This document shows positions 1 to 64,000 of a stretch of DNA of 64,000 nt, in pieces. The position numbers and the translations under genes are program-made. The notes under the pieces were generated by a model. That model made no database searches. It was not told the origin of the DNA and saw only the letters and a program-made list of their open reading frames with translations. The stretch is from Cognatitamlana onchidii. GTDB lineage: Bacteria; Bacteroidota; Bacteroidia; Flavobacteriales; Flavobacteriaceae. Numbering within the stretch: position 1 is the stretch's first letter; the number at the start of each line of letters is the position of its first letter. The DNA lies in NCBI RefSeq assembly GCF_004804355.1, contig NZ_SRWZ01000004.1, forward strand, positions 186,001-250,000, in the 5' to 3' direction.

Positions 1-10
1 ATTTTATTCC

Positions 11-42
11 ATATTTTTACTATGCATGCATAGTAAAAATAT
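11..42. repeat. Perfect 32-bp palindrome
   Basis: The left half ATATTTTTACTATGCA is followed directly by its exact reverse complement, so all 32 bases are self-complementary with no spacer. It could be a bidirectional terminator of a gene left of the window, an operator or a cruciform-prone site. No T-run follows the stem on either strand, so it is not a textbook terminator. Confidence 0.6.
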
Positions 43-281
43 AATAATTTCTATAATTGCAATAAGTTTTTTTTGAAAAAGCTATCTCTCGCCCATTTTT
101 TTGACGTTCGCCGTAACAAATATCTTTTCGAGTTAGAAAATGCTTTTTAATGTCTTGCATAGTTTTTCTAATTCGTAGTTTTTTCTATTCAAGGCAGGTT
201 TATTTGAAAATTTGCAAAGGAAATAGCTTATTTTTATCTTTTTTGAAATTACTTTTTAACGGAAGTGTTATGAAATATTCC
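43..281. other. AT-rich upstream region of pdhB
   Basis: No convincing gene lies between the window edge and pdhB. The stretch holds the 32-bp palindrome described separately. It also holds an imperfect inverted repeat whose cores are TTAGAAAA (133-140) and TTTTCTAA (164-171), flanked by further matching bases (CGA/TCG and TGC/GCA). This is either a hairpin or a binding site. Its function is unknown. Confidence 0.4.
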
Positions 282-289
282 TATTTTTG
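282..289 (+). promoter_or_regulatory. Putative -7 box of pdhB
   Basis: TATTTTTG matches the Bacteroidota -7 consensus TAnnTTTG and lies 23 bases before the pdhB ATG, giving a very short leader. No TTG sits at the expected -33 distance, so the call rests on the -7 box alone. Confidence 0.3.
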
Positions 290-312
290 CAATTCGATTT
301 AAAATAAATTTA

Positions 313-1290
313 ATGAAGACAATTCAATTTAGAGAGGCTGTTTGCGAAGCCATGAGTGAAGAAATGCGCAGAGATGAAAGCGTATATTTAATGGGAGAGG
401 AAGTAGCGGAATATAATGGTGCATACAAAGCATCCAAAGGAATGTTAGATGAGTTTGGTCCAAAGCGTGTAATTGATACGCCTATTGCCGAGCTAGGTTT
501 TGCAGGTATTGCTGTTGGATCGACTATGACTGGCAATAGGCCTATCGTAGAATACATGACGTTTAATTTCTCGTTAGTTGGAATTGATCAAATTATTAAT
601 AATGCTGCAAAAATCAGACAAATGTCTGGTGGTCAATTTAAATGTCCTATCGTATTTCGTGGGCCAACAGCTTCTGCGGGTCAATTAGGAGCTACACACT
701 CTCAAGCATTTGAAAGTTGGTTTGCAAACACACCAGGACTAAAAGTTATTGTACCTTCAAATCCATATGACGCTAAAGGATTGCTTAAAGCGGCCATTAG
801 AGATGACGATCCGGTTATTTTTATGGAAAGTGAACAAATGTATGGAGATAAAGGTGAGGTACCAGAAGGTGAGTATATTGTGCCTATTGGAGTTGCCGAT
901 ATTAAGCGAGAAGGAACAGATGTAACCATTGTATCTTTTGGTAAAATAATTAAAGAGGCTTACAAAGCAGCCGATGAATTAGAGAAAGAAGGTATTTCTT
1001 GTGAAATTATAGATTTGCGTACTGTTCGTCCAATGGATAGAAAAGCTATTGTTGAATCTGTTAAGAAAACAAATAGATTAGTCGTTTTAGAAGAAGCTTG
1101 GCCGTTTGGAAATGTTGCTACAGAGATTACGTACTTGGTACAATCTGAAGCATTCGATTATTTAGATGCACCAGTAGTAAAGATAAATACAGCAGATACC
1201 CCTGCACCATATTCGCCGGTATTACTAGCAGAATGGTTGCCAAACCATGAAGATGTTATAAAAGCTGTTAAAAAAGTAATGTATAAATAA
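313..1290 (+). CDS. pdhB: Pyruvate dehydrogenase E1 component, beta subunit
   Basis: This is the beta half of the heterotetrameric E1 enzyme, which decarboxylates pyruvate with thiamine diphosphate in the cytoplasmic pyruvate dehydrogenase complex. The 325-residue length is normal for the family. The N-terminal half is the transketolase pyrimidine-binding domain with the GEEVAEYNGAYK segment near residues 28-39, where the family's thiamine-contacting glutamate lies. The C-terminal half (about 200-325) is the transketolase C domain with the DLRTVRPMD segment. The E1 alpha and E2 genes are not nearby, so the beta gene stands apart from the rest of the complex here. A branched-chain 2-oxoacid dehydrogenase beta subunit is the main alternative; the family resemblance favours the pyruvate enzyme. 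Confidence 0.9.
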   Translation: MKTIQFREAVCEAMSEEMRRDESVYLMGEEVAEYNGAYKASKGMLDEFGPKRVIDTPIAELGFAGIAVGSTMTGNRPIVEYMTFNFSLVGIDQIINNAAKIRQMSGGQFKCPIVFRGPTASAGQLGATHSQAFESWFANTPGLKVIVPSNPYDAKGLLKAAIRDDDPVIFMESEQMYGDKGEVPEGEYIVPIGVADIKREGTDVTIVSFGKIIKEAYKAADELEKEGISCEIIDLRTVRPMDRKAIVESVKKTNRLVVLEEAWPFGNVATEITYLVQSEAFDYLDAPVVKINTADTPAPYSPVLLAEWLPNHEDVIKAVKKVMYK

Positions 1291-1354
1291 TATAACTTTT
1301 TTTACGTTATATAAACTTCATTAACAATATTTGTTGATGAAGTTTTTTTGTGTT

Positions 1355-3856
1355 ATGAAATTAAGATTACTCATCGCCTTACTAGTTTTTGGAGTATGTG
1401 CCTCGTTTGCGCAAACCAAAGTTAGCGGTTATGTTTTTGATGTTAACAAAGAACCTGTTGCTTTTGCTAACGTAATTTTTTCTGGATCGACCGAGGGAAC
1501 AGTCACTAATGAAAACGGTAAGTTTTATTTAGAGTCTGACGAAACTTGGGGTAGCTTGTCTGTGTCGTTTTTGGGTTACGAAACACTAAAGATTTCATTA
1601 AGCAAAAAAGTAAACTATAATTTGGAGTTAATTCTCAAAGAGGAAGCTGCTCAATTAAACGAGGTTGTTATTGTTTCAGGTAAACAACCTAAAAAGAATA
1701 ATCCAGCCATCGATTTACTAAGGAAAATCTGGTCTCATAAGCGTAGTAATGGACTTAGGCAGTTTAAGCAATATCAGTATGACAAATATGAAAAGGTAGA
1801 ATTTGATCTTAATACTGTAGATAGTGCTTTAATGAAAAGCAAACTTTTTCGAGGTATGGAGTTCGTTTTTGATAAAGTAGACACCTCACGAGTTACAGGG
1901 AAAACGTATTTGCCCATTTTTATAAATGAGGCCGTTTCAAAAGTGTATGGGGATAATAGTTTAAATAAAACTAAGGAAGTCTTAGAAGGAAATAAAAACT
2001 CTGGATTTAGTGATAATCAGGTTATAATTGATTTTATTGGCGATTTGTACTCAGATTTTAATGTGTATGACAATTATTTAAAGTTTTTTGATAAAAGTTT
2101 TGTAAGCCCGCTGTCTAGAACTGGTATTAGCACTTATAACTATGTATTGATGGATAGTGCCTATATTGATAATAAGTGGTGTTACAATATTGTATATTAT
2201 CCACGACGTAAAAACGAACTCACTTTCAAGGGAGATTTTTGGGTGGCAGATACCACCTACGCCATTAAGGATATTAATTTACAGGCTTCTAAAAGTGCAA
2301 ACATAAACTGGGTAAAAGAGATTTATATAGAACAGGAATTTGAAGTGCTTAATGACTCACTTTTTTTGATAAAACGTGACTATATGATGTCTGAGTTTGC
2401 TTTAAATAAAAAGGAAACATCTAGAGGGATTTATGGTAAGCGTACCACATTGTTTGATAATTACCAGTTTGATATTGAGAAGGAAAGGAAGTTTTATGAA
2501 AAGGAGGTTAATTTCTACGACAAAGATGTTTATGATAGAAGTGATGATTTTTGGGAAGAAAAGCGTTTAGAAGATTTAAATAAAGATGAAAGGGGCGTGT
2601 ATAAAATGTTAGATACGCTCAAAACGGTGAAGAAGTTCAAGCGGCTTTATAATTTGGGAAGTGTATTGGCTTCAGGATATATAGAATTTAATTCGTTGCC
2701 ATTAGATTATGGCCCTCTATTTTCTTCTGTTGGGTTTAATGAAGTTGAAGGTTGGCGGTTGCGCACTGGAGGGAGAACGTATTTTGGAAGAAACGATTTA
2801 TGGCGAATAGAAGGTTTTTTAGCGTATGGTTTCAAAGATGATAAGTTTAAATATGGTATTTCAGGAAAATGGCTCATTGATAAGAAGAATAGGCTTATCG
2901 TATCTGGAGGGAATCGCCGCGATGTAGAACAAATAGGTGCGAGCTTGACGTATTCTACAGATGTTTTGGGCAGAAACCTTGCGTCTTCAGGTATTTTCAC
3001 GACAGCACCTAATGATAAATTAACCGACATTAATTTAACAACATTAGCTTTTGAAATTGAGCCTATAAAGAATGTGGTATTTAAATTAGGAGGGAGTTAC
3101 AGAACCCTTAAATCGGCTTCACCTACCTTTAGTTTAGACTATTTTGACCCCAATTCTCCTACTGGTATTTCGTCTGAAACCAAACAATATGAAACAGCCT
3201 TATCAGTGTCTTATTTTCCTGGAAGGAAAATGACAGGTTATGGTGTTGAGAGGTTGCATGCTAACGATGACTATGCACAGCTTTTTGCGCAAGTAAGCAG
3301 AGGGATAAAGGGGCGATTAGGGAATGATTTTGATTATACCAAAATTCAATTTAGATATTTACAACCATGGCAAATTGGCGGATTTGGTAGGTTATATACA
3401 ACTGTGGAAACAGGAAAAACATATGGCGTAGTGCCTCTTGGCTTATTAAGTGTTATACCTGGTAATCAAAGTTATTGGTCTATATACAATACATTCTCTC
3501 AAATGGATTTTTATGAGTTTGTAACAGACTCATATTCAGCCGTTCATATTGAACATAATTTTAACGGGCGTTTGTTTTCTAGAATTCCGGTGATAAAAAA
3601 ATGGAATTTAAGAGCGATTGCTGGTTTTAGAACCGTTATAGGATCGATTTCTCAAGAAAATAAGGATGTTAATGCTTCTGGTTTAGAGTATGTTGCGCCA
3701 AACGAAGTACCGTATTATGAGTATAGTGTGGGTGTTGGAAATATTTTCAAGGTGTTTAGAATCGATTTTAATTTCCGAGGAAATTATTTAAACCCAATAG
3801 ACAATCCTAATGCTAGAAAATTTGGAGTCACAGGGTCTTTTGGTTTTCAGTTTTAA
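1355..3856 (+). CDS. DUF5686 / carboxypeptidase-like regulatory domain outer-membrane protein
   Basis: This is a large secreted protein of a Bacteroidota family with no established function. I place the start at the ATG at 1355 because it gives a clean signal peptide (MKLRLLIALLVFGVCASFAQ). The reading frame is open from a TTG at 1331 and also has an ATG at 1337. Residues about 22-105 form a carboxypeptidase-like regulatory (CarboxypepD_reg) domain with the typical VSGYVFDVNKEPVAFANV opening. The remainder is the DUF5686 region, rich in alternating aromatic and polar strands and ending in phenylalanine (GSFGFQF). That ending is typical of an outer-membrane beta barrel. It starts 64 bases after pdhB, but no functional link is evident. 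A surface or transport-related role is inference only. Confidence 0.8.
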   Translation: MKLRLLIALLVFGVCASFAQTKVSGYVFDVNKEPVAFANVIFSGSTEGTVTNENGKFYLESDETWGSLSVSFLGYETLKISLSKKVNYNLELILKEEAAQLNEVVIVSGKQPKKNNPAIDLLRKIWSHKRSNGLRQFKQYQYDKYEKVEFDLNTVDSALMKSKLFRGMEFVFDKVDTSRVTGKTYLPIFINEAVSKVYGDNSLNKTKEVLEGNKNSGFSDNQVIIDFIGDLYSDFNVYDNYLKFFDKSFVSPLSRTGISTYNYVLMDSAYIDNKWCYNIVYYPRRKNELTFKGDFWVADTTYAIKDINLQASKSANINWVKEIYIEQEFEVLNDSLFLIKRDYMMSEFALNKKETSRGIYGKRTTLFDNYQFDIEKERKFYEKEVNFYDKDVYDRSDDFWEEKRLEDLNKDERGVYKMLDTLKTVKKFKRLYNLGSVLASGYIEFNSLPLDYGPLFSSVGFNEVEGWRLRTGGRTYFGRNDLWRIEGFLAYGFKDDKFKYGISGKWLIDKKNRLIVSGGNRRDVEQIGASLTYSTDVLGRNLASSGIFTTAPNDKLTDINLTTLAFEIEPIKNVVFKLGGSYRTLKSASPTFSLDYFDPNSPTGISSETKQYETALSVSYFPGRKMTGYGVERLHANDDYAQLFAQVSRGIKGRLGNDFDYTKIQFRYLQPWQIGGFGRLYTTVETGKTYGVVPLGLLSVIPGNQSYWSIYNTFSQMDFYEFVTDSYSAVHIEHNFNGRLFSRIPVIKKWNLRAIAGFRTVIGSISQENKDVNASGLEYVAPNEVPYYEYSVGVGNIFKVFRIDFNFRGNYLNPIDNPNARKFGVTGSFGFQF

Positions 3857-3890
3857 GACCTATTGTAAAATACATGAGTCATAAGACTAA

Positions 3891-3924
3891 AAAAGCCCTA
3901 TAAGTAACTAATTATAGGGCTTTT
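3891..3924. terminator. Bidirectional rho-independent terminator
   Basis: A perfect 13-bp stem (AAAAGCCCTATAA at 3891-3903, TTATAGGGCTTTT at 3912-3924) encloses an 8-base loop between the convergent DUF5686 gene and metK. A/T runs flank it on both sides, so it can serve both strands. Confidence 0.85.
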
Positions 3925-3940
3925 CATGTTTTTTATTTAT

Positions 3941-5197
3941 CTACTTAATATCAAACGCAGCCTTTACTTGATCTACATAATCTAATTTTTCCCATGTAAA
4001 TAGTTCTACTTCAAGAGTTTTAGAATCGCCATTTGGTTGAGAAAAGGTTTTAGTTACTTTTTCATTATTGCGGCCCATATGTCCGTATGCAGCTGTTTCG
4101 CTATACATAGGTGAACGTAGTTTTAGGCGTTCCTCTATAGCAAATGGTCTCATGTCAAAAATTTCAGAAACTTTTTCTGCAATTTCTCCATCGGTTAAAT
4201 TAAAAGGACAGGTGCCATAGGTGTCAATAAAAATTCCCATAGGTTCTACAACACCAATAGCGTAGCTAACTTGTACTAAAACTTCATCTGCTAAACCGGC
4301 AGCAACTAAATTTTTAGCAATATGTCTAGTGGCATAGGCGGCACTGCGGTCTACCTTACTGGGGTCTTTCCCTGAAAAGGCTCCGCCTCCATGAGCACCT
4401 TTGCCTCCGTAAGTATCTACAATAATTTTTCGACCAGTAAGTCCAGTATCTCCATGAGGTCCACCAATTACAAACTTTCCAGTTGGGTTAATATGATATG
4501 TAATGTTATCATTAAAAAGCGTTTGAATGTTTTCGGGAAGCTTTGCTTTGACTCTTGGAATTAAAATGTTGACAATGTCTTTTCTAATTTTTTCAAGCAT
4601 GGCATCATCATCGTCAAAATCGTCATGTTGAGTGGATACCACAATGGCGTCAATGCGTTGAGGTACGTTATCGTCGCTATACTCAATGGTTACTTGGCTT
4701 TTTGAGTCGGGCCTCAAATAGGTTATGTCACTATTTTCACGACGTAATTCGGCAAGTTCCTTTAGAATTAAGTGTGACAAATCTAGTGCAAGAGGCATGA
4801 AATTTTCAGTCTCGTTGGTTGCATATCCAAACATCATACCTTGGTCTCCAGCACCTTGCTCTTCTTTACTGCCTCTATCGACCCCTTGGTTAATATCTTC
4901 AGATTGCTCGTGAATAGCGGATAGAACACCACATGAATTTCCATCAAACATATATTCTCCCTTGGTATACCCTATTTTGTTTATAGTGTCTCTTGCAATT
5001 TTTTGTACATCTAAATAGGTTGTGGATTTTACCTCACCGGCAAGAACTACTTGACCTGTAGTAACTAAAGTCTCACATGCTACTTTAGATTCTTTATCGA
5101 ATGCTAGAAAATTGTCAATTAGAGCATCGCTAATTTGATCAGCAACTTTGTCTGGATGTCCTTCAGAAACACTTTCTGAAGTGAATAAATAAGCCAT
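3941..5197 (-). CDS. metK: S-adenosylmethionine synthetase
   Basis: MetK makes S-adenosylmethionine from methionine and ATP in the cytoplasm. The 418-residue length is normal for the bacterial enzyme. Family hallmarks are visible: GHPDK at residues 13-17, the [12 protein letters not shown] hexapeptide region in the first third, and the phosphate-binding [19 protein letters not shown] segment at about residue 271. The gene stands alone on the minus strand. Its leader carries a SAM-II type riboswitch (5251-5347), so the product should repress its own synthesis. The other methionine genes in the window (metY, metH) carry SAM-I switches instead. Confidence 0.97.
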
Positions 5198-5215
5198 ATT
5201 CTATGTTTTATGGGT

Positions 5216-5237
5216 AAGATTTGACGATAATAACGTC
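5216..5237 (-). promoter_or_regulatory. Candidate expression platform of the metK riboswitch
   Basis: Just downstream of the aptamer lies a small hairpin with arms GACG and CGTC (5223-5237). Overlapping it is a 10-base stretch (plus-strand AAGATTTGAC, 5216-5225) that is exactly complementary to part of the aptamer core (plus-strand GTCAAATCTT, 5332-5341). The aptamer fold and this long-range pairing exclude each other, as expected of a switch. There is no T-run terminator, so translational control is more likely; that is inference. Confidence 0.5.
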
Positions 5238-5250
5238 GCAGGGAGTTTTC

Positions 5251-5347
5251 ACTGCCTTTAGCATTTTTAATCCCTCAATTAATGAGGAGTTTCACGTTTA
5301 TAAATTTAAACCTGAAAAGAGGTTGCAATCAGTCAAATCTTTCCTCT
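5251..5347 (-). ncRNA. SAM-II (SAM-alpha) riboswitch with a long insert, upstream of metK
   Basis: Read on the minus strand, the P1 arms AGAGG and CCTCT (plus-strand 5343-5347 and 5318-5322) enclose a loop carrying the class signatures GATTTGACTG and ATTGCAACC. After an insert come ATTAAAAATGCTAAAGG and CAGT, and the latter pairs with ACTG of the loop to make the class's pseudoknot. These are the conserved SAM-II blocks in the right order. The insert (about 5273-5317) adds two small hairpins, with plus-strand arms CCTCA/TGAGG at 5273-5287 and TTTCA/TGAAA at 5290-5317. The position just upstream of metK supports the call. Confidence 0.82.
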
Positions 5348-5360
5348 GTTATTTGGTCCG

Positions 5361-5368
5361 CAAAAATA
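5361..5368 (-). promoter_or_regulatory. Putative -7 box of metK
   Basis: Read on the minus strand this is TATTTTTG, matching TAnnTTTG. It would start transcription near 5354, just before the first arm of the SAM-II aptamer. No clear TTG is present at -33. Confidence 0.35.
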
Positions 5369-5512
5369 AAAAAATATAAGTAAATATCTACTAGTTTTGT
5401 TTTTTTTCTATTGATTAAGAACGAGAGGTGTTCTAAATTTAAAGATCTTTTAAAAACTCAATTCTACATATTTTTTTACAACTATTTTTCAATTTTGAAC
5501 GTCATAAAAATA

Positions 5513-5540
5513 TTGACTTAAATGATTGTTAATAAGTTTG
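5513..5540 (+). promoter_or_regulatory. Bacteroidota-type promoter of the ilv operon
   Basis: A -33 TTG (5513-5515) and a -7 TAAGTTTG (5533-5540) are separated by 17 bases, matching the consensus TTG-N17-23-TAnnTTTG. The start point would be near 5547. Confidence 0.5.
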
Positions 5541-5641
5541 TTAGAGTGTTTTTGGTGGTTGTGAATTTAACTAGAAGTAATGGCGGATAAAAAGAATTAA
5601 CAGGTGAATAAATTATTTTCGAGCAATATTCCCAAAGGTTA

Positions 5642-5663
5642 AAGAATTTCTGTTAAAATTCTT
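5642..5663 (+). repeat. Leader hairpin before ilvD
   Basis: An 8-bp perfect stem (AAGAATTT and AAATTCTT) with a 6-base loop lies in the ilv leader. It is AT-only apart from one G-C pair and is followed by AAAATAC rather than a T-run, so it is not a convincing attenuator. Confidence 0.4.
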
Positions 5664-5722
5664 AAAATACTGAGGGTATTTAAAAGTAAACAATAAAAGT
5701 AGTAAATCATCATTAACTAATT

Positions 5723-7408
5723 ATGAAAGAACTAAATAAGTACAGTAGCAGATTAACTCAAGACGAATCTCAGCCTGCATCGCAAGCAATGCTATATGCA
5801 GCAGGTTTAACGGAGGAAGATATGAGCAAAGCTCAGGTTGGTATTGCTAGTACGGGGTACGATGGGAACCCTTGTAATATGCATTTAAATGGTTTAGCAG
5901 GAGAGCTTAAGGTAGATTGTAATATTGCAGGTATGGTTGGTTTAGGTTTTAATACTATTGGAGTTAGTGATGGTATTTCTATGGGGACTTCTGGTATGAA
6001 TTACTCTTTGGTTTCAAGAGATATCATTGCAGATTCTATTGAAACCGTTATGAATGCTCAAAGTTATGATGCCTTAATTGCTGTAGTGGGATGCGATAAA
6101 AACATGCCAGGATCTATAATATCTATGTTACGATTGAATCGCCCTGCTATTATGATGTACGGAGGAACAACTGCGTCAGGGACTTACAAGGGGAAAAAGT
6201 TAAATATCGTTTCTGCTTTTGAAGCTTTGGGGCAGAAAGTAGCAGGTGAAATTGATGAGCAAGAGTATAAAGAAATTATAAAAAGGTCTATACCGGGTGC
6301 TGGAGCATGTGGAGGTATGTACACAGCTAACACGATGGCATCAGCCATTGAATGTATGGGCTTTGCATTGCCTTATAACTCATCAATCCCGGCAGAAAAT
6401 CCAAATAAACTGTCGGAGGCAGAAAGATATGCTAGAGCAATCAAAAATCTATTAGAACTAGATTTAAAACCTTTAGATATTATTTCTAAAAAATCTATCG
6501 AAAATGCCATGACTGTTGTTAATGCTCTTGGGGGATCAACAAATGCAGTATTACATTTCTTAGCGATAGCACACGCTGCCGATATCGACTTTACTCTTGA
6601 AGATTTTCAACGTGTAAGTGACAGAACGCCCTTAATTGGCGATTTAAAACCAAGTGGAAAATATCTTATGGAAGATGTTCATGGTGTTGGAGGTACGCCT
6701 GCGGTAATGAAGTATTTATTAGACAACGGTTACTTGCATGGCGATTGTATGACAGTAACAGGTAAAACACTTGCCGAAAACTTAAAAGATGTTGAACCCT
6801 TAGTTTTTGAAGATAGTCAAGACATTATTTATCCAAAGGATAAGGCCTTGAAATCTTCGGGGAATTTACAAATCCTTTATGGGAATCTTGCCAGTGAAGG
6901 TGCTGTGGCAAAAATATCTGGTAACGAAGGTTTGTTGTTTGAAGGAAAAGCCGTGGTTTACAATAGTGAACAGGATGCAAACACCGGTATATCCAATGGT
7001 GAAGTAGAAAGAGGGGATGTTGTCGTCATTAGGTATGTAGGACCTAAAGGAGGTCCAGGAATGCCTGAAATGTTAAAACCAACATCTTTAATTATGGGAG
7101 CTGGTTTAGGAAAATCTGTTGCTTTAATAACAGATGGGCGTTTCTCTGGGGGAACCCACGGTTTTGTAGTGGGCCATATAACCCCCGAAGCACAGTCTGG
7201 CGGGACGATTGCTTTAGTACAAACAGGAGATAAAATTAGAATCAGCGCAGAAGATAATTCTATTAATGTTCTTATCTCAGATGAAGAACTTGAAAGAAGA
7301 AAATCAAACTGGGTTGAGCCAGAATTAAAGCATAAAAAAGGTATATTATATAAATATGCAAAATCGGTAGCATCAGCATCAAAAGGATGTGTTACAGATG
7401 CATTTTAA
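5723..7408 (+). CDS. ilvD: Dihydroxy-acid dehydratase
   Basis: IlvD dehydrates 2,3-dihydroxy-3-methylbutanoate and its methylpentanoate analogue, the third common step in valine and isoleucine synthesis. The 561-residue length is standard. Three cysteines sit where the family binds its iron-sulfur cluster: NPCN (Cys51), GCDKNMPG (Cys124) and [12 protein letters not shown] (Cys196). The active-site block GGRFSGG-like ([15 protein letters not shown]) is present near the C-terminus. It is the first gene of ilvD-ilvB-ilvN-ilvC-ilvA, transcribed from a promoter about 180 bases upstream. Confidence 0.96.
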
Positions 7409-7417
7409 AAAATAGTT

Positions 7418-7441
7418 GTCATTCCTTGTAAAATAAGGAAT
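7418..7441 (+). repeat. Short palindromic repeat between ilvD and ilvB
   Basis: GTCATTCCTT, a 7-base spacer and AAGGAAT form a 7-bp perfect stem (7421-7427 with 7435-7441), followed by CTCATC. The GTCATTCC...GGAATCTCATC frame is what I recall of a dispersed palindromic repeat common in flavobacterial intergenic DNA. Only one copy is visible here, so the family assignment comes from memory. Confidence 0.4.
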
Positions 7442-7463
7442 CTCATCATGAATCGTTGAGAAT

Positions 7464-9197
7464 ATGAAAACACAAACAATTAATAATAAACAAGAGTTGG
7501 CAGAAGAAACGCAGCGAATAACGGGAAGTGAAGCAATCGTACGAAGCTTAATAGCTGAAGGTGTAGATATTCTTTACGGGTATCCAGGAGGTGCTATTAT
7601 GCCTGTTTATGATGAATTATACAAATTCCAAGACCAAATTCATCATGTCTTAACAAGGCATGAGCAAGGTGCGGCACATGCAGCCCAAGGTTATGCACGT
7701 ATATCTGGAAAAGTTGGGGTTGCTATGGCCACATCTGGACCGGGAGCTACTAATTTAATTACAGGAATTGCAGACGCCCAAATAGATTCTACGCCCTTAG
7801 TTTGTATAACGGGACAGGTTTTTTCTCATTTATTGGGAAGTGATGCGTTTCAAGAAACCGATATTGTGGGTATTTCTACACCTGTAACTAAATGGAATTG
7901 TCAAGTTACAGCTGCGGAAGACATACCAGACGCTATTGCAAAAGCTTTTTACATTGCTCGAAGCGGTAGGCCTGGTCCTGTGTTAGTAGATATAACCAAA
8001 GATGCTCAGGTTACAGAATTTGATTTTAAATATAAGAAGTGTAAAGGTGTTAGGAGTTATAACCCTGTTCCTAAAACGAGCCAAGAAGCTATTAATGCGG
8101 CAGCGGAGTTAATCAATAATGCTAAGAAACCAATGATTGTTTGGGGGCAAGGTGTTATTTTAGGTCAGGCAGAAGATGAACTTAAAGCCGTAATTGAAAA
8201 AGCTGGTATTCCCGCTGCATGGACCATTTTAGGAGCTTCAGCAATCCCAACATCACATCCCTTAAATATTGGAATGGTAGGAATGCATGGAAATTATGCG
8301 CCAAACCTTAAAACCAATGAATGTGATGTTTTAATAGCAATAGGTATGCGATTTGATGATCGCGTTACAGGGCGTTTAGATGCTTATGCTAAGCAAGCTA
8401 AAATCATTCATTTTGACATTGACCCAGCCGAAATAAATAAAAATGTAAAAGTAGACGTACCTGTTTTAGGAGATTCCAAAGAAAGTTTAGGTATGTTGCT
8501 TGAAGCTTTAAACCAAAATTCGCATGAGGCTTGGTTGCAAGAATTTAAGGATCTTTATGCCATTGAGTTCGAGAAAGTTATTAAAGATGATCTCACGCCT
8601 GCGAAGGAAGGTCTTACCATGGGAGAGGTGTTAAAGCAAATAAACATTGAAAGTAAGGGTAATGCTGCGATTGTTTCAGATGTTGGTCAGCATCAAATGA
8701 TAGCTTGTAGATATGCCGATTTTAATGTTACAAAAAGTAATATTACATCTGGTGGTTTAGGCACTATGGGATTTGCTCTACCAGCTGCAATTGGTGCTAA
8801 AATGGCTGCTCCTAATAGAGAGGTAGTGGCTATTATAGGAGATGGTGGTTATCAAATGAATATTCAAGAATTGGGTACCATTTTTCAGCAAAAAGTACCT
8901 GTAAAAATTGTAGTGCTTAATAACGAGTTCTTGGGTATGGTGCGACAGTGGCAACAACTGTTTTTCGATAAGCGTTACGCCTCTACAGAAATGACCAATC
9001 CAGACTTTGTAACAATAGCCAAAGGCTATAGTATAGAAGGTAAGCGCGTTACAAAGCGAGAGGAATTGGCGGATGCTGTAAAAGAAATGATAGCATCAAA
9101 AGAGAGTTATTTCCTAGAGGTATGTGTGGAGAAAGAAGATAATGTTTTTCCAATGATTCCTTCGGGAGCTTCTGTTTCAGATATTCGCTTAAGCTAA
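7464..9197 (+). CDS. ilvB: Acetolactate synthase, large (catalytic) subunit
   Basis: IlvB is the thiamine-diphosphate and FAD enzyme that condenses two pyruvates, or pyruvate with 2-oxobutanoate, at the branch entry to valine, leucine and isoleucine. The protein has the three-domain layout of the family: an N-terminal PYR domain with GYPGGAIMP and the catalytic glutamate in RHEQGAAH (Glu67), a central domain (about 210-345), and a C-terminal PP domain. The thiamine-binding GDG...NN motif starts near residue 459. The 577 residues match the usual length. It is followed after 12 bases by its regulatory subunit gene. Confidence 0.95.
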   Translation: MKTQTINNKQELAEETQRITGSEAIVRSLIAEGVDILYGYPGGAIMPVYDELYKFQDQIHHVLTRHEQGAAHAAQGYARISGKVGVAMATSGPGATNLITGIADAQIDSTPLVCITGQVFSHLLGSDAFQETDIVGISTPVTKWNCQVTAAEDIPDAIAKAFYIARSGRPGPVLVDITKDAQVTEFDFKYKKCKGVRSYNPVPKTSQEAINAAAELINNAKKPMIVWGQGVILGQAEDELKAVIEKAGIPAAWTILGASAIPTSHPLNIGMVGMHGNYAPNLKTNECDVLIAIGMRFDDRVTGRLDAYAKQAKIIHFDIDPAEINKNVKVDVPVLGDSKESLGMLLEALNQNSHEAWLQEFKDLYAIEFEKVIKDDLTPAKEGLTMGEVLKQINIESKGNAAIVSDVGQHQMIACRYADFNVTKSNITSGGLGTMGFALPAAIGAKMAAPNREVVAIIGDGGYQMNIQELGTIFQQKVPVKIVVLNNEFLGMVRQWQQLFFDKRYASTEMTNPDFVTIAKGYSIEGKRVTKREELADAVKEMIASKESYFLEVCVEKEDNVFPMIPSGASVSDIRLS

Positions 9198-9209
9198 ATA
9201 AGAAAAGAC

Positions 9210-9743
9210 ATGAATGAAGACATAAAAACATTTACAATTTCTGTTTACACCGAAAACAATATTGGTTTATTAAACAGAATTTCTGCAATTTTCCAACGTA
9301 GGCATATTAATATAGAAAGCTTAACAACATCGCAATCAGAAATCGATGGGGTAAATCGTTTTGTTATTGTGGTTAATATGACTGAAACAAATGCCAATAA
9401 AATTGTAAGACAAATTGAGAAACAGGTTGAAACAATTAAAGCTTATTATCATACCAATGAAGAGACTATCTTTACAGAGTCATGTATGTTTAAAATAAAG
9501 TCTGAGTTGTTGTTCGACGAACCTCAAATTCAAAATATAATTAAAGAAAGTGACACGCGTATTATAACCGTAAACAAGGAGTTTTTTGTACTTGAAAAAT
9601 CGGGTAGAAGACATGAAATAGAATCTTTAAGAAGAGATTTAAATGTTTTTGGAATCATGCAATTTGTGCGTTCAGGCCGCATTGCTGTCACTAAAGATGA
9701 AATGAAAATAACCGAATTGCTTACAGCATTCAATAATCAATAG
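9210..9743 (+). CDS. ilvN: Acetolactate synthase, small (regulatory) subunit
   Basis: This subunit binds IlvB and confers feedback inhibition by branched-chain amino acids. Residues about 8-80 form an ACT domain that begins FTISVYTENNIGLLNRI and continues FQRRHINIESLT. The C-terminal half is the acetolactate synthase small-subunit C domain with the RHEIESLRRDLNVFGI segment. The length of 177 residues is close to IlvH of enterobacteria rather than the short IlvN form. It sits directly between ilvB and ilvC. Confidence 0.93.
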   Translation: MNEDIKTFTISVYTENNIGLLNRISAIFQRRHINIESLTTSQSEIDGVNRFVIVVNMTETNANKIVRQIEKQVETIKAYYHTNEETIFTESCMFKIKSELLFDEPQIQNIIKESDTRIITVNKEFFVLEKSGRRHEIESLRRDLNVFGIMQFVRSGRIAVTKDEMKITELLTAFNNQ

Positions 9744-9762
9744 TAATAATAATTAAATTAAA

Positions 9763-11238
9763 ATGGGAAATTATTTTAACACGCTTTCGTTAAGAGATAA
9801 ATTAAATCAATTATCGAAGTGCAGGTTTATGGACACTTCAGAATTTGCAGACGGAGTAAATGCTTTAAAAGGAAAGAAAATAGTTATCGTAGGATGCGGT
9901 GCTCAAGGATTAAACCAAGGTTTAAACATGAGAGATTCAGGTTTAGATATCTCTTATGCTTTACGTGATGCTGCTATTTCTGAAAAACGTCAGTCTTATA
10001 TTAACGCTACAGAAAATGGCTTTACAGTTGGGGCATACCAAGAGTTAATTCCAACTGCCGATTTGGTATTAAATTTAACACCAGATAAACAACATACAAA
10101 TGCTGTAAACGCTGTAATGCCACTGATGAAAAAAGGGGCAACGTTATCATATTCTCACGGTTTCAATATTGTGGAAGAGGGTATACAAATTCGTAAAGAT
10201 CTCACTGTGATTATGGTGGCGCCTAAGTCTCCAGGTTCGGAGGTCCGTGAAGAATATAAAAGAGGTTTTGGTGTACCAACATTAATTGCTGTACACGAAG
10301 AAAATGATCCAGAAGGAAAAGGTTGGGCGCAAGCTAAGGCCTATGCCGTGGCTACAGGTGGCGATAGAGCTGGTGTTTTAGCATCATCTTTTATTGCTGA
10401 GGTAAAATCTGATTTAATGGGGGAACAAACCATTTTATGTGGATTATTGCAAACAGGATCTATTCTTTGTTTTGACAAAATGGTTGAAGAAGGTATTGAC
10501 CCAGGATATGCTTCTAAATTAATTCAATATGGATGGGAAACAGTAACGGAAGGTCTTAAATATGGAGGTGTTACCAACATGATGGATCGTTTATCAAACC
10601 CAGCAAAAATTAAAGCTTTTGAGTTATCAGAAGAGTTAAAAGATATTATGCGTCCGTTATTCCAGAAGCATATGGATGATATTATTGAAGGTCGTTTTTC
10701 TGCTGGAATGATGGCAGATTGGGCAAATGATGATAAAGACTTATTAGGTTGGAGAGCAGCAACAGCTGAGACTAACTTTGAAAAAACACCAGCCGGGGAT
10801 GTTGAAATTTCTGAGCAAGAGTATTACGATAATGGCGTGTTAATGGTAGCCATGGTTCGCGCAGGTGTTGAATTGGCTTTTGAGGCGATGACAGATTCTG
10901 GAATTATAGATGCTTCTGCTTATTATGAATCATTACATGAAACACCACTTATTGCAAATACTATTGCTAGAAAGAAATTATATGAAATGAACTCTGTGAT
11001 TTCTGATACTGCTGAGTATGGATGTTATTTATTTGACCATGCTTGTAAACCATTATTAACAGACTTCATGAAAGGGATTAAAACTGATGTTATTGGAAAG
11101 CCGTTTGCAAAAGACAATGGGGAAGGTGTTGATAATGCGAAATTAATTGAAATTAATAAAGCGTTAAGAGAGCACCCAGTTGAAAAAGTAGGAGAGTTTT
11201 TAAGATCTTCGATGACGGCCATGAAGCCAATCGTTTAA
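9763..11238 (+). CDS. ilvC: Ketol-acid reductoisomerase (class II, long form)
   Basis: IlvC performs the NADPH-dependent isomeroreduction of acetolactate and acetohydroxybutyrate. At 491 residues it is the long class II form, with a duplicated C-terminal knotted helical domain, like E. coli IlvC and unlike the roughly 330-residue class I enzymes. The N-terminus ([14 protein letters not shown]) and the Rossmann segment [18 protein letters not shown] near residues 43-61 are typical. It lies 19 bases after ilvN and 10 bases before ilvA in one operon. Confidence 0.96.
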
Positions 11239-11248
11239 AGCGTTATTT

Positions 11249-12514
11249 ATGAATAAGGAAAACATACTGTATTTTCCTGAAATAAATGATATTAAAGTAG
11301 CTGCCGATACCGTTAAAAAGGTATCGGCAGTTACGCCTTTAGGCCCTAGCCAAAGATTGTCAAAACAATTCGGGGCTAATATTTATTTAAAGCGGGAAGA
11401 CTTGCAACAAGTACGCTCGTATAAAATACGAGGTGCTTATAATAAAATAAGTTCGTTAACCTCAGTAGAATCAAGTTCTGGGGTTGTTTGCGCAAGTGCT
11501 GGGAACCATGCCCAAGGCGTAGCGCTATCCTGTAAATTATTGCAGATTAGAGGCACTGTATATATGCCGGCTCCAACGCCTAATCAAAAAGTAGAACAGG
11601 TTAAAATGTTTGGTGAAGACTTCATCGAAATAAAACTTATTGGAGATACTTTTGATGATGCGTACCATGCTGCTATGGAAGAATGTAAGGAGTTAGGTAA
11701 AATATTTATTCATCCTTTTAATGATAAAAAGGTTATTGAGGGACAGGCAACCATTGGTCTTGAGATTTTAAAGCAAGCCAAACATGAAATAGATTACGTG
11801 TTTCTTCCAGTTGGAGGAGGTGGTTTAGCTGCTGGTCTATCTACTGTTTTTAAAACACTGTCGCCTCAAACGAAAATAATAGGGGTCGAGCCCGAAGGTG
11901 CTCCATCAATGACCGTGTCTATTAAGAATAATAAAAACACAGAATTAGAATCTATTGAAAAGTTTATTGATGGCGCAGCAGTAAAACGGGTTGGAGACTT
12001 AAATTTTACTATTTGTAAAGCATATTTAGATGATATGCTATTAGTGCCAGAAGGTAAGGTATGTCAAACCATTTTAGAATTGTATAATAAAGATGCGATT
12101 GTTGTTGAACCTGCTGGAGCCTTAAGTATTTCAGCATTAGATTTTTATGCAAAGAAAATAAAAGGGAAGCAAGTGGTTTGTGTTGTAAGCGGAAGCAACA
12201 ACGACATAACGCGAACCCCCGAAATTAAAGAACGCGCCTTGTTACATGCTAATTTAAAGCACTATTTTATTATAAACTTTCCTCAGCGAGCAGGTGCTTT
12301 GAAAGAATTTGTTGTTGATATGCTGGGGGATCATGACGATATTACTTATTTTCAATACGCAAAAAAAACAAATAGAGAAAACGGATCGGCAGTAGTTGGT
12401 GTACAGCTAAAAAATGCCTCCGATTTAGAGCCGCTTATTGCAAAACTAAAACGGCATAATTTTTTTGGTGAATATCTTAATAATAAGCCAGATTTATTTC
12501 AGTTTTTAGTGTAA
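11249..12514 (+). CDS. ilvA: Threonine dehydratase (threonine ammonia-lyase), biosynthetic
   Basis: IlvA deaminates threonine to 2-oxobutanoate, which commits carbon to isoleucine. The fold-type II PLP domain has the Schiff-base lysine in RSYKIRGAY (Lys59) and the glycine-rich phosphate loop VGGGGLAAG. A C-terminal regulatory ACT-like domain occupies about residues 325-421. With 421 residues it is the short form with a single regulatory domain. It closes the operon and supplies the substrate that the upstream IlvB/N enzyme uses for isoleucine. Confidence 0.93.
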   Translation: MNKENILYFPEINDIKVAADTVKKVSAVTPLGPSQRLSKQFGANIYLKREDLQQVRSYKIRGAYNKISSLTSVESSSGVVCASAGNHAQGVALSCKLLQIRGTVYMPAPTPNQKVEQVKMFGEDFIEIKLIGDTFDDAYHAAMEECKELGKIFIHPFNDKKVIEGQATIGLEILKQAKHEIDYVFLPVGGGGLAAGLSTVFKTLSPQTKIIGVEPEGAPSMTVSIKNNKNTELESIEKFIDGAAVKRVGDLNFTICKAYLDDMLLVPEGKVCQTILELYNKDAIVVEPAGALSISALDFYAKKIKGKQVVCVVSGSNNDITRTPEIKERALLHANLKHYFIINFPQRAGALKEFVVDMLGDHDDITYFQYAKKTNRENGSAVVGVQLKNASDLEPLIAKLKRHNFFGEYLNNKPDLFQFLV

Positions 12515-12545
12515 AGTTTGATTTAAAACCAATTGATTATGCATA

Positions 12546-12573
12546 AAAACCGAAATCGTTTTCGTTGGGTTTT
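12546..12573 (+). terminator. Possible terminator of the ilv operon
   Basis: AAAACCGAAA and a TTTTCGTTGGGTTTT arm fold back on each other around TCG with a small internal mismatch. They lie 32 bases after the ilvA stop. A second GGTTTTT stretch follows at about 12585. The T-run is weak, so this is a modest call. Confidence 0.35.
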
Positions 12574-12691
12574 AAGTAGTTATTTGGTTTTTACAGGGTA
12601 AGAGCGTCTAATTTTTAGTTAATTTTATGGTACGTGAATAAAGCCACAAGCAAAACTCCTAAAAAAAAGAAGCTTGTTTTAAATACATATC

Positions 12692-14284
12692 ATGAAACAT
12701 TCGTTCAAAGACATTCCAGAACAATATCAGATTAAATCACTTTTCCATCAAACTACTTATCTTGTTAATGGCGAGTTAAGGTCCTGGAAAGGAGAAAAAG
12801 CAGAGGTGTATTCTACCATTTCATCAACACCTAAGTATAAGCAAACACTTCTTGGAACCATTCCTCAATTAGGAGAAAAAGAAGCTATGGAAGCACTTAA
12901 TTCTGCTACCCAAGCTTATGATAGTGGGAAGGGCTTGTGGCCAACTATGAAAGTAGGCGATAGAATTGCTTGTATGGAAACCTTTGTTGAGCAAATGAAG
13001 ACAAAGCGCGAGGAAGTAGTAAAGCTTTTAATGTGGGAAATTGGTAAAAACTTACCCGACTCTCAAAAAGAGTTTGATAGAACGGTTGATTATATTTATG
13101 ATACCATTGAGGCCTATAAACAAATTGATAGAGATTCTGCTAAGTTTGAAAAGCACTCGGGCGTTTACGCACATATAAGAAGAGGACCATTGGGAGTGGT
13201 GTTGTGTTTAGGGCCTTATAATTACCCATTAAATGAAACATTTACGCTTTTAATTCCAGCTTTAATAATGGGTAACCCCGTAATATTCAAGCCTGCTAAG
13301 TTAGGGGTTTTATTGATTTCTCCTCTTTTGGAGGCCTTTCAAAGCAGCTTTCCAGAAGGTGTAGTGAATATTGTTTATGGTCGTGGACGTGTTTTAGCGA
13401 CACCAATTATGCAATCGGGTAAAATTGATGTTCTGGCATTAATAGGTAACAGTAAATCTGCAAACGCCTTACAGGCACAACATCCAAAAGGGAATAGACT
13501 GCGCATGGTTTTAGGCTTAGAAGCTAAAAACCCAGCAATTGTACTTCCCGATGCCGATTTAGACTCTACAGTTGAAGAGTGTATTGCAGGTACCTTGTCA
13601 TTTAACGGACAGCGGTGTACAGCACTTAAAGTACTATATGTGCACGAGTCTGTAATCGAGGAGTTTAACAGAAGATTTGCTTACAAGGTTGACGAGCTCA
13701 AGTTTGGAAACCCTTGGGAACAAGACGTTGAATTAACACCGTTACCAGAGGTAGATAAGCCACAATATATTAATGAGTTGATTGATGACGCCCTATCAAA
13801 AGGCGCTAAAGTAATGAATAAAAGAGGAGGCGAAATAATGGATAATTACATTTTTCCAGCCGTATTATATCCAGTTACCAAAGATATGCGCGTGTTTAAG
13901 GAAGAGCAGTTTGGTCCGATAGTGCCAATAGTTTCTTTTGCAGATATTGAGGAACCTCTCGATGATATGGCAGAATCTAATTATGGTCAACAAGTAAGTT
14001 TGTTTGGGAAAAATATTCATACGTTATCACCTTTAATCGATACATTGGTCAATTTGGTATGTAGAGTTAATTTGAATAGCTCGTGTCAAAGAGGACCGGA
14101 TGTTTACCCTTTTACAGGACGAAAAGATTCTGCCTATGGGACTTTAAGCGTTCATGATGCTTTAAGATCGTTTTCAATTAGAACATTTGTTGCTTCAAAA
14201 GATAACGAGTATAATAACAAGATTTTGGAAGACCTGCTCGATAAAAAAACGTCTAATTTTATAAGTACAGATTATATTTTGTAA
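12692..14284 (+). CDS. gapN: NADP-dependent glyceraldehyde-3-phosphate dehydrogenase, non-phosphorylating (aldehyde dehydrogenase family)
   Basis: This is an aldehyde dehydrogenase superfamily member of 530 residues. The catalytic cysteine lies in [10 protein letters not shown] (Cys309) and the general-base glutamate in [11 protein letters not shown] (Glu277). The cofactor segments GPYNYPL and FKPAK are also present. The [18 protein letters not shown] and [16 protein letters not shown] blocks resemble a GapN branch that oxidises glyceraldehyde-3-phosphate directly to 3-phosphoglycerate while making NADPH. That substrate is a family-level inference; another aldehyde is possible. The gene is monocistronic, with 177 bases upstream and azurin 48 bases downstream. 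Confidence 0.75.
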
Positions 14285-14332
14285 GGTGTGAATTTCATAT
14301 TATCTTAGTGAGTGAACTTTAAAAAAAATACG

Positions 14333-14836
14333 ATGAGGTTATTCGTTAGATTAGTAGCAGCAACTTTTTTTGGATTGATTTTAATATCATGCGGTGGAAA
14401 AAAGGAGAAAAAGGAAGGGTTTTCATATGAAAAGAAAGAGGTGAAACCTCGTGATGCAAGTGATCCAAATAGCATTATTTTAACCTCAAATGATGCGATG
14501 CAGTTTAATAAAAAAGAGATTAAAGTAAAAGCTGGAGCTAAAGTGACATTAACTTTGAAGCATGTAGGTAAGATGGATAAAAGTGTTATGGGACATAATT
14601 TTGTTTTGCTTAAACAAGGTGTAGATTTGGTGGCGTTCGGAAATAAAGCTGCAACCAAAAAAGAAACAGACTATATACCGTCTGGAACAGATGATATTAT
14701 TGCACATACAAAGTTAATTGGAGGAGGAGAAACTGCCGTTATTGAGTTTGATGCTCCCGCTAAAGGGGTGTACGATTTTTTGTGCAGTTTTCCTGGGCAT
14801 TATGCTTTAATGAAAGGGAAGTTTATTGTAGAATAA
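14333..14836 (+). CDS. Azurin, lipid-anchored type 1 blue copper protein
   Basis: Azurin is a periplasmic electron carrier with a single mononuclear copper. I start the gene at the ATG at 14333, because the upstream GTG at 14312 would only add charged residues before the signal. The N-terminus is a lipoprotein signal (LILISC, Cys20), followed by a lysine-rich linker. The copper ligands are visible: His88 in MGHNF, then Cys151, His156 and Met160 in CSFPGHYALM. At 167 residues it is an azurin domain plus a lipoprotein tail. Its electron partners are not evident from the neighbours. Confidence 0.88.
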   Translation: MRLFVRLVAATFFGLILISCGGKKEKKEGFSYEKKEVKPRDASDPNSIILTSNDAMQFNKKEIKVKAGAKVTLTLKHVGKMDKSVMGHNFVLLKQGVDLVAFGNKAATKKETDYIPSGTDDIIAHTKLIGGGETAVIEFDAPAKGVYDFLCSFPGHYALMKGKFIVE

Positions 14837-14950
14837 GGCTAATGGATAATTGTGCTTTATTATGATTAAGACCTAAGATAACTTGGAAGCTTCATTTTAA
14901 AGTTTATCTCATCAATCCTTAGTAATATTTTGTTTTAGTAGTTGCTATAG

Positions 14951-14993
14951 AACATCTAGCTTTTTTATAGAGCACAAGATGATTTTAGATGTT
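14951..14993. repeat. Inverted repeat between azurin and DUF1080 genes
   Basis: AACATCTA (14951-14958) and TAGATGTT (14986-14993) are exact reverse complements separated by 27 bases in the 230-base convergent gap. A loop this long makes it a poor terminator. Nothing else stands out in the gap. Confidence 0.25.
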
Positions 14994-15066
14994 TGTTAGC
15001 GTATTTTTCAGGTGTCTCTTGATTAAAGAGAACACTCTGGAACAAATCAATTTAAATAAGAGAATT

Positions 15067-15870
15067 TCACCTATGGAGTTCAAGTAATTCGAGATTCTTA
15101 AACTCAACGGGGTGACTTTCGCTTTGTAGTGAAATATAACCACCTTTTAGGGGTTGGTTTTCTTTTGGTTTCCATTTGTCTCCCGTGTTTACCGCACCAC
15201 CTCCAATATGTGGTTTAGTGTAACTTAACACTTCTTCGCCATTTATAAAATGTTTGATTATAGAATCGTTTCTAACCTCTATTTCAACATGTACCCATTG
15301 CTCTCCATGATATGTTTTTGAAGCGGATTTAATAATATGCTCCGTTACTAAAGTGTCTTTATACATCACATGAGTACCAGGAGTACATAAATTACCTGTA
15401 GAACGCTCGTCTACACCATTACCACCTAAAAGTTGCACTTCTATGCTCACAGGAAAGTTTTGGTCTGTTTCCATGCCTTTTGGATCTTCACAATGTATCA
15501 TAATACCACTATTTCGCAATGCCCATGGTCTTCCTCCTGCTATCTGTTCTCCGGTAAAACGATAATCCATCCTAAATTTATAATCACTAAAAGGGGTTTT
15601 ATAAAATAAGTGACCAAAAGCATTGTTAAAGGAATCGTAAGCTTTATAACTTACTTTAAGGATGCCATCTTCTACTACAAATGTATTATTATGATTGTCA
15701 CCATACTTGTAACCTTTTATTTTTGGTGTCCAGCCTTCTAGATTTTTTCCGTTGAATAGTTTTATCCACTCTTTCTTTTCTGTCGGAAGTGTTTTGCTTT
15801 GATTTTTTTTACAGGAATATGTGATGGATAGTAATAAAATTATAACTACTAGCTTACTTGAAAATTTCAT
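15067..15870 (-). CDS. DUF1080 (3-keto-disaccharide hydrolase family) lipoprotein
   Basis: This is a concanavalin-like beta-sandwich protein of the DUF1080 family. Members hydrolyse, or are proposed to hydrolyse, glycosides whose glucose ring has been oxidised at C3. The start at 15870 gives a lipoprotein signal (MKFSSKLVVIILLLSITYSC, Cys20) and removes overlap with the preceding gene. Typical DUF1080 blocks include WIKLFNGKNLEGWTPK near the N-terminus, the RNSGIMIHC strand, and GGYISLQSESHPVEFKNLELLEL at the end. It is the last of three minus-strand genes after the GMC oxidoreductase and its small subunit, whose product it may cleave. The function is inferred from family and context. Confidence 0.8.
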   Translation of the reverse strand: MKFSSKLVVIILLLSITYSCKKNQSKTLPTEKKEWIKLFNGKNLEGWTPKIKGYKYGDNHNNTFVVEDGILKVSYKAYDSFNNAFGHLFYKTPFSDYKFRMDYRFTGEQIAGGRPWALRNSGIMIHCEDPKGMETDQNFPVSIEVQLLGGNGVDERSTGNLCTPGTHVMYKDTLVTEHIIKSASKTYHGEQWVHVEIEVRNDSIIKHFINGEEVLSYTKPHIGGGAVNTGDKWKPKENQPLKGGYISLQSESHPVEFKNLELLELHR

Positions 15871-15884
15871 TATGTTATTTTTTA

Positions 15885-16514
15885 TTAAAGAGACCAAGCA
15901 ATGCCATTAGGCACGTCTTCAAGAGGGATACACCCTTTCTGCTCCCCTGGAACTGGATCGTAATTAAGCACTTGTTCTCCTACTTTTTCAGAAGTATAAT
16001 ATCCAAATAGGGTATACCGTCTTACGGAGAGTAAAAATTTATAAAGTAAATAATTATCCATCTCAGCCTTGGTTATACTTTCTATTGTCAGGCTTTGTAA
16101 TTTAAAAATTGCTTTTTCATTTGCCTCAGAAATCTTAAAATAAGACTCCAAAAGTGTTTCATATTGTGCTTTGCTTCCTTCTGTAACCTCAATATCAAAC
16201 TTTGTTTTAAACGTTTCAGCAAATAGTGCAGCGCCTTTTTTAAAAATATCTTGATTTTGTTCCTTTTCAATATCTGCATACATCAAATCTAAAAACTGAG
16301 GAACATTAACTTCTAGAGCTCCGGGAGTATCCGTAGTAGGTAAAATAATGTCTGCCAAATGTGTTACCATATGCTTTTCATCTGCAGATAAAAATAAAGG
16401 AGTCCATCCATTAGTTTCGGCAGAACATGAGGACAGCATATTAAAAATAGTAGGTGCTGCAACGGTATAGCCTAAACCAATACTTAAATTTTTTAAAGCA
16501 GTTCTTCTATCCAT
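15885..16514 (-). CDS. Gluconate 2-dehydrogenase subunit 3-like protein with Tat signal
   Basis: This is the small subunit partner of a GMC-type sugar dehydrogenase. I choose the ATG at 16514 because it gives a Tat-like signal (MDRRTALKNLSIGLGYTVAA, with the RRTALK pattern) and follows the GMC stop by 4 bases. An upstream in-frame ATG at 16556 would overlap that gene. The mature part matches the gluconate 2-dehydrogenase subunit 3 family: helical, with LSADEKHMVTHLADIILPTTDTPGA. The protein has 209 residues. Since the catalytic GMC subunit has no signal, this protein probably carries it across the membrane (inference). Confidence 0.8.
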   Translation of the reverse strand: MDRRTALKNLSIGLGYTVAAPTIFNMLSSCSAETNGWTPLFLSADEKHMVTHLADIILPTTDTPGALEVNVPQFLDLMYADIEKEQNQDIFKKGAALFAETFKTKFDIEVTEGSKAQYETLLESYFKISEANEKAIFKLQSLTIESITKAEMDNYLLYKFLLSVRRYTLFGYYTSEKVGEQVLNYDPVPGEQKGCIPLEDVPNGIAWSL

Positions 16515-16518
16515 AATC

Positions 16519-18231
16519 TTAGGCTTTTTTATTCTTTTTAAATTCTTGAGCTGCATGATTAGCAGCTCTGGCAGTAAGTGCCATATAGGTTAACGATGGG
16601 TTTTGACATGCAGAAGATGCCATACAAGCACCATCTGTAACATAAACATTAGGTACTGCGTGTATTTGGTTATGTTTATTTAATACTGATGTTTTAGGAT
16701 CATGTCCCATTCTGGCGGCACCCATTTCGTGGATAGCTATACCTGGTGTGCTTTCAGGATTATGACCTTCAACATCTTTAAATCCAGCAGCTTTTAGCAT
16801 TGCTACAGCTTGTTCTGTAATGTCTTCTTTCATCTTTATTTCATTATTTCTAAAAGTAACATCAAAGTTTACTGTTGGTAAACCCCAGTCGTCTAACTTT
16901 TCATAATTTAAAGTCATTTTATTATCATGGTAGGGTAAACATTCTCCAAAGCCTCCCATCCCAATTCGCCAATGTCCGGGTTTCATCATCTCTTCCTTTA
17001 AATCTTCACCATAACTAAGCTCGCCCAAACCACTTTTCCAATTTGTTCTGCTAGCACTTCCTTGATAACCATAACCTCTTAAGAATTCTTTTTGCTGGGT
17101 TTTTTCATCCAAATTCCTGAATCTAGGAATATAAAATCCATTTGGACGCCGCCCTTTATAATAAAACTCTTCAAATCCTTCTACTTTTGCGGAAGCACCA
17201 GATTTTGATAAATGATCCATAATATTATGTCCCAATTCTCCACTGTCATTACCTAAGCCATTGGGGAATCTTTCAGACTTTGATTGCATTAAAATACTCG
17301 CTGATCCTATTGTAGAGGCACAACTAAAAATGATAGAAGCTCTAAAGAAAATCTTTTCTCGGGTTTCTGCATCAATAATTCGAACTCCAGAAGCTACGCC
17401 TTTTTCGTCATCATAAACTATTTCGTAAGCAATAGAGTTGGGTCTTAGATGCATATTCCCTGTGCGTTCTGCTGCAGGAAGTGTTGATGAGTTGCTGCTA
17501 AAATACCCGCCAAATGGACACCCTCTAACACATCTTCTTCTAAATTGACAATTGGAACGCCCCTCATGCACAGCATCTCCTGTTTTGTTAGCTGATCGTC
17601 CTATGGTTAGTAGGCGGTCATCAAATTTTTCTTCTAATTTCTTTTGCAACTCAAGCTCTACACAATTAAGCTCCATGGGTTTGGATAATTTTCCATCAGG
17701 TAAATGCGACAGCCCTAAATTTTGTCCTGATACACCAATAAATGTTTCTACTTTATCATACCAAGGTGAAATATCTTTATAGCGTATAGGCCAATCTACA
17801 CCATGACCGTCTTTTTTGTTGGCTTCAAAATCTAAATCGCTTAAGCGGTAAGACTGTCTTGCCCACATTAACGACCTGCCTCCTACATGATAGCCTCTAA
17901 TCCAATCAAATGGTTTGACTTGATTATAAGGGTGCTTAAAGTCGTTAACAAACCAATGTTGACTATGTGGACTTAGTATATACGATCTGTTTTGTATTGG
18001 CTGTTGTGCTACATCCACAGGGTTTTTAACACCCCTATATTTAGTGTCCCACGGGTCATCATACATGGTAGGATAATCCTCAATATGTTTCACCATACGT
18101 CCCCGATCTAAAACTAAAGTTTTTAGTCCGTTTTCACATAGCTCTTTTGCTGCCCAACCACCACTTATACCTGTACCAATTACAATGGCATCATAGGGTG
18201 TTGGGTATTCTGTAATGAAGTCTTCAGTCAT
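16519..18231 (-). CDS. GMC-family FAD oxidoreductase (sugar dehydrogenase, catalytic subunit)
   Basis: This is a glucose-methanol-choline oxidoreductase of 570 residues. The N-terminal FAD-binding Rossmann motif is at residues 16-24 (VIGTGISGG). A cysteine-rich FRRRCVRGCPFGG segment lies near the middle and is typical of the membrane-linked sugar and gluconate dehydrogenase branch. The C-terminal GMC domain contains HEMGAARMG and ACQNPSLTYMAL. It has no signal peptide and is followed at once by a Tat-signal small subunit. With DUF1080 and the genes across the divergent promoter, it is a good candidate for a glycoside 3-dehydrogenase feeding a 3-keto sugar route. Substrate and electron acceptor are not determined by sequence. 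Confidence 0.83.
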   Translation of the reverse strand: MTEDFITEYPTPYDAIVIGTGISGGWAAKELCENGLKTLVLDRGRMVKHIEDYPTMYDDPWDTKYRGVKNPVDVAQQPIQNRSYILSPHSQHWFVNDFKHPYNQVKPFDWIRGYHVGGRSLMWARQSYRLSDLDFEANKKDGHGVDWPIRYKDISPWYDKVETFIGVSGQNLGLSHLPDGKLSKPMELNCVELELQKKLEEKFDDRLLTIGRSANKTGDAVHEGRSNCQFRRRCVRGCPFGGYFSSNSSTLPAAERTGNMHLRPNSIAYEIVYDDEKGVASGVRIIDAETREKIFFRASIIFSCASTIGSASILMQSKSERFPNGLGNDSGELGHNIMDHLSKSGASAKVEGFEEFYYKGRRPNGFYIPRFRNLDEKTQQKEFLRGYGYQGSASRTNWKSGLGELSYGEDLKEEMMKPGHWRIGMGGFGECLPYHDNKMTLNYEKLDDWGLPTVNFDVTFRNNEIKMKEDITEQAVAMLKAAGFKDVEGHNPESTPGIAIHEMGAARMGHDPKTSVLNKHNQIHAVPNVYVTDGACMASSACQNPSLTYMALTARAANHAAQEFKKNKKA

Positions 18232-18378
18232 AATGGTTTAACAGGATTTAATTAATCCAAATACTAGTTTTTGTTACCAGGGTTCTTCAAAATGTTAATA
18301 TCCAAGGAAATAACAATATAATTCTTAGTTATTCGAAAATTAACTAATTTGCGTAGGACAAGTGTTTAAAATATTTCA
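18232..18378. promoter_or_regulatory. Divergent control region of the sugar locus
   Basis: This 147-base gap separates the minus-strand GMC genes from the plus-strand AraC gene and must carry both promoters. It contains an inverted repeat TTAGTT...AACTAA with an 11-base spacer near 18328-18350, a possible regulator site. The AraC-family product is the obvious candidate ligand; that is inference. Confidence 0.35.
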
Positions 18379-19416
18379 GTGAAAATAAACATACATAAAA
18401 TTGAACCGTATGAGGCCGATGGTGTTACCTATCACGCTGATACCTGCTTGCCTCTCATTGATGCTTACAAACGAAAAAAATTAAAGTTTAAAGCTTTGGC
18501 GCGCCATACTTATCCAGGAGATCGTTTAGATAGCAATACCCTGGGGTTAAACAGTATTGGGTATTGGGATGCTAACGAACCACAAGATTGGGGTTTAGGG
18601 TGGCACAGAAATGAAGGTATTGAATTTCATTTTTTAGAATCTGGAACTATGCCCTATGCTCAAGAAAACAAGGAGGTTGTTTTAAAACCAAATGATTTGA
18701 CAATAACCAGGCCATGGGAGGCTCATAGAGTTGGTAATCCAAATATTGGAATGGGTAAGTTTTATTGGATTATTATTGATTTGGGAGTTCGACGGCCGCA
18801 TCAAGATTGGAAGTGGCCTGACTGGATTACGTTAACAAATGAAGATTTGTCTAGGTTAACAAATATATTAAGGCATAATGAGAAATCTATTCTAAAAACA
18901 GATCAACGGGTAAGAGATTGCTTTAAAAGGATAAATGATGCGATTAATACAGATAAAAAAGGAAATAATGCATCAACACTAAGGTTGCTTATTAATTATT
19001 TGTTAATACTAATCTTGGAACTATTGAATGCCGAAAAAATAACGTTAAATGAATCTTTAACGGATAGTTCGAGGAGTGTGCAATATTTTTTGAAAGAATT
19101 AGAAAAAAACTTGGCAGAAAACTGGACGATTGAAAAAATGGCAAAATCTGCCGGTGTTGGCTTAACACGTTTTACGCATCATTGCAAGCGATTAACAAAT
19201 CTTACCCCGATGCGGTATTTAACGATTAAAAGGTTAGAAATGGCTAAGGGTATTTTAATAAAAGAAAAAGATTTAACCATTGGTCAAGTAGCATACATGT
19301 GCGGCTTTGCAACAAGCCAGTATTTCTCAACAGTTTTTAAGAATCATGAAAAATGCTCGCCAAATGTTTATAGATCTCGAGTTTTAGATCCTGATAAAAC
19401 AAGCGTTGCAATATAA
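18379..19416 (+). CDS. AraC-family transcriptional regulator
   Basis: This 345-residue regulator has an N-terminal cupin-like sensing domain (about 60-130, with RPWEAHRVG) and a C-terminal pair of AraC helix-turn-helix motifs (about 235-340). The latter include WTIEKMAKSAGVGLTRFTHH and DLTIGQVAYMCGFATSQYFS. It starts with GTG, since no in-frame ATG occurs before the conserved N-terminal domain. It is divergent from the GMC operon and upstream of the isomerase-MFS-oxidoreductase genes, so it probably senses the locus's sugar and controls both sides. Confidence 0.88.
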   Translation: MKINIHKIEPYEADGVTYHADTCLPLIDAYKRKKLKFKALARHTYPGDRLDSNTLGLNSIGYWDANEPQDWGLGWHRNEGIEFHFLESGTMPYAQENKEVVLKPNDLTITRPWEAHRVGNPNIGMGKFYWIIIDLGVRRPHQDWKWPDWITLTNEDLSRLTNILRHNEKSILKTDQRVRDCFKRINDAINTDKKGNNASTLRLLINYLLILILELLNAEKITLNESLTDSSRSVQYFLKELEKNLAENWTIEKMAKSAGVGLTRFTHHCKRLTNLTPMRYLTIKRLEMAKGILIKEKDLTIGQVAYMCGFATSQYFSTVFKNHEKCSPNVYRSRVLDPDKTSVAI

Positions 19417-19511
19417 TTGTTTAAAATCTTTCACTGAATAAAAATAAACATAAGGTATTGTTATTTTATATAATTTCACGAGGTTACCAAACGTATATAC
19501 ACCTTTAAAGT

Positions 19512-20480
19512 ATGAAGCGAAGACACTTTATGTTAAGAGCATCTCAGGGTATTTTGGGAATGTCTCTTTTTGGTCTGCACGCCTGCAGAAAAAAGAAAAA
19601 ACACACATTAATAGCATCGCCTCAAGACCCTCAGGAGGATACTTTAAGCCCCCTTTTTTTTAAAATATCATTAGCACAGTGGTCCTTGCATAGAGCGCTT
19701 AGGGCTGGGGAGATAAAAAATCTAGATTTTGCAACCAAATCAAGAAGTTTCGGCTGTGAGGGGCTGGAGTATGTAAATTCGTTTTTCAAGGAAAAGGCCA
19801 AAGATATGGCTTATTTGAAGGAAATGAATTTGAGAGCTGATGCCGAAGGACAAGAGAATGTTTTAGTCATGATTGACGGCGAAGGTCAGTTGGCAGATGC
19901 AGATACTCAAAAACGCATCGAAGCTATAGATAATCATTATAAATGGGTTGAGGCGGCACATTTTTTAGGTTGCCATGCTATAAGAGTTAATTTGGCTGGA
20001 GGAGTAGATCCTCTTGAAGCTTCAAAAGCGGCGGTAGACTCGTTACATCGTCTATCCGAATTTGCTAAGGGATCGAATATAAGTGTGTTGGTTGAAAATC
20101 ATGGCGGATTTTCTTCAAATGGTGACTGGATGTCTCAAGTTTTTTCAAACATAAGGCAAGATAATTGTGGAACCTTACCGGATTTTGGGAACTTTTGTAT
20201 TACCAAAGATGAGAACCGAAACTGCTTAGAAGCGTATGATCGATATAAAGGGGTTAAACAGTTGCTTCCTTTCGCAAAAGCCGTAAGTGCCAAGTCCTAC
20301 GATTTTGATGCTGAAGGAAGAGAAACCACTATAGATTATATGAAGATGATGCAAATGGTTAAAGATTCAGGTTATAATGGATTTGTTGGTATTGAATATG
20401 AAGGAAAAAAAATATCTGAAGAAGCCGGGATAAAACTAACCAAAGATTTGCTTATTAAAGTAGGTAGGCAATTGTCGTAA
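19512..20480 (+). CDS. Sugar phosphate isomerase/epimerase-like TIM barrel, lipoprotein
   Basis: This is a xylose-isomerase-like TIM-barrel protein of 322 residues that is exported. The N-terminus MKRRHFMLRASQGILG leads to a lipobox at LHAC (Cys25). Barrel signatures include the strand VLVENHGGFSSNG, LPDFGNF, SAKSYDFD and the terminal GFVGIEYEG. These supply the acidic and histidine metal ligands of the family. In 3-keto-glycoside loci such proteins can act as lyases or hydratases of oxidised sugars rather than as phosphate isomerases. Periplasmic location with the DUF1080 lipoprotein and the GMC pair supports that reading, but substrate assignment is inference. Confidence 0.78.
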   Translation: MKRRHFMLRASQGILGMSLFGLHACRKKKKHTLIASPQDPQEDTLSPLFFKISLAQWSLHRALRAGEIKNLDFATKSRSFGCEGLEYVNSFFKEKAKDMAYLKEMNLRADAEGQENVLVMIDGEGQLADADTQKRIEAIDNHYKWVEAAHFLGCHAIRVNLAGGVDPLEASKAAVDSLHRLSEFAKGSNISVLVENHGGFSSNGDWMSQVFSNIRQDNCGTLPDFGNFCITKDENRNCLEAYDRYKGVKQLLPFAKAVSAKSYDFDAEGRETTIDYMKMMQMVKDSGYNGFVGIEYEGKKISEEAGIKLTKDLLIKVGRQLS

Positions 20481-20508
20481 AATAAAATATTAATAAACTA
20501 AATTAGTT

Positions 20509-21681
20509 ATGGAAGTTATTAATAAAAATAGACTTTTTTTGGCAAGCTGCCTCGCTCTAATAACGACTGCAATGACCTTTGCGATTCGAGCAAGGTTGGA
20601 AACCGTATTTGGACCAGAAGGTGTTGGTTTAACTCTAGAGCAGATTGGCTATGCTTTTGCTCCAGCATTTTTTGGATTTACTTTGGCTATGATAGTTGGT
20701 GGTCCTTTAGTTGATTGGCTAGGTATTAAAAAAATAACTTGGATGGCTTTTTTAACCCATACCATTGGTATTTTATTAACGCTTTTAGCCGACTCAATGA
20801 CTTCTTTATTTGTGGCTACCTTATTTATAGGAGTGGGTAATGGCTTTGTAGAAGCTGCTTTAAACCCTATGGTAGCATCTTTATATCCTAGCGAGAAAAC
20901 CAAAATGCTAAATAGGTTTCATGTTTGGTTCCCAGGTGGTATAGTAATTGGAGCCTTATTGGGCTGGCTAATTATGGACGTTTTTGGTTTGAGCTGGCAT
21001 TTTATGGTAAGTACCTTATTTATTCCATTAATCGTTTACGGTCTATTGTTTTTTGGACAAAAGATTCCTGTTACAGAACGTGTCCAGTTAGGAATTAGCA
21101 GTAAAGAAATGTTTTCAAGTGTACTGAAGCCCTTATTTGTTTTTATGGTATTTTGTATGTTTTTAACTGCAGCGTCAGAACTTGGAACAACGCAACGTAT
21201 AGAATCGTTGCTAAAAGAATCTGTTTCTGCTCCGTTATTGGTGCTCGCTTTTATTAATGGGATTATGGCTCTGGGCAGACTTTTTGCTGGGCAAGTTGTT
21301 CATAAACTTAAACCTTCGGGGATGCTTTTGTATTCTGCTATTTTTACGTTTATAGGACTTTGGATGCTCACAATAACATCGGGAGGAATGACCTTTATAG
21401 CTGCCGCTATTTTTGCAGTTGGCGTGACATTTTTTTGGCCAACTATGCTCGGCTTTGTGGCTGAATATATGCCAGAAACGGGAGCTTTGGGTTTATCTAT
21501 AATGGGAGGAGCAGGTATGTTCTCGGTGTCCATTGTTTTGCCAGTCATGGGGAGTTTAATGGATAATACTGGAGCAATAGAAGCGTTGAGGACGATGTCC
21601 ATATTGCCTGCTATTTTAATAGTGGCCTTCTTGGGGCTTAATATGTTTATGAAAAAAAGAACTAGTATCTCTCAAATATAA
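20509..21681 (+). CDS. MFS transporter, probably sugar
   Basis: This is an integral membrane protein of 390 residues with about twelve hydrophobic segments and the usual two six-helix halves. A motif-A-like GGPLVDWLGIKKITW lies between helices 2 and 3. It sits 28 bases after the exported isomerase and 9 bases before the Gfo/Idh/MocA gene, so it probably imports the sugar or keto-sugar released in the periplasm. The substrate cannot be read from sequence. No SusC/SusD pair is present in the window. Confidence 0.83.
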   Translation: MEVINKNRLFLASCLALITTAMTFAIRARLETVFGPEGVGLTLEQIGYAFAPAFFGFTLAMIVGGPLVDWLGIKKITWMAFLTHTIGILLTLLADSMTSLFVATLFIGVGNGFVEAALNPMVASLYPSEKTKMLNRFHVWFPGGIVIGALLGWLIMDVFGLSWHFMVSTLFIPLIVYGLLFFGQKIPVTERVQLGISSKEMFSSVLKPLFVFMVFCMFLTAASELGTTQRIESLLKESVSAPLLVLAFINGIMALGRLFAGQVVHKLKPSGMLLYSAIFTFIGLWMLTITSGGMTFIAAAIFAVGVTFFWPTMLGFVAEYMPETGALGLSIMGGAGMFSVSIVLPVMGSLMDNTGAIEALRTMSILPAILIVAFLGLNMFMKKRTSISQI

Positions 21682-21690
21682 CTAAAACGT

Positions 21691-22839
21691 ATGAAAAGAA
21701 AACTAAGAATGGGAATGATTGGAGGAGGTCATGGATCATTTATAGGAGATGTGCATAGGCGAGCAGCATCTATAGATGGACTGATTGATTTGGTATGTGG
21801 TGCCTTTAGTAGTGATCCTAAGAAATCTATATTGTCTGGCAAGGATTTATTTCTTTCTGAAGAAAGGTGTTATGGAAGTTATGAGGAAATGATAATAAAA
21901 GAAAAAGAATTGCCTGAAGATAAGCGTATGGAATTTGTTGCCATTGTAACACCAAATCATATGCATTTTCATCCGGCAAAAATGGCGTTAGAGAATGGTT
22001 TTCACGTGGTTTGCGATAAGCCTATTACACTTACATTAGAGGAGGCATTGACTTTACAATCGGCTGTAAATAAAACCAAGAGACTTTTTGCGCTAACCCA
22101 TAATTATACGGGGTATGCGCTTGTTAAACAAGCTCGGGCCATGGTTAGAAATGGAGATTTAGGAGATATTAGAAAAATTCAGGTTCAATATTTACAAGGA
22201 TGGCTTTCAACAGCTGTTGAGGAAACAGGACAGAAGCAAGCATCGTGGCGTGTAGATCCCAAACGCTCTGGAATAGGTGGGGCTTTAGGTGATATTGGTA
22301 CCCATGCCGAAAATTTAATTAACTATATTACAGGACTCCAAATATCAGAATTGGCGGCAGATCTGGGTGTTTTTGGAGAAGGCAGGGTACTTGACGACGA
22401 TGCAAATTTATTGCTTAGAATGAATAATGGAGCAAAAGGTACGATGTCAATTTCACAAATAGCTTTGGGTGAAGAAAACAATTTGGCTATAAAGATTTAT
22501 GGTACAAAAGGCAGCTTAGAATGGTGTCAAGAAAACCCAAATGAGTTGATAACACATTGGTTGCACGAACCAAAAAAAATATATACTCCAAACGGTAATG
22601 ATTTATATCCTGAATCTTTAAAAGTATCGCGAATTCCAGCAGGTCATCCAGAAGGATATCTTGAGGCGTTTGCAACTATTTATAAAAATTTTGCTAATCA
22701 TGTTATGGCTGTATACGATGGTGAGCTTAACACAGATTTAGACTATCCTTCGATATCCGATGGTGTGCGCGGTATGAGGTTTATTTATGCAGCGGTGGAT
22801 AGTAATAAGAATAATGCTGCATGGACAGCTCTTGAATAA
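21691..22839 (+). CDS. Gfo/Idh/MocA-family oxidoreductase
   Basis: This is a cytoplasmic NAD(P)-dependent sugar oxidoreductase of 382 residues. The N-terminal Rossmann domain begins GMIGGGHGSFIGDVHRR. The family's catalytic lysine is in VVCDKPITLT, and the aspartate/histidine pair lies in LGDIGTHAENLINYI. Related ThuB-type enzymes oxidise or reduce the C3 position of sugars, so this enzyme may return a 3-keto sugar to the hydroxyl form, or the reverse. It is tightly packed between the transporter and a second TIM barrel. Confidence 0.86.
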   Translation: MKRKLRMGMIGGGHGSFIGDVHRRAASIDGLIDLVCGAFSSDPKKSILSGKDLFLSEERCYGSYEEMIIKEKELPEDKRMEFVAIVTPNHMHFHPAKMALENGFHVVCDKPITLTLEEALTLQSAVNKTKRLFALTHNYTGYALVKQARAMVRNGDLGDIRKIQVQYLQGWLSTAVEETGQKQASWRVDPKRSGIGGALGDIGTHAENLINYITGLQISELAADLGVFGEGRVLDDDANLLLRMNNGAKGTMSISQIALGEENNLAIKIYGTKGSLEWCQENPNELITHWLHEPKKIYTPNGNDLYPESLKVSRIPAGHPEGYLEAFATIYKNFANHVMAVYDGELNTDLDYPSISDGVRGMRFIYAAVDSNKNNAAWTALE

Positions 22840-22852
22840 AATAATAAATCGC

Positions 22853-23905
22853 ATGAAAACAATAAAAGGACCAGCAGTATTTTTAGCTCAATTTGCAGGA
22901 AATGAGGCGCCGTTTAACAGTTTGGATGGCATGTGCCAATGGGCATCTGGATTAGGGTATAAAGGCATTCAGATACCTACATGGGAAGCTAGTTTGATTG
23001 ATATTGAAAAAGCAGCTGAAAGTCAAACCTATTGCGATGAATTAAAAGGAAAAGTAAATTCATATGGGTTAGAAATAACAGAACTGTCCACGCATCTGCA
23101 AGGTCAGTTAGTTGCTGTGCATCCAGCCTACGATAATATGTTTGATGGATTTGCTCCAGAACAAGTTAGAAATAATCCGAAAGCTAGGACCGATTGGGCA
23201 ATAGATTTTGTTAAAAAGTGTGGGACCGTGAGTGGGCGACTCGGCTTAAATGCCCATGCTTCATTTTCTGGAGCGTTTATGTGGCATACTGTTTATCCTT
23301 GGCCGCAAAGACCAAGTGGTTTGGTAGAATTAGGGTTTAAGGAGCTGGCAGAAAGGTGGCTACCTATTTTAAATCACTTTGATGAACATGGTGTGGATAT
23401 ATGTTATGAATTGCATCCCGGAGAAGACTTGCACGATGGAATTTCCTACGAGCGCTTCTTGGAGGCAACGAATAATCATAGTAGGGCTAATGTGTTATAT
23501 GATCCAAGTCACTTCGTCTTACAACAATTGGATTATTTAACATTTATCGATATTTATCATGAACGGATCAGGGCATTTCATGTTAAAGATGCAGAGTTTA
23601 ATCCAACAGGAAGACAGGGTGTTTACGGTGGATATGCCGATTGGAAAGATCGCGCAGGACGTTTTCGTTCACTGGGAGATGGTCAGGTAGATTTTAGTGG
23701 GATATTCTCAAAACTAACTAAATACGGAATGGATTTATGGGCCGTAATGGAATGGGAATGTTGTATAAAATCTTCTGAGCAGGGAGCTAGAGAGGGGGCA
23801 CCTTTTATTAAAAAACACATTATTGAAGCTGCAGAACGCAGTTTTGATGATTTTGCAGGGGGAGAAATTGATGAGGGGTATTTAAAGGGTATTTTAGGTT
23901 TATAG
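22853..23905 (+). CDS. Sugar phosphate isomerase/epimerase-like TIM barrel, cytoplasmic
   Basis: This is the second xylose-isomerase-like barrel in the locus, of 350 residues and without a signal peptide. The start at 22853 (MKTIKGPAVFLAQFAGNEAPF) is preferred, since the frame upstream overlaps the oxidoreductase gene. Likely metal ligands sit in CYELHPGEDLHDG, LYDPSHFVL, FHVKDAEF and VMEWECC. Together with the Gfo/Idh/MocA neighbour it probably handles the imported sugar inside the cell, so the locus has one barrel on each side of the membrane. Confidence 0.83.
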   Translation: MKTIKGPAVFLAQFAGNEAPFNSLDGMCQWASGLGYKGIQIPTWEASLIDIEKAAESQTYCDELKGKVNSYGLEITELSTHLQGQLVAVHPAYDNMFDGFAPEQVRNNPKARTDWAIDFVKKCGTVSGRLGLNAHASFSGAFMWHTVYPWPQRPSGLVELGFKELAERWLPILNHFDEHGVDICYELHPGEDLHDGISYERFLEATNNHSRANVLYDPSHFVLQQLDYLTFIDIYHERIRAFHVKDAEFNPTGRQGVYGGYADWKDRAGRFRSLGDGQVDFSGIFSKLTKYGMDLWAVMEWECCIKSSEQGAREGAPFIKKHIIEAAERSFDDFAGGEIDEGYLKGILGL

Positions 23906-23982
23906 TTTTATGTAAACCTAAGTTTTATTGCAATTAGTTGCACTGTTGTGTAAATTTAATAATATTAAAAAAGTTTAAAAGG

Positions 23983-24957
23983 ATGAAACGATATGTATTG
24001 TTGTTTATTGGCTTTTGTGTGTTAACGAGCGCATCATATAACGAGCGCTCAAAAGCTAGGATAAAGGTGCTAATAGTTGATGGCCAAAATAATCATGTTG
24101 TTTGGCCTAAATCAACTATAATGATGAAACAATATTTGGAGGATACAGGTTTATTTGTTGTTGATATTGAGCGTACACATTATTTACATAAAAGCGAGCA
24201 GTTTAAAGATTGGCTGCCTTATGCCGGGATTTCAGAAGGAATAGAAGGTAAACCAAAAACCGATCCTGATTTTAGCCCAAATTTTTCAAACTATGATGTG
24301 GTGATATCAAATTTTGGATGGCAAGCCGCTTCCTGGCCTGAAAAAACAAAACAAAATTTTGAGAATTTCGTAAAAAATGGAGGTGGATTTGTGAGTGTTC
24401 ATGGCGCCAATAATAGCTTTCCAAAATGGCGGGCTTATAATGAAATGATAGCAGTTGGTGGGTGGGGCGATAGGACTGAAAAAGATGGTCCGTATCTGTA
24501 TGTAGATAAGATGAATCGGGTAAAAAGAGATAGTACACCGGGGGCTGCCGGTAAACATGGAAAACGAGAAGCTTTTCTGGTAACCACTTTTAATAGTAAC
24601 CACCCAATTACAGTGGGACTGCCAGAAGAGTGGATGCATGCAACAGACGAATGTTATGCTTATTTAAGGGGGCCAGCTAAAAACGTTACCATATTAGCAA
24701 CAGCAGTTTCTAAAGTAAAGGCGCCAGAGTTGGAACAAAAAGAGCCAGTGGCTATGGTTATTGATTACGGGAAAGGACGTATTTTTCATACCACACTTGG
24801 GCATGATTCAATAGCCTTTGAATGCGTTGGTTTCCAAACACTTTTAATTAGAGGTATTGAGTGGGCAGCAACGGGTGATGTCTCACCAAGGGAGTTGCCC
24901 AAAGATTTTCCTTCGGCCTCTCAGGTTTCAACGAGAGATTTTCAGCATAAAAGCTAA
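23983..24957 (+). CDS. ThuA-like domain protein, exported
   Basis: This 324-residue protein has an N-terminal signal peptide (MKRYVLLFIGFCVLTSASYN) and a ThuA-like (class I glutamine amidotransferase-like) fold. Recognisable parts are KVLIVDGQNNH, GGGFVSVHGANNSFP and HPITVGLPEEWMHATDECYAYL. I start it at the ATG at 23983; the upstream TTG at 23938 would spoil the signal. ThuA of rhizobia works with ThuB on 3-ketotrehalose, so its presence supports a 3-keto sugar theme. Its exact reaction is not established here. Confidence 0.78.
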   Translation: MKRYVLLFIGFCVLTSASYNERSKARIKVLIVDGQNNHVVWPKSTIMMKQYLEDTGLFVVDIERTHYLHKSEQFKDWLPYAGISEGIEGKPKTDPDFSPNFSNYDVVISNFGWQAASWPEKTKQNFENFVKNGGGFVSVHGANNSFPKWRAYNEMIAVGGWGDRTEKDGPYLYVDKMNRVKRDSTPGAAGKHGKREAFLVTTFNSNHPITVGLPEEWMHATDECYAYLRGPAKNVTILATAVSKVKAPELEQKEPVAMVIDYGKGRIFHTTLGHDSIAFECVGFQTLLIRGIEWAATGDVSPRELPKDFPSASQVSTRDFQHKS

Positions 24958-25504
24958 TTTCCTATTTTTTTCAGATTGGTTTTAAATAACCATAATACAA
25001 GGACGCTGTTTTAAATTTTTAAAGCCATCAAGACTTGCTATGCCTCGTCCCAAGGGTTTATGGATGCTTTAAATATTAAAAAACGGATTTGTAACTGTAT
25101 TTTTTAAATCAAAATGTTGAAAAAATAGAGATATCTTCAATTTTTATGAAAAACGAAATCATTATTAGGCATTTAAGAAATAAAACTTTAGTTTTACAGC
25201 ATGAAAAGTTTTAAAAATAAAATACGTTGTTCTACATCTGGTTTGCCCGCGCGCAATCGCCGCCGCTTCTAATTGCCCTTAAATTAGTCGAACTAACCTT
25301 AACGTAATTTTAATTTTTTCAAATTGTCCAAAGTTTTTATCATAGCATTTCAAAATAAAGTTAATTTAATAATTAACCAACACATTATGCGCCGTAAATT
25401 TCCACGTCGCCCGTAAGGGTATGTTTCATTTTTTTGAACTAGGTGCGTCCAGTTCAGCTATCAAGAAAGAATAACAATAATTGACATTCAATACAAACAA
25501 GGAA
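24958..25504. other. Long intergenic region before the arginine operon
   Basis: I find no gene in this 547-base gap. It contains an unusual GC-rich patch (about 25242-25268, CCCGCGCGCAATCGCCGCCG) in otherwise AT-rich DNA. It also contains an 18-base operator-like palindrome at 25360-25377 and a leader hairpin TGAACT-A-GG/CC-AGTTCA at 25435-25456. A possible -7 box with one mismatch (TATGTTTC) lies near 25430. The arginine operon promoter is presumably here. Confidence 0.45.
25360..25377. promoter_or_regulatory. Operator-like palindrome upstream of the arginine operon
   Basis: GTTAATT and AATTAAC are perfect inverted arms with a 4-base spacer. Size and symmetry suit a dimeric or hexameric repressor such as ArgR, whose E. 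coli box is also an 18-base AT-rich palindrome. No ArgR gene is in the window, so the regulator is unknown. Confidence 0.35.
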
Positions 25505-26125
25505 ATGAAGGTTGTAATAGCCGATAAATCACATATAAAATACGCCGAAGCAATTTGCGAGACCATTGAAAGTTCCGCAGCTGTTAGGGGAACAGGTATC
25601 GCAAAGCGTACCCCCGAATATATAGCAGCTAAAATGAAAAATGGGAATGCTGTTATTGCGTTAGACGGTGAGGTTTTTGCTGGATTTTGTTACATAGAAA
25701 AATGGGGACACGGTAAATTTGTGGCCAATTCTGGACTTATCGTGCATCCTGATTTTAGAGGCAAAGGGCTTGCGAAAAAAATTAAGCATAAAGTTTTTGA
25801 GCATTCAAAAAGTAAATTTCCAGATGCTAAAATTTTTAGTATTACTACGGGTCCAGCTGTCATGAAAATGAATAGTGATTTAGGATATAAACCAGTGCCT
25901 TTTTCTGAACTAACAGATGACCAAACCTTTTGGGATGGTTGTCAGACTTGTAAGAATTACGATGTGCTAACGCGAACCAATAGAAAAATGTGTTTATGCA
26001 CCGGGATGTTGTATGATGCCAAAATGAAAGAGCAAGAAGTAAAACCAATAAAGAAAAAGGTAGTAGCCAGATTAAAAAGAATCAAAGAAGCCTTATTCCT
26101 TAAAAAAGAAAAAAATAATAAATGA
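25505..26125 (+). CDS. GNAT-family N-acyltransferase, first gene of the arginine operon
   Basis: This is a GNAT acyltransferase of 206 residues, starting at the ATG at 25505. A TTG at 25481 is less likely. The acyl-CoA binding motif is HPDFRGKGLA (81-90). The C-terminal part carries cysteines at 146, 149, 163 and 165 (CxxC then CxC), an uncommon possible metal site, followed by a lysine-rich tail. It overlaps argG by 4 bases and opens an operon whose transcarbamylase looks succinyl-specific. It is therefore the best candidate for the acylglutamate synthase that starts the pathway, possibly using succinyl-CoA. That assignment is inference; ArgA or ArgJ in the classical form is not encoded here. 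Confidence 0.75.
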   Translation: MKVVIADKSHIKYAEAICETIESSAAVRGTGIAKRTPEYIAAKMKNGNAVIALDGEVFAGFCYIEKWGHGKFVANSGLIVHPDFRGKGLAKKIKHKVFEHSKSKFPDAKIFSITTGPAVMKMNSDLGYKPVPFSELTDDQTFWDGCQTCKNYDVLTRTNRKMCLCTGMLYDAKMKEQEVKPIKKKVVARLKRIKEALFLKKEKNNK

Positions 26126-27303
26126 AAAAGTTAGTTATAGCCTATAGTGGCGGATTGGACACCTCATATTGTGCGGTAAGTTTATCAAAAGAATATGATG
26201 TGCATGCAGTAAGTGTAAATACAGGAGGGTTTACCCAAGAAGAGATTTCACATATAGAAAGTAATGCTTATAAAATGGGCGTGTCTACGTATAAAAATAT
26301 AGACGCTGTATCGACATTTTATCAAAAGGTAGTTAAGTATTTAATTTTTGGTAATGTTTTAAAGAATAATTCATATCCTTTGTCTGTAAGCGCAGAACGT
26401 ATTGTTCAAGCTATAGAAATAGTTGAGTATGCAAAAAGCATTGGTGCAGACTATATTGCTCACGGAAGTACTGGAGCAGGTAATGACCAGGTAAGATTTG
26501 ATATGATTTTTCAAACGCTTGCACCTCAAATAGAGATTATCACTCCAATAAGAGATCAGAAGTTAACGAGGCAGGAGGAAATAGATTATTTAAAGGCGAA
26601 TGGCATAGACATGTCATGGGAAAAAGCAAAGTATTCTATTAATAAAGGATTATGGGGTACAAGTGTTGGAGGCGCAGAAACCCTAACTTCAGAAAAGGCT
26701 TTACCAAATGAGGCTTACCCTTCTCAAATAAAACATGCTGAAGAAGAAAAAGTGAAACTAACCTTTACTAAAGGAGAACTAGTGGCGGTTAATGGGGTAG
26801 AAAATGCTCCTGAAATTAACATTGAAGTTTTAAACAATTTAGCGTCAGCTTATGCTATTGGTAGAGACATTCATGTTGGCGATACTATTGTAGGAATTAA
26901 GGGGCGTGTTGGGTTTGAAGCTGCGGCCGCCTTAATTACAATTAAAGCGCACCACTTGCTTGAGAAACATACTTTAACGAAATGGCAATTACAACATAAG
27001 GAATATTTGTCTAGTTTTTATGGGATGCATTTACATGAAGGTCAATACCTTGATCCTGTAATGAGAGATATTGAGGCTTTTTTACAAAACAGTCAAGATA
27101 AAGTAACTGGCGATGTGTTTGTAACTTTAAAGCCTTATCATTTTTCTTTAGATGGTATCGCGTCCGAGCATGATCTTATGAGTGCCAAGTTTGGTAGCTA
27201 TGGAGAGGAAAACAAGGCTTGGACGGCTGATGATGCCAAAGGATTTATTAAAATTTTAGGGAATCAAAACAAAATATATCAACAGGTAAATTCGAAATCA
27301 TGA
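26122..27303 (+). CDS. argG: Argininosuccinate synthase
   Basis: ArgG joins citrulline and aspartate with ATP, the penultimate arginine step. The N-type ATP pyrophosphatase loop is SGGLD at residues 9-13, followed by TSYC. Further family segments include HGSTGAGNDQVRFD, ITPIRD and the NKGLWG block near residue 173. The protein has 393 residues, the usual size. Its ATG overlaps the end of the GNAT gene (ATGA) and its stop overlaps the argC start, indicating translational coupling. Confidence 0.94.
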   Translation: MKKLVIAYSGGLDTSYCAVSLSKEYDVHAVSVNTGGFTQEEISHIESNAYKMGVSTYKNIDAVSTFYQKVVKYLIFGNVLKNNSYPLSVSAERIVQAIEIVEYAKSIGADYIAHGSTGAGNDQVRFDMIFQTLAPQIEIITPIRDQKLTRQEEIDYLKANGIDMSWEKAKYSINKGLWGTSVGGAETLTSEKALPNEAYPSQIKHAEEEKVKLTFTKGELVAVNGVENAPEINIEVLNNLASAYAIGRDIHVGDTIVGIKGRVGFEAAAALITIKAHHLLEKHTLTKWQLQHKEYLSSFYGMHLHEGQYLDPVMRDIEAFLQNSQDKVTGDVFVTLKPYHFSLDGIASEHDLMSAKFGSYGEENKAWTADDAKGFIKILGNQNKIYQQVNSKS

Positions 27304-28277
27304 TACAAGTTGGAATAATAGGCGGAGCAGGGTATACCGCAGGAGAGCTTATTAGATTGTTAATTAATCATCCGGAAGCGCAAATTGATTTTGTATTTAG
27401 CACTTCCAATGCAGGGAATAATATTAGTAAAGTCCATCAGGATTTGGTAGGGGCCTTAGATTTGAAGTTTACCGATACGGTTAACTCCAATGTTGATGTA
27501 TTGTTTTTATGTTTAGGGCATGGTAATTCGGTGAAGTTTTTAGAAGCTAATGTATTTTCAGAGAATACTAAAATTATTGATTTAGGAAATGATTTTAGAT
27601 TGGAAGCCGATAAAGTATTTGATGGGAAAACATTCATTTATGGCCTTCCAGAATTACAAAGGGAGGCTATAAAAAATGCCAATTATATTGCTAATCCTGG
27701 TTGTTTTGCAACAGCTATTCAATTAGCGTTATTACCACTAGCAGATAATAATAAGTTGCACTCAGATATACACATAAACGCGGTTACAGGAGCAACGGGA
27801 GCAGGCACCTCATTATCAGCAACTACGCATTATACGTGGCGAGATAATAACTTCTCGTATTACAAACCTTTTACGCATCAGCACTTAGGTGAGATTAATC
27901 AGTCTGTAAAGCAATTACAGAATGATTTTTCTTCAGAGATATTGTTTATGCCGAATAGAGGGAATTTTTCAAGAGGTATTTTTGCAACAGTTTATACGGA
28001 TTTTGATGGATTGGTTGAAGATGCCATCCGTTTATATAAGTCGTATTACAATGATGCTGCATTTACGTTTGTTTCCGATGATTTTTTACATTTAAAGCAA
28101 GTAGTAAACACTAATAAATGCTTAATTCATTTGCACAAGCATAATGGTAAGTTGTTAATTACGAGTGTTATTGATAATTTATTAAAGGGGGCCTCAGGTC
28201 AGGCGGTTCAGAATATGAATTTAATGTTTGGACTTGAAGAAACGACTGGATTAGGATTGAAAGGGACATATTTTTAA
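27300..28277 (+). CDS. argC: N-acyl-gamma-glutamyl-phosphate reductase
   Basis: ArgC reduces acylglutamyl phosphate to the semialdehyde with NADPH. The dinucleotide loop is IIGGAGYTAGEL at residues 6-17, and the catalytic cysteine lies in ANPGCFATAIQ (Cys135). At 325 residues it is the common type 1 enzyme. In this operon the acyl group is probably succinyl rather than acetyl, judging by the transcarbamylase. It starts inside the last codons of argG. Confidence 0.93.
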   Translation: MIQVGIIGGAGYTAGELIRLLINHPEAQIDFVFSTSNAGNNISKVHQDLVGALDLKFTDTVNSNVDVLFLCLGHGNSVKFLEANVFSENTKIIDLGNDFRLEADKVFDGKTFIYGLPELQREAIKNANYIANPGCFATAIQLALLPLADNNKLHSDIHINAVTGATGAGTSLSATTHYTWRDNNFSYYKPFTHQHLGEINQSVKQLQNDFSSEILFMPNRGNFSRGIFATVYTDFDGLVEDAIRLYKSYYNDAAFTFVSDDFLHLKQVVNTNKCLIHLHKHNGKLLITSVIDNLLKGASGQAVQNMNLMFGLEETTGLGLKGTYF

Positions 28278-28398
28278 AAGTCACCTAAACCTTTTGGTAA
28301 AGGAAGACTCGTTGTCCGATCAAAATGAAAATAATAATTTAAAACAAAGCCCTTTTGGTTTCTTGCTTTTCGGAGATTAGAAGGGATCCATAGAGATT
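28278..28398 (+). other. 121-base gap inside the arginine operon
   Basis: This is the largest break between the arginine genes. No ORF or clear terminator is visible. A small proC-specific promoter or processing site is possible but nothing decisive is seen. Confidence 0.3.
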
Positions 28399-29193
28399 AT
28401 GAAAATAGCCATTATAGGTACAGGAAATTTAGGAAGCTCGATCGCCAAAGGACTGATTGGGAATAAATCGTTTACCTCGTTATATTTGAGTGATATAAAT
28501 ACAGGAAACGTAGATAAATTTCGTAACGAGGATGGGGTAACCGTTACCAGTGATAATGCTTTGGCTGTAGCCGAATCTGATATTTTAATTTTTGCGCTAC
28601 AACCTAAACATATTGATAAGGTATTAGCTAGCGTGGCCGATAAAATTACAGAGAACCATGTCGTGATGTCTGTAGCAGCAGGAGTTGAAATAGCCCGAAT
28701 TCAGGGGGTAGTTGGTGCCGATAAAACCATTATTCGAGTTATGCCAAATACCGCAATTTCTATAGGGAAATCAATGACGTGTTTAGCGGCTAATGATAAG
28801 GGTAAGTCCAAAATGGATTTGGCCACTGGAATTTTTAATCAGTTAGGAACAACTATGGTAATTCCAGAAGATCAGATACAAGCAGCCACAGTAATTTGTG
28901 CTAGTGGCATTGCTTTTTGGATGCGATTAGTGCGTGCTACTACTCAAGGAGCTATACAGCTTGGGTTTGAGGCTGAAGAAGCCCATGAGTTGGCATTACA
29001 AACTTGCTACGGTGCAGCGAGTTTATTGAAAGAATCTGGAAGGCATCCCGAAGCAGAGATTGATAGAGTAACCACCCCAAGTGGATGTACTATTGAAGGT
29101 TTGAATGAAATGGAACACCAAGGTTTAAGCTCGTCCCTTATTAAGGGTATAACAGCTTCTTTTGAAAAAATTAACCAATTAAAGAAAAACTAA
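28399..29193 (+). CDS. proC: Pyrroline-5-carboxylate reductase
   Basis: ProC makes proline from pyrroline-5-carboxylate with NAD(P)H. Its N-terminal Rossmann motif is IIGTGNLGSSIAKGL. The C-terminal dimerisation domain has the family signature ending in TTPSGCTIEGLNEME. The protein has 264 residues. It lies between argC and argD, so proline and arginine synthesis from glutamate are expressed together. Confidence 0.94.
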   Translation: MKIAIIGTGNLGSSIAKGLIGNKSFTSLYLSDINTGNVDKFRNEDGVTVTSDNALAVAESDILIFALQPKHIDKVLASVADKITENHVVMSVAAGVEIARIQGVVGADKTIIRVMPNTAISIGKSMTCLAANDKGKSKMDLATGIFNQLGTTMVIPEDQIQAATVICASGIAFWMRLVRATTQGAIQLGFEAEEAHELALQTCYGAASLLKESGRHPEAEIDRVTTPSGCTIEGLNEMEHQGLSSSLIKGITASFEKINQLKKN

Positions 29194-29194
29194 C

Positions 29195-30349
29195 ATGCCG
29201 CTTTTTAATGTTTATCCAATTTATGATGTCACACCTGTTTCAGGAAAGGGAGTTTATGTTTACGACGAAAATGGAACAGAGTATTTAGATCTATATGGAG
29301 GGCACGCCGTAATTTCTATTGGACACGCTCATAACAAGTATGTTAATGCTATATCTAAACAAGTTACTAAATTGGGGTTCTACTCTAATGCCATTCAAAA
29401 CCCCTTGCAACATGAGTTAGCAGATCGGCTCGAAGAACTTTCAGGTTGTAAAGGTTACGAACTATTTTTATGTAATTCTGGCGCCGAGGCCAATGAAAAT
29501 GCTCTAAAATTAGCGTCTTTTAAAACTGGAAAATCTCGAGTTGTAGCTTTTAAAAATGGTTTTCATGGACGTACATCGGCGGCGGTTGCGGCTACCGATA
29601 ATAAAAATATAATCGCCCCAATTAATGCTCAGCAGGAAGTTACTATACTTGAGTTAAATGATGTTGAAGGTGTTAAAACTGAGTTGGAAAAAGGTGATGT
29701 TTGTGCCGTTATTGTCGAGTTTATACAGGGCGTAGGCGGTTTGGATCAAGGAACACAAGCGTTTTTTGAAACTGTGGATGCGCTTTGTAAAGCGAACAAT
29801 ACCATGCTTATAGCAGACGAGGTGCAATCAGGTTATGGGCGCTCTGGGAAATTCTTTGCATTCCAGCATTATAACGTAACACCAGATGTTATTTCTATAG
29901 CAAAAGGTATGGGGAATGGATTCCCTATAGGAGGTGTGTTAATTCACCCAAATATTGAAGCAAAATTTGGAATGTTGGGTACTACTTTTGGGGGTAATCA
30001 TCTGGCATGTGCCGCAGGATTAGCTGTTTTAAATGTTATTGAAGATCAGAAGTTGATTGATAATGTTAATGAGATGGCAGATTACTTTGTTAAAATTGCA
30101 GAAACGATACAACAAATTAAAGAAATTAAGGGACGAGGTTTGATGTTAGGCTTGGAGTTTGATTTTGAAGTTGGAGAACTAAGAAAAACATTGATTTATA
30201 AACATCATATATTCACTGGAGGGGCCTCTAATAAAAAGTTGTTGAGAATATTACCGCCATTAACGGTGAGAAAAGAACATATTAATATGTTTTTTGAAGC
30301 ATTAATAGAAGCCTTAACAGAAGTTGAAAGCACCTCCCTTCAAGAATAG
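29195..30349 (+). CDS. argD: N-acylornithine aminotransferase (acetyl- or succinylornithine)
   Basis: ArgD is a class III aminotransferase that forms acylornithine from the semialdehyde. The PLP lysine is Lys237 in SIAKGMGNGFPIG, preceded by the cofactor aspartate in LIADEVQSGYGRSG. It has 384 residues. It follows proC by 1 base. Such enzymes accept both acetyl- and succinyl-ornithine, so the acyl group cannot be read from this protein alone. Confidence 0.92.
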   Translation: MPLFNVYPIYDVTPVSGKGVYVYDENGTEYLDLYGGHAVISIGHAHNKYVNAISKQVTKLGFYSNAIQNPLQHELADRLEELSGCKGYELFLCNSGAEANENALKLASFKTGKSRVVAFKNGFHGRTSAAVAATDNKNIIAPINAQQEVTILELNDVEGVKTELEKGDVCAVIVEFIQGVGGLDQGTQAFFETVDALCKANNTMLIADEVQSGYGRSGKFFAFQHYNVTPDVISIAKGMGNGFPIGGVLIHPNIEAKFGMLGTTFGGNHLACAAGLAVLNVIEDQKLIDNVNEMADYFVKIAETIQQIKEIKGRGLMLGLEFDFEVGELRKTLIYKHHIFTGGASNKKLLRILPPLTVRKEHINMFFEALIEALTEVESTSLQE

Positions 30350-30362
30350 AAAAAAGAATAAA

Positions 30363-31556
30363 ATGAATACCTTACTATCTATTAATACAAGAAATGCAGT
30401 ATTGCTTAAAATGGCGGAGCTTTTAGAGCGCGACCGCGAAGCAATTATTGCTATTAATAAAACAGACTTAGACGCTTACAGCGGGGACGATATTTCAATG
30501 TTTGATCGTTTAAAAGTAGATGATGCAAAAGTAGATGAAATGAAGAAAGCTGTAACCCATTTAGCCTCGCAGGATGATCCTGTTGGTGTGGAACGTTTCA
30601 GTTTTAAGCACGATAATGGCATGCAAGTATATAATAAAACGGCCTCTTTTGGTACAGTTTTAATTATATACGAATCAAGACCAGATGTTACGGTTGAAGC
30701 CGCTGGTATTGCATTTAAGTCTGGAAATAAAATACTACTTAAAGGAGGGAAGGAGTCCTTGCGATCAAATTTAAAAATAGTCGAACTATGGCATGAAGCT
30801 TTAAAAGCGTATAATGCACCGACTGATTGGGTAGAATATTTACAATTTAACAGAAGTGAAACCCAAGCCTTTTTGGAAAAACCAACACAAAAAGTTGATT
30901 TAATTGTACCTAGAGGTGGTGAGCGTTTAATTGCGTTTGTAAAAGAACACGCTACTTGCCCTGTAATTATTAGCGGACGAGGGAACAATTTTGTTTATGT
31001 GCATCAGGAAGCAGATTTAGATGTTGCTTTGGATGTCATTTTGAATGGAAAATCTAAAATATCTGCTTGTAATGCGGTTGATAAAGTTTTGATCGATGAA
31101 AAATTACCTAAAAAAGATGTTTTCGTAAAGCACTTAATTTCAAAATTAAAGCATTCTAATATCGAAGTTTTAGGAGATGAAACGATCTCAAAAGCACATG
31201 GATTAGAAGGTATTAAATCCGATGATATTTGGTATGAAGAGTTTCTTGATTATAAAATTCTTATTGGGGAAATAGGATCTAATCAAGATACGATTGCCAT
31301 GATTAATAAATATTCTGGAGGGCATTCCTCATCAATAATAACAACCAATCAAAAGGAGGCCAAACTATTTATGGAAAATGTGGATACAGCTGCAGTATAC
31401 CATAATGCTTCAACCCGATTTACAGATGGCGGGCAATTAGGGTTAGGTGGTGAGTTGGCCATTAGTACAGATAAACTGCATCAACGCGGACCAATTGGTT
31501 TGCAACATTTGGTGACAAATAAATGGTATGTTCATGGAAGTGGACAAATAAGGTAA
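30363..31556 (+). CDS. proA: Gamma-glutamyl phosphate reductase
   Basis: ProA reduces glutamyl-5-phosphate to the semialdehyde in proline synthesis and belongs to the aldehyde dehydrogenase superfamily. The ATG at 30363 is chosen; an upstream in-frame ATG at 30324 would overlap argD. The catalytic cysteine is Cys236 in SACNAVDKVL, and GGxxS-type cofactor contacts appear in LKGGKESLRSN. The protein has 397 residues. proA precedes proB, the reverse of the enterobacterial order. Confidence 0.93.
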   Translation: MNTLLSINTRNAVLLKMAELLERDREAIIAINKTDLDAYSGDDISMFDRLKVDDAKVDEMKKAVTHLASQDDPVGVERFSFKHDNGMQVYNKTASFGTVLIIYESRPDVTVEAAGIAFKSGNKILLKGGKESLRSNLKIVELWHEALKAYNAPTDWVEYLQFNRSETQAFLEKPTQKVDLIVPRGGERLIAFVKEHATCPVIISGRGNNFVYVHQEADLDVALDVILNGKSKISACNAVDKVLIDEKLPKKDVFVKHLISKLKHSNIEVLGDETISKAHGLEGIKSDDIWYEEFLDYKILIGEIGSNQDTIAMINKYSGGHSSSIITTNQKEAKLFMENVDTAAVYHNASTRFTDGGQLGLGGELAISTDKLHQRGPIGLQHLVTNKWYVHGSGQIR

Positions 31557-31558
31557 GG

Positions 31559-32323
31559 ATGCAAAAGAAGAAACGCATATTATTAAAAATAGGTTCTAAT
31601 ACACTTACTAAAGAAACCGATAATATTTCCCGAGGTAAGATAGAAGATTTAGCAAGTCAGATCGCTGCACTTCAAGATACTTACGAATTCATTATTGTGA
31701 GTTCTGGAGCTATCGCTGTTGCAAAGCAATTTGTAAAATTGGAAAGTAAACGAAAACCTATATTTGTAAAACAAGCGTTGGCTTCTATCGGGCAGCCACA
31801 TCTTATCCGGATTTATCAAGAAATTTTTAGAGAATATGGGTTGTTAACATCTCAATGTTTGTTGTCGTATTCCGATTTTAAAAAAGAAGAAAGCCGTGCT
31901 AATATTACCAATACCATTAATGTCTTGGTAAACAATAATTATATTCCAATTATTAATGAGAACGACACAGTGGCCACTGATGAAATTAAGTTTGGAGATA
32001 ACGATAAATTAGGGGCTCTAACCGCTTCTTTGTTAGAGGCGGATTTATTTATCATTGCAACAAATACCAACGGGATTTATACTAAGGCTTCTATGGAGAA
32101 TGGGACTCCAAAAACCATTGAAGAAGTATTGGATTTTGAGGTTTTAAAGCAGGAAATAGTAGATTCAAAATCGTCGCATGGCAGTGGTGGCATGCAAAGT
32201 AAGATTGAAGCAGCAGAGGTAGCGCATAGGGCAAATGTGGAAACTTGGATAGTAAACGGGTTAGAAGATAACTTTATAGTAAATTCAATGGAAAACAAAC
32301 GGTCGTTTACTAAAATAAAGTAA
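31559..32323 (+). CDS. proB: Glutamate 5-kinase (short form, no PUA domain)
   Basis: ProB phosphorylates glutamate at the start of proline synthesis. The amino acid kinase fold is clear: KIGSNTLT at the N-terminus, VSSGAIAV, then NENDTVATDEIKFGDNDKLGA. It has 254 residues and ends after the kinase domain, lacking the C-terminal PUA domain of the E. coli enzyme. The start at 31559 lies 2 bases after the proA stop; a longer frame would overlap proA. Confidence 0.92.
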   Translation: MQKKKRILLKIGSNTLTKETDNISRGKIEDLASQIAALQDTYEFIIVSSGAIAVAKQFVKLESKRKPIFVKQALASIGQPHLIRIYQEIFREYGLLTSQCLLSYSDFKKEESRANITNTINVLVNNNYIPIINENDTVATDEIKFGDNDKLGALTASLLEADLFIIATNTNGIYTKASMENGTPKTIEEVLDFEVLKQEIVDSKSSHGSGGMQSKIEAAEVAHRANVETWIVNGLEDNFIVNSMENKRSFTKIK

Positions 32324-32345
32324 GTAGTTGTTTGCCTTAAAATAT

Positions 32346-32765
32346 ATGAATACAGAAAGCCCTTTTTATAAAGAGGCTGTTGCGGTTAGAGAAGAACTGT
32401 TTTTTAAAGAAATGAAAAATAGTAGGGATTTAATCAATGATGAGTTTGAGTTAAATGGAATTCATCTAGTCTGTTTGGATCAAGGTAAGGTAATTGGCAC
32501 TGGCCGTTTAAATATTGTTGAAGACGAAGCTATAATATCTCAAATGGCTATAAAGGAGAATTATCAAAGGCAAGGTGTTGGAGCTGAAATTTTAAAGGAG
32601 TTAATAAGGTATTGTAAAAGAGAAGGTGTATTTTATCTTAAACTAAGTGCACGAGAAACGGCTATAGCGTTTTATAAAAAGTTTAATTTTAGGATACTCG
32701 GAGATAAATATCCATCGTTAAAAACAGGAGTAGTTCATCAAAAGATGACGCTGAAAATAGATTAA
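32346..32765 (+). CDS. Small GNAT-family N-acyltransferase inside the arginine operon
   Basis: This is a 139-residue stand-alone GNAT domain, taking the ATG at 32346 rather than the TTG at 32328. The acyl-CoA motif is NYQRQGVGAEIL (Q/R-x-x-G-x-G). The terminal region LKLSARETAIAFYKKFNF is typical of the ElaA-like and acyl-transfer group. It lies 22 bases after proB and before argF'. It is the second candidate for the pathway's acylglutamate synthase, or it may modify an intermediate or a polyamine. The role is not known. Confidence 0.72.
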   Translation: MNTESPFYKEAVAVREELFFKEMKNSRDLINDEFELNGIHLVCLDQGKVIGTGRLNIVEDEAIISQMAIKENYQRQGVGAEILKELIRYCKREGVFYLKLSARETAIAFYKKFNFRILGDKYPSLKTGVVHQKMTLKID

Positions 32766-32777
32766 TAAATTAAATTT

Positions 32778-32810
32778 AGATCTGTTAGTTTTTTTTAACC
32801 TAACAGGTCT
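32778..32810. repeat. Palindromic intergenic repeat, copy 1
   Basis: AGATCTGTTAG and CTAACAGGTCT pair over 11 positions (one G-U if transcribed) around an 11-base T-rich loop. The right arm's ACAGGTCT core recurs in the hairpin at 51330-51366, also between genes of one operon. It is probably a dispersed REP-like element. A role in mRNA processing is possible. Confidence 0.55.
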
Positions 32811-32828
32811 GAAAAAGAAGAAAATAAA

Positions 32829-33767
32829 ATGAAACACTACACGTCCATAACTGATATTGATGATATTAATGCTTGGATTGAAGAGGCCAAAAAATTGAAG
32901 CAAAATCCTTTGGCAGATAACGCACTAGGTAAAAACAAAACCTTAGGATTGTTATTCTTTAATTCTAGTTTGCGAACCCGCCTAAGTACACAGAAGGCAG
33001 CATTAAACTTAGGAATGAATCCTATTGTTATGAACGTATCTGGTGATGCATGGGGCTTGGAGTTTGAGGATGGTACTGTAATGAACGGAAGTACCGCAGA
33101 GCATATTAAAGAAGCCGCTGCTGTAGTGTCACAATATTGCGATATTATTGCTGTTAGAGCGTTTCCATCTTTAACCGATAAAGAAAAGGACGAAAGCGAG
33201 CAGGTACTAAATGCATTTAAACAATATGCAGCTGTGCCTATAGTTAATATGGAAAGCGCTACTGGGCACCCCTTACAGGCGTTAACCGATGCCATTACTA
33301 TTTCAGAGCATACTAAAGTTAAAAGACCTAAAGTGGTATTAAGTTGGGCGCCTCATATTAAGGCTTTGCCGCATGCTGTTGGAAATAGTTTTGTTCAAGC
33401 TATGCAAAAAATGGAGGTAGACTTTGTTATTGCTAATCCTGAAGGTTATGATCTAAGTCCGGAGATAACCAAAGATACACCTATTTATCATAATCAGGAG
33501 GAAGCTTTTAAAGATGCCGATTTTGTATATACCAAAAACTGGAGTTCTTACGAAACGTATGGAAAGGTAATAAACACAGATACCGATTGGATGATTACTA
33601 AAGAAAAACTAGGAGATGCTAAATTTATGCATTGCTTACCTGTAAGACGTAACGTAGTAGTTGAAGATGCCGTTTTAGATACCGATAGTTCAATAGTTAT
33701 TGAGCAGGCGAATAACAGAACTTATGCGGCGCAGTTGGTACTTAAAAAATTATTAGAGAATGGCTAA
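32829..33767 (+). CDS. argF': N-succinylornithine carbamoyltransferase-type enzyme (ArgF')
   Basis: This enzyme transfers a carbamoyl group to an acylated ornithine, giving acylcitrulline. It has 312 residues. The carbamoyl-phosphate loop is SSLRTR (46-51, where ornithine transcarbamylase has S-x-R-T-R). HPLQALTD and HCLPVRRN lie in the usual places. Overall similarity is to the Bacteroides succinylornithine enzyme (for instance VMNG, WAPH, EGYDL). At the position that separates succinyl- from acetyl-ornithine enzymes it has Ala90 (GSTAEH), not the acetyl-type glutamate. It overlaps argB by 8 bases. Confidence 0.85.
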   Translation: MKHYTSITDIDDINAWIEEAKKLKQNPLADNALGKNKTLGLLFFNSSLRTRLSTQKAALNLGMNPIVMNVSGDAWGLEFEDGTVMNGSTAEHIKEAAAVVSQYCDIIAVRAFPSLTDKEKDESEQVLNAFKQYAAVPIVNMESATGHPLQALTDAITISEHTKVKRPKVVLSWAPHIKALPHAVGNSFVQAMQKMEVDFVIANPEGYDLSPEITKDTPIYHNQEEAFKDADFVYTKNWSSYETYGKVINTDTDWMITKEKLGDAKFMHCLPVRRNVVVEDAVLDTDSSIVIEQANNRTYAAQLVLKKLLENG

Positions 33768-34542
33768 AGAAAAATTGTCTGTAGTAAAAATAGGTGGTAA
33801 TATTATTGAAGATGAAGCATCTTTAAATGCATTTCTTAAACTGTTTTCGAATATAAAAGGTAAAAAGATTTTGGTGCATGGAGGAGGAAAACGAGCAACT
33901 CGTATTGCTTCAAAATTAGGTATTGAGTCGCAAATGGTAAATGGCAGACGTATTACCGATGCTGACACATTAGAGATTATTACCATGGTATATGGTGGTT
34001 TAGTGAATAAAAATGTTGTCGCCAAGTTACAAGGATTAAATACCAACGCTATTGGATTAACAGGAGCTGATGCGAATAGTATAATATCAGATAAACGCCC
34101 TGTAAAAGAAATTGATTTTGGCTTTGTGGGGGATGTAAAAAAAGTTGCCTATAAGTCTGTAGCTAAGTTAATTCAAGCAGGTTTTACACCGGTGTTCTGT
34201 GCGATTACCCACGATGGCAACGGGCAGTTATTAAATACTAATGCCGATACTATTACTTCTCAAGTCGCTGTAGGAATGAGTTCTTTGTACGAAACGACCA
34301 TTTATTATTGTTTTGAGTTGAATGGTGTTTTACGCGATATTAACAATAAGGAATCGGTTATTAAGCATATTGATGCTAACATTTATAAGGATTTATTGGA
34401 TAAAGGTATTATTGCCGATGGGATGTTGCCGAAGTTAGAAAATTGTTTTGATGCTCTTAATGGCGGGGTGAGTCGTATAAATATGGGGAATATCTCTATG
34501 TTAACTAAAGAAAATGATAATTTCACCAAAATAACCTTATAA
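33760..34542 (+). CDS. argB: N-acylglutamate kinase
   Basis: ArgB phosphorylates acylglutamate with ATP. The amino acid kinase fold shows VVKIGGNIIED at the start, LVHGGGKRATRIASKLGIE in the glycine-rich loop, and LNTNADTITSQVAVGM in the ATP region. The protein has 260 residues, similar to the feedback-insensitive E. coli form: it lacks the N-terminal extension seen in arginine-inhibited hexameric kinases. It overlaps argF' by 8 bases, so the two are probably coupled in translation. Confidence 0.92.
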   Translation: MAKEKLSVVKIGGNIIEDEASLNAFLKLFSNIKGKKILVHGGGKRATRIASKLGIESQMVNGRRITDADTLEIITMVYGGLVNKNVVAKLQGLNTNAIGLTGADANSIISDKRPVKEIDFGFVGDVKKVAYKSVAKLIQAGFTPVFCAITHDGNGQLLNTNADTITSQVAVGMSSLYETTIYYCFELNGVLRDINNKESVIKHIDANIYKDLLDKGIIADGMLPKLENCFDALNGGVSRINMGNISMLTKENDNFTKITL

Positions 34543-34543
34543 A

Positions 34544-35611
34544 ATGGGATTAGAGAAATTAACAACCGAGGCTATTGCACTGTTAAAAACATTGATTAAA
34601 ACACAATCGTTTTCTTCGGAAGAAGAGCCTACCGCAGTCCATATTGAAGATTGGTTTAAGCGCAATGATATCGACTATAAACGCACAAAGAATAATATTT
34701 GGGCGGTCAATAAATATTTTGAAGAAGGTAAGCCAACCTTGTTGTTAAATTCACATCATGATACGGTAAAACCTAATTCAGCGTACACTAAAAACCCGTT
34801 TAATGCTCATGTAGAAGATGGTAAATTATATGGTTTGGGGAGTAATGATGCTGGAGGGTCTTTGGTGTCTTTAATAGCCACGTTTACTTATTTTTATAAT
34901 CATGAAAACCTAAAATATAATTTAGTAATTGTGGCCTCTGCTGAAGAAGAAAGTAGTGGTCCCAATGGCTTAAATAGTATGCTGCCAATAATTCCTAAGG
35001 TAGACGTTGCAATTGTTGGGGAACCCACACTCATGAATTTAGCAGTAGCCGAAAAAGGGCTAGTGGTTTTTGATGCTGTAATTGAAGGCACCCCAAGTCA
35101 TGCCGCACACCCTAACGATAATAATGCTATTTATAAAAGTATTGAAGCGTTACAGTGGTTTAAGGATTTTAAGTTTGATAAAAGTTCAGAAGCTTTAGGA
35201 GATGTTAAGCTAACAGTAACACAAATTAATGCGGGGTCTCAGCATAATGTGGTGCCAGGTCATGTAGATTTGGTGATTGATGTGCGGGTCAATGATGCCT
35301 ATTCTAATAAAGAAATAGCAAATATTCTGGAAAAAAACGCACCAGTAACTCGAATTACGCCTCGTAGTTTACGATTAAACTCATCGTCCATACCTATGGA
35401 ACACGATTTGGTGAAAGCTGGTATAGCTATGGGGAGAACAACCTATGGATCGCCAACATTATCAGATCAAGCAGTATTGTCTTGCCCTAGTTTAAAATTA
35501 GGCCCCGGAGATAGTACCCGCTCCCATTCGGCAGATGAATTTATTTATGTAAATGAAATAGAAGAAGGTATTAAAATATATGTTGAATTGTTGAAGCGTG
35601 TAATCGCTTAA
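34544..35611 (+). CDS. argE: N-acylornithine/N-acylcitrulline deacylase, M20 family
   Basis: This is a two-metal peptidase-like hydrolase of 355 residues that removes the acyl group late in the pathway. Metal ligands and the general base are visible in SHHDTVK, GSNDAGGS, SAEEESSGPNG and RSHSADEF. If the transcarbamylase acts on the acylated substrate, the deacylase must act on acylcitrulline, as in Xanthomonas and Bacteroides. The gene lies 1 base after argB and before argH, which fits removal of the acyl group before argininosuccinate synthesis. Confidence 0.86.
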   Translation: MGLEKLTTEAIALLKTLIKTQSFSSEEEPTAVHIEDWFKRNDIDYKRTKNNIWAVNKYFEEGKPTLLLNSHHDTVKPNSAYTKNPFNAHVEDGKLYGLGSNDAGGSLVSLIATFTYFYNHENLKYNLVIVASAEEESSGPNGLNSMLPIIPKVDVAIVGEPTLMNLAVAEKGLVVFDAVIEGTPSHAAHPNDNNAIYKSIEALQWFKDFKFDKSSEALGDVKLTVTQINAGSQHNVVPGHVDLVIDVRVNDAYSNKEIANILEKNAPVTRITPRSLRLNSSSIPMEHDLVKAGIAMGRTTYGSPTLSDQAVLSCPSLKLGPGDSTRSHSADEFIYVNEIEEGIKIYVELLKRVIA

Positions 35612-35646
35612 ACATAATAACGCAGTAACAAAAAACATAAGAACCT

Positions 35647-36921
35647 ATGAAACTCTGGGATAAAGGTATATCAATAGATAACAAAATAGAACAATTTACA
35701 GTTGGAAACGACCGTGAAATAGATATGCATATTGCCAAATATGATGTGGTAGCGTCAAGAGCACATGCTAAAATGCTTCAAAAGATTGGTATAATTACGG
35801 TCGAAGAATTAGTTGATCTACTCAGTGGGCTAAAGGTTCTGGAAAGTCAAATTGAGGCAGGCACGTTTGTAATTGAAGAACAGTTTGAAGACGTACATTC
35901 TAAAATAGAGTTTGAATTAACCAAGTCCTTGGGTGAGGTTGGTAAAAAGATTCATACGGCACGCTCACGTAACGACCAAGTTTTAGTGGCTTGCCATTTG
36001 TATTATAAAGATAATTTAAAACTTGTTCAGCAGAAAACGAAAACGTTATTTGATACGCTTTTAAACCTGGCAGAACAATATAAGGACAAGGTTTTGCCTG
36101 GGTATACGCATTTACAAGTGGCCATGCCTTCCTCTTTTGGGCTTTGGTTTTCAGCCTATGCCGAGTTAATGATTGATGATGTGTTTTTATTAAATGCGGC
36201 ATTAAAAACAGTAGACCAAAATCCTCTAGGGTCGGCTGCTGGCTATGGTAGTTCTTTCCCGATTGACAGGGAATTAACAACCCAAGAAATGGGCTTTGCT
36301 ACCTTAAAATATAATGTTGTTGCAGCTCAGTTGGGAAGAGGTAAAAATGAGCGTACCATTGCTGCGGCTTTAGGCAGTTTAAGTAATACGCTTGCACGTT
36401 TTGCTATGGATGTATGCTTGTATATGAGTCAGAATTTTGGGTTTATTTCTTTTCCTGATGAATTAACAACAGGTAGTAGTATTATGCCACATAAAAAAAA
36501 TCCAGATGTTTTCGAATTGATACGTGGTAAGTGCAATAAAATACAAGCATTACAAGGCGAAATGGTGTTAATAACAAACAATTTACCAACTGGTTATCAT
36601 CGAGATTTTCAATTGTTAAAGGAGAATATGATAGCTGCTTTCGAAGAGCTAAAAGACATTTTGGATATTTTTAATTACTCCATTCAACAGATTGTTGTAA
36701 ATGATGTAGATATCCATGATGATAAATACAAGTATTTATTTACTGTTGACAATATTAACACGCTAGTTGTGGAGGGACAATCTTTTAGAGAGGCCTACCA
36801 AAAAATTGGAGGCCAGGTACAGGACGGAACTTATGTCCCAGACACTTCTAAGCGGCATACCCATTTAGGCAGTATTCATAATTTAGCTTTAGACAAGATA
36901 AGGGCAAAGTTTCCGGAATAG
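35647..36921 (+). CDS. argH: Argininosuccinate lyase
   Basis: ArgH cleaves argininosuccinate into arginine and fumarate. The fumarase/aspartase superfamily signature GSSIMPHKKNPD lies at 276-287 and contains the catalytic serine loop. HTARSRNDQV is the conserved N-terminal block. The protein has 424 residues, slightly shorter than the E. coli enzyme. It is the last gene of the operon that began with the GNAT at 25505. Confidence 0.94.
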   Translation: MKLWDKGISIDNKIEQFTVGNDREIDMHIAKYDVVASRAHAKMLQKIGIITVEELVDLLSGLKVLESQIEAGTFVIEEQFEDVHSKIEFELTKSLGEVGKKIHTARSRNDQVLVACHLYYKDNLKLVQQKTKTLFDTLLNLAEQYKDKVLPGYTHLQVAMPSSFGLWFSAYAELMIDDVFLLNAALKTVDQNPLGSAAGYGSSFPIDRELTTQEMGFATLKYNVVAAQLGRGKNERTIAAALGSLSNTLARFAMDVCLYMSQNFGFISFPDELTTGSSIMPHKKNPDVFELIRGKCNKIQALQGEMVLITNNLPTGYHRDFQLLKENMIAAFEELKDILDIFNYSIQQIVVNDVDIHDDKYKYLFTVDNINTLVVEGQSFREAYQKIGGQVQDGTYVPDTSKRHTHLGSIHNLALDKIRAKFPE

Positions 36922-37065
36922 TTTCTTATTTAAGAACCGTATCCCCATACTACAGGATAATACAATGGGATTAATAATGAATATTTGTAGGTCATGTATT
37001 GAATTGTTTTAGTTTAAGCAAGACTTAGCTCGTACTTAAAAGACTAATTAAACCAAACCAAATAA

Positions 37066-38163
37066 ATGAAAATAGGAATTTTAAAGGAATCTCAAGAAGG
37101 CGAGAAGCGCGTTGCACTGTCTCCGTTTATTACCAAAAAATTGGTAGATAAAGGGTTTGAGGTTTTTGTTGAAAAGGGCGCAGGGGTTTATTCTCTGTAC
37201 ACCGATTTAGATTACGAAGAGACTGGAGCAAAACTAATTTCGAGACAAGCGATTTTTGAAACGGCTCAGGTTCTTATTAAGATAAACCCGTTTGATAAGG
37301 ATGATTTAGAGTTGGTTCAAAGGCGTCATATTTTAATGAGCCAGTTATATCATCAATCAAGTCCAGAGTTAATTAAAGCTATATCTGATAAGGGAGCCAC
37401 GGCTTTTTCTATGGATGCTATGCCAAGAATTTCGAGGGCTCAAGATATGGACGTATTAAGTTCGCAAAACAACTTAGCAGGTTATAAAGCTGTTATTTTG
37501 GGTGCTTATGAGATGACCAAAATTTTCCCTTTGATGATGACCGCTGCAGGAACCATTACACCTTCCAGAGTCTTGGTGTTTGGAGTGGGCGTAGCTGGAT
37601 TGCAAGCAATAGCCACTGCGAAACGTTTAGGAGCTGTTGTTGAAGCTACAGATATCCGAACTGAAACTAAAGAACAAGCAGAGTCTTTAGGTGCTAAGTT
37701 TATTTCTGTTGACAATAGTACCGAAACTTCGGAAAAGGGCTATGCCAAAGAAGCTTCGGAGGATTATGTGAAAAGGCAAAAAGAAGCCGTAAACAATTCA
37801 CTTTTTAAGGCAGACTTGGTTATAACTACAGCAAATGTACCTGGCAGAAAGGCTCCAGTCTTGATTACCAAAGAACAGGTTAAAAAAATGAAAAATGGGG
37901 CTGTAATTATTGATTTAGCAGCGAGCCAAGGAGGCAATTGCGAAGTCAGTAAATTAAATGAAAAGGTTGTTATTGATGGGGTAAAGGTCATTGGGACGAC
38001 CATAGCTCCGGAGAGCGTTTCAACAAATGCAAGTGAACTGTATGCTAAGAATATTTATAATTTTATCATGCACCTTACAGAAGACTTAAACTTTAAATGG
38101 GACCTTGAAGAGGAGATAACCGACGAAACTCTTATTGTTCAAGATGGTGTTCAACGTAAATAA
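37066..38163 (+). CDS. pntAA: NAD(P) transhydrogenase, alpha subunit part 1
   Basis: This is the NAD(H)-binding domain I protein of proton-translocating transhydrogenase, of 365 residues. The alanine dehydrogenase/PNT N-terminal domain starts MKIGILKESQEGEKRVALSP. The NAD-binding Rossmann loop is VFGVGVAGLQAIATAKRLGA. It is cytoplasmic. The alpha chain is split into two genes, as in Rhodospirillum rubrum, rather than fused as in E. coli. The next two genes supply the membrane parts. The complex uses the proton gradient to make NADPH, which suits the surrounding reductive biosynthesis. Confidence 0.92.
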   Translation: MKIGILKESQEGEKRVALSPFITKKLVDKGFEVFVEKGAGVYSLYTDLDYEETGAKLISRQAIFETAQVLIKINPFDKDDLELVQRRHILMSQLYHQSSPELIKAISDKGATAFSMDAMPRISRAQDMDVLSSQNNLAGYKAVILGAYEMTKIFPLMMTAAGTITPSRVLVFGVGVAGLQAIATAKRLGAVVEATDIRTETKEQAESLGAKFISVDNSTETSEKGYAKEASEDYVKRQKEAVNNSLFKADLVITTANVPGRKAPVLITKEQVKKMKNGAVIIDLAASQGGNCEVSKLNEKVVIDGVKVIGTTIAPESVSTNASELYAKNIYNFIMHLTEDLNFKWDLEEEITDETLIVQDGVQRK

Positions 38164-38174
38164 CTAATCCAATC

Positions 38175-38483
38175 ATGAAAGAATTTATTGAATTTATAAG
38201 TAATAATATACAAATAGTATACATTATTATTCTAGCTGTTTTTGTTGGGGTAGAGGTGATTAAAAGCATCCCTGCAGTTTTACACACGCCCCTTATGTCT
38301 GGAGCGAATGCTTTAAGCGGCGTTGTAATTGTAGGGGCCATCTTAGTAATGCTACATTCAGATCCAATGGATTACTTAGCTTTAGCCCTCGGTTTTGTAG
38401 CTGTGTTTTTAGGAATATTAAATGTTGTTGGTGGTTTTGCAGTTACCAACAGAATGTTAGCAATGTTTAAAAAGAAGAAATAA
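38175..38483 (+). CDS. pntAB: NAD(P) transhydrogenase, alpha subunit part 2
   Basis: This small membrane subunit of 102 residues has about three hydrophobic helices. The family segment KSIPAVLHTPLMSGANALSG lies near residues 36-56. It ends in KKKK on the cytoplasmic side. Its stop and the pntB start share a base, so the genes are coupled. It forms part of the proton channel with PntB. Confidence 0.92.
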   Translation: MKEFIEFISNNIQIVYIIILAVFVGVEVIKSIPAVLHTPLMSGANALSGVVIVGAILVMLHSDPMDYLALALGFVAVFLGILNVVGGFAVTNRMLAMFKKKK

Positions 38484-39874
38484 TGAGTGTTACTTTAAGT
38501 ATTATTTATTTGATTGCCACAGTAACATTTGTTGTTGGCTTAAAAAAACTAGGTCACCCTGATACTGCCAAATCGGGCAACCTAATTGCTGCCATTGGAA
38601 TGGCGCTGGCTATTATAGGAACCATTTTTATACACGACTTGGAGGTTCCAACTATTATTTATGTGTTAATAGGGATTGCTATTTTTATAGGGTCTCTTGT
38701 AGGGTGGTTAATTGCTATTAAAGTGGAAATGACAAAAATGCCAGAGTTGGTATCCTTATTTAATGGGTTTGGAGGGGCTAGTGCGGCTTTAATTGGCATT
38801 GTAGAATTTGGGAATGCAGATATCAAAAATATAGACGTTACCATCGTTGCAACTATTTTGTCGGCTATTATTATTGGGGCAATAACGTTTTCAGGTAGTT
38901 TAATGGCATGGGGTAAACTTAATGGTTCTGTGAAAAGCGTAATTAAGATTCCGCAGTATAACATTATTAATAATTTATTCATTGTTTCAATTTTAGGATT
39001 AGCGACTTATGTAGTTCTTGGAAACGTAGACAGTTCTTTGATATTATATGCTCTATTAGCTGGTGGTTTAGTATATGGCGTGTTATTTGTAATGCCAATT
39101 GGTGGGGCAGATATGCCGGTAGTTATTTCATTGCTCAATTCATTAACAGGAATTGCAGCTGCTATTACGGGTGTACTGTACGATAATATGGTTATGCTTG
39201 TTGGAGGTATTTTAGTAGGTTCAGCAGGTATTATTCTCACTATAGCCATGTGCGTAGCTATGAATAGAACCTTAGCCTCGGTTATATTTGGTTCTTTTAC
39301 GTCGGCAGCTTCAGATCAAGAGGGCGGTAATAAAGCATTAGGCTCAATTAAAAGTACAACGGCCAGCGATTCGGCCATAATGATGAATTATGCTTCCAAC
39401 GTTATTATTGTACCAGGTTATGGTTTAGCTGTAGCTCAAGCTCAGCATGTTATTCACGAACTAGAAGATTTGCTTACAGCCAAAGGGGTAAATGTTAAAT
39501 ACGCCATTCATCCTGTGGCTGGGCGTATGCCAGGACATATGAATGTGTTATTGGCAGAGTCTAATGTTGAGTATGAGATGCTAGTTGAAATGGAAGATAT
39601 TAATCCACAGTTTAATAATACCGATGTTGTTCTGGTGGTAGGGGCCAATGATGTTGTTAATCCTGCAGCGCATAACGACCCCGCAAGCCCTATTTACGGT
39701 ATGCCAATTCTGGATGTTGAAAATGCGAAACACATTGTCGTTAATAAACGAAGTATGAATGCTGGATACGCCGGAATAGAAAATGAGTTGTTTTATAATT
39801 CGAAGACCTCTATGTTATTTGGAGATGCCAAAAAGGTGCTAACGGATTTGGTTGCCGAGTTAAAAAATATGTAG
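38483..39874 (+). CDS. pntB: NAD(P) transhydrogenase, beta subunit
   Basis: PntB has about nine membrane helices in its first 270 residues and a C-terminal NADP(H)-binding domain III. The latter begins around VIIVPGYGLAVAQAQH and continues IHPVAGRMPGHMNVLLAES and VGANDVVNPAA. The protein has 463 residues. The conserved GNLIAAIGMA and GFGGASAALIG membrane segments are present. It completes the pntAA-pntAB-pntB operon. Confidence 0.94.
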   Translation: MSVTLSIIYLIATVTFVVGLKKLGHPDTAKSGNLIAAIGMALAIIGTIFIHDLEVPTIIYVLIGIAIFIGSLVGWLIAIKVEMTKMPELVSLFNGFGGASAALIGIVEFGNADIKNIDVTIVATILSAIIIGAITFSGSLMAWGKLNGSVKSVIKIPQYNIINNLFIVSILGLATYVVLGNVDSSLILYALLAGGLVYGVLFVMPIGGADMPVVISLLNSLTGIAAAITGVLYDNMVMLVGGILVGSAGIILTIAMCVAMNRTLASVIFGSFTSAASDQEGGNKALGSIKSTTASDSAIMMNYASNVIIVPGYGLAVAQAQHVIHELEDLLTAKGVNVKYAIHPVAGRMPGHMNVLLAESNVEYEMLVEMEDINPQFNNTDVVLVVGANDVVNPAAHNDPASPIYGMPILDVENAKHIVVNKRSMNAGYAGIENELFYNSKTSMLFGDAKKVLTDLVAELKNM

Positions 39875-39903
39875 CAATATATAATCTTAGCATTTAAACA
39901 TTC

Positions 39904-39971
39904 ATTAGAATTAATGTATGTATAGCAATGTATAAAGAACAAGGAGCGACTGTTCGTAAATTAATTCTAAT
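39904..39971. repeat. 12-bp inverted repeat after pntB
   Basis: ATTAGAATTAAT (39904-39915) and ATTAATTCTAAT (39960-39971) are exact reverse complements with a 44-base spacer. It could be a long-loop hairpin ending the pnt operon or a paired binding site. No T-run follows. Confidence 0.35.
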
Positions 39972-40114
39972 AATTTCATGTTTGTGCTCTGTTAAGAGAT
40001 TGCAGCGAAAGCAAGGTTGAACAAAAGGTGTTTTTTCTTTTACTTATTTGGTTAGCTTAAATAAATTTTTTTTGATAGATTGTAACATCAATAAAACTTA
40101 TTTAGGCTAGTCAA

Positions 40115-40897
40115 ATGATAACGAGTTGTTTTATTCTTAGTTTTTTTCCACTTTGGGTTAATTATATTCTTGTTGTCATTCTTATTGTTCTAGCTATTCA
40201 AAGCGGAATATCGTTCGCTAAATGGCGAAAAAAAGCAGGTGCCAATGATGATGACTCTTCAATTAACACATTGGTTGGGGCTACACTCGGATTGTTAGCT
40301 TTTATACTGGCTTTTACATTTAGTTTAAGTTCTTCGCGCTTTGAAGCGCGAAAAGGCTTTTTACTTGAAGAAGTCAATTCGATTGAAACAAGTTGGTTGA
40401 GGGCCGGTTTAGTGAAGTCCCCTTATAGCGAACTGTTACGAAAAGAACTTGAGGAGTATACCGCAATCAGGGTGTTTTTAGTTAAAAATCCCTCAGAAGT
40501 GGAATCCGTATTAAAAAAGTCTGAGGAAATTCAAAGTACTATCTGGGAATTGGTAACAACTTTAGCTCAATCCAATAATAATCAAGAAATTAATAGACTT
40601 CTAATTGAGGCTATAAATGATATGTTTGATTTTCAAACCAAACGAGTTTCCAAAGGGCTCGTTGATAAAATACCCGCATTGATTTGGTGGGCTCTTTTCC
40701 TTTTGATTATCATTGCTATGTTTGAGGTAGGATATTTGTTAGGGAAAGGAGAGTCTTCAAATTGGACTTTGGTTTTAGCTCTATCAATGGCTTTTTCAGC
40801 CGTAATCATTATTATAGTTGACTTGGATAGTGTGACAGGGTTTATTACAATTAATAATCAGGTACTTTTTGATATGTATGAACGTATTAAAAGTTAA
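40115..40897 (+). CDS. DUF4239-like (bestrophin-like domain) membrane protein
   Basis: This 260-residue integral membrane protein resembles DUF4239. Two N-terminal hydrophobic segments (about 8-30 and 50-72) flank an acidic loop. A cytoplasmic or periplasmic helical region (about 75-180) begins SSSRFEARKGFLLEEVNSIETSWLRA. Two further membrane segments (about 187-207 and 217-240) follow. Members are called bestrophin-like from fold similarity, and no reaction is known. It is 15 bases upstream of a true bestrophin-family gene, so the two products may act together. Confidence 0.65.
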   Translation: MITSCFILSFFPLWVNYILVVILIVLAIQSGISFAKWRKKAGANDDDSSINTLVGATLGLLAFILAFTFSLSSSRFEARKGFLLEEVNSIETSWLRAGLVKSPYSELLRKELEEYTAIRVFLVKNPSEVESVLKKSEEIQSTIWELVTTLAQSNNNQEINRLLIEAINDMFDFQTKRVSKGLVDKIPALIWWALFLLIIIAMFEVGYLLGKGESSNWTLVLALSMAFSAVIIIIVDLDSVTGFITINNQVLFDMYERIKS

Positions 40898-40912
40898 ATT
40901 TAAATAGTTATT

Positions 40913-41968
40913 ATGCACATTAAGAAAACCTATACGACTTTTGAAATGGCTTGGTGGACAAGATATGAAACCATGCTGTTTGTTATAATCATTACATTTT
41001 GGGTAGCTCTATACTATGTCTTTGAACTGAGTTGGCTTAGAATACCATGGACACCTCTGGCATTAATAGGGACTGCAGTGGCTTTTGTTATTGGATTTCA
41101 AAACAATGCAGCATATGGAAGAATTTGGGAAGCTAGAAAGATATGGGGTGGAATTGTAAATACCTCGAGAACCTTTGGGGTTTTTGTACAAGATATGGTT
41201 ACAAATGAGTATGCAAAGGAAGATATTTCTAATGAAACCCTGAAGAAAGAAGTTAAGACGTTAACATATAGACATATAGCATGGATGAATGCTTTGCGTC
41301 ATGCTATGCGTGTTCCAAAGCCTTGGGAGACTACCGTAAACCATAGAACTAATCGGGAATGGAATACCAGACCCCCAGAGTTAGATTCCGATTTGGAGAC
41401 GGACCTAAAATCATACGTGTCGGATCATGATTTTGATTATGTAATGAGTAAAAGTAATAAGCAAACGGCTCTTTTATACCTTCAGTCTCATCATCTTAGA
41501 AGACTAAAAGAAAAAGGAGCAATTTGGGAGTTTTCTTTTTTGGAGTTAGAAGGGGTTATTGAAGAATTGTTTACGCTTCAAGGTAAAAGTGAGCGGATAA
41601 AAAACTTTCCTTACCCAAGGCACTTTGCTACCTTGAATCATTTTTTTATGTGGATTTTTGTTTTGCTCTTGCCCATGGCGTTGGTGCCTCAATTTGCTGA
41701 AATTGGAAATGAGGTTTTAGATCATAATCAAACGGTTGGAACGTTTTTTATTTGGCTAGCTATCCCGTTTTATGTGATAGTAGCATGGATATTTCATACT
41801 ATGGAACGTATTGGAAGAACAGGGGAAAATCCTTTTGAAGGAACAGCAAATGACGTTCCCATTTCTACAATTTCAAGAGGAATTGAAATTGATCTGAGGC
41901 AAAATTTAGGGGAGCCGAAAGATGAAATACCTAAACAGTTTGAAGTAAAACACGATACCCAGTTTTAA
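40913..41968 (+). CDS. Bestrophin-family (UPF0187) anion channel-like protein
   Basis: This is a bacterial bestrophin homologue of 351 residues. The N-terminal helices include the characteristic FVIGFQNNAAYGRIWEARKIWGG segment at about 57-79. Residues 230-300 hold the second helix pair. The cytoplasmic tail ends with GRTGENPFEGTANDVPISTISRGIEIDLRQ, a hallmark of the family. Bestrophins form pentameric ion channels; bacterial forms differ in ion preference. The pairing with the preceding DUF4239-like gene is notable. Confidence 0.87.
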   Translation: MHIKKTYTTFEMAWWTRYETMLFVIIITFWVALYYVFELSWLRIPWTPLALIGTAVAFVIGFQNNAAYGRIWEARKIWGGIVNTSRTFGVFVQDMVTNEYAKEDISNETLKKEVKTLTYRHIAWMNALRHAMRVPKPWETTVNHRTNREWNTRPPELDSDLETDLKSYVSDHDFDYVMSKSNKQTALLYLQSHHLRRLKEKGAIWEFSFLELEGVIEELFTLQGKSERIKNFPYPRHFATLNHFFMWIFVLLLPMALVPQFAEIGNEVLDHNQTVGTFFIWLAIPFYVIVAWIFHTMERIGRTGENPFEGTANDVPISTISRGIEIDLRQNLGEPKDEIPKQFEVKHDTQF

Positions 41969-42099
41969 AAAAATTACAGTACCAATTTTGGATATTTTCT
42001 TAGCTTAAGAGTGGGGTATGATTAATTCTTTGAAGGACTAGAACCTTTTAATCCATACAGCTGTTAAAAGTAAGCTTAAGGGAAATTTAGTCTAAAAAG

Positions 42100-42125
42100 A
42101 AAGCGCATTTTTTACAATGCGCTTT
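42100..42125. terminator. Bidirectional rho-independent terminator
   Basis: The stem AAAGCGCATT (42100-42109) and AATGCGCTTT (42116-42125) has a 6-base loop. It lies between the convergent bestrophin gene and leuB. Confidence 0.75.
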
Positions 42126-42176
42126 AAAGGACGTCCATCTTATTATGTTTAATAGTTTGTTGACTAACTCAAATAA

Positions 42177-43292
42177 TTAAATGATAGTGGATTGTCCTAG
42201 ATGTATATTTGTGAAATTTAGATTGGTTTCATCTGGATTGTTAATAAAGTCTTCAATAAAGTCACCTACTTTTGTTGTACTGATGTTATCATACTTGGTA
42301 TTTAAATCTGGCGTTGTGATATGAAGTTTTAAAGATTTATCAACCCCGTCTCTTACGCGATTGGCTTCTTCATCCAAGCCAAAGTGATCTAATAGCATAG
42401 CTGCAGATAAAATAGATGCTATGGGGTTTGCAATCCCTTTATTTGCTGCTTTTGTGTAGGCGCCATGAATGGGCTCAAACATAACGTGCTTATCTCCAAT
42501 AGATGCTGAGGCAAGTAAGCCTATGGAGCCTACAATAACACTGGCTTCTTCTGAAAGGATATCTCCAAACATATTTTCTGTTAGAATAACATCAAATTGC
42601 CTTGGATTAATAATAAGCTCCATGGCCGCATTATCAATATATATTCTTCTTAACTTAACATTTGGATACTGCGGTGCAATTTCATTTACAACCCGCCTCC
42701 AAAGTCTAGAACTTTCAAGTACATTAGCTTTATCTACCAGTGTTAACTTACGTTTTCTTGATTCGGCTGCTTTAAAAGCAGCATGTGCTATTCGTTCAAT
42801 TTCAAAACGATTGTATTCACAAATATCTGAAGCTGTATTCCCATCTTCACTCAAATGCCTCTTTCCGAAATAAATACCCCCTGTTAACTCTCTGTAAATA
42901 ACAATATTAGTATCCTTTATTTGCTTTATTTTTAATGAAGATTTATTAAGTAAATCCTCATAGGCAATTACAGGTCTAATGTTTGTGTGCAAACCAAGTT
43001 CTTTCCTAATTCCTAAAAGCCCTTGTTCTGGACGAATTTTAATGTCGGGGTCATCATATTTAGGGTTTCCAATAGCTCCGAATAATACAGCATCTGCTTT
43101 TTTGCAGATTTCAATGGTTTCCTCTGGTAGTGGAGATCCCGTTTGGTCGATTGCCGCGGCTCCAACTAGGGCTTTTTTGAAAGTAAAGATATGGTTAAAT
43201 TCCATGGCTATGGCTTTCAAGACCTTAACAGCTTGAGCAGTAACTTCTGGACCAATCCCATCACCAGGTAAAACGGCAATATCTAATTTCAT
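42177..43292 (-). CDS. leuB: 3-isopropylmalate dehydrogenase
   Basis: LeuB oxidatively decarboxylates 3-isopropylmalate with NAD. It has 371 residues, the normal length. N-terminal LPGDGIGPEVTAQAVKVL, the substrate arginines in the IRPEQGLLGIRKELGLHTNIRP block, and the metal and cofactor segment ENMFGDILSEEASVIVGSIGLLASAS are all visible. It lies 85 bases downstream of leuA on the minus strand. The isomerase genes leuC and leuD that normally complete the set are not in this window. Confidence 0.94.
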   Translation of the reverse strand: MKLDIAVLPGDGIGPEVTAQAVKVLKAIAMEFNHIFTFKKALVGAAAIDQTGSPLPEETIEICKKADAVLFGAIGNPKYDDPDIKIRPEQGLLGIRKELGLHTNIRPVIAYEDLLNKSSLKIKQIKDTNIVIYRELTGGIYFGKRHLSEDGNTASDICEYNRFEIERIAHAAFKAAESRKRKLTLVDKANVLESSRLWRRVVNEIAPQYPNVKLRRIYIDNAAMELIINPRQFDVILTENMFGDILSEEASVIVGSIGLLASASIGDKHVMFEPIHGAYTKAANKGIANPIASILSAAMLLDHFGLDEEANRVRDGVDKSLKLHITTPDLNTKYDNISTTKVGDFIEDFINNPDETNLNFTNIHLGQSTII

Positions 43293-43377
43293 TTTTTAAC
43301 CAATTAAATGTCGTACTAACTATGGAGCTATAGTCGTAAAATAAAGGGAATACCTTTACCAAACGAAAAAAACTCGA

Positions 43378-44553
43378 TTAAGAGGAGGCAATTTCTTTGT
43401 ATACCTTACTACCTTCAATTATTTGGTGGATATCATTATCGTCAACTTCTTTCTTCTTATCGGCAAAATCTAAAAAGTTTGTATAGATTTCATCCAATTG
43501 AAGTTTAGTTAATTCATACCCTATGTTTTTAGCTCTATAGGCCAAGGCTGCTCTACCACTTCTGGCTGTTAGCACAATGGCAGACTCTGTTACACCAACA
43601 TCCTTGGGATCAATTATCTCATAGGTTTCACGGTTTTTGATTACCCCGTCTTGATGAATTCCAGAACTATGAGCAAAAGCGTTGGCACCTACAATGGCTT
43701 TGTTTGGCTGCGTATATATACCCATACTATCTGAAACTAACTGGCTAATACCATAAAGCATCTCGGTTTGAATACCTGTGTCTAAGTTAAGGTATGGATG
43801 TTGCTTTAATATCATAACAACTTCTTCTAAAGCTGTATTTCCTGCCCGTTCACCTATACCATTAATCGTACATTCTATTTGGCGAGCACCATTTATAACA
43901 CCCTCGATAGAATTGGCTGTAGCTAAACCTAAATCATTATGACAGTGACATGACAAAATCGCTCTATCAATACCCGTAACATTTTCTTTTAAATATTTTA
44001 TTTTTGCACCATATTCGTGAGGTAAGCAGTAGCCTGTAGTATCTGGAATATTTAAAACAGTTGCTCCGGCTTTAATAACAGCTTCACATACTCTAGCCAA
44101 GTACCCGTTGTCTGTCCTTCCTGCGTCTTCAGCATAAAACTCCACATCTTCAACAAAGGTTTTAGCATAGCTAACGGCCTTTACAGCACGCTCAATAATA
44201 TCTTCTTGAGTAGATTTAAATTTAAATTTTATATGAGATTCAGAGGTTCCAATACCTGTGTGGATTCGCGCTGTTTTAGCATACTTTAAGGCTTCTCCAG
44301 CAACTTTTATGTCATTTTCAACAGATCTTGTTAATCCACATACGGTTGCATTTTTAACAATTTTAGAAATCTCTTCAACCGACTTAAAATCACCAGGACT
44401 TGATACCGGGAAACCAGCTTCAATAATGTCAACTCCTAATTTATCAAGCTGTTCTGCTATGATTAATTTTTGTTCGGTATTCAATTTACAACCAGGGACT
44501 TGCTCACCATCTCTTAAGGTTGTATCAAAAATTTGGACTCTATTATCAGACAT
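43378..44553 (-). CDS. leuA: 2-isopropylmalate synthase, short form
   Basis: LeuA condenses acetyl-CoA with 2-oxoisovalerate. The TIM-barrel start [13 protein letters not shown] (residues 10-22) and the metal ligand block [15 protein letters not shown] are clear, as is [14 protein letters not shown]. At 391 residues it is much shorter than the roughly 520-residue E. coli enzyme and lacks the C-terminal leucine-binding regulatory domain. Homocitrate or citramalate synthases share this short form. Position beside leuB favours LeuA. Confidence 0.86.
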
Positions 44554-44701
44554 TTATTAAAATATATTTTCGTATTGTTTTACGAATGTATATTTTGGTT
44601 TTGTAAAAAAGGAATTCCTCATTTATTTTTTACGATGTTTAACTTATGTGTGAAGATGTTAATATGCTGTAAATAAAGGTTTTAATACTGTTTTTGTAAC
44701 T

Positions 44702-46246
44702 ATGACAAGAGAGCAAAAAGATAATTTATTTGTTTTAATAAAATCACTTTCAAAATCCGAGAAAAGGCAATTTAAGTTATATGTAGGAAGATTAGGCGTA
44801 AACGAGGACTCTAAGTTTTTGATGTTATTCAATATTTTGGACAAACTTTCAAGCTATGATGAAAATGCCATTTTAAAAAAAGGAATCGTTAAAAAGCAGC
44901 AACTATCAAACCTTAAAGCACATTTGTACAAGCAAATTCTTATTAGTTTGCGATTAAATCCTTCTCATCAAGATATTCGAGTTCAAATTCGCGAACAGCT
45001 TGATTTTGCAACAATTTTATATCATAAAGGACTATACAAACAAAGTTTAAAAATATTGGATAAAGCCAAATCTCTTGCAATTAATCATGAAGAGAAAAAT
45101 GTGGCTTACGAAATTGTTGAATTTGAAAAAATTATTGAGTCACAGTATATTACAAGGAGTTTAAATAATAGAGCAGATGAGCTATCTGTTCAAGCTAAGG
45201 AGTTAAGTCGACAAAATGTTTTGGCGAGTAAATTATCTAATCTTTCCTTGCAATTGTATGGACAGTTTTTAAAAACAGGTTATGTAAAAAATAAGGCGGA
45301 AACAAAGCGCATTACAGAGTATTATCATGACAGATTGCCTAGTTATGACATAAATGAACTTGGTTTTAGAGAAAAACTATGGCTTTTTAAGGCCAAATTA
45401 TGGTACAGCTTTTTAACACAAGATTTTTTGGCATGTTATAAGTATGCCAGTAAGTGGGTTGACTTGTTTTACAAAAACAAAGAAATGATTACCCTTAATC
45501 CTGTGTTTTTTTTAAGGGGAAACCATTATTTGTTGGAGGCCTTGTTTTATTTAAGACAGTACAATAAATTTAAAAATGCTTTATCCGAATTAGAAATAGT
45601 TGTTAATGAAAAAACATTTCCGACCGACGATAATATTGATGGTTTAGCATTCTTATACATTTATAACAATAAGTTTAATCTTCATTTTATAGAAGGGAGT
45701 TTCGATGAAGGATTACCTTTAATTGAAGAAGTTTTAGATCGCTTGAAGAATTATAAAGACCGCATTGATGAACATCATGTTATGGTGTTTTATTATAAAA
45801 TTGCAAGTATGTATTTTGGTGCTGGCGATACTAAAAAATGTATTTATTTTTTAGAGAAAATAATAAGCAATAAGTCGCTTCAAATGCGAGAAGATTTATT
45901 ATGTTTCTCCAGAATTTTAAACTTGGTTGCGCATTATGAAGCAGGTCTAGATTATAATTTAGATATACTTATAAGAAGTACTTACAAGTTTTTAATAAAG
46001 ATGGAGGACTTGTACGAGGTACAAAAGGAGTTTATTAAATTCTTAAGGGGCTTAGGAGATATATATCCTCACGAAGTGAAAAATGAGTTTGTTAAGCTTC
46101 ATAGAAAGTTAAAGGAGTTTGAAGATGATCCTTATCAAAGCAGAGCATTTTTATATTTAGATATTATCTCATGGCTAGAATCTAAAATAGAAAACAGATC
46201 CATAGGAGATATCATCAGGCAAAAATTCAAGAATACGGCAAAATAG
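44702..46246 (+). CDS. Unrecognised helical (TPR-like) protein
   Basis: I do not recognise a named family. The protein is 514 residues with no signal peptide or membrane segment, so probably cytoplasmic. It is leucine-, lysine- and tyrosine-rich and reads as helical pairs throughout, as in tetratricopeptide proteins. Examples are the helices around GLYKQSLKILDKAKSLAINHEE (about 110-135) and IASMYFGAGDTKKCIYFLEKI (about 367-387). The N-terminus MTREQKDNLFVLIKSLSKSEKRQFKLY is basic. It is divergent from leuA and precedes the metY riboswitch. A scaffold role is a guess. Confidence 0.55.
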   Translation: MTREQKDNLFVLIKSLSKSEKRQFKLYVGRLGVNEDSKFLMLFNILDKLSSYDENAILKKGIVKKQQLSNLKAHLYKQILISLRLNPSHQDIRVQIREQLDFATILYHKGLYKQSLKILDKAKSLAINHEEKNVAYEIVEFEKIIESQYITRSLNNRADELSVQAKELSRQNVLASKLSNLSLQLYGQFLKTGYVKNKAETKRITEYYHDRLPSYDINELGFREKLWLFKAKLWYSFLTQDFLACYKYASKWVDLFYKNKEMITLNPVFFLRGNHYLLEALFYLRQYNKFKNALSELEIVVNEKTFPTDDNIDGLAFLYIYNNKFNLHFIEGSFDEGLPLIEEVLDRLKNYKDRIDEHHVMVFYYKIASMYFGAGDTKKCIYFLEKIISNKSLQMREDLLCFSRILNLVAHYEAGLDYNLDILIRSTYKFLIKMEDLYEVQKEFIKFLRGLGDIYPHEVKNEFVKLHRKLKEFEDDPYQSRAFLYLDIISWLESKIENRSIGDIIRQKFKNTAK

Positions 46247-46341
46247 GGCTTGAACTTGAAAAAAAAGCACAGAAAAATTTGGATATTAACTTTTTCTGAA
46301 TGAATATTTGCATTCACAAAGTTCAAAAAACTTACTGAAAT

Positions 46342-46463
46342 GTTATCAAGAAAGGTGGAGGGATTAGACCCGCTGAAGCCTTAGCAACCCTTTAAACTTA
46401 TTAAAGAAGGTGCTACGTTCTACTTAAATGACCGATTCATTTATCGGTGTTTGGATAGATAAC
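46342..46463 (+). ncRNA. SAM-I (S-box) riboswitch upstream of metY
   Basis: P1 is GTTATC (46342-46347) with GATAAC (46458-46463). The conserved core reads ATCAAGAAAGGTGGAGGGA, TTAGACCCGCTGAAGCCTTA, GCAACCC, and later GGTGCTACGTTCTAC and AGATAAC, in the order of the S-box consensus. It lies about 115 bases before the metY start and should turn the metY operon down when SAM is abundant. Confidence 0.93.
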
Positions 46464-46468
46464 CCTAA

Positions 46469-46502
46469 AAATTACATCCAGTAATTTAATTTTCTTCATA
46501 AC
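46469..46502 (+). promoter_or_regulatory. Candidate expression platform of the metY riboswitch
   Basis: A weak hairpin AAATTAC/GTAATTT (46469-46487) is followed by AATTTTCTT, which resembles an intrinsic terminator. The segment TTTCTTCATAAC (46491-46502) is complementary to the riboswitch's 5' end GTTATCAAGAAA at 11 of 12 positions. It can therefore compete with P1. Confidence 0.45.
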
Positions 46503-46576
46503 ATTTTTCTAATAAGTTCGCTTTTTAAGTGCTTTTTGGCTTTATTAATTAATTTATTAAACAAAAAATTAGAAAA

Positions 46577-47851
46577 ATGAGCGATTTAAAATTAGCAACA
46601 AACGCATTGCACGCAGGACATGATGTTAAAGCAACGAGCGGAACCAGAGCGGTGCCAATTTATCAAACATCATCTTATGTTTTTAACGATTCCGACCATG
46701 CAGCGAACCTCTTTTCATTGCAAGAATTAGGGTTTATTTATACACGTTTGAATAATCCAACAAACCAAATTTTACAAGAGCGATTGGCAGCGGTTGAAGG
46801 CGGTATAGGCGCTGTGGTTTTTGCCTCTGGAACAGCGGCGATTTCAACAGGATTATTAACACTTTTAAAAGCTGGAGATCATGTTGTGGCATCAAGCAGC
46901 CTATATGGAGGGACTTATAATTTATTGAGTGTTACCTTACCAAGACTAGGTATAACAACAACATTTGTTGATGCATCAAATCCAGATAATTTTGCTGATG
47001 CTGTTCAAGATAATACAAGAGCATTTTTTGTTGAATCCTTAGGAAATCCAAAATTAGATGTATTAGATTTAGAGGCTATTTCGGTTCATTCAAAGGCTGC
47101 GGGAGTTCCTTTTATTGTTGATAATACGGTAGCAACACCAGCATTGTTAAATCCTATTAAACATGGTGCTAATATCGTAATTCATTCCTTAACCAAGTAT
47201 ATTGGTGGGCAAGGAACCTCGTTAGGCGGTGCAATTATAGATGCAGGGACCTTTGATTGGGCAAATGGAAAATTTCCTGAGTTTACAGAACCTTCAGCAG
47301 GGTATCATGGTTTAAAATATCATGAGGTTTTGGGAGCTGCTTCTTATACGTTTAAATTAATTCTTGAAGGTTTAAGGGATTTTGGCGGTGCTTTAAGTCC
47401 TACTAATGCCTTTAATATTATCCAAGGTTTGGAAACGCTGCCAGTAAGAATAAAACAACATAGTGAAAATGCCTTAGAATTGGCTCAATGGCTAGAAACT
47501 CAAGACGAAGTGGCATGGGTAAACTATCCAGGGTTAGAGAGCAGTAAGTATAAGGCACTAGCCGATAAATACTTGCCTAAAGGTCAAAGCGGTATTGTTA
47601 CTTTTGGTGCCAAAGGAGGTTTTGAAGCGGCAAAAAAGATTGCAGATAATACTAAGTTGTTTTCTTTGTTAGCGAATATAGGAGACACGAAGTCATTAAT
47701 TATTCATCCCTCAAGTACCACACATCAACAATTAGATGAAACAGAGCAAGAGTCGGCCGGTGTTACCGCAGATTTAATTAGGTTATCTGTAGGTATTGAA
47801 AACATTGAAGATCTTAAAGCCGATTTAAAGGAGGCATTTAAAACCATTTAA
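46577..47851 (+). CDS. metY: O-acetylhomoserine sulfhydrylase
   Basis: MetY uses PLP to replace the acetyl group of O-acetylhomoserine by sulfide, giving homocysteine directly. It has 424 residues, the length of this subgroup of Cys/Met-metabolism PLP enzymes. The Schiff-base lysine is Lys207 in HSLTKYIGGQGTSLGG. The opening LATNALHAGHDV and YTRLNNPTNQILQERLA are typical. It sits directly behind a SAM-I riboswitch and before the gene that makes its acetylated substrate. Confidence 0.93.
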   Translation: MSDLKLATNALHAGHDVKATSGTRAVPIYQTSSYVFNDSDHAANLFSLQELGFIYTRLNNPTNQILQERLAAVEGGIGAVVFASGTAAISTGLLTLLKAGDHVVASSSLYGGTYNLLSVTLPRLGITTTFVDASNPDNFADAVQDNTRAFFVESLGNPKLDVLDLEAISVHSKAAGVPFIVDNTVATPALLNPIKHGANIVIHSLTKYIGGQGTSLGGAIIDAGTFDWANGKFPEFTEPSAGYHGLKYHEVLGAASYTFKLILEGLRDFGGALSPTNAFNIIQGLETLPVRIKQHSENALELAQWLETQDEVAWVNYPGLESSKYKALADKYLPKGQSGIVTFGAKGGFEAAKKIADNTKLFSLLANIGDTKSLIIHPSSTTHQQLDETEQESAGVTADLIRLSVGIENIEDLKADLKEAFKTI

Positions 47852-47881
47852 CTTTAGTATTAAATTAAAGACTACATAACA

Positions 47882-50800
47882 TTGAAGCATCCTTTGCAAC
47901 ATATTGTTTTTAAAGATTTTATTACCGAAAGTGATGTGAAAGTCTCCAAAATACAGTTAAGTTATCAGGTTTTTGGAAGATCTTTAGGGGATGCTCCAAT
48001 TGTACTTATTAACCATGCCCTTACTGGTAATAGTAATGTGGCAGGTGATGATGGTTGGTGGCAAGATTTAATAGGCGATGAAAAAGTTATTGATACAAAG
48101 CTTTATACGGTATTGTCCTTTAATATTCCTGGAAATGGTTTTGATGGATTTGTAATAGATAACTATAAAGATTTTGTTGCTAGAGATATTGCGAAAATTT
48201 TCTTGAAAGGGCTAACAGAATTAAATACAGGAAAATTGTTTGCTGTTGTTGGAGGTTCTTTAGGAGGTGGTATTGCATGGGAAATGGCGGTGTTAAAACC
48301 AGATTTGGCTGAACATTTGGTGGTCGTAGCTACCGATTGGAAATCTACCGATTGGTTGATTGCCAATTGCCAAATTCAGGAGCAGTTTTTAATAAATTCT
48401 AAAAATCCGGTGCACGATGCTAGAATGCATGCTATGTTATGCTACAGGACACCGGAGTCGTTTAAAGAGCGTTTTCATCGCACTAAAAATGAAGATCTGG
48501 AGATTTTTAATGTGGAGAGTTGGTTACTACACCATGGTAAAAAACTACAAGAACGCTTTCAGCTATCTGCATATAAGCTGATGAATCAATTATTAAAAAC
48601 AATTGATGTCACAAAGGGCCGCGATAATAACTTTAATGTCTTAGAAAATATTGAGGCTAATATTCATATTGTTGGAGTAGACTCCGATTTGTTTTTTACG
48701 GCAGAAGAAAATAGAGAAACGCAAAAGCAATTAGCATTAACACATCCTAACGTTACTTATAATGAAATTCATTCGGTACATGGACATGACGCCTTTTTAA
48801 TGGAGTATGAACAATTAGAAGAAATTGTAGAAGGCATTTTTGTGCCACATTCTAAAAGAAAACCTATGAAAATATTAAAATTTGGAGGTAAATCTTTGGC
48901 CAATGGAAAAGGTTTAGATACCGTACTTTCAATTATTGAAAATAAAGTAAAATTGGGTGACCGAATCAGTGTTGTGGTATCCGCTAGAGGATCGGCAACA
49001 GACGATTTAGAAACCATTTTAAGCAAAGCCCTAAAAGGCGAATCGTATCAAGAAGAATTGGACGCTTTTAAGGTTTACCAAGCAGCACCATTAAAAACAG
49101 TTGATTTTTCAGCGGAGTTTGCCGTTTTAGATAAGTTATTTGAAGGAGTTAGTCTGTTGCGTGATTACAGTAAAAAAACGAAGGATAGTATTCTAGCGCA
49201 AGGCGAATTGCTATCTGTAAGGCTAATAACAGCTATTCTGAATGAGCGTGGTGTTAAGGCTAATGCTACTGATTCTCGGGAACTCATTAAAACCGATGAA
49301 GCTTTCGGGAATGCACAACCGCTGTCAAAACTTTCTAAAGAAAATACGCAGGCTTATTTTAAAACACATAAGAATGAGGTTAACATTATAACAGGGTTTA
49401 TTGCTTCTAACTTAAAGAATGAAACAACAACTTTAGGTAGAAACGGAAGTAACTACACGGCCGCCTTATTAGCCAACTTTTTAGATGCCGAGGAGTTACA
49501 AAATTACACCCATGTTAGTGGTATTTATACAGCAGATCCAAGTTTAGTACCCGATGCAAAGCAAATTAGAGAATTGTCCTTTAGCGAAGCCAATGAGTTA
49601 GCTAATTTTGGGACGTCTGTGTTACATGCAAAAACGATAATACCTTTAGTAGAGAAGAACATTAGTCTTCGTATTTTAAATACTTTTAATGCAGAAGATG
49701 AAGGCACTTTAATTACAGCAAGGCCGAGTACGAAAGAAGTAACCTCATTATCTGTATTAGAAAATGTCGCGTTATTAAACTTGGAAGGCCGAGGTTTGTT
49801 AGGGAAGATTGGTGTGGATGCCAGAATATTTGGCGCATTGAGTAGGCATGGTATAAGTGTGAGTATAGTATCTCAAGGGTCATCAGAACGTGGTATAGGT
49901 TTAATTATTGATGCTGAAGATGCCACTCAGGCTGTAATTGCTTTAGAACGAGAATTTGAAAGCGATTTCTACTCACAAGATGTCAATAAAATTGATGTGG
50001 TAGATGATGTTTCTGTAATATCCATAGTGGGAATTGAGTTAAGTTCATTCCATAAGCCTTTCAATGCATTAATTAAAAACCAAATTACACCGTTGCTTTT
50101 CAATAATACAGTAACTGGTAAGAATGTGAGTTTGGTAGTTAAAAAGGATCAGTTGCATAAAGCGGTGAACGTAATTCATGGTGAGGTTTTTGGAATTTCA
50201 AAAAAGATAAACATTGCTATTTTTGGACATGGAGGTGTCGGAGGTGCGCTTATCAATCAAATTTTAAAATCGAAGGATGATATTGAACAACGAAAAGTTA
50301 TTAATTTAAATGTATTTGCTATTGCGAATTCTACAAAACTTCTTTTAAATAAAGATGGCGTAGATGCTAATTGGAAAAAAGCCATAAAAGAAACCTATCA
50401 AGAAAGTTCGTTTGAAGCAATTATTGCGTTTGCAAAAGCACATCACCTTGAAAATTTAATTGCGGTAGATAATACAGCAAGTTCTGTGTTTTATAAAAAC
50501 TATGTGCCTTTAGTAGGAGCTGGTTTCGATTTAGTATCGTCAAACAAAGTTGCGAATACGGTATCTCATAAGTTTTATAAAGACTTAAGGGTAAAGTTAA
50601 AAGAAAATAATAAGCAATACTTATATGAAACCACTGTAGGTGCTGGATTACCTTTAATAGATACTATTAAATTGCTGCATGAATCTGGTGAAAATATTAC
50701 TAGAATACGTGGTGTTTTTTCAGGTACTTTAAGCTATTTATTTAATAATTTTTCTGTCCAGGACAAGCCTTTTAGTGCTATTGTGCAAGAAACCATTGAT

Positions 50801-51280
50801 AAAGGGTTTACAGAACCAGATCCAAGAGAAGATTTTTCAGGAAACGATGTTGCTAGAAAGTTGTTAATTTTGGCAAGAGAATTAGATTTGCTAAACGAGT
50901 TTGATGATGTTAAAGTGCAAAATTTAATCCCTAAAGCTTATCAGGATATTTCGGTACAGGAGTTTTTAGGACAGCTCAGTGTTTTAGATGAAGAATTTGA
51001 AACGGTTAAAAACAACCAAGAACCAAATCATGTATTACGTTATGTAGGTGATTTGTCTGGTGATTTATCACAAGATAAAGGAAATTTAGAAGTTAAGCTC
51101 GTGTCTATTCCAGAAGATAGTACCTTAGGGCATGTAAAAGGGTCAGACGCTATTTTTGAAATATTTACAGAGTCTTATGGAGAACAGCCTATTGTTATTC
51201 AGGGAGCTGGAGCAGGAGCAGAAGTAACTGCAAGAGGTGTTTTTGGAGACATTTTAAGGCTTTCAAAGCATATAAATTAA
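47882..51280 (+). CDS. metX-thrA: Fused homoserine O-acetyltransferase / aspartokinase / homoserine dehydrogenase
   Basis: This is a single 1132-residue chain. Residues 1-325 are an alpha/beta hydrolase of the homoserine O-acetyltransferase type, with nucleophile Ser126 (GGSLGG), Asp269 (VDSDLFF) and His302 (GHDAFL). From Met329 (MKILKFGGKS) comes an aspartokinase, then an ACT region (about 625-770), then homoserine dehydrogenase with the Rossmann loop FGHGGVGG at 781-788. The frame starts with TTG at 47882, since no earlier ATG exists. There is no stop between the domains. It therefore joins the first and third steps from aspartate with the activation of homoserine for MetY. Confidence 0.9.
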   Translation: MKHPLQHIVFKDFITESDVKVSKIQLSYQVFGRSLGDAPIVLINHALTGNSNVAGDDGWWQDLIGDEKVIDTKLYTVLSFNIPGNGFDGFVIDNYKDFVARDIAKIFLKGLTELNTGKLFAVVGGSLGGGIAWEMAVLKPDLAEHLVVVATDWKSTDWLIANCQIQEQFLINSKNPVHDARMHAMLCYRTPESFKERFHRTKNEDLEIFNVESWLLHHGKKLQERFQLSAYKLMNQLLKTIDVTKGRDNNFNVLENIEANIHIVGVDSDLFFTAEENRETQKQLALTHPNVTYNEIHSVHGHDAFLMEYEQLEEIVEGIFVPHSKRKPMKILKFGGKSLANGKGLDTVLSIIENKVKLGDRISVVVSARGSATDDLETILSKALKGESYQEELDAFKVYQAAPLKTVDFSAEFAVLDKLFEGVSLLRDYSKKTKDSILAQGELLSVRLITAILNERGVKANATDSRELIKTDEAFGNAQPLSKLSKENTQAYFKTHKNEVNIITGFIASNLKNETTTLGRNGSNYTAALLANFLDAEELQNYTHVSGIYTADPSLVPDAKQIRELSFSEANELANFGTSVLHAKTIIPLVEKNISLRILNTFNAEDEGTLITARPSTKEVTSLSVLENVALLNLEGRGLLGKIGVDARIFGALSRHGISVSIVSQGSSERGIGLIIDAEDATQAVIALEREFESDFYSQDVNKIDVVDDVSVISIVGIELSSFHKPFNALIKNQITPLLFNNTVTGKNVSLVVKKDQLHKAVNVIHGEVFGISKKINIAIFGHGGVGGALINQILKSKDDIEQRKVINLNVFAIANSTKLLLNKDGVDANWKKAIKETYQESSFEAIIAFAKAHHLENLIAVDNTASSVFYKNYVPLVGAGFDLVSSNKVANTVSHKFYKDLRVKLKENNKQYLYETTVGAGLPLIDTIKLLHESGENITRIRGVFSGTLSYLFNNFSVQDKPFSAIVQETIDKGFTEPDPREDFSGNDVARKLLILARELDLLNEFDDVKVQNLIPKAYQDISVQEFLGQLSVLDEEFETVKNNQEPNHVLRYVGDLSGDLSQDKGNLEVKLVSIPEDSTLGHVKGSDAIFEIFTESYGEQPIVIQGAGAGAEVTARGVFGDILRLSKHIN

Positions 51281-51291
51281 ATCGTAATATT

Positions 51292-51318
51292 TCTGCAAAG
51301 TATCAAAGGTTTTGCAGA
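51292..51318 (+). repeat. Hairpin after the metX-thrA fusion gene
   Basis: TCTGCAAA and TTTGCAGA pair perfectly around an 11-base loop, 11 bases after the stop codon. It is followed by TAAAAAAG rather than a T-run, so a processing or stability role is as likely as termination. Confidence 0.45.
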
Positions 51319-51329
51319 TAAAAAAGATT

Positions 51330-51366
51330 GTAGACCTGTCAATTTTTCTAAGTCGTACAGGTCTAC
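51330..51366. repeat. Palindromic intergenic repeat, copy 2
   Basis: GTAGACCTGT (51330-51339) and ACAGGTCTAC (51357-51366) are exact reverse complements with a 17-base loop. The AGACCTGT/ACAGGTCT core matches the copy at 32778-32810. It lies 10 bases before the metZ start. Confidence 0.55.
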
Positions 51367-51376
51367 TAAATAAAAA

Positions 51377-52549
51377 ATGAGAAAGGATAAACAACAATTT
51401 GAAACACAGGCTATACGAACTCAAACGGAAACAACGCAGTTTTCAGAGCATTCGGTTCCATTGTATTTAACCTCTGGATTTGTATTTGATGATGCAGAGG
51501 AAATGAGAGCGTCGTTTGCTGAAGAAAAACAACGCGATTTATACAGCCGTTATAGCAATCCTAATGTTAACGAATTTGTAGATAAAGTTTGTTTAATGGA
51601 AGGTGCTGAGGCTGGCTTTGCTTTTGCAAGTGGTATGGCAGCAGTATTTTCTACGTTTGCAACCTTATTAGACGCTGGAGATCATGTGGTATCATGTAGT
51701 TCCGTTTTTGGCGCAACACATGGACTGTTTACCAAATATTTTCCAAAATGGAATATTGAATGTTCTTATTTCAATGTTAATGAAGTTGAAACTATAGAAG
51801 ACTTAATACAGTCAAACACGAAATTTATTTATGCAGAAACACCTACCAATCCAGGTGTTGATGTATTAGATTTAGATTATTTAAGTGCGGTATGTAAAAA
51901 GCACAATTTGCTATTGGTGATTGATAACTGTTTTGCAACGCCTTATTTACAAAATCCAATTAAGCATGGTGCTGACTTGGTAATTCATTCGGCCACTAAG
52001 TTAATGGACGGTCAAGGTCGGGTGCTTGGAGGTGTTACTGTGGGGCGTAAAGAGTTGATTCGTGAAATTTATCTATTTTCAAGACTTACGGGACCCGCAA
52101 TGAGTCCTTTTAACGCTTGGGTGTTATCAAAATCGTTAGAGACTCTAGCAATAAGAACGGATAGGCATTGTGAAAATGCATTAAAACTTGCAGAATATTT
52201 AGAAGCACATCCTAAGGTAAATTGGGTAAAATACCCATTTTTGAAATCGCACCCCAAATACGATATTGCTAAAAAGCAAATGAAATTAGGGGGTAATATT
52301 GTAGCCTTTGAAGTTAAAGGAGGTGTAGAAGGCGGTCGGGCATTTTTCGATAGTATTAAAATGTGCTCACTTTCTGCTAACCTGGGGGATACAAGAACCA
52401 TTGTAACACATCCTGCTAGTACCACACATGCTAAGGTTGAAGATGAGGTGAAGGCTGCTGCAGGGATAACCGATGGTATGGTTCGCTGTTCTCTTGGTTT
52501 AGAGCATATTGATGATATTATAGCCGATTTTAAGCAGGCTTTAAAGTAA
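51377..52549 (+). CDS. metZ: O-succinylhomoserine/O-acetylhomoserine sulfhydrylase (MetZ type)
   Basis: This second PLP-dependent sulfhydrylase of the operon has 390 residues, closer in length to MetZ and cystathionine gamma-synthase than to MetY. The PLP lysine is Lys208 in HSATKLMDGQGRVLGG, and YSRYSNPNVNEFVDKV is the N-terminal substrate region. It probably makes homocysteine from an activated homoserine. Since the acyltransferase in the operon looks like the acetyl type, overlap with MetY is likely. A cystathionine synthase or lyase role cannot be excluded from sequence. Confidence 0.85.
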   Translation: MRKDKQQFETQAIRTQTETTQFSEHSVPLYLTSGFVFDDAEEMRASFAEEKQRDLYSRYSNPNVNEFVDKVCLMEGAEAGFAFASGMAAVFSTFATLLDAGDHVVSCSSVFGATHGLFTKYFPKWNIECSYFNVNEVETIEDLIQSNTKFIYAETPTNPGVDVLDLDYLSAVCKKHNLLLVIDNCFATPYLQNPIKHGADLVIHSATKLMDGQGRVLGGVTVGRKELIREIYLFSRLTGPAMSPFNAWVLSKSLETLAIRTDRHCENALKLAEYLEAHPKVNWVKYPFLKSHPKYDIAKKQMKLGGNIVAFEVKGGVEGGRAFFDSIKMCSLSANLGDTRTIVTHPASTTHAKVEDEVKAAAGITDGMVRCSLGLEHIDDIIADFKQALK

Positions 52550-52555
52550 TTATAG

Positions 52556-53347
52556 ATGAGATTATTTACGGTAGATTCGTTTACAGATAGACCATTTGAG
52601 GGAAACCCGGCAGCAGTTTGTGTATTAGATAAATCCCTTCCCGATGGCAAGTGTTTAGCCATAGCTCAAGAAATGAATCTTTCTGAAACGGCTTTTGTTT
52701 ACAAAGAGGATAACGTATACCACCTGAAGTGGTTTACACCGGAAGTAGAGGTGGATTTGTGTGGGCATGCTACCTTGGCAACCGCCAAGGTCTTATTTGA
52801 TATATATCATGTTGAAGAAGAGGTTTTAAATTTTAATACCAAAAGCGGTGTGCTTGCTGTGAAGAAGGTGGAGGAATATTTTGAGATGAATTTCCCATTA
52901 GGGGATTTATCTGCTGTTTTGGATGGTGATGTCTTACTTAATGAAGCATTAGGCGCAACACCTTTAGAAGTATTTGAGAATGGCGACTGGTGTTTAGTCC
53001 GGTTCGAGGATGAAACGCAAGTAAAGGACTTAGAACCTAACTTTAGTAAATTGTTAGAACACTCATATAAGAAGTTTATTGTTACAGCGAAATCGAACAA
53101 CAATTCTTACCACTTTATATCTCGTTTTTTTGCTCCTGCTTTAGGGATTAATGAGGATCCCGTAACAGGTTAGGCGCATTGTTATTTAGCCAACTACTGG
53201 GCTAAAGCCTTGTCTAAAACCAAAATTACTGGTTATCAAGCATCCAAACGAGGCGGGATTGTTGTGTGTGAAGTAACGGTTAACAAAAGAGTTTTGTTAA
53301 GGGGTTCTTGTGTAATTATGAGCGAATTGATTATCCATTGGGATTAA
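52556..53347 (+). pseudogene. PhzF-family epimerase/isomerase, interrupted by one in-frame TAG
   Basis: The first 205 codons encode a good PhzF-like protein: FTVDSFTDRPFEGNPAAVCVL at the start, the catalytic-glutamate region MNLSETAFV, and WFTPEVEVDLCGHATLATA. A TAG at 53171-53173 interrupts it inside the conserved NEDPVTG-[S]-AHC motif. The same frame then continues AHCYLANYWAKAL...YQASKRGGI to a TAA at 53345-53347, giving the normal full length of about 263 residues. A single base change, for example from a serine TCG, would explain it. The family's exact reaction is not predictable here. Confidence 0.83.
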
Positions 53348-53368
53348 TAATTTATCTATATTAGCGAT

Positions 53369-53782
53369 ATGCTATCCAAAAAAACTAAATATGGGTTAAA
53401 AGCACTGACCTACATTGCAAGAAGCGAGGCCGACAACCCTGTGCAGGTTAGTGAAATCGCTAAAAGTGAACAAATACCACAGAAATTTTTAGAAAGTATT
53501 TTACTTACACTCAGAAAATCAGGTATTCTAAGTTCTAAAAAAGGAAAACATGGGGGATATTATCTGCGAAGTGAGCCATCTGAAATAAAAATGACAGATG
53601 TAATGCGTGTTCTTGAAGGTCCAATTGCCATGGTGCCATGTGTTAGTCTGAACTTTTATGAAAAGTGCGATGACTGTCCAGACGAAGATAAGTGCAGTGT
53701 CAATAAACTCATGATTCAGGTAAGGGATAATACACTTAAGGTCTTTAGAAATACTACTTTAGCTGATTTATCGGAAGTGTAA
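53369..53782 (+). CDS. Rrf2-family transcriptional regulator with a cysteine cluster
   Basis: This 137-residue winged-helix regulator has the Rrf2 opening MLSKKTKYGLKALTYIAR, a recognition helix near IPQKFLESILLTLRKSGIL and the wing SKKGKHGGYYL. Cysteines at 91, 100, 103 and 109 (C-x8-C-x2-C-x5-C) lie where IscR and NsrR bind an iron-sulfur cluster, although the spacing differs. It is immediately upstream of the sulfate assimilation operon, as CymR or IscR-like sensors often are. A matching inverted repeat sits at the operon promoter (53908-53933). Confidence 0.9.
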   Translation: MLSKKTKYGLKALTYIARSEADNPVQVSEIAKSEQIPQKFLESILLTLRKSGILSSKKGKHGGYYLRSEPSEIKMTDVMRVLEGPIAMVPCVSLNFYEKCDDCPDEDKCSVNKLMIQVRDNTLKVFRNTTLADLSEV

Positions 53783-53878
53783 ATTTTGATAATTTATCAA
53801 GTTTTCTTCAATTGGATGTAAGTTTTCTTCAAAATTCCGTCAAAAAAATTCATTATCAAAAAAAATAAAGAACAAAGT

Positions 53879-53907
53879 TTGTAGTGCCAAAAAAAGTATT
53901 ACTTTTG
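53879..53907 (+). promoter_or_regulatory. Promoter of the sulfate assimilation operon
   Basis: The -33 TTG (53879-53881) and -7 TACTTTTG (53900-53907) are separated by 18 bases, matching the Bacteroidota consensus. The predicted start is near 53914, 37 bases before the DUF2061 gene. Confidence 0.55.
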
Positions 53908-53933
53908 TAATCCCTACTAAATTGATAGGATTA
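53908..53933. promoter_or_regulatory. Candidate Rrf2 operator at the cys promoter
   Basis: TAATCC (53908-53913) and GGATTA (53928-53933) form an inverted repeat with a 14-base AT-rich centre that directly abuts the -7 box and covers the predicted start. Rrf2 proteins (CymR, IscR) bind CC...GG palindromes of about this size. Binding by the adjacent regulator is inferred. Confidence 0.45.
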
Positions 53934-53950
53934 ATATAAAACAACGACAA

Positions 53951-54208
53951 ATGATTGCGCAGATGTTATTAAAAAGCAAACAGAAATCTACTTATAAGGA
54001 GGATAGTGCCGGAGAGAAACCAATTAGAAGTGTTGCCAAGGCATTAAGCTGGAGGGTTGTAGGGACTTTAGATACATTAGTGGTTTCTTATGTTTTGACT
54101 GGAGAAATTTCTCTTGCAGCTTCCATTGCTTCTGTAGATTTTATAACTAAATTAATTTTATACTTTTTTCATGAACGCGCATGGAATGTTATTAAATGGG
54201 GGAAATAA
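53951..54208 (+). CDS. DUF2061 small membrane protein
   Basis: This 85-residue protein of the DUF2061 family starts the cys operon. After a charged N-terminus (about 25 residues) come two hydrophobic segments, one within SWRVVGTLDTLVVSYVL and the other around SIASVDFITKLILYFF. It ends HERAWNVIKWGK. The function is not known. Its place as first gene, 13 bases before cysH and in an operon with no recognised sulfate transporter, suggests a membrane role in sulfate or sulfite handling. That is inference. Confidence 0.75.
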   Translation: MIAQMLLKSKQKSTYKEDSAGEKPIRSVAKALSWRVVGTLDTLVVSYVLTGEISLAASIASVDFITKLILYFFHERAWNVIKWGK

Positions 54209-54221
54209 ATAGAAGGAAACT

Positions 54222-54842
54222 ATGATTACAGAAGATCAAATAAAAGAATTGAACGAAGCATATAAAGATGCTTCTCCTGCAGACATCATAAAGAAAGCAT
54301 TTGAGTTGAATAACAATGCCGTGGTGACTACTAATTTTAGACCATATGAAGCAGCAATTCTTCATGCCGTAAGTTTAGTAGAACCTAAAATATCTGTTGT
54401 TTGGTGCGATACAGGATATAATACGCCTCAAACATATAAACATGCAGAGCAGGTTATTAAAGATTTAAACTTGAATGTCTTTTTATATGTGCCAAAGCAA
54501 ACCTCTTCGCATAGAGATGTTGTTATGGGTATTCCTTCTGTTGATGATCCAAAACATGCTTTGTTTACTGAGCAAGTAAAGTTGGAGCCTTTTAAAAGAG
54601 CAATGGATGAACATAAACCAAATGTGTGGTTTACTAACTTACGTCAAGGGCAAACAGCTTTTAGAAATAGCATTGGCATTTTTAGTTTAAGTAAAGAAGG
54701 TGTTTTAAAAGTGAGCCCTTTCTACTTTTGGAATGATGAGAAATTAGATAGGTATTTAGAAGAAAACAAGCTACCAAATGAGTTCAAATACTTTGATCCA
54801 ACAAAAGCATTGGCCAATAGAGAGTGTGGATTACACGCTTAA
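54222..54842 (+). CDS. cysH: Adenylylsulfate/phosphoadenylylsulfate reductase, short form
   Basis: CysH reduces activated sulfate to sulfite, using thioredoxin or a similar donor. The C-terminal catalytic cysteine is in ECGLHA, the family signature. Other recognisable parts are CDTGYNTPQTYKHAEQVI and WFTNLRQGQ. The protein is only 206 residues. It lacks the paired cysteines (CC and CxxC) that hold the [4Fe-4S] cluster of typical bacterial APS reductases. It also appears to lack the GYLSVGD-type loop of E. coli PAPS reductase. No APS kinase gene is in the operon, so the true substrate (APS or PAPS) is open. Confidence 0.85.
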   Translation: MITEDQIKELNEAYKDASPADIIKKAFELNNNAVVTTNFRPYEAAILHAVSLVEPKISVVWCDTGYNTPQTYKHAEQVIKDLNLNVFLYVPKQTSSHRDVVMGIPSVDDPKHALFTEQVKLEPFKRAMDEHKPNVWFTNLRQGQTAFRNSIGIFSLSKEGVLKVSPFYFWNDEKLDRYLEENKLPNEFKYFDPTKALANRECGLHA

Positions 54843-54915
54843 CATATTAAATTAAAGATAAATTGTTGGGTGCAAGGAGCCACAACCATTAACCAACAAT
54901 CAACAAGAAACAATT

Positions 54916-55821
54916 ATGAATAAAGACACATCACATATCAATTCATTAGAAAACGAAGCGATATATATTATGAGAGAAGTAGCAGCACAGTTTGAAAAAC
55001 CAGTGTTGTTATTTTCAGGAGGAAAGGATTCAATTACTTTAGTTAGGTTAGCTGTTAAAGCATTTTACCCTGCAAAAGTACCGTTTCCTTTAATGCATAT
55101 TGATACGGGACATAATTTCCCTGAAACGATTGAGTTTAGAGATCGGTTAGTAAAGGAGCTTGGTTTAGATTTAATTGTAAGAAATGTACAAGATTCTATC
55201 GATCAAGGAAAAGTAAAGGAGGAGTCAGGTAGATATGCTAGTAGAAACCAATTACAAACAACTACACTTTTAGATGCTATTGAAGAATTTAAATTCGATG
55301 CTTGTATTGGTGGTGCACGTCGTGATGAAGAAAAAGCCAGAGCTAAAGAACGTATTTTCTCTGTGCGCGATGATTTTGGACAATGGGATGAAAAAAACCA
55401 ACGTCCTGAGTTGTTCGATATGTTAAATGGTGAAATAGAATTAGGGCAAAACGTTCGTGTATTTCCTATTTCTAATTGGACTGAGTTAGATGTTTGGTCT
55501 TACATAGAAAAAGAGAATATTGAAATCCCATCTATTTATTTTGCACATAAACGTAAAGTATTTCTAAGAGATGGTATGATTTGGTCTGCTGAAGATGAGG
55601 TGGTTTACAGAGATGAAGAAGAAGAAGTAATTGAAGAAATGGTGCGTTTTAGAACGGTAGGTGATATGAGTTGTACGGCAGCTGTGTTATCTGAAGCTTC
55701 AACGATATCTAAAGTAGTAGAAGAAATTAGAGATTCTACAATTTCGGAAAGAGGTGCGCGTATAGATGATAAGCGCTCTGAAGCAGCCATGGAAAAACGT
55801 AAACAACAAGGGTATTTTTAA
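54916..55821 (+). CDS. cysD: Sulfate adenylyltransferase, small subunit
   Basis: CysD, with the GTPase CysN, makes adenylylsulfate (APS) from sulfate and ATP. The PP-loop SGGKDS lies at residues 34-39. GGARRDEEKARAKERIFS and the C-terminal TISERGARIDDKRSEAAMEKRKQQGYF are family hallmarks. The 301-residue length is standard. It sits between cysH and cysN. Confidence 0.95.
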   Translation: MNKDTSHINSLENEAIYIMREVAAQFEKPVLLFSGGKDSITLVRLAVKAFYPAKVPFPLMHIDTGHNFPETIEFRDRLVKELGLDLIVRNVQDSIDQGKVKEESGRYASRNQLQTTTLLDAIEEFKFDACIGGARRDEEKARAKERIFSVRDDFGQWDEKNQRPELFDMLNGEIELGQNVRVFPISNWTELDVWSYIEKENIEIPSIYFAHKRKVFLRDGMIWSAEDEVVYRDEEEEVIEEMVRFRTVGDMSCTAAVLSEASTISKVVEEIRDSTISERGARIDDKRSEAAMEKRKQQGYF

Positions 55822-55859
55822 AATTTTCTTTAGAAAATTTTGCCTTTAGCTTTAGGCAA
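55820..55859 (+). repeat. Two tandem hairpins between cysD and cysN
   Basis: AAAATTTTC/GAAAATTTT with a TTTA loop (55820-55841) is followed at once by TTGCCT/AGGCAA with an 8-base loop (55840-55859). They start at the cysD stop codon. A processing or stability element that adjusts the CysD to CysN ratio is possible. Confidence 0.4.
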
Positions 55860-55951
55860 TTAAGCCATTAAGCAGACTAAAAAAGAATTTAAAAATAGGT
55901 TGAGGTAATTAGTCAACAACTAAAAAGCCAACAGCCAACAGCTAATAAAAA

Positions 55952-57199
55952 ATGGAAGTATTAAAAATAGCAACAGCAGGAAGTGTAGATGATGGTAAAA
56001 GCACCTTAATTGGACGTATTCTTTATGATACAAAATCATTAACTACAGATAAGTTAGAGGCCATTGAAAAAACAAGTAAGCAACGTGGGTATGATTATCT
56101 AGATTTTTCATTAGCCACGGATGGTTTGGTTGCAGAAAGAGAGCAAGGTATCACCATAGATGTGGCACATATCTATTTTTCAACAAAGAAGAAAAGTTAT
56201 ATCATCGCAGATACGCCAGGTCACGTAGAATACACCCGTAATATGGTAACAGGGGCTTCAACATCTCAAGCATCTATCATCTTAATCGATGCTAGAAAAG
56301 GGGTGATTGAGCAAACAAATCGTCATTTTTTCATCAATAATTTATTAAGGATTAAAGATGTTGTGGTTGCGATTAATAAAATGGACTTGGTTGACTATTC
56401 AGAAGAGGTTTATAATAAGATTAAAGCCGACTTTGAAGAGTTAATGAGTAAAAGAGATTACCAAGATCAGAAAATTACATTCATCCCTGTAAGTGCTTTA
56501 AAAGGTGATAATGTTGTTAATAGATCAGACAAAATGCCTTGGTATGAAGGAGAAGCATTATTAGAACATTTAGAAGCTATTGATAAGGCAGATATTTTCA
56601 ATGTTGGGACACCACGTTTCCCTGTGCAGTACGTTATTCGCCCGAAAACGGAAGATTTTCACGATTTTAGAGGATATGCTGGTAAAGTTTATGGGGGTAA
56701 TTTAAGTGTAGGTGATGATATTATCGTATTGCCATCAAAAACGAGATCGAAGATAAAAGATATTTATTTCTATGATGAGAAGTTTGAAACGGCTTCAAGA
56801 CGGTCGTCAGTAACAATCACATTAGAAAATGATATTAATGTGAGTCGTGGTGATATGATTGTTAAAGAAGGCGATTTACCAAAAATTGACAAGCAATTTA
56901 CAGCCAATGTATGTTGGATGGATGCAACGCAATTAACCCCAGGAACAAAATATGTAGTGCAACATGGGGTTAATAAAGTGTTAGCTAAAGTTGATAGAAT
57001 TAACCATAAAATAAATCCTGATTATTCAGGAATTGAGAAAGATGTTACAGGATTGAACGTTAACGATATTGCTTCAGTAACATTCAAATTAAATAAACCA
57101 ATTTTTTACGATCAGTTTAAAAACCATAGAACAAATGGGTCGTTTATTTTAATTGATTCTCAAAATAATAATACTGTAGGAGCAGGTTTTATACAGTAA
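55952..57199 (+). CDS. cysN: Sulfate adenylyltransferase, large GTPase subunit
   Basis: CysN is the elongation-factor-like GTPase that drives APS synthesis by CysD. G motifs are visible: GSVDDGKSTL (10-19), DTPGH and NKMD. REQGITIDVAHIYF is the switch I region. At 415 residues it is shorter than E. coli CysN (about 475) and carries no fused APS kinase domain, so APS is the only activated sulfate this operon visibly makes. Confidence 0.94.
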   Translation: MEVLKIATAGSVDDGKSTLIGRILYDTKSLTTDKLEAIEKTSKQRGYDYLDFSLATDGLVAEREQGITIDVAHIYFSTKKKSYIIADTPGHVEYTRNMVTGASTSQASIILIDARKGVIEQTNRHFFINNLLRIKDVVVAINKMDLVDYSEEVYNKIKADFEELMSKRDYQDQKITFIPVSALKGDNVVNRSDKMPWYEGEALLEHLEAIDKADIFNVGTPRFPVQYVIRPKTEDFHDFRGYAGKVYGGNLSVGDDIIVLPSKTRSKIKDIYFYDEKFETASRRSSVTITLENDINVSRGDMIVKEGDLPKIDKQFTANVCWMDATQLTPGTKYVVQHGVNKVLAKVDRINHKINPDYSGIEKDVTGLNVNDIASVTFKLNKPIFYDQFKNHRTNGSFILIDSQNNNTVGAGFIQ

Positions 57200-57248
57200 T
57201 AAATAATTTAAAAATTCTTTTCTAAATAAAGAAAAGGTCAGGTATGTC

Positions 57249-59354
57249 ATGCAAAGTTTTAGAACAGAAATAGAAAATCCAGTAGTTGAAAAGGATATTA
57301 TTGAATTAGCTAACAAGATTGAGCTTTTTCATAATGGAAAGATAGATGAAGAAAAGTTTAGAAGTCTTCGTTTAGCACGTGGGGTTTACGGTCAGCGTCA
57401 AGAAGGCGTTCAAATGATTCGTATTAAAATACCTTACGGTAAGCTTAAGAGTAATCAATTACGAAGAATTTCTGAGGTGTCAGATGAGTATTCAAGAGGG
57501 CGTTTACATATTACAACTCGTCAAGATATTCAAATTCACTACGTAGATTTAAACAGAACACCAGAGCTTTGGGCTGAGTTAGAACGTGATGATGTAACAC
57601 TTCGCGAAGCTTGTGGTAATGTGGTAAGAAATGTAACGGCAAGCGAAACTGCAGGAATTGATGTGGACGAACCTTTTGATGTATCGCCTTATGCAGATGC
57701 TTTGTACAAATTCTTTTTACGAAACCCGATTTGTCAAGAAATGGGGCGTAAATTTAAAGTGTCGTTTTCGTCAACAGATGAGGATACAGGATTATCTTAT
57801 TTACATGACATTGGGTACATTGCTAAGGTAAAAGATGGTGTTCGTGGATTTAAGGTGATGGTAGGCGGAGGCCTTGGTTCGCAACCTCGTCATGCAGACG
57901 TATTGTTTGATTTTGTTGAAACAGATAAGATCATTCCTATCATGGAAGGCGTTTTAAGAGTTTTCGACCGTTATGGCGAGCGTAAAAGCCGAGCTAAAGC
58001 AAGAATGAAATTTTTGTTAAAGGACATCGGTTTAGAGGCCTTTAGAGAGTTAATTGAGCAAGAGCAAAACGCCATTGAGTTTAAAAGTGTAGCTATCGAT
58101 GCTGATGCCTATCAACCATCTCAACCAGTGAAACTTGCTGAAATTCCAGCGGTTGAAATTAAAGATCAACAAGCTTTTGAAACTTGGAAATCAACTAACT
58201 TAATTCCTCAAAAACAAGAGGGGTATGTGGCTATTGGAATTAAAGTGTTATTAGGAGATTTTTATACAGATAAAGCACGTTTGTTAGCAGATTTAGTTGA
58301 TAAATATGCCGCAGGTGAAGTACGTTTAACATTGCGTCAAAATATTGTGATTCCATTTGTAAAGCGGGAATTAGTACCTTTCCTTTACAAGGAATTAGAA
58401 AAGTTAGGTTTTGTAGAAGCAGGCTACAATAAAGCTGTAGATATCACGGCATGTCCTGGTACAGATACCTGTAACTTAGGGATTGCCAGTAGTACAGGGA
58501 TTGCAGAGGAGTTAGAGCGTGTAATTAAGGCAGAATATCCTCAGTATTTAAAAAACGAAGATCTGGTTATTAAGATTAGTGGTTGTATGAATGCTTGTGG
58601 GCAACACAATATGGCAAATATTGGTTTCCAGGGAATGACTGTACGTACCCCAGATAAATTAGTAGCACCAGCCTTACAGGTGTTACTTGGTGGAGGTAAT
58701 CAAGGTGATGGAAACGCAACCTTTGCTGATAAAGTAGTAAAAGTGCCAAGTAGAAGAGGACCAGAAGCATTGCGAAGAATCTTAAACGATTTTGAGGCGA
58801 ATGCTAACGGCAAACCATTTGTAACGTATTACCAAGAAAAAGGCGAGAAGTATTTCTACGATTTCTTGAACGATTTACAAGATGCTACAAATCTAACCCA
58901 GGAAGATTTTATTGATTGGGGCGAAGAAGAGAAGTATGTTAAGGAGATTGGAATTGGAGAATGTGCGGGTGTAGTAATAGATTTAATTGCAACCTTATTC
59001 TTTGAAAGTGAAGAGAAAATAGAAAATGCTAAAACCTCTTTCGATGATAAAGTTTATTCAGGGGCCATTTACCTAGCTTATCAGTCATTAGTGAATTCAG
59101 CAAAAGCTTTATTATTGGCTGAGAATAAAAAGACAAATACACATGCTGGCATTATTTCTCAGTTTGATGAATTATTTGTTGCTAGTGGAAAACTTGATTT
59201 AGGTGTGTCTTTCTCTGATTTAATATATCAAATCAATAAATTTGCGCCGACTAAAGACTTTGCTTCTAAATATATTGAAGATGCAAACCAGTTTTTAGAT
59301 AAGGTAAGGGCATATAGAGAGGCTCAAACGCAATTAGAGAAAAAGGCAGTTTAA
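57249..59354 (+). CDS. Siroheme sulfite (or nitrite) reductase with C-terminal HEPN-like domain
   Basis: This 701-residue protein has two ferredoxin-like/siroheme half domains. The four cysteines that bridge siroheme and the [4Fe-4S] cluster are Cys402, Cys408, Cys446 and Cys450 (CPGTDTC and SGCMNAC). HITTRQDIQIHYVD is the first half-domain signature. Residues about 565-695 form an added helical domain of the HEPN kind, with no part in classic CysI. Sequence alone does not separate sulfite from nitrite reduction; the operon with cysDNH, siroheme synthesis genes and a ferredoxin-NADP reductase points to sulfite. Confidence 0.9.
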   Translation: MQSFRTEIENPVVEKDIIELANKIELFHNGKIDEEKFRSLRLARGVYGQRQEGVQMIRIKIPYGKLKSNQLRRISEVSDEYSRGRLHITTRQDIQIHYVDLNRTPELWAELERDDVTLREACGNVVRNVTASETAGIDVDEPFDVSPYADALYKFFLRNPICQEMGRKFKVSFSSTDEDTGLSYLHDIGYIAKVKDGVRGFKVMVGGGLGSQPRHADVLFDFVETDKIIPIMEGVLRVFDRYGERKSRAKARMKFLLKDIGLEAFRELIEQEQNAIEFKSVAIDADAYQPSQPVKLAEIPAVEIKDQQAFETWKSTNLIPQKQEGYVAIGIKVLLGDFYTDKARLLADLVDKYAAGEVRLTLRQNIVIPFVKRELVPFLYKELEKLGFVEAGYNKAVDITACPGTDTCNLGIASSTGIAEELERVIKAEYPQYLKNEDLVIKISGCMNACGQHNMANIGFQGMTVRTPDKLVAPALQVLLGGGNQGDGNATFADKVVKVPSRRGPEALRRILNDFEANANGKPFVTYYQEKGEKYFYDFLNDLQDATNLTQEDFIDWGEEEKYVKEIGIGECAGVVIDLIATLFFESEEKIENAKTSFDDKVYSGAIYLAYQSLVNSAKALLLAENKKTNTHAGIISQFDELFVASGKLDLGVSFSDLIYQINKFAPTKDFASKYIEDANQFLDKVRAYREAQTQLEKKAV

Positions 59355-59362
59355 AAAGTGCG

Positions 59363-60124
59363 ATGAGTCATAAAACCCCAAAATTAACGGTAGTAGGTGC
59401 AGGTCCTGGAGATGAAGACTTAATAACGCTTAAAGCTATTAAGTCCATTGAATCGGCAGATGTTGTTCTTTATGATGCCCTAATCAACGAATCTTTATTG
59501 AAATATGCTTCAGAGGATGCTGAGCTTATTTTTGTAGGGAAGCGTAAGGGGTGTTATGCATTCCAACAAGAGCAAATAAATGAACTCATCGTTTCTAAAG
59601 CCAAAGAAAGAGGACATGTTGTACGTTTAAAAGGAGGTGATCCGTTCATTTTTGGTCGTGGTTCAGAAGAGATTGATTATGTAAAACCATTTGGTCTAGA
59701 AACTTATATGGTGCCTGGTATTTCATCAGCACTAGCGGTGCCTGCATATCAAGGTATTCCTTTAACAAAGCGTGGTGCATCAGAAAGTTTTTGGGTGGTT
59801 ACGGCAACAACTAAGGATCATGCCTTGTCAAGCGATGTGGCTCTAGCAGCAAAATCATCAGCTACTATAGTAATCCTTATGGGGATGCATAAATTACATG
59901 AAATTGTTAAAGTGTTTTATGCCGAAAACAAGAGAAATACCCCAGTGGCTGTCATTCAAAATGGTACTAGAGATAATGAAAATGTGGGGATAGGGTATAT
60001 TAGAAATATTCAACAAATAGTAAATGAAAAACAACTGTCGGCTCCTGCAATTATCGTTATAGGAGAAGTTGTTAAGCAAAGAGCGGAGTTGGATTCCATA
60101 TATAGTAAAGTTGTAGAGGATTAA
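59363..60124 (+). CDS. cobA: Uroporphyrinogen-III C-methyltransferase
   Basis: CobA adds two SAM-derived methyl groups to uroporphyrinogen III to form precorrin-2, the first step towards siroheme. The tetrapyrrole methylase opening VGAGPGDEDLITLKA and the RLKGGDPFIFGRGSEE segment are clear. It has 253 residues. It follows the sulfite reductase by 8 bases, supplying its prosthetic group. Here it is separate from the dehydrogenase/chelatase, unlike the fused E. coli CysG. Confidence 0.94.
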   Translation: MSHKTPKLTVVGAGPGDEDLITLKAIKSIESADVVLYDALINESLLKYASEDAELIFVGKRKGCYAFQQEQINELIVSKAKERGHVVRLKGGDPFIFGRGSEEIDYVKPFGLETYMVPGISSALAVPAYQGIPLTKRGASESFWVVTATTKDHALSSDVALAAKSSATIVILMGMHKLHEIVKVFYAENKRNTPVAVIQNGTRDNENVGIGYIRNIQQIVNEKQLSAPAIIVIGEVVKQRAELDSIYSKVVED

Positions 60125-60712
60125 ATGAAAGAAAGAAATAATTTATATCCTATTTTTTTAAAGGCCAGAAGCTTAAATATATTGATAGTGGGTGGTGGTT
60201 TTGTGGCTGAAGAAAAACTAACGTTCTTATTAAAGTCTAGTCCAGATGCTTCCGTAACTATGGTATCGCCTATGTTTAGAGAAGGAACAGTATCTTTAGC
60301 AAAAAAAGGAGATGTTACCTTAATTGAAGATACCTATAAGAAAAAGTATTTAAAAGGAAAGCATATAGTGGTTGCAACCACCGATGTTCCTGAAGTGAAT
60401 ATGAAGGTACATAAACATTGTAGAAAACGAAGCATTTTGGTTAATGTAGCAGATAACCCACCGTATTGCGATTTTTATATGGGAGGTATTGTTACCAAAG
60501 GCAATGTAAAGGTGGCTATTTCAACAAATGGAAAGTCGCCAACAACAGCTAAGCGTCTAAGACAATTTTTTGAGGAAGTAATTCCTGAAAATATAGATGA
60601 TTTAGTAAAAAACTTAAACGAATATAGAAAAACAATAAAAGGTGATTTCGAAGAAAAAGTGGAGACACTAAACGAATTTACCAAAGGATTAATACAAAAA
60701 AGAGAGTCATAA
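60125..60712 (+). CDS. Precorrin-2 dehydrogenase / sirohydrochlorin ferrochelatase
   Basis: This is the N-terminal half of CysG as a separate protein of 195 residues (the Met8p or SirC type). The NAD loop is ILIVGGGFVAEEKL, and the conserved VNVADNPPYCDFYMGGIV and STNGKSPTTAKRLRQFFEE segments are present. It oxidises precorrin-2 and may insert iron to give siroheme. Its ATG directly follows the cobA stop. Confidence 0.91.
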   Translation: MKERNNLYPIFLKARSLNILIVGGGFVAEEKLTFLLKSSPDASVTMVSPMFREGTVSLAKKGDVTLIEDTYKKKYLKGKHIVVATTDVPEVNMKVHKHCRKRSILVNVADNPPYCDFYMGGIVTKGNVKVAISTNGKSPTTAKRLRQFFEEVIPENIDDLVKNLNEYRKTIKGDFEEKVETLNEFTKGLIQKRES

Positions 60713-60713
60713 A

Positions 60714-61769
60714 ATGATTAAGACCGATATACTTATCATTGGTGCGGGGCCAACAGGTTTATTTACTGTTTTCGAAGCAGGATTATTAAAATTAAAATGT
60801 CATTTAATAGATGCCTTACCGCAACCAGGAGGGCAATGTTCAGAATTGTATCCAAAAAAACCTATTTATGATATCCCGGGGTTTCCAGAAATTTTAGCAG
60901 GAGATTTAACAAGAAACTTGTTAGAACAAGGTAAACAGTTTGAACCTGGATTTACCTTGGGGGAGCGTGCTGATACCGTTGAAAAACAAGAAGATGGTAC
61001 CTTTATAGTTACTACAAATAAAGGGACCAAACATCAAGCGCCGGTAGTTGCAATTGCTAGTGGTTTAGGAAGTTTTGAACCTAGAAAGCCTCAACTTGAA
61101 AACCTTGCTAAGTATGAAGACAAAGGTGTTGAATACATTATAAAAGAACCTGAGTTTTACCGTGATAAAAAGGTTGTTATTGCTGGAGGAGGAGATTCTG
61201 CTCTCGATTGGAGTATTTTTTTAGCAGATGTGGCAAAAAGTGTAAGCTTGGTACACAGGCGTAATGAGTTTAGAGGGCATTTAGATTCTGTTGAAAAAGT
61301 TCAAGAGTTAAAGAATGAAGGACGTATTAATCTTATTACACCAGCCGAAGTAACCGATATATTAGGAGATGGTAAGGTTGAATCTATTGAAATTACGAAA
61401 CAGGGAGAGGATCCTATTACTTTGGAAGCAGATCATTTTATACCCTTATTTGGACTCTCTCCTAAATTAGGCCCTATTGCAAATTGGGGCTTAGAAATCG
61501 AAAAAAATGCCATAAAAGTTAACAATGCATTAGATTATCAAACGAATATTCCAGGTATATTTGCTATTGGTGATGGTAATTACTACCCTGGAAAATTAAA
61601 ACTAATACTTTGTGGTTTTCATGAAGCTACCATCATGTGTCAGGCGGCCTATAAAATTATTAATCCAGGTAAGAAATTTGTATTAAAGTACACGACGGTC
61701 TCTGGAGTAAATGGTTTCGATGGTACCAGAAAAGAGGCGCCAAAAGCGGTTGTTCAGGCGATAAATTAA
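60714..61769 (+). CDS. Ferredoxin/flavodoxin-NADP reductase, thioredoxin reductase-like type
   Basis: This is a flavoprotein of 351 residues with two Rossmann loops: IIGAGPTGLFTVFEAG for FAD near the N-terminus, and VVIAGGGDSALDWS for NADP near residue 157. It lacks the CxxC redox pair of true thioredoxin reductase, which marks it as the TrxR-like ferredoxin-NADP reductase family. As the last gene of the cys operon it is the probable source of reduced ferredoxin for the sulfite reductase (inference from position). Confidence 0.89.
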   Translation: MIKTDILIIGAGPTGLFTVFEAGLLKLKCHLIDALPQPGGQCSELYPKKPIYDIPGFPEILAGDLTRNLLEQGKQFEPGFTLGERADTVEKQEDGTFIVTTNKGTKHQAPVVAIASGLGSFEPRKPQLENLAKYEDKGVEYIIKEPEFYRDKKVVIAGGGDSALDWSIFLADVAKSVSLVHRRNEFRGHLDSVEKVQELKNEGRINLITPAEVTDILGDGKVESIEITKQGEDPITLEADHFIPLFGLSPKLGPIANWGLEIEKNAIKVNNALDYQTNIPGIFAIGDGNYYPGKLKLILCGFHEATIMCQAAYKIINPGKKFVLKYTTVSGVNGFDGTRKEAPKAVVQAIN

Positions 61770-61792
61770 TTTGGCCTTTATCATAAAATGAT

Positions 61793-61823
61793 ATCCCGCG
61801 AGTTTTAAATAAAACCGCGGGAT
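61793..61823. terminator. Rho-independent terminator of the cys operon
   Basis: ATCCCGCG (61793-61800), a bulged A, GTTTT, a 4-base loop, AAAAC and CGCGGGAT (61816-61823) form a strong 13-bp stem, followed by TTATTATTT. Confidence 0.8.
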
Positions 61824-61894
61824 TTATTATTTAAAATAAGATTATTTGGGTATTAGTTTTATTTTTATCCTTCCATAAAAAGAATTTTTCACTG

Positions 61895-62638
61895 ATGAAA
61901 AGCTATAATGTTTGCTTAAAAGATACTGTAAAGACGTTTACCAAACGATTGTTTTACTCCCTGTTCGATTGTGAACAAGAAGAGGAGCATGGAAAATATC
62001 TAGAAAAGACCTTTTTGAAAATCTTATCTAAGTTGGATATTGAAAATGGAGAAGCTATTTGGGAAGACTTTAAAAATGAATTGCCAAAAATTAGAGGAAA
62101 ATTAGATTTAGATGCCATTGCATTTGAAAAAAATGACCCTGCATCCCATTGTTTAGAGGAGATTTATTTGGCATATCCAGGGTTTTACGCTATTTCTATC
62201 TACAGATTAAGTCATGCACTTTACAAACGTAACGTATATATTCTACCTAGAATGATGAGTGAGTATATTCATGGAATTACAGGAATCGACATTCACCCTG
62301 GAGCAACTATTGGCGATTCGTTTTATATAGATCATGGTACGGGTATTGTAATTGGTGAAACGTCCATTATTGGTAAGGATGTGAAAATTTATCAAGGAGT
62401 TACTTTAGGAGGGATTTCAGTGGCTAAAAATTTGGCAAAAACAAAACGTCATCCTACTATTGAAGACGGTGTTTGTATTTATGCGAATGCTACCATTTTA
62501 GGCGGTGATATCTCAATAGGGGCAAATAGTATTATTGGAGCTAATGTCTGGATTACCGAATCGGTTCCACAAAACTCATTAGTAACTTACCAAACAGAAA
62601 TTAAAATAAGACCTAAAAAAAATGGCATACGAGAATAG
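61895..62638 (+). CDS. cysE: Serine O-acetyltransferase
   Basis: CysE makes O-acetylserine from serine and acetyl-CoA. It has 247 residues. The N-terminal part is helical. From about residue 125 the left-handed beta-helix of hexapeptide repeats appears (GIDIHPGATIGDSFYIDHGTGIVIGETSIIG, then VTLGG, ATILGGDISIGANSIIGANVWI). It overlaps the cysM start by 17 bases, so the two enzymes of cysteine synthesis are translationally coupled. Confidence 0.92.
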   Translation: MKSYNVCLKDTVKTFTKRLFYSLFDCEQEEEHGKYLEKTFLKILSKLDIENGEAIWEDFKNELPKIRGKLDLDAIAFEKNDPASHCLEEIYLAYPGFYAISIYRLSHALYKRNVYILPRMMSEYIHGITGIDIHPGATIGDSFYIDHGTGIVIGETSIIGKDVKIYQGVTLGGISVAKNLAKTKRHPTIEDGVCIYANATILGGDISIGANSIIGANVWITESVPQNSLVTYQTEIKIRPKKNGIRE

Positions 62639-63512
62639 TATTATTGGTCAAATAGGGAATACCCCTTTGGTAGAGGCTACCCACTTGATTAAAAAAGAAG
62701 GGGTTCGTTTATTTTTAAAGCTGGAAGGGAATAACCCTGGAGGTAGCGTTAAAGATCGCCCAGCCTTTAATATGATTAACGAAGCCTTAAAACGAGGTGA
62801 TATAAAAAAAGGAGGGACACTTGTAGAAGCGACTAGCGGAAATACTGGTATCGCATTGGCTTTTATAGCGAAGTTATTGGGCTTGAAAATGGTATTAATT
62901 ATGCCTGAAAATTCAACTGAAGAACGTGTAAAAACGATGCGGGCCTATGGTGCTGAGGTTATTTTAACACCTGCCGATATTGGTATTGAAGGCTCACGTG
63001 ATTTAGCATTTAAATTACGGGATGAAAAAGGTTACACCTTGTTAAATCAGTTTGAAAATCATGATAACTGGAAAGCACATTACAAAACAACCGGTCCAGA
63101 AATATGGGAAGCCACCAATGGAAAAATAACACATTTTGTGTCTGCTATGGGTACCACAGGAACTATAACAGGAACATCTAAATATTTGAAAGAAAAAAAT
63201 AATACGGTAACTATTGTTGGAGCGCAGCCAGCCGATGGAGCCAGAATTCCTGGGATTAGAAAATGGTCGCCAGAATATGTGCCAAAGTTTTTCGAACCTA
63301 AGCGGGTAGATATCGTGGTAGACGTTTCAGAAGAAGACGCTAAAGCTACTACCATTAAATTAGCTAAGGAAGAAGGGGTATTTGCAGGTATGAGTAGCGG
63401 TGGTTCAGTGTTTTGTGCTTTAACTATTGCAGAACAAATTGATGCAGGAGTTATTGTAGCAATTATTTGTGATAGAGGAGATAGGTACTTATCTTCATCT
63501 TTGTTTGAGTAG
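62622..63512 (+). CDS. cysM: O-acetylserine sulfhydrylase (cysteine synthase)
   Basis: This PLP enzyme joins sulfide with O-acetylserine to give cysteine. The PLP lysine is Lys44 in GGSVKDRPAFNM. TSGNTGIA and the phosphate loop GTTGTITG are typical. At 296 residues it resembles CysM more than CysK in length and ending. It uses the product of the overlapping cysE and the sulfide from the upstream operon. Confidence 0.9.
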   Translation: MAYENSIIGQIGNTPLVEATHLIKKEGVRLFLKLEGNNPGGSVKDRPAFNMINEALKRGDIKKGGTLVEATSGNTGIALAFIAKLLGLKMVLIMPENSTEERVKTMRAYGAEVILTPADIGIEGSRDLAFKLRDEKGYTLLNQFENHDNWKAHYKTTGPEIWEATNGKITHFVSAMGTTGTITGTSKYLKEKNNTVTIVGAQPADGARIPGIRKWSPEYVPKFFEPKRVDIVVDVSEEDAKATTIKLAKEEGVFAGMSSGGSVFCALTIAEQIDAGVIVAIICDRGDRYLSSSLFE

Positions 63513-63560
63513 CAGCTAACGATTTTTACAAAATTAGTGTGAATAAAGGAATATAGTTAG

Positions 63561-63568
63561 TATTTTTG
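63561..63568 (+). promoter_or_regulatory. Putative -7 box of metH
   Basis: TATTTTTG matches TAnnTTTG and would start transcription near 63575, about 20 bases before the SAM-I aptamer. No exact TTG is found at -33. Confidence 0.35.
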
Positions 63569-63593
63569 TTCGCCAGTTCATTAACGTATTAGT

Positions 63594-63698
63594 GTTATCA
63601 AGAAAGGTAGAGGGATTAGACCCAATGAAACCTTGGCAACCCTTTAACTTGTAAAGAAGGTGCTACGTTCTACTCCAAAGTTTTAGGAGACAGATAAC
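63594..63698 (+). ncRNA. SAM-I (S-box) riboswitch upstream of metH
   Basis: P1 is GTTATC (63594-63599) with GATAAC (63693-63698). The core is nearly identical to the metY copy: ATCAAGAAAGGTAGAGGGA, TTAGACCCAATGAAACCTTG, GCAACCC, GGTGCTACGTTCTAC and AGATAAC. It lies 54 bases before the metH ATG. Confidence 0.93.
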
Positions 63699-63713
63699 GA
63701 ATAGTATTTTTGC

Positions 63714-63747
63714 TTTTCTTGATGATATTATACATTAAAATAATATC
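63714..63747 (+). promoter_or_regulatory. Candidate expression platform of the metH riboswitch
   Basis: TTTCTTGAT (63715-63723) is exactly complementary to ATCAAGAAA at the 5' side of the aptamer (63597-63605). Directly after it, GATATTAT/ATAATATC forms an 8-bp hairpin (63724-63747) ending 4 bases before the start codon. Masking of the translation start is more plausible than termination. Confidence 0.45.
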
Positions 63748-63751
63748 AAAA

Positions 63752-64000
63752 ATGTCTAACATACACCAAGCTTTAAAAGAACGAATTTTGGTTTTAGATG
63801 GTGCCATGGGGACCATGTTACAAGCCTATAAATTTACGGAGGAAGACTTTAGAGGAGAACGCTTTAAAGATTACCCAGTGCCTTTACAAGGTAATAATGA
63901 CTTGCTGTCTATTACACAGCCAGAGGCTATTAAAACCATTCATGGTAAGTATTTCGAGGCAGGAGCAGATATTATTGAAACGAATACCTTTTCAGGTACT
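63752..64000 (+). CDS. metH: Methionine synthase, homocysteine-binding domain (partial, runs off the window)
   Basis: Only the first 83 codons are inside the window. They read as the homocysteine S-methyltransferase domain of cobalamin-dependent methionine synthase: [38 protein letters not shown], then [12 protein letters not shown]. The downstream zinc cysteines and the folate and cobalamin domains cannot be seen. Whether the gene is full length or the split form found in many Flavobacteriia is therefore open. It lies behind a SAM-I riboswitch. Confidence 0.9.

Follow-up and report, generated by a model that had tools for sequence, protein, structure and literature searches.

The window, by which we mean the whole 64,000-nucleotide stretch of DNA analysed, contains on its minus strand a metK gene (5197-3941) coding for a methionine adenosyltransferase of 418 amino acids (NCBIfam TIGR01034, 511 bits, cut-off 309); the best-matching named MetK, that of an uncultured Algibacter (L083), is 92.8% identical. 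Upstream of the gene, on the same strand, nucleotides 5352-5247 are a full-length match to RF01726 (model positions 1-60 of 60; 46.7 bits in cmscan against Rfam 15, where the gathering score is 44 bits), with E-values of 9.4e-6 over the 64 kb window and 1.5e-7 over 1 kb. An earlier note on this DNA had read the element in front of metK as a SAM-II riboswitch from the order of its conserved blocks, and had proposed a covariance scan. All the blocks were found at the places given, in the sequence and in the RF01726 alignment, the match lies above the curated threshold and spans the insert described below, and the downstream ORF is indeed metK.

The aptamer and its genomic setting

Helix P1 is formed by AGAGG (5347-5343) and CCTCT (5322-5318), with five pairs, none of which is marked as broken in the RF01726 alignment. 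The 5' arm is followed by GATTTGACTG (5339-5330) and ATTGCAACC (5329-5321), i.e. by GATTTGACTGATTGCAACC (5339-5321), whose last bases begin the P1 3' arm. The conserved pocket and pseudoknot strand AAGATTTGAC (5341-5332), located by the alignment and the leader fold, is the target of a downstream strand discussed later. By complementarity, ACTG (5333-5330) is the predicted 5' strand of pseudoknot P2, as P2 is described in PMC1273637, and its partner is CAGT (5254-5251), which together with the A-rich loop AAAAATGCTAAAGG (5268-5255) makes up the 3' half of the aptamer (5268-5251). Both GATTTGACTGATTGCAACC and AAAAATGCTAAAG are at consensus, and the alignment treats the insert as a single insertion in a core that is itself at consensus; the low score is due to the presence of the insert. 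A permissive scan of 4800-5800 listed RF01726 alone and no other Rfam family, SAM-V included; SAM_alpha gave no separate match there up to an E-value of 10, and RF00521 may be absent from the Rfam copy scanned. The element belongs to the SAM-II riboswitches with a long loop, a known kind, and nothing places it outside RF01726.

Fifty-three bases separate CAGT from the metK ATG (5197). On the other side of the aptamer, TATTTTTG (5368-5361) is promoter-like and fits TAnnTTTG, which we take to be the consensus of the Bacteroidetes -7 box. In 110 of the 113 distinct metK leaders, against 5.8% of shuffles, the same box lies in the 70 bases that precede the GATTTG core, mostly 16-27 bases ahead of it. 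With a promoter box so closely upstream in nearly all leaders, the aptamer appears to open the metK transcript.

RF01726 matches were present in 52 of 60 relatives, in at least 373 of 397 sampled genomes of the family (at least 358 over the cut-off) and in 34 of 247 genomes of the class, part of the last being from the same family. An exact pattern requiring a loop of 30-60 bases retrieved 70 public genome stretches. Almost all carry the label Flavobacteriaceae or Bacteroidota; the exceptions are loosely named MAGs and one MAG called Alphaproteobacteria (L075), in which the long-loop SAM-II and metK leader (774-856) is of the flavobacterial type. The gene downstream of SAM-II was metK in 121 of 122 sources, including the window and its copy L001 (a script recognized 119 of them, and L094 and L114 were inspected by eye). 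In the sole exception (L004, 1501-1560), SAM-II precedes an O-acetylhomoserine sulfhydrylase-like gene; the genome concerned (G004) is small and has two SAM-II matches and no SAM-I match, and SAM-II may there have replaced SAM-I.

Three matches above the gathering score were found in the 64 kb window, the other two being SAM-I aptamers (RF00162) on the plus strand. One (46340-46465) is upstream of an O-acetylhomoserine sulfhydrylase gene (46577-47851) and one (63592-63700) upstream of the metH start (63710), so that the window has SAM-I on methionine genes and SAM-II on metK. The SAM-I controlled unit also holds a frame of 1132 residues (47882-51280, plus strand) fusing a MetX-like homoserine acyltransferase with a bifunctional aspartate kinase/homoserine dehydrogenase. 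Both riboswitch classes occurred in 26 of the 38 relatives searched, the genome of the window among them, unlike what the 2007 census (PMC2258182) reports. In one relative (G046, contig C2, 100719-100942), the metK SAM-II and a SAM-I aptamer stand back to back on opposite strands, 66 bases apart; the same arrangement within one intergenic region, with gaps from tens to a few hundred bases, was seen in G049, G005, G009 and G013.

The loop insert

An insert (5317-5269, minus strand), defined from the RF01726 alignment, occupies the loop that joins P1 to the A-rich 3' block. The earlier note had described it as some 45 bases with two hairpins; the hairpins are borne out by folding (5317-5290 and 5288-5272, both retained when the whole leader is folded), while the length is 49 bases. 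With short flanks (5325-5265), the insert folds into two hairpins at -15.5 kcal/mol against a shuffle mean of -6.9 (z -3.8), an energy that none of 200 shuffles matched. The same note had presented the element as an unusually enlarged SAM-II. The long, hairpin-filled loop is there, whereas its rarity did not hold, the form being already known: RF01726 is itself described as 'SAM-II long loop', PMC2864571 tabulates the form, and inserts of 30-60 bases occur in the 70 genome stretches mentioned above.

Compared with their dinucleotide shuffles, 62 of the 78 distinct inserts from the relatives and the window fold better at p<=0.05, with a mean z of -3.1. One closed domain was predicted in 54 of the 78, two domains in 23 and three in a single case, and the ends of the inserts are almost closed, with medians of 0 and 2 unpaired bases. 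Since the sequences are very different and yet folded, it is closure, and not the letters, that is kept. By analogy with the known SAM-II fold, this fits an insert acting as a spacer that would bring its own ends together and hold P1 and the A-rich block in contact. It should be noted that insert-length statistics from the 70 named loci are biased to long loops by the 30-60-base pattern that retrieved them, and that the unbiased set of loop lengths is that of the SAM-II matches from 60 relatives. On metK within Flavobacteriaceae, loops range from about 9 to 70 bases. Of the leaders in the 60-relative set, 10 of the 16 long ones and 11 of the 33 short ones have a fifth P1 pair (one further short leader could not be parsed), which is a weak trend.

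Several inserts contain GATxCTGAAACAAGTTCAGxAT, presumably a repeat type of flavobacteria. Palindrome matches were found in 12 of 14 genomes searched, and the reversed control gave 0; away from the riboswitch, the surroundings of the copies are varied in sequence and often flanked by TGA...GACA. A dispersed palindrome of the form TGA-GATNCTGAAACAAGTTCAGNAT-GACA, with outer bases that change and remain matched, is repeat-like in many flavobacterial genomes (L124-L146; 60 matches in G422, for example).

Conceivably, the insert hairpins arose from such extragenic palindromes, which lodged in a tolerant loop and have since decayed, and are functionless themselves. This is a possibility to be taken seriously, although we consider it the less probable one. 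In five of the 14 genomes (L060, L099, L054, L072 and L052), the insert holds the palindrome GATNCTGAAANNANTTCAGNAT, and the same genomes contain 17, 59, 14, 9 and 14 other copies, respectively. However, hairpin 2 of the window occurs only once in its own genome by pattern search, the matching insert of L097 is the sole palindrome copy in that genome, and a pattern for the Aequorivita-type hairpin frame, which covered CCG-type stems only, found little besides the riboswitch itself. Short-loop genomes also carry the palindrome (e.g. G028 and G024, with 18 matches each), several long-insert genomes have none, and copy number did not track loop length among 36 Flavobacteriaceae genomes. The window insert does not match the dispersed palindrome GATNCTGAANNNNNTTCAGNAT, four repeat copies of which sit elsewhere in its own genome (G000). 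Judging from sequence comparison, repeat insertion would be a good account of the origin of the insert in some members, and for the window it is at most a candidate one.

A downstream strand complementary to the aptamer

Between the aptamer and metK lies GTCAAATCTT (5225-5216, minus strand), a ten-base exact reverse complement of AAGATTTGAC (5341-5332), which we propose as an anti-aptamer, i.e. switching, strand. The minimum-energy fold of the window leader pairs the two (-40.8 kcal/mol, z -3.85). When leaders are aligned, GTCAAATC stands at a nearly constant place after CAGT and is the reverse complement of GATTTGAC in the aptamer.

For each leader, the longest stretch of the downstream region exactly complementary to the core was compared with that of 100 shuffles. 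It was longer at p<=0.05 in 74 of the 114 distinct leaders, related leaders not being independent. The set derives from 119 leaders whose start was detected, and excludes L004, L094 and L114. By loop class, the proportion was 65 of 80 for inserts of at least 20 bases and 9 of 34 for short loops; for the window leader (L001), p was 0.01. In folding models, which leave out the pseudoknot and SAM, the probability that GATTTGAC pairs with the downstream region exceeded 0.5 in 74 of 80 long leaders (36% of shuffles) and 23 of 34 short ones (46% of shuffles), and the modelled pairing probability of core and downstream region was 0.87 for long leaders (0.36 shuffled) and 0.65 for short ones (0.45 shuffled). 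A second complementary element, CTTTAG against GCTAAAG, was also tried and rejected, as it reached p<=0.05 in only 3 of 114 leaders.

Because most leaders share one core, those with variant cores were tested separately, with the addition of 32 of 40 class-level loci (seven were missed by the regular expression and L182 was mis-anchored), giving 141 distinct leaders in total. In the 52 leaders that represent 33 variant cores, pairing of the core with its own downstream region averaged -10.03 kcal/mol, against -8.69 with exchanged partners, a value reached in none of 5000 permutations; with one leader per variant core, the figures were -10.48 and -8.99, again with 0 of 5000. The longest Watson-Crick run did not differ in the variant-core permutation (5.38 vs 5.34; 1803 of 5000 reached the own value). 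As base composition could add to the result of the exchange, the own downstream regions were also compared with their shuffles, and -10.03 stood against -7.24 kcal/mol, with 0 of 200. Taken singly, 14 of the 52 leaders were significant, and the reversed-core control gave no signal in them (98 of 100). In the 89 majority-core leaders, the true core gave -12.84 against -6.87 shuffled; here the reversed core was also shifted (-6.27 vs -5.39, 0 of 100), to an extent far smaller than the true core. Individual leaders illustrate the pattern: core GATTTGGC occurs with downstream GCCAAATC in L015, CTGATTGC with GCAATCAG in L014 and L051, and GAGTAG with CTACTC in L149 and L151.

These comparisons indicate that the anti-aptamer strand is likely to be general in long-loop flavobacterial leaders, and a strand in a shifted register is probably present in many others. 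In the parts of the SAM-II literature covered, no account of a downstream complementary strand was found.

Possible regulation of metK and related riboswitches

We suggest, with a probability of about 0.72, that a long-loop SAM-II riboswitch at the 5' end of the metK mRNA mediates feedback regulation, with the insert as a closed-hairpin spacer and GTCAAATCTT capturing the aptamer when SAM is lacking. The computed grounds are the covariance score, which places the element in the family, its gene context, the hairpin folding of the inserts, and a downstream strand that recurs in relatives and is complementary specifically to its own aptamer; SAM binding, the OFF direction, the two-state switch and its last step are what we infer. 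When SAM is plentiful, the pseudoknot would close around it and metK expression would fall, feedback repression being the expected direction. Without SAM, AAGATTTGAC would be captured by GTCAAATCTT, about 35 to 18 bases upstream of the metK start, so that the pseudoknot could not form and metK would be made; binding of SAM would release this pairing. In both states, the two hairpins of the insert would stay folded, each closed on itself, as a spacer looped out of the aptamer that keeps the ends of the gap close.

As to the last step, no terminator-like site (GC-rich hairpin and T run) was found in 5100-5450. Sequestration of the start codon was considered and found no support, as the modelled accessibility of positions -5 to +6 in the long set is nearly equal in the free (0.52) and bound (0.49) states. 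In the 55 bases ahead of the gene, the C/G ratio is 1.88 for 53 metK genes and 1.04 for 190 other ORFs, 10% of which reach the metK mean. With no terminator, a start equally open in both states and a C-rich, G-poor leader, freeing of the leader for Rho is our leading guess, a tentative one; translation or mRNA stability could be affected instead, and the C-richness may also merely reflect complementarity to the aptamer.

A different mechanism would be direct closure alone, in which the SAM-II pseudoknot acts as in the translational metX/SAM-V type and the downstream complement is a by-product of a conserved leader. Direct occlusion is the mechanism described for translational SAM-II and for SAM-V in PMC6061858 and PMC10907184, and the 3' block contains AAAGG, which looks like a ribosome-binding site. 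This AAAGG is, however, about 58 bases ahead of the metK ATG, and the distance from GCTAAA to ATG is 60-117 bases (median 72). Distance alone does not exclude direct closure, since in the metA SAM-II riboswitch, according to PMC9373788, the Shine-Dalgarno drives a start 74 nucleotides downstream. The downstream complementarity, moreover, follows the aptamer variant, and we regard this mechanism as unlikely. Far less probable is a regulatory upstream reading frame starting at the ATG inside AAAAATGCTAAAGG: in the window, this ATG (5264-5262) is open, as read by eye, for 18 codons to a TAA ahead of metK, but over 111 leaders the frame lengths scatter (the commonest, five codons, in 35 of 111) and the frames relative to metK are spread 42/37/32, on which grounds the idea was rejected. 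Chance resemblance to SAM-II, which a surplus of just 2.7 bits over the gathering score might suggest, is refuted by the comparative data, the same element being upstream of metK throughout the family; the core at consensus and the effect of the insert on the score argue in the same direction.

Extending the proposed feedback switch to other Bacteroidota, it is possible, though doubtful, that an expression platform not described before is common to their metK SAM-II riboswitches. It would consist of a sequence-mobile, co-varying anti-aptamer strand (here 5225-5216) that would hold the pocket strand when SAM is lacking and whose release would expose a C-rich leader to Rho, and the loop would be a free site at which closed hairpins, some derived from dispersed palindromes, are gained and lost. 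The riboswitch itself is ordinary. If the switching strand is true, the SAM-II group of Bacteroidetes would have an expression platform that works without a terminator and without a ribosome-binding site embedded in it; in addition, the natural series of loop lengths tests how the pseudoknot tolerates insertions.

Among known systems, SAM-V shares its pseudoknot core and SAM pocket with SAM-II and acts translationally through occlusion of the Shine-Dalgarno, as described in PMC6061858; it was not matched in the window. In the preQ1-II riboswitch, an H-type pseudoknot, a stem-loop interrupts the second loop (PMC10907184). Its ligand and core are different, and it offers a parallel to the hairpins placed here in the loop of a pseudoknot rather than being a relative. 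The alphaproteobacterial SAM-II/metA element, as PMC1273637 describes it, has P1, the pseudoknot and a promoter a few bases ahead of P1, as in the window, and likewise opens its transcript; its loop is short and many examples have intrinsic terminators, in contrast to the 49-base insert and the terminator-free leader found here. Closest is the long-loop form, tabulated in PMC2864571 as 'SAM-II long loops ... Bacteroidetes, marine, RF01726'. The 60-position RF01726 model is without the downstream complementary strand, and its alignment stops at CAGT and four further bases; the core, P1, the pseudoknot strands, the long loop and the Bacteroidetes host are all shared by the element in the window.
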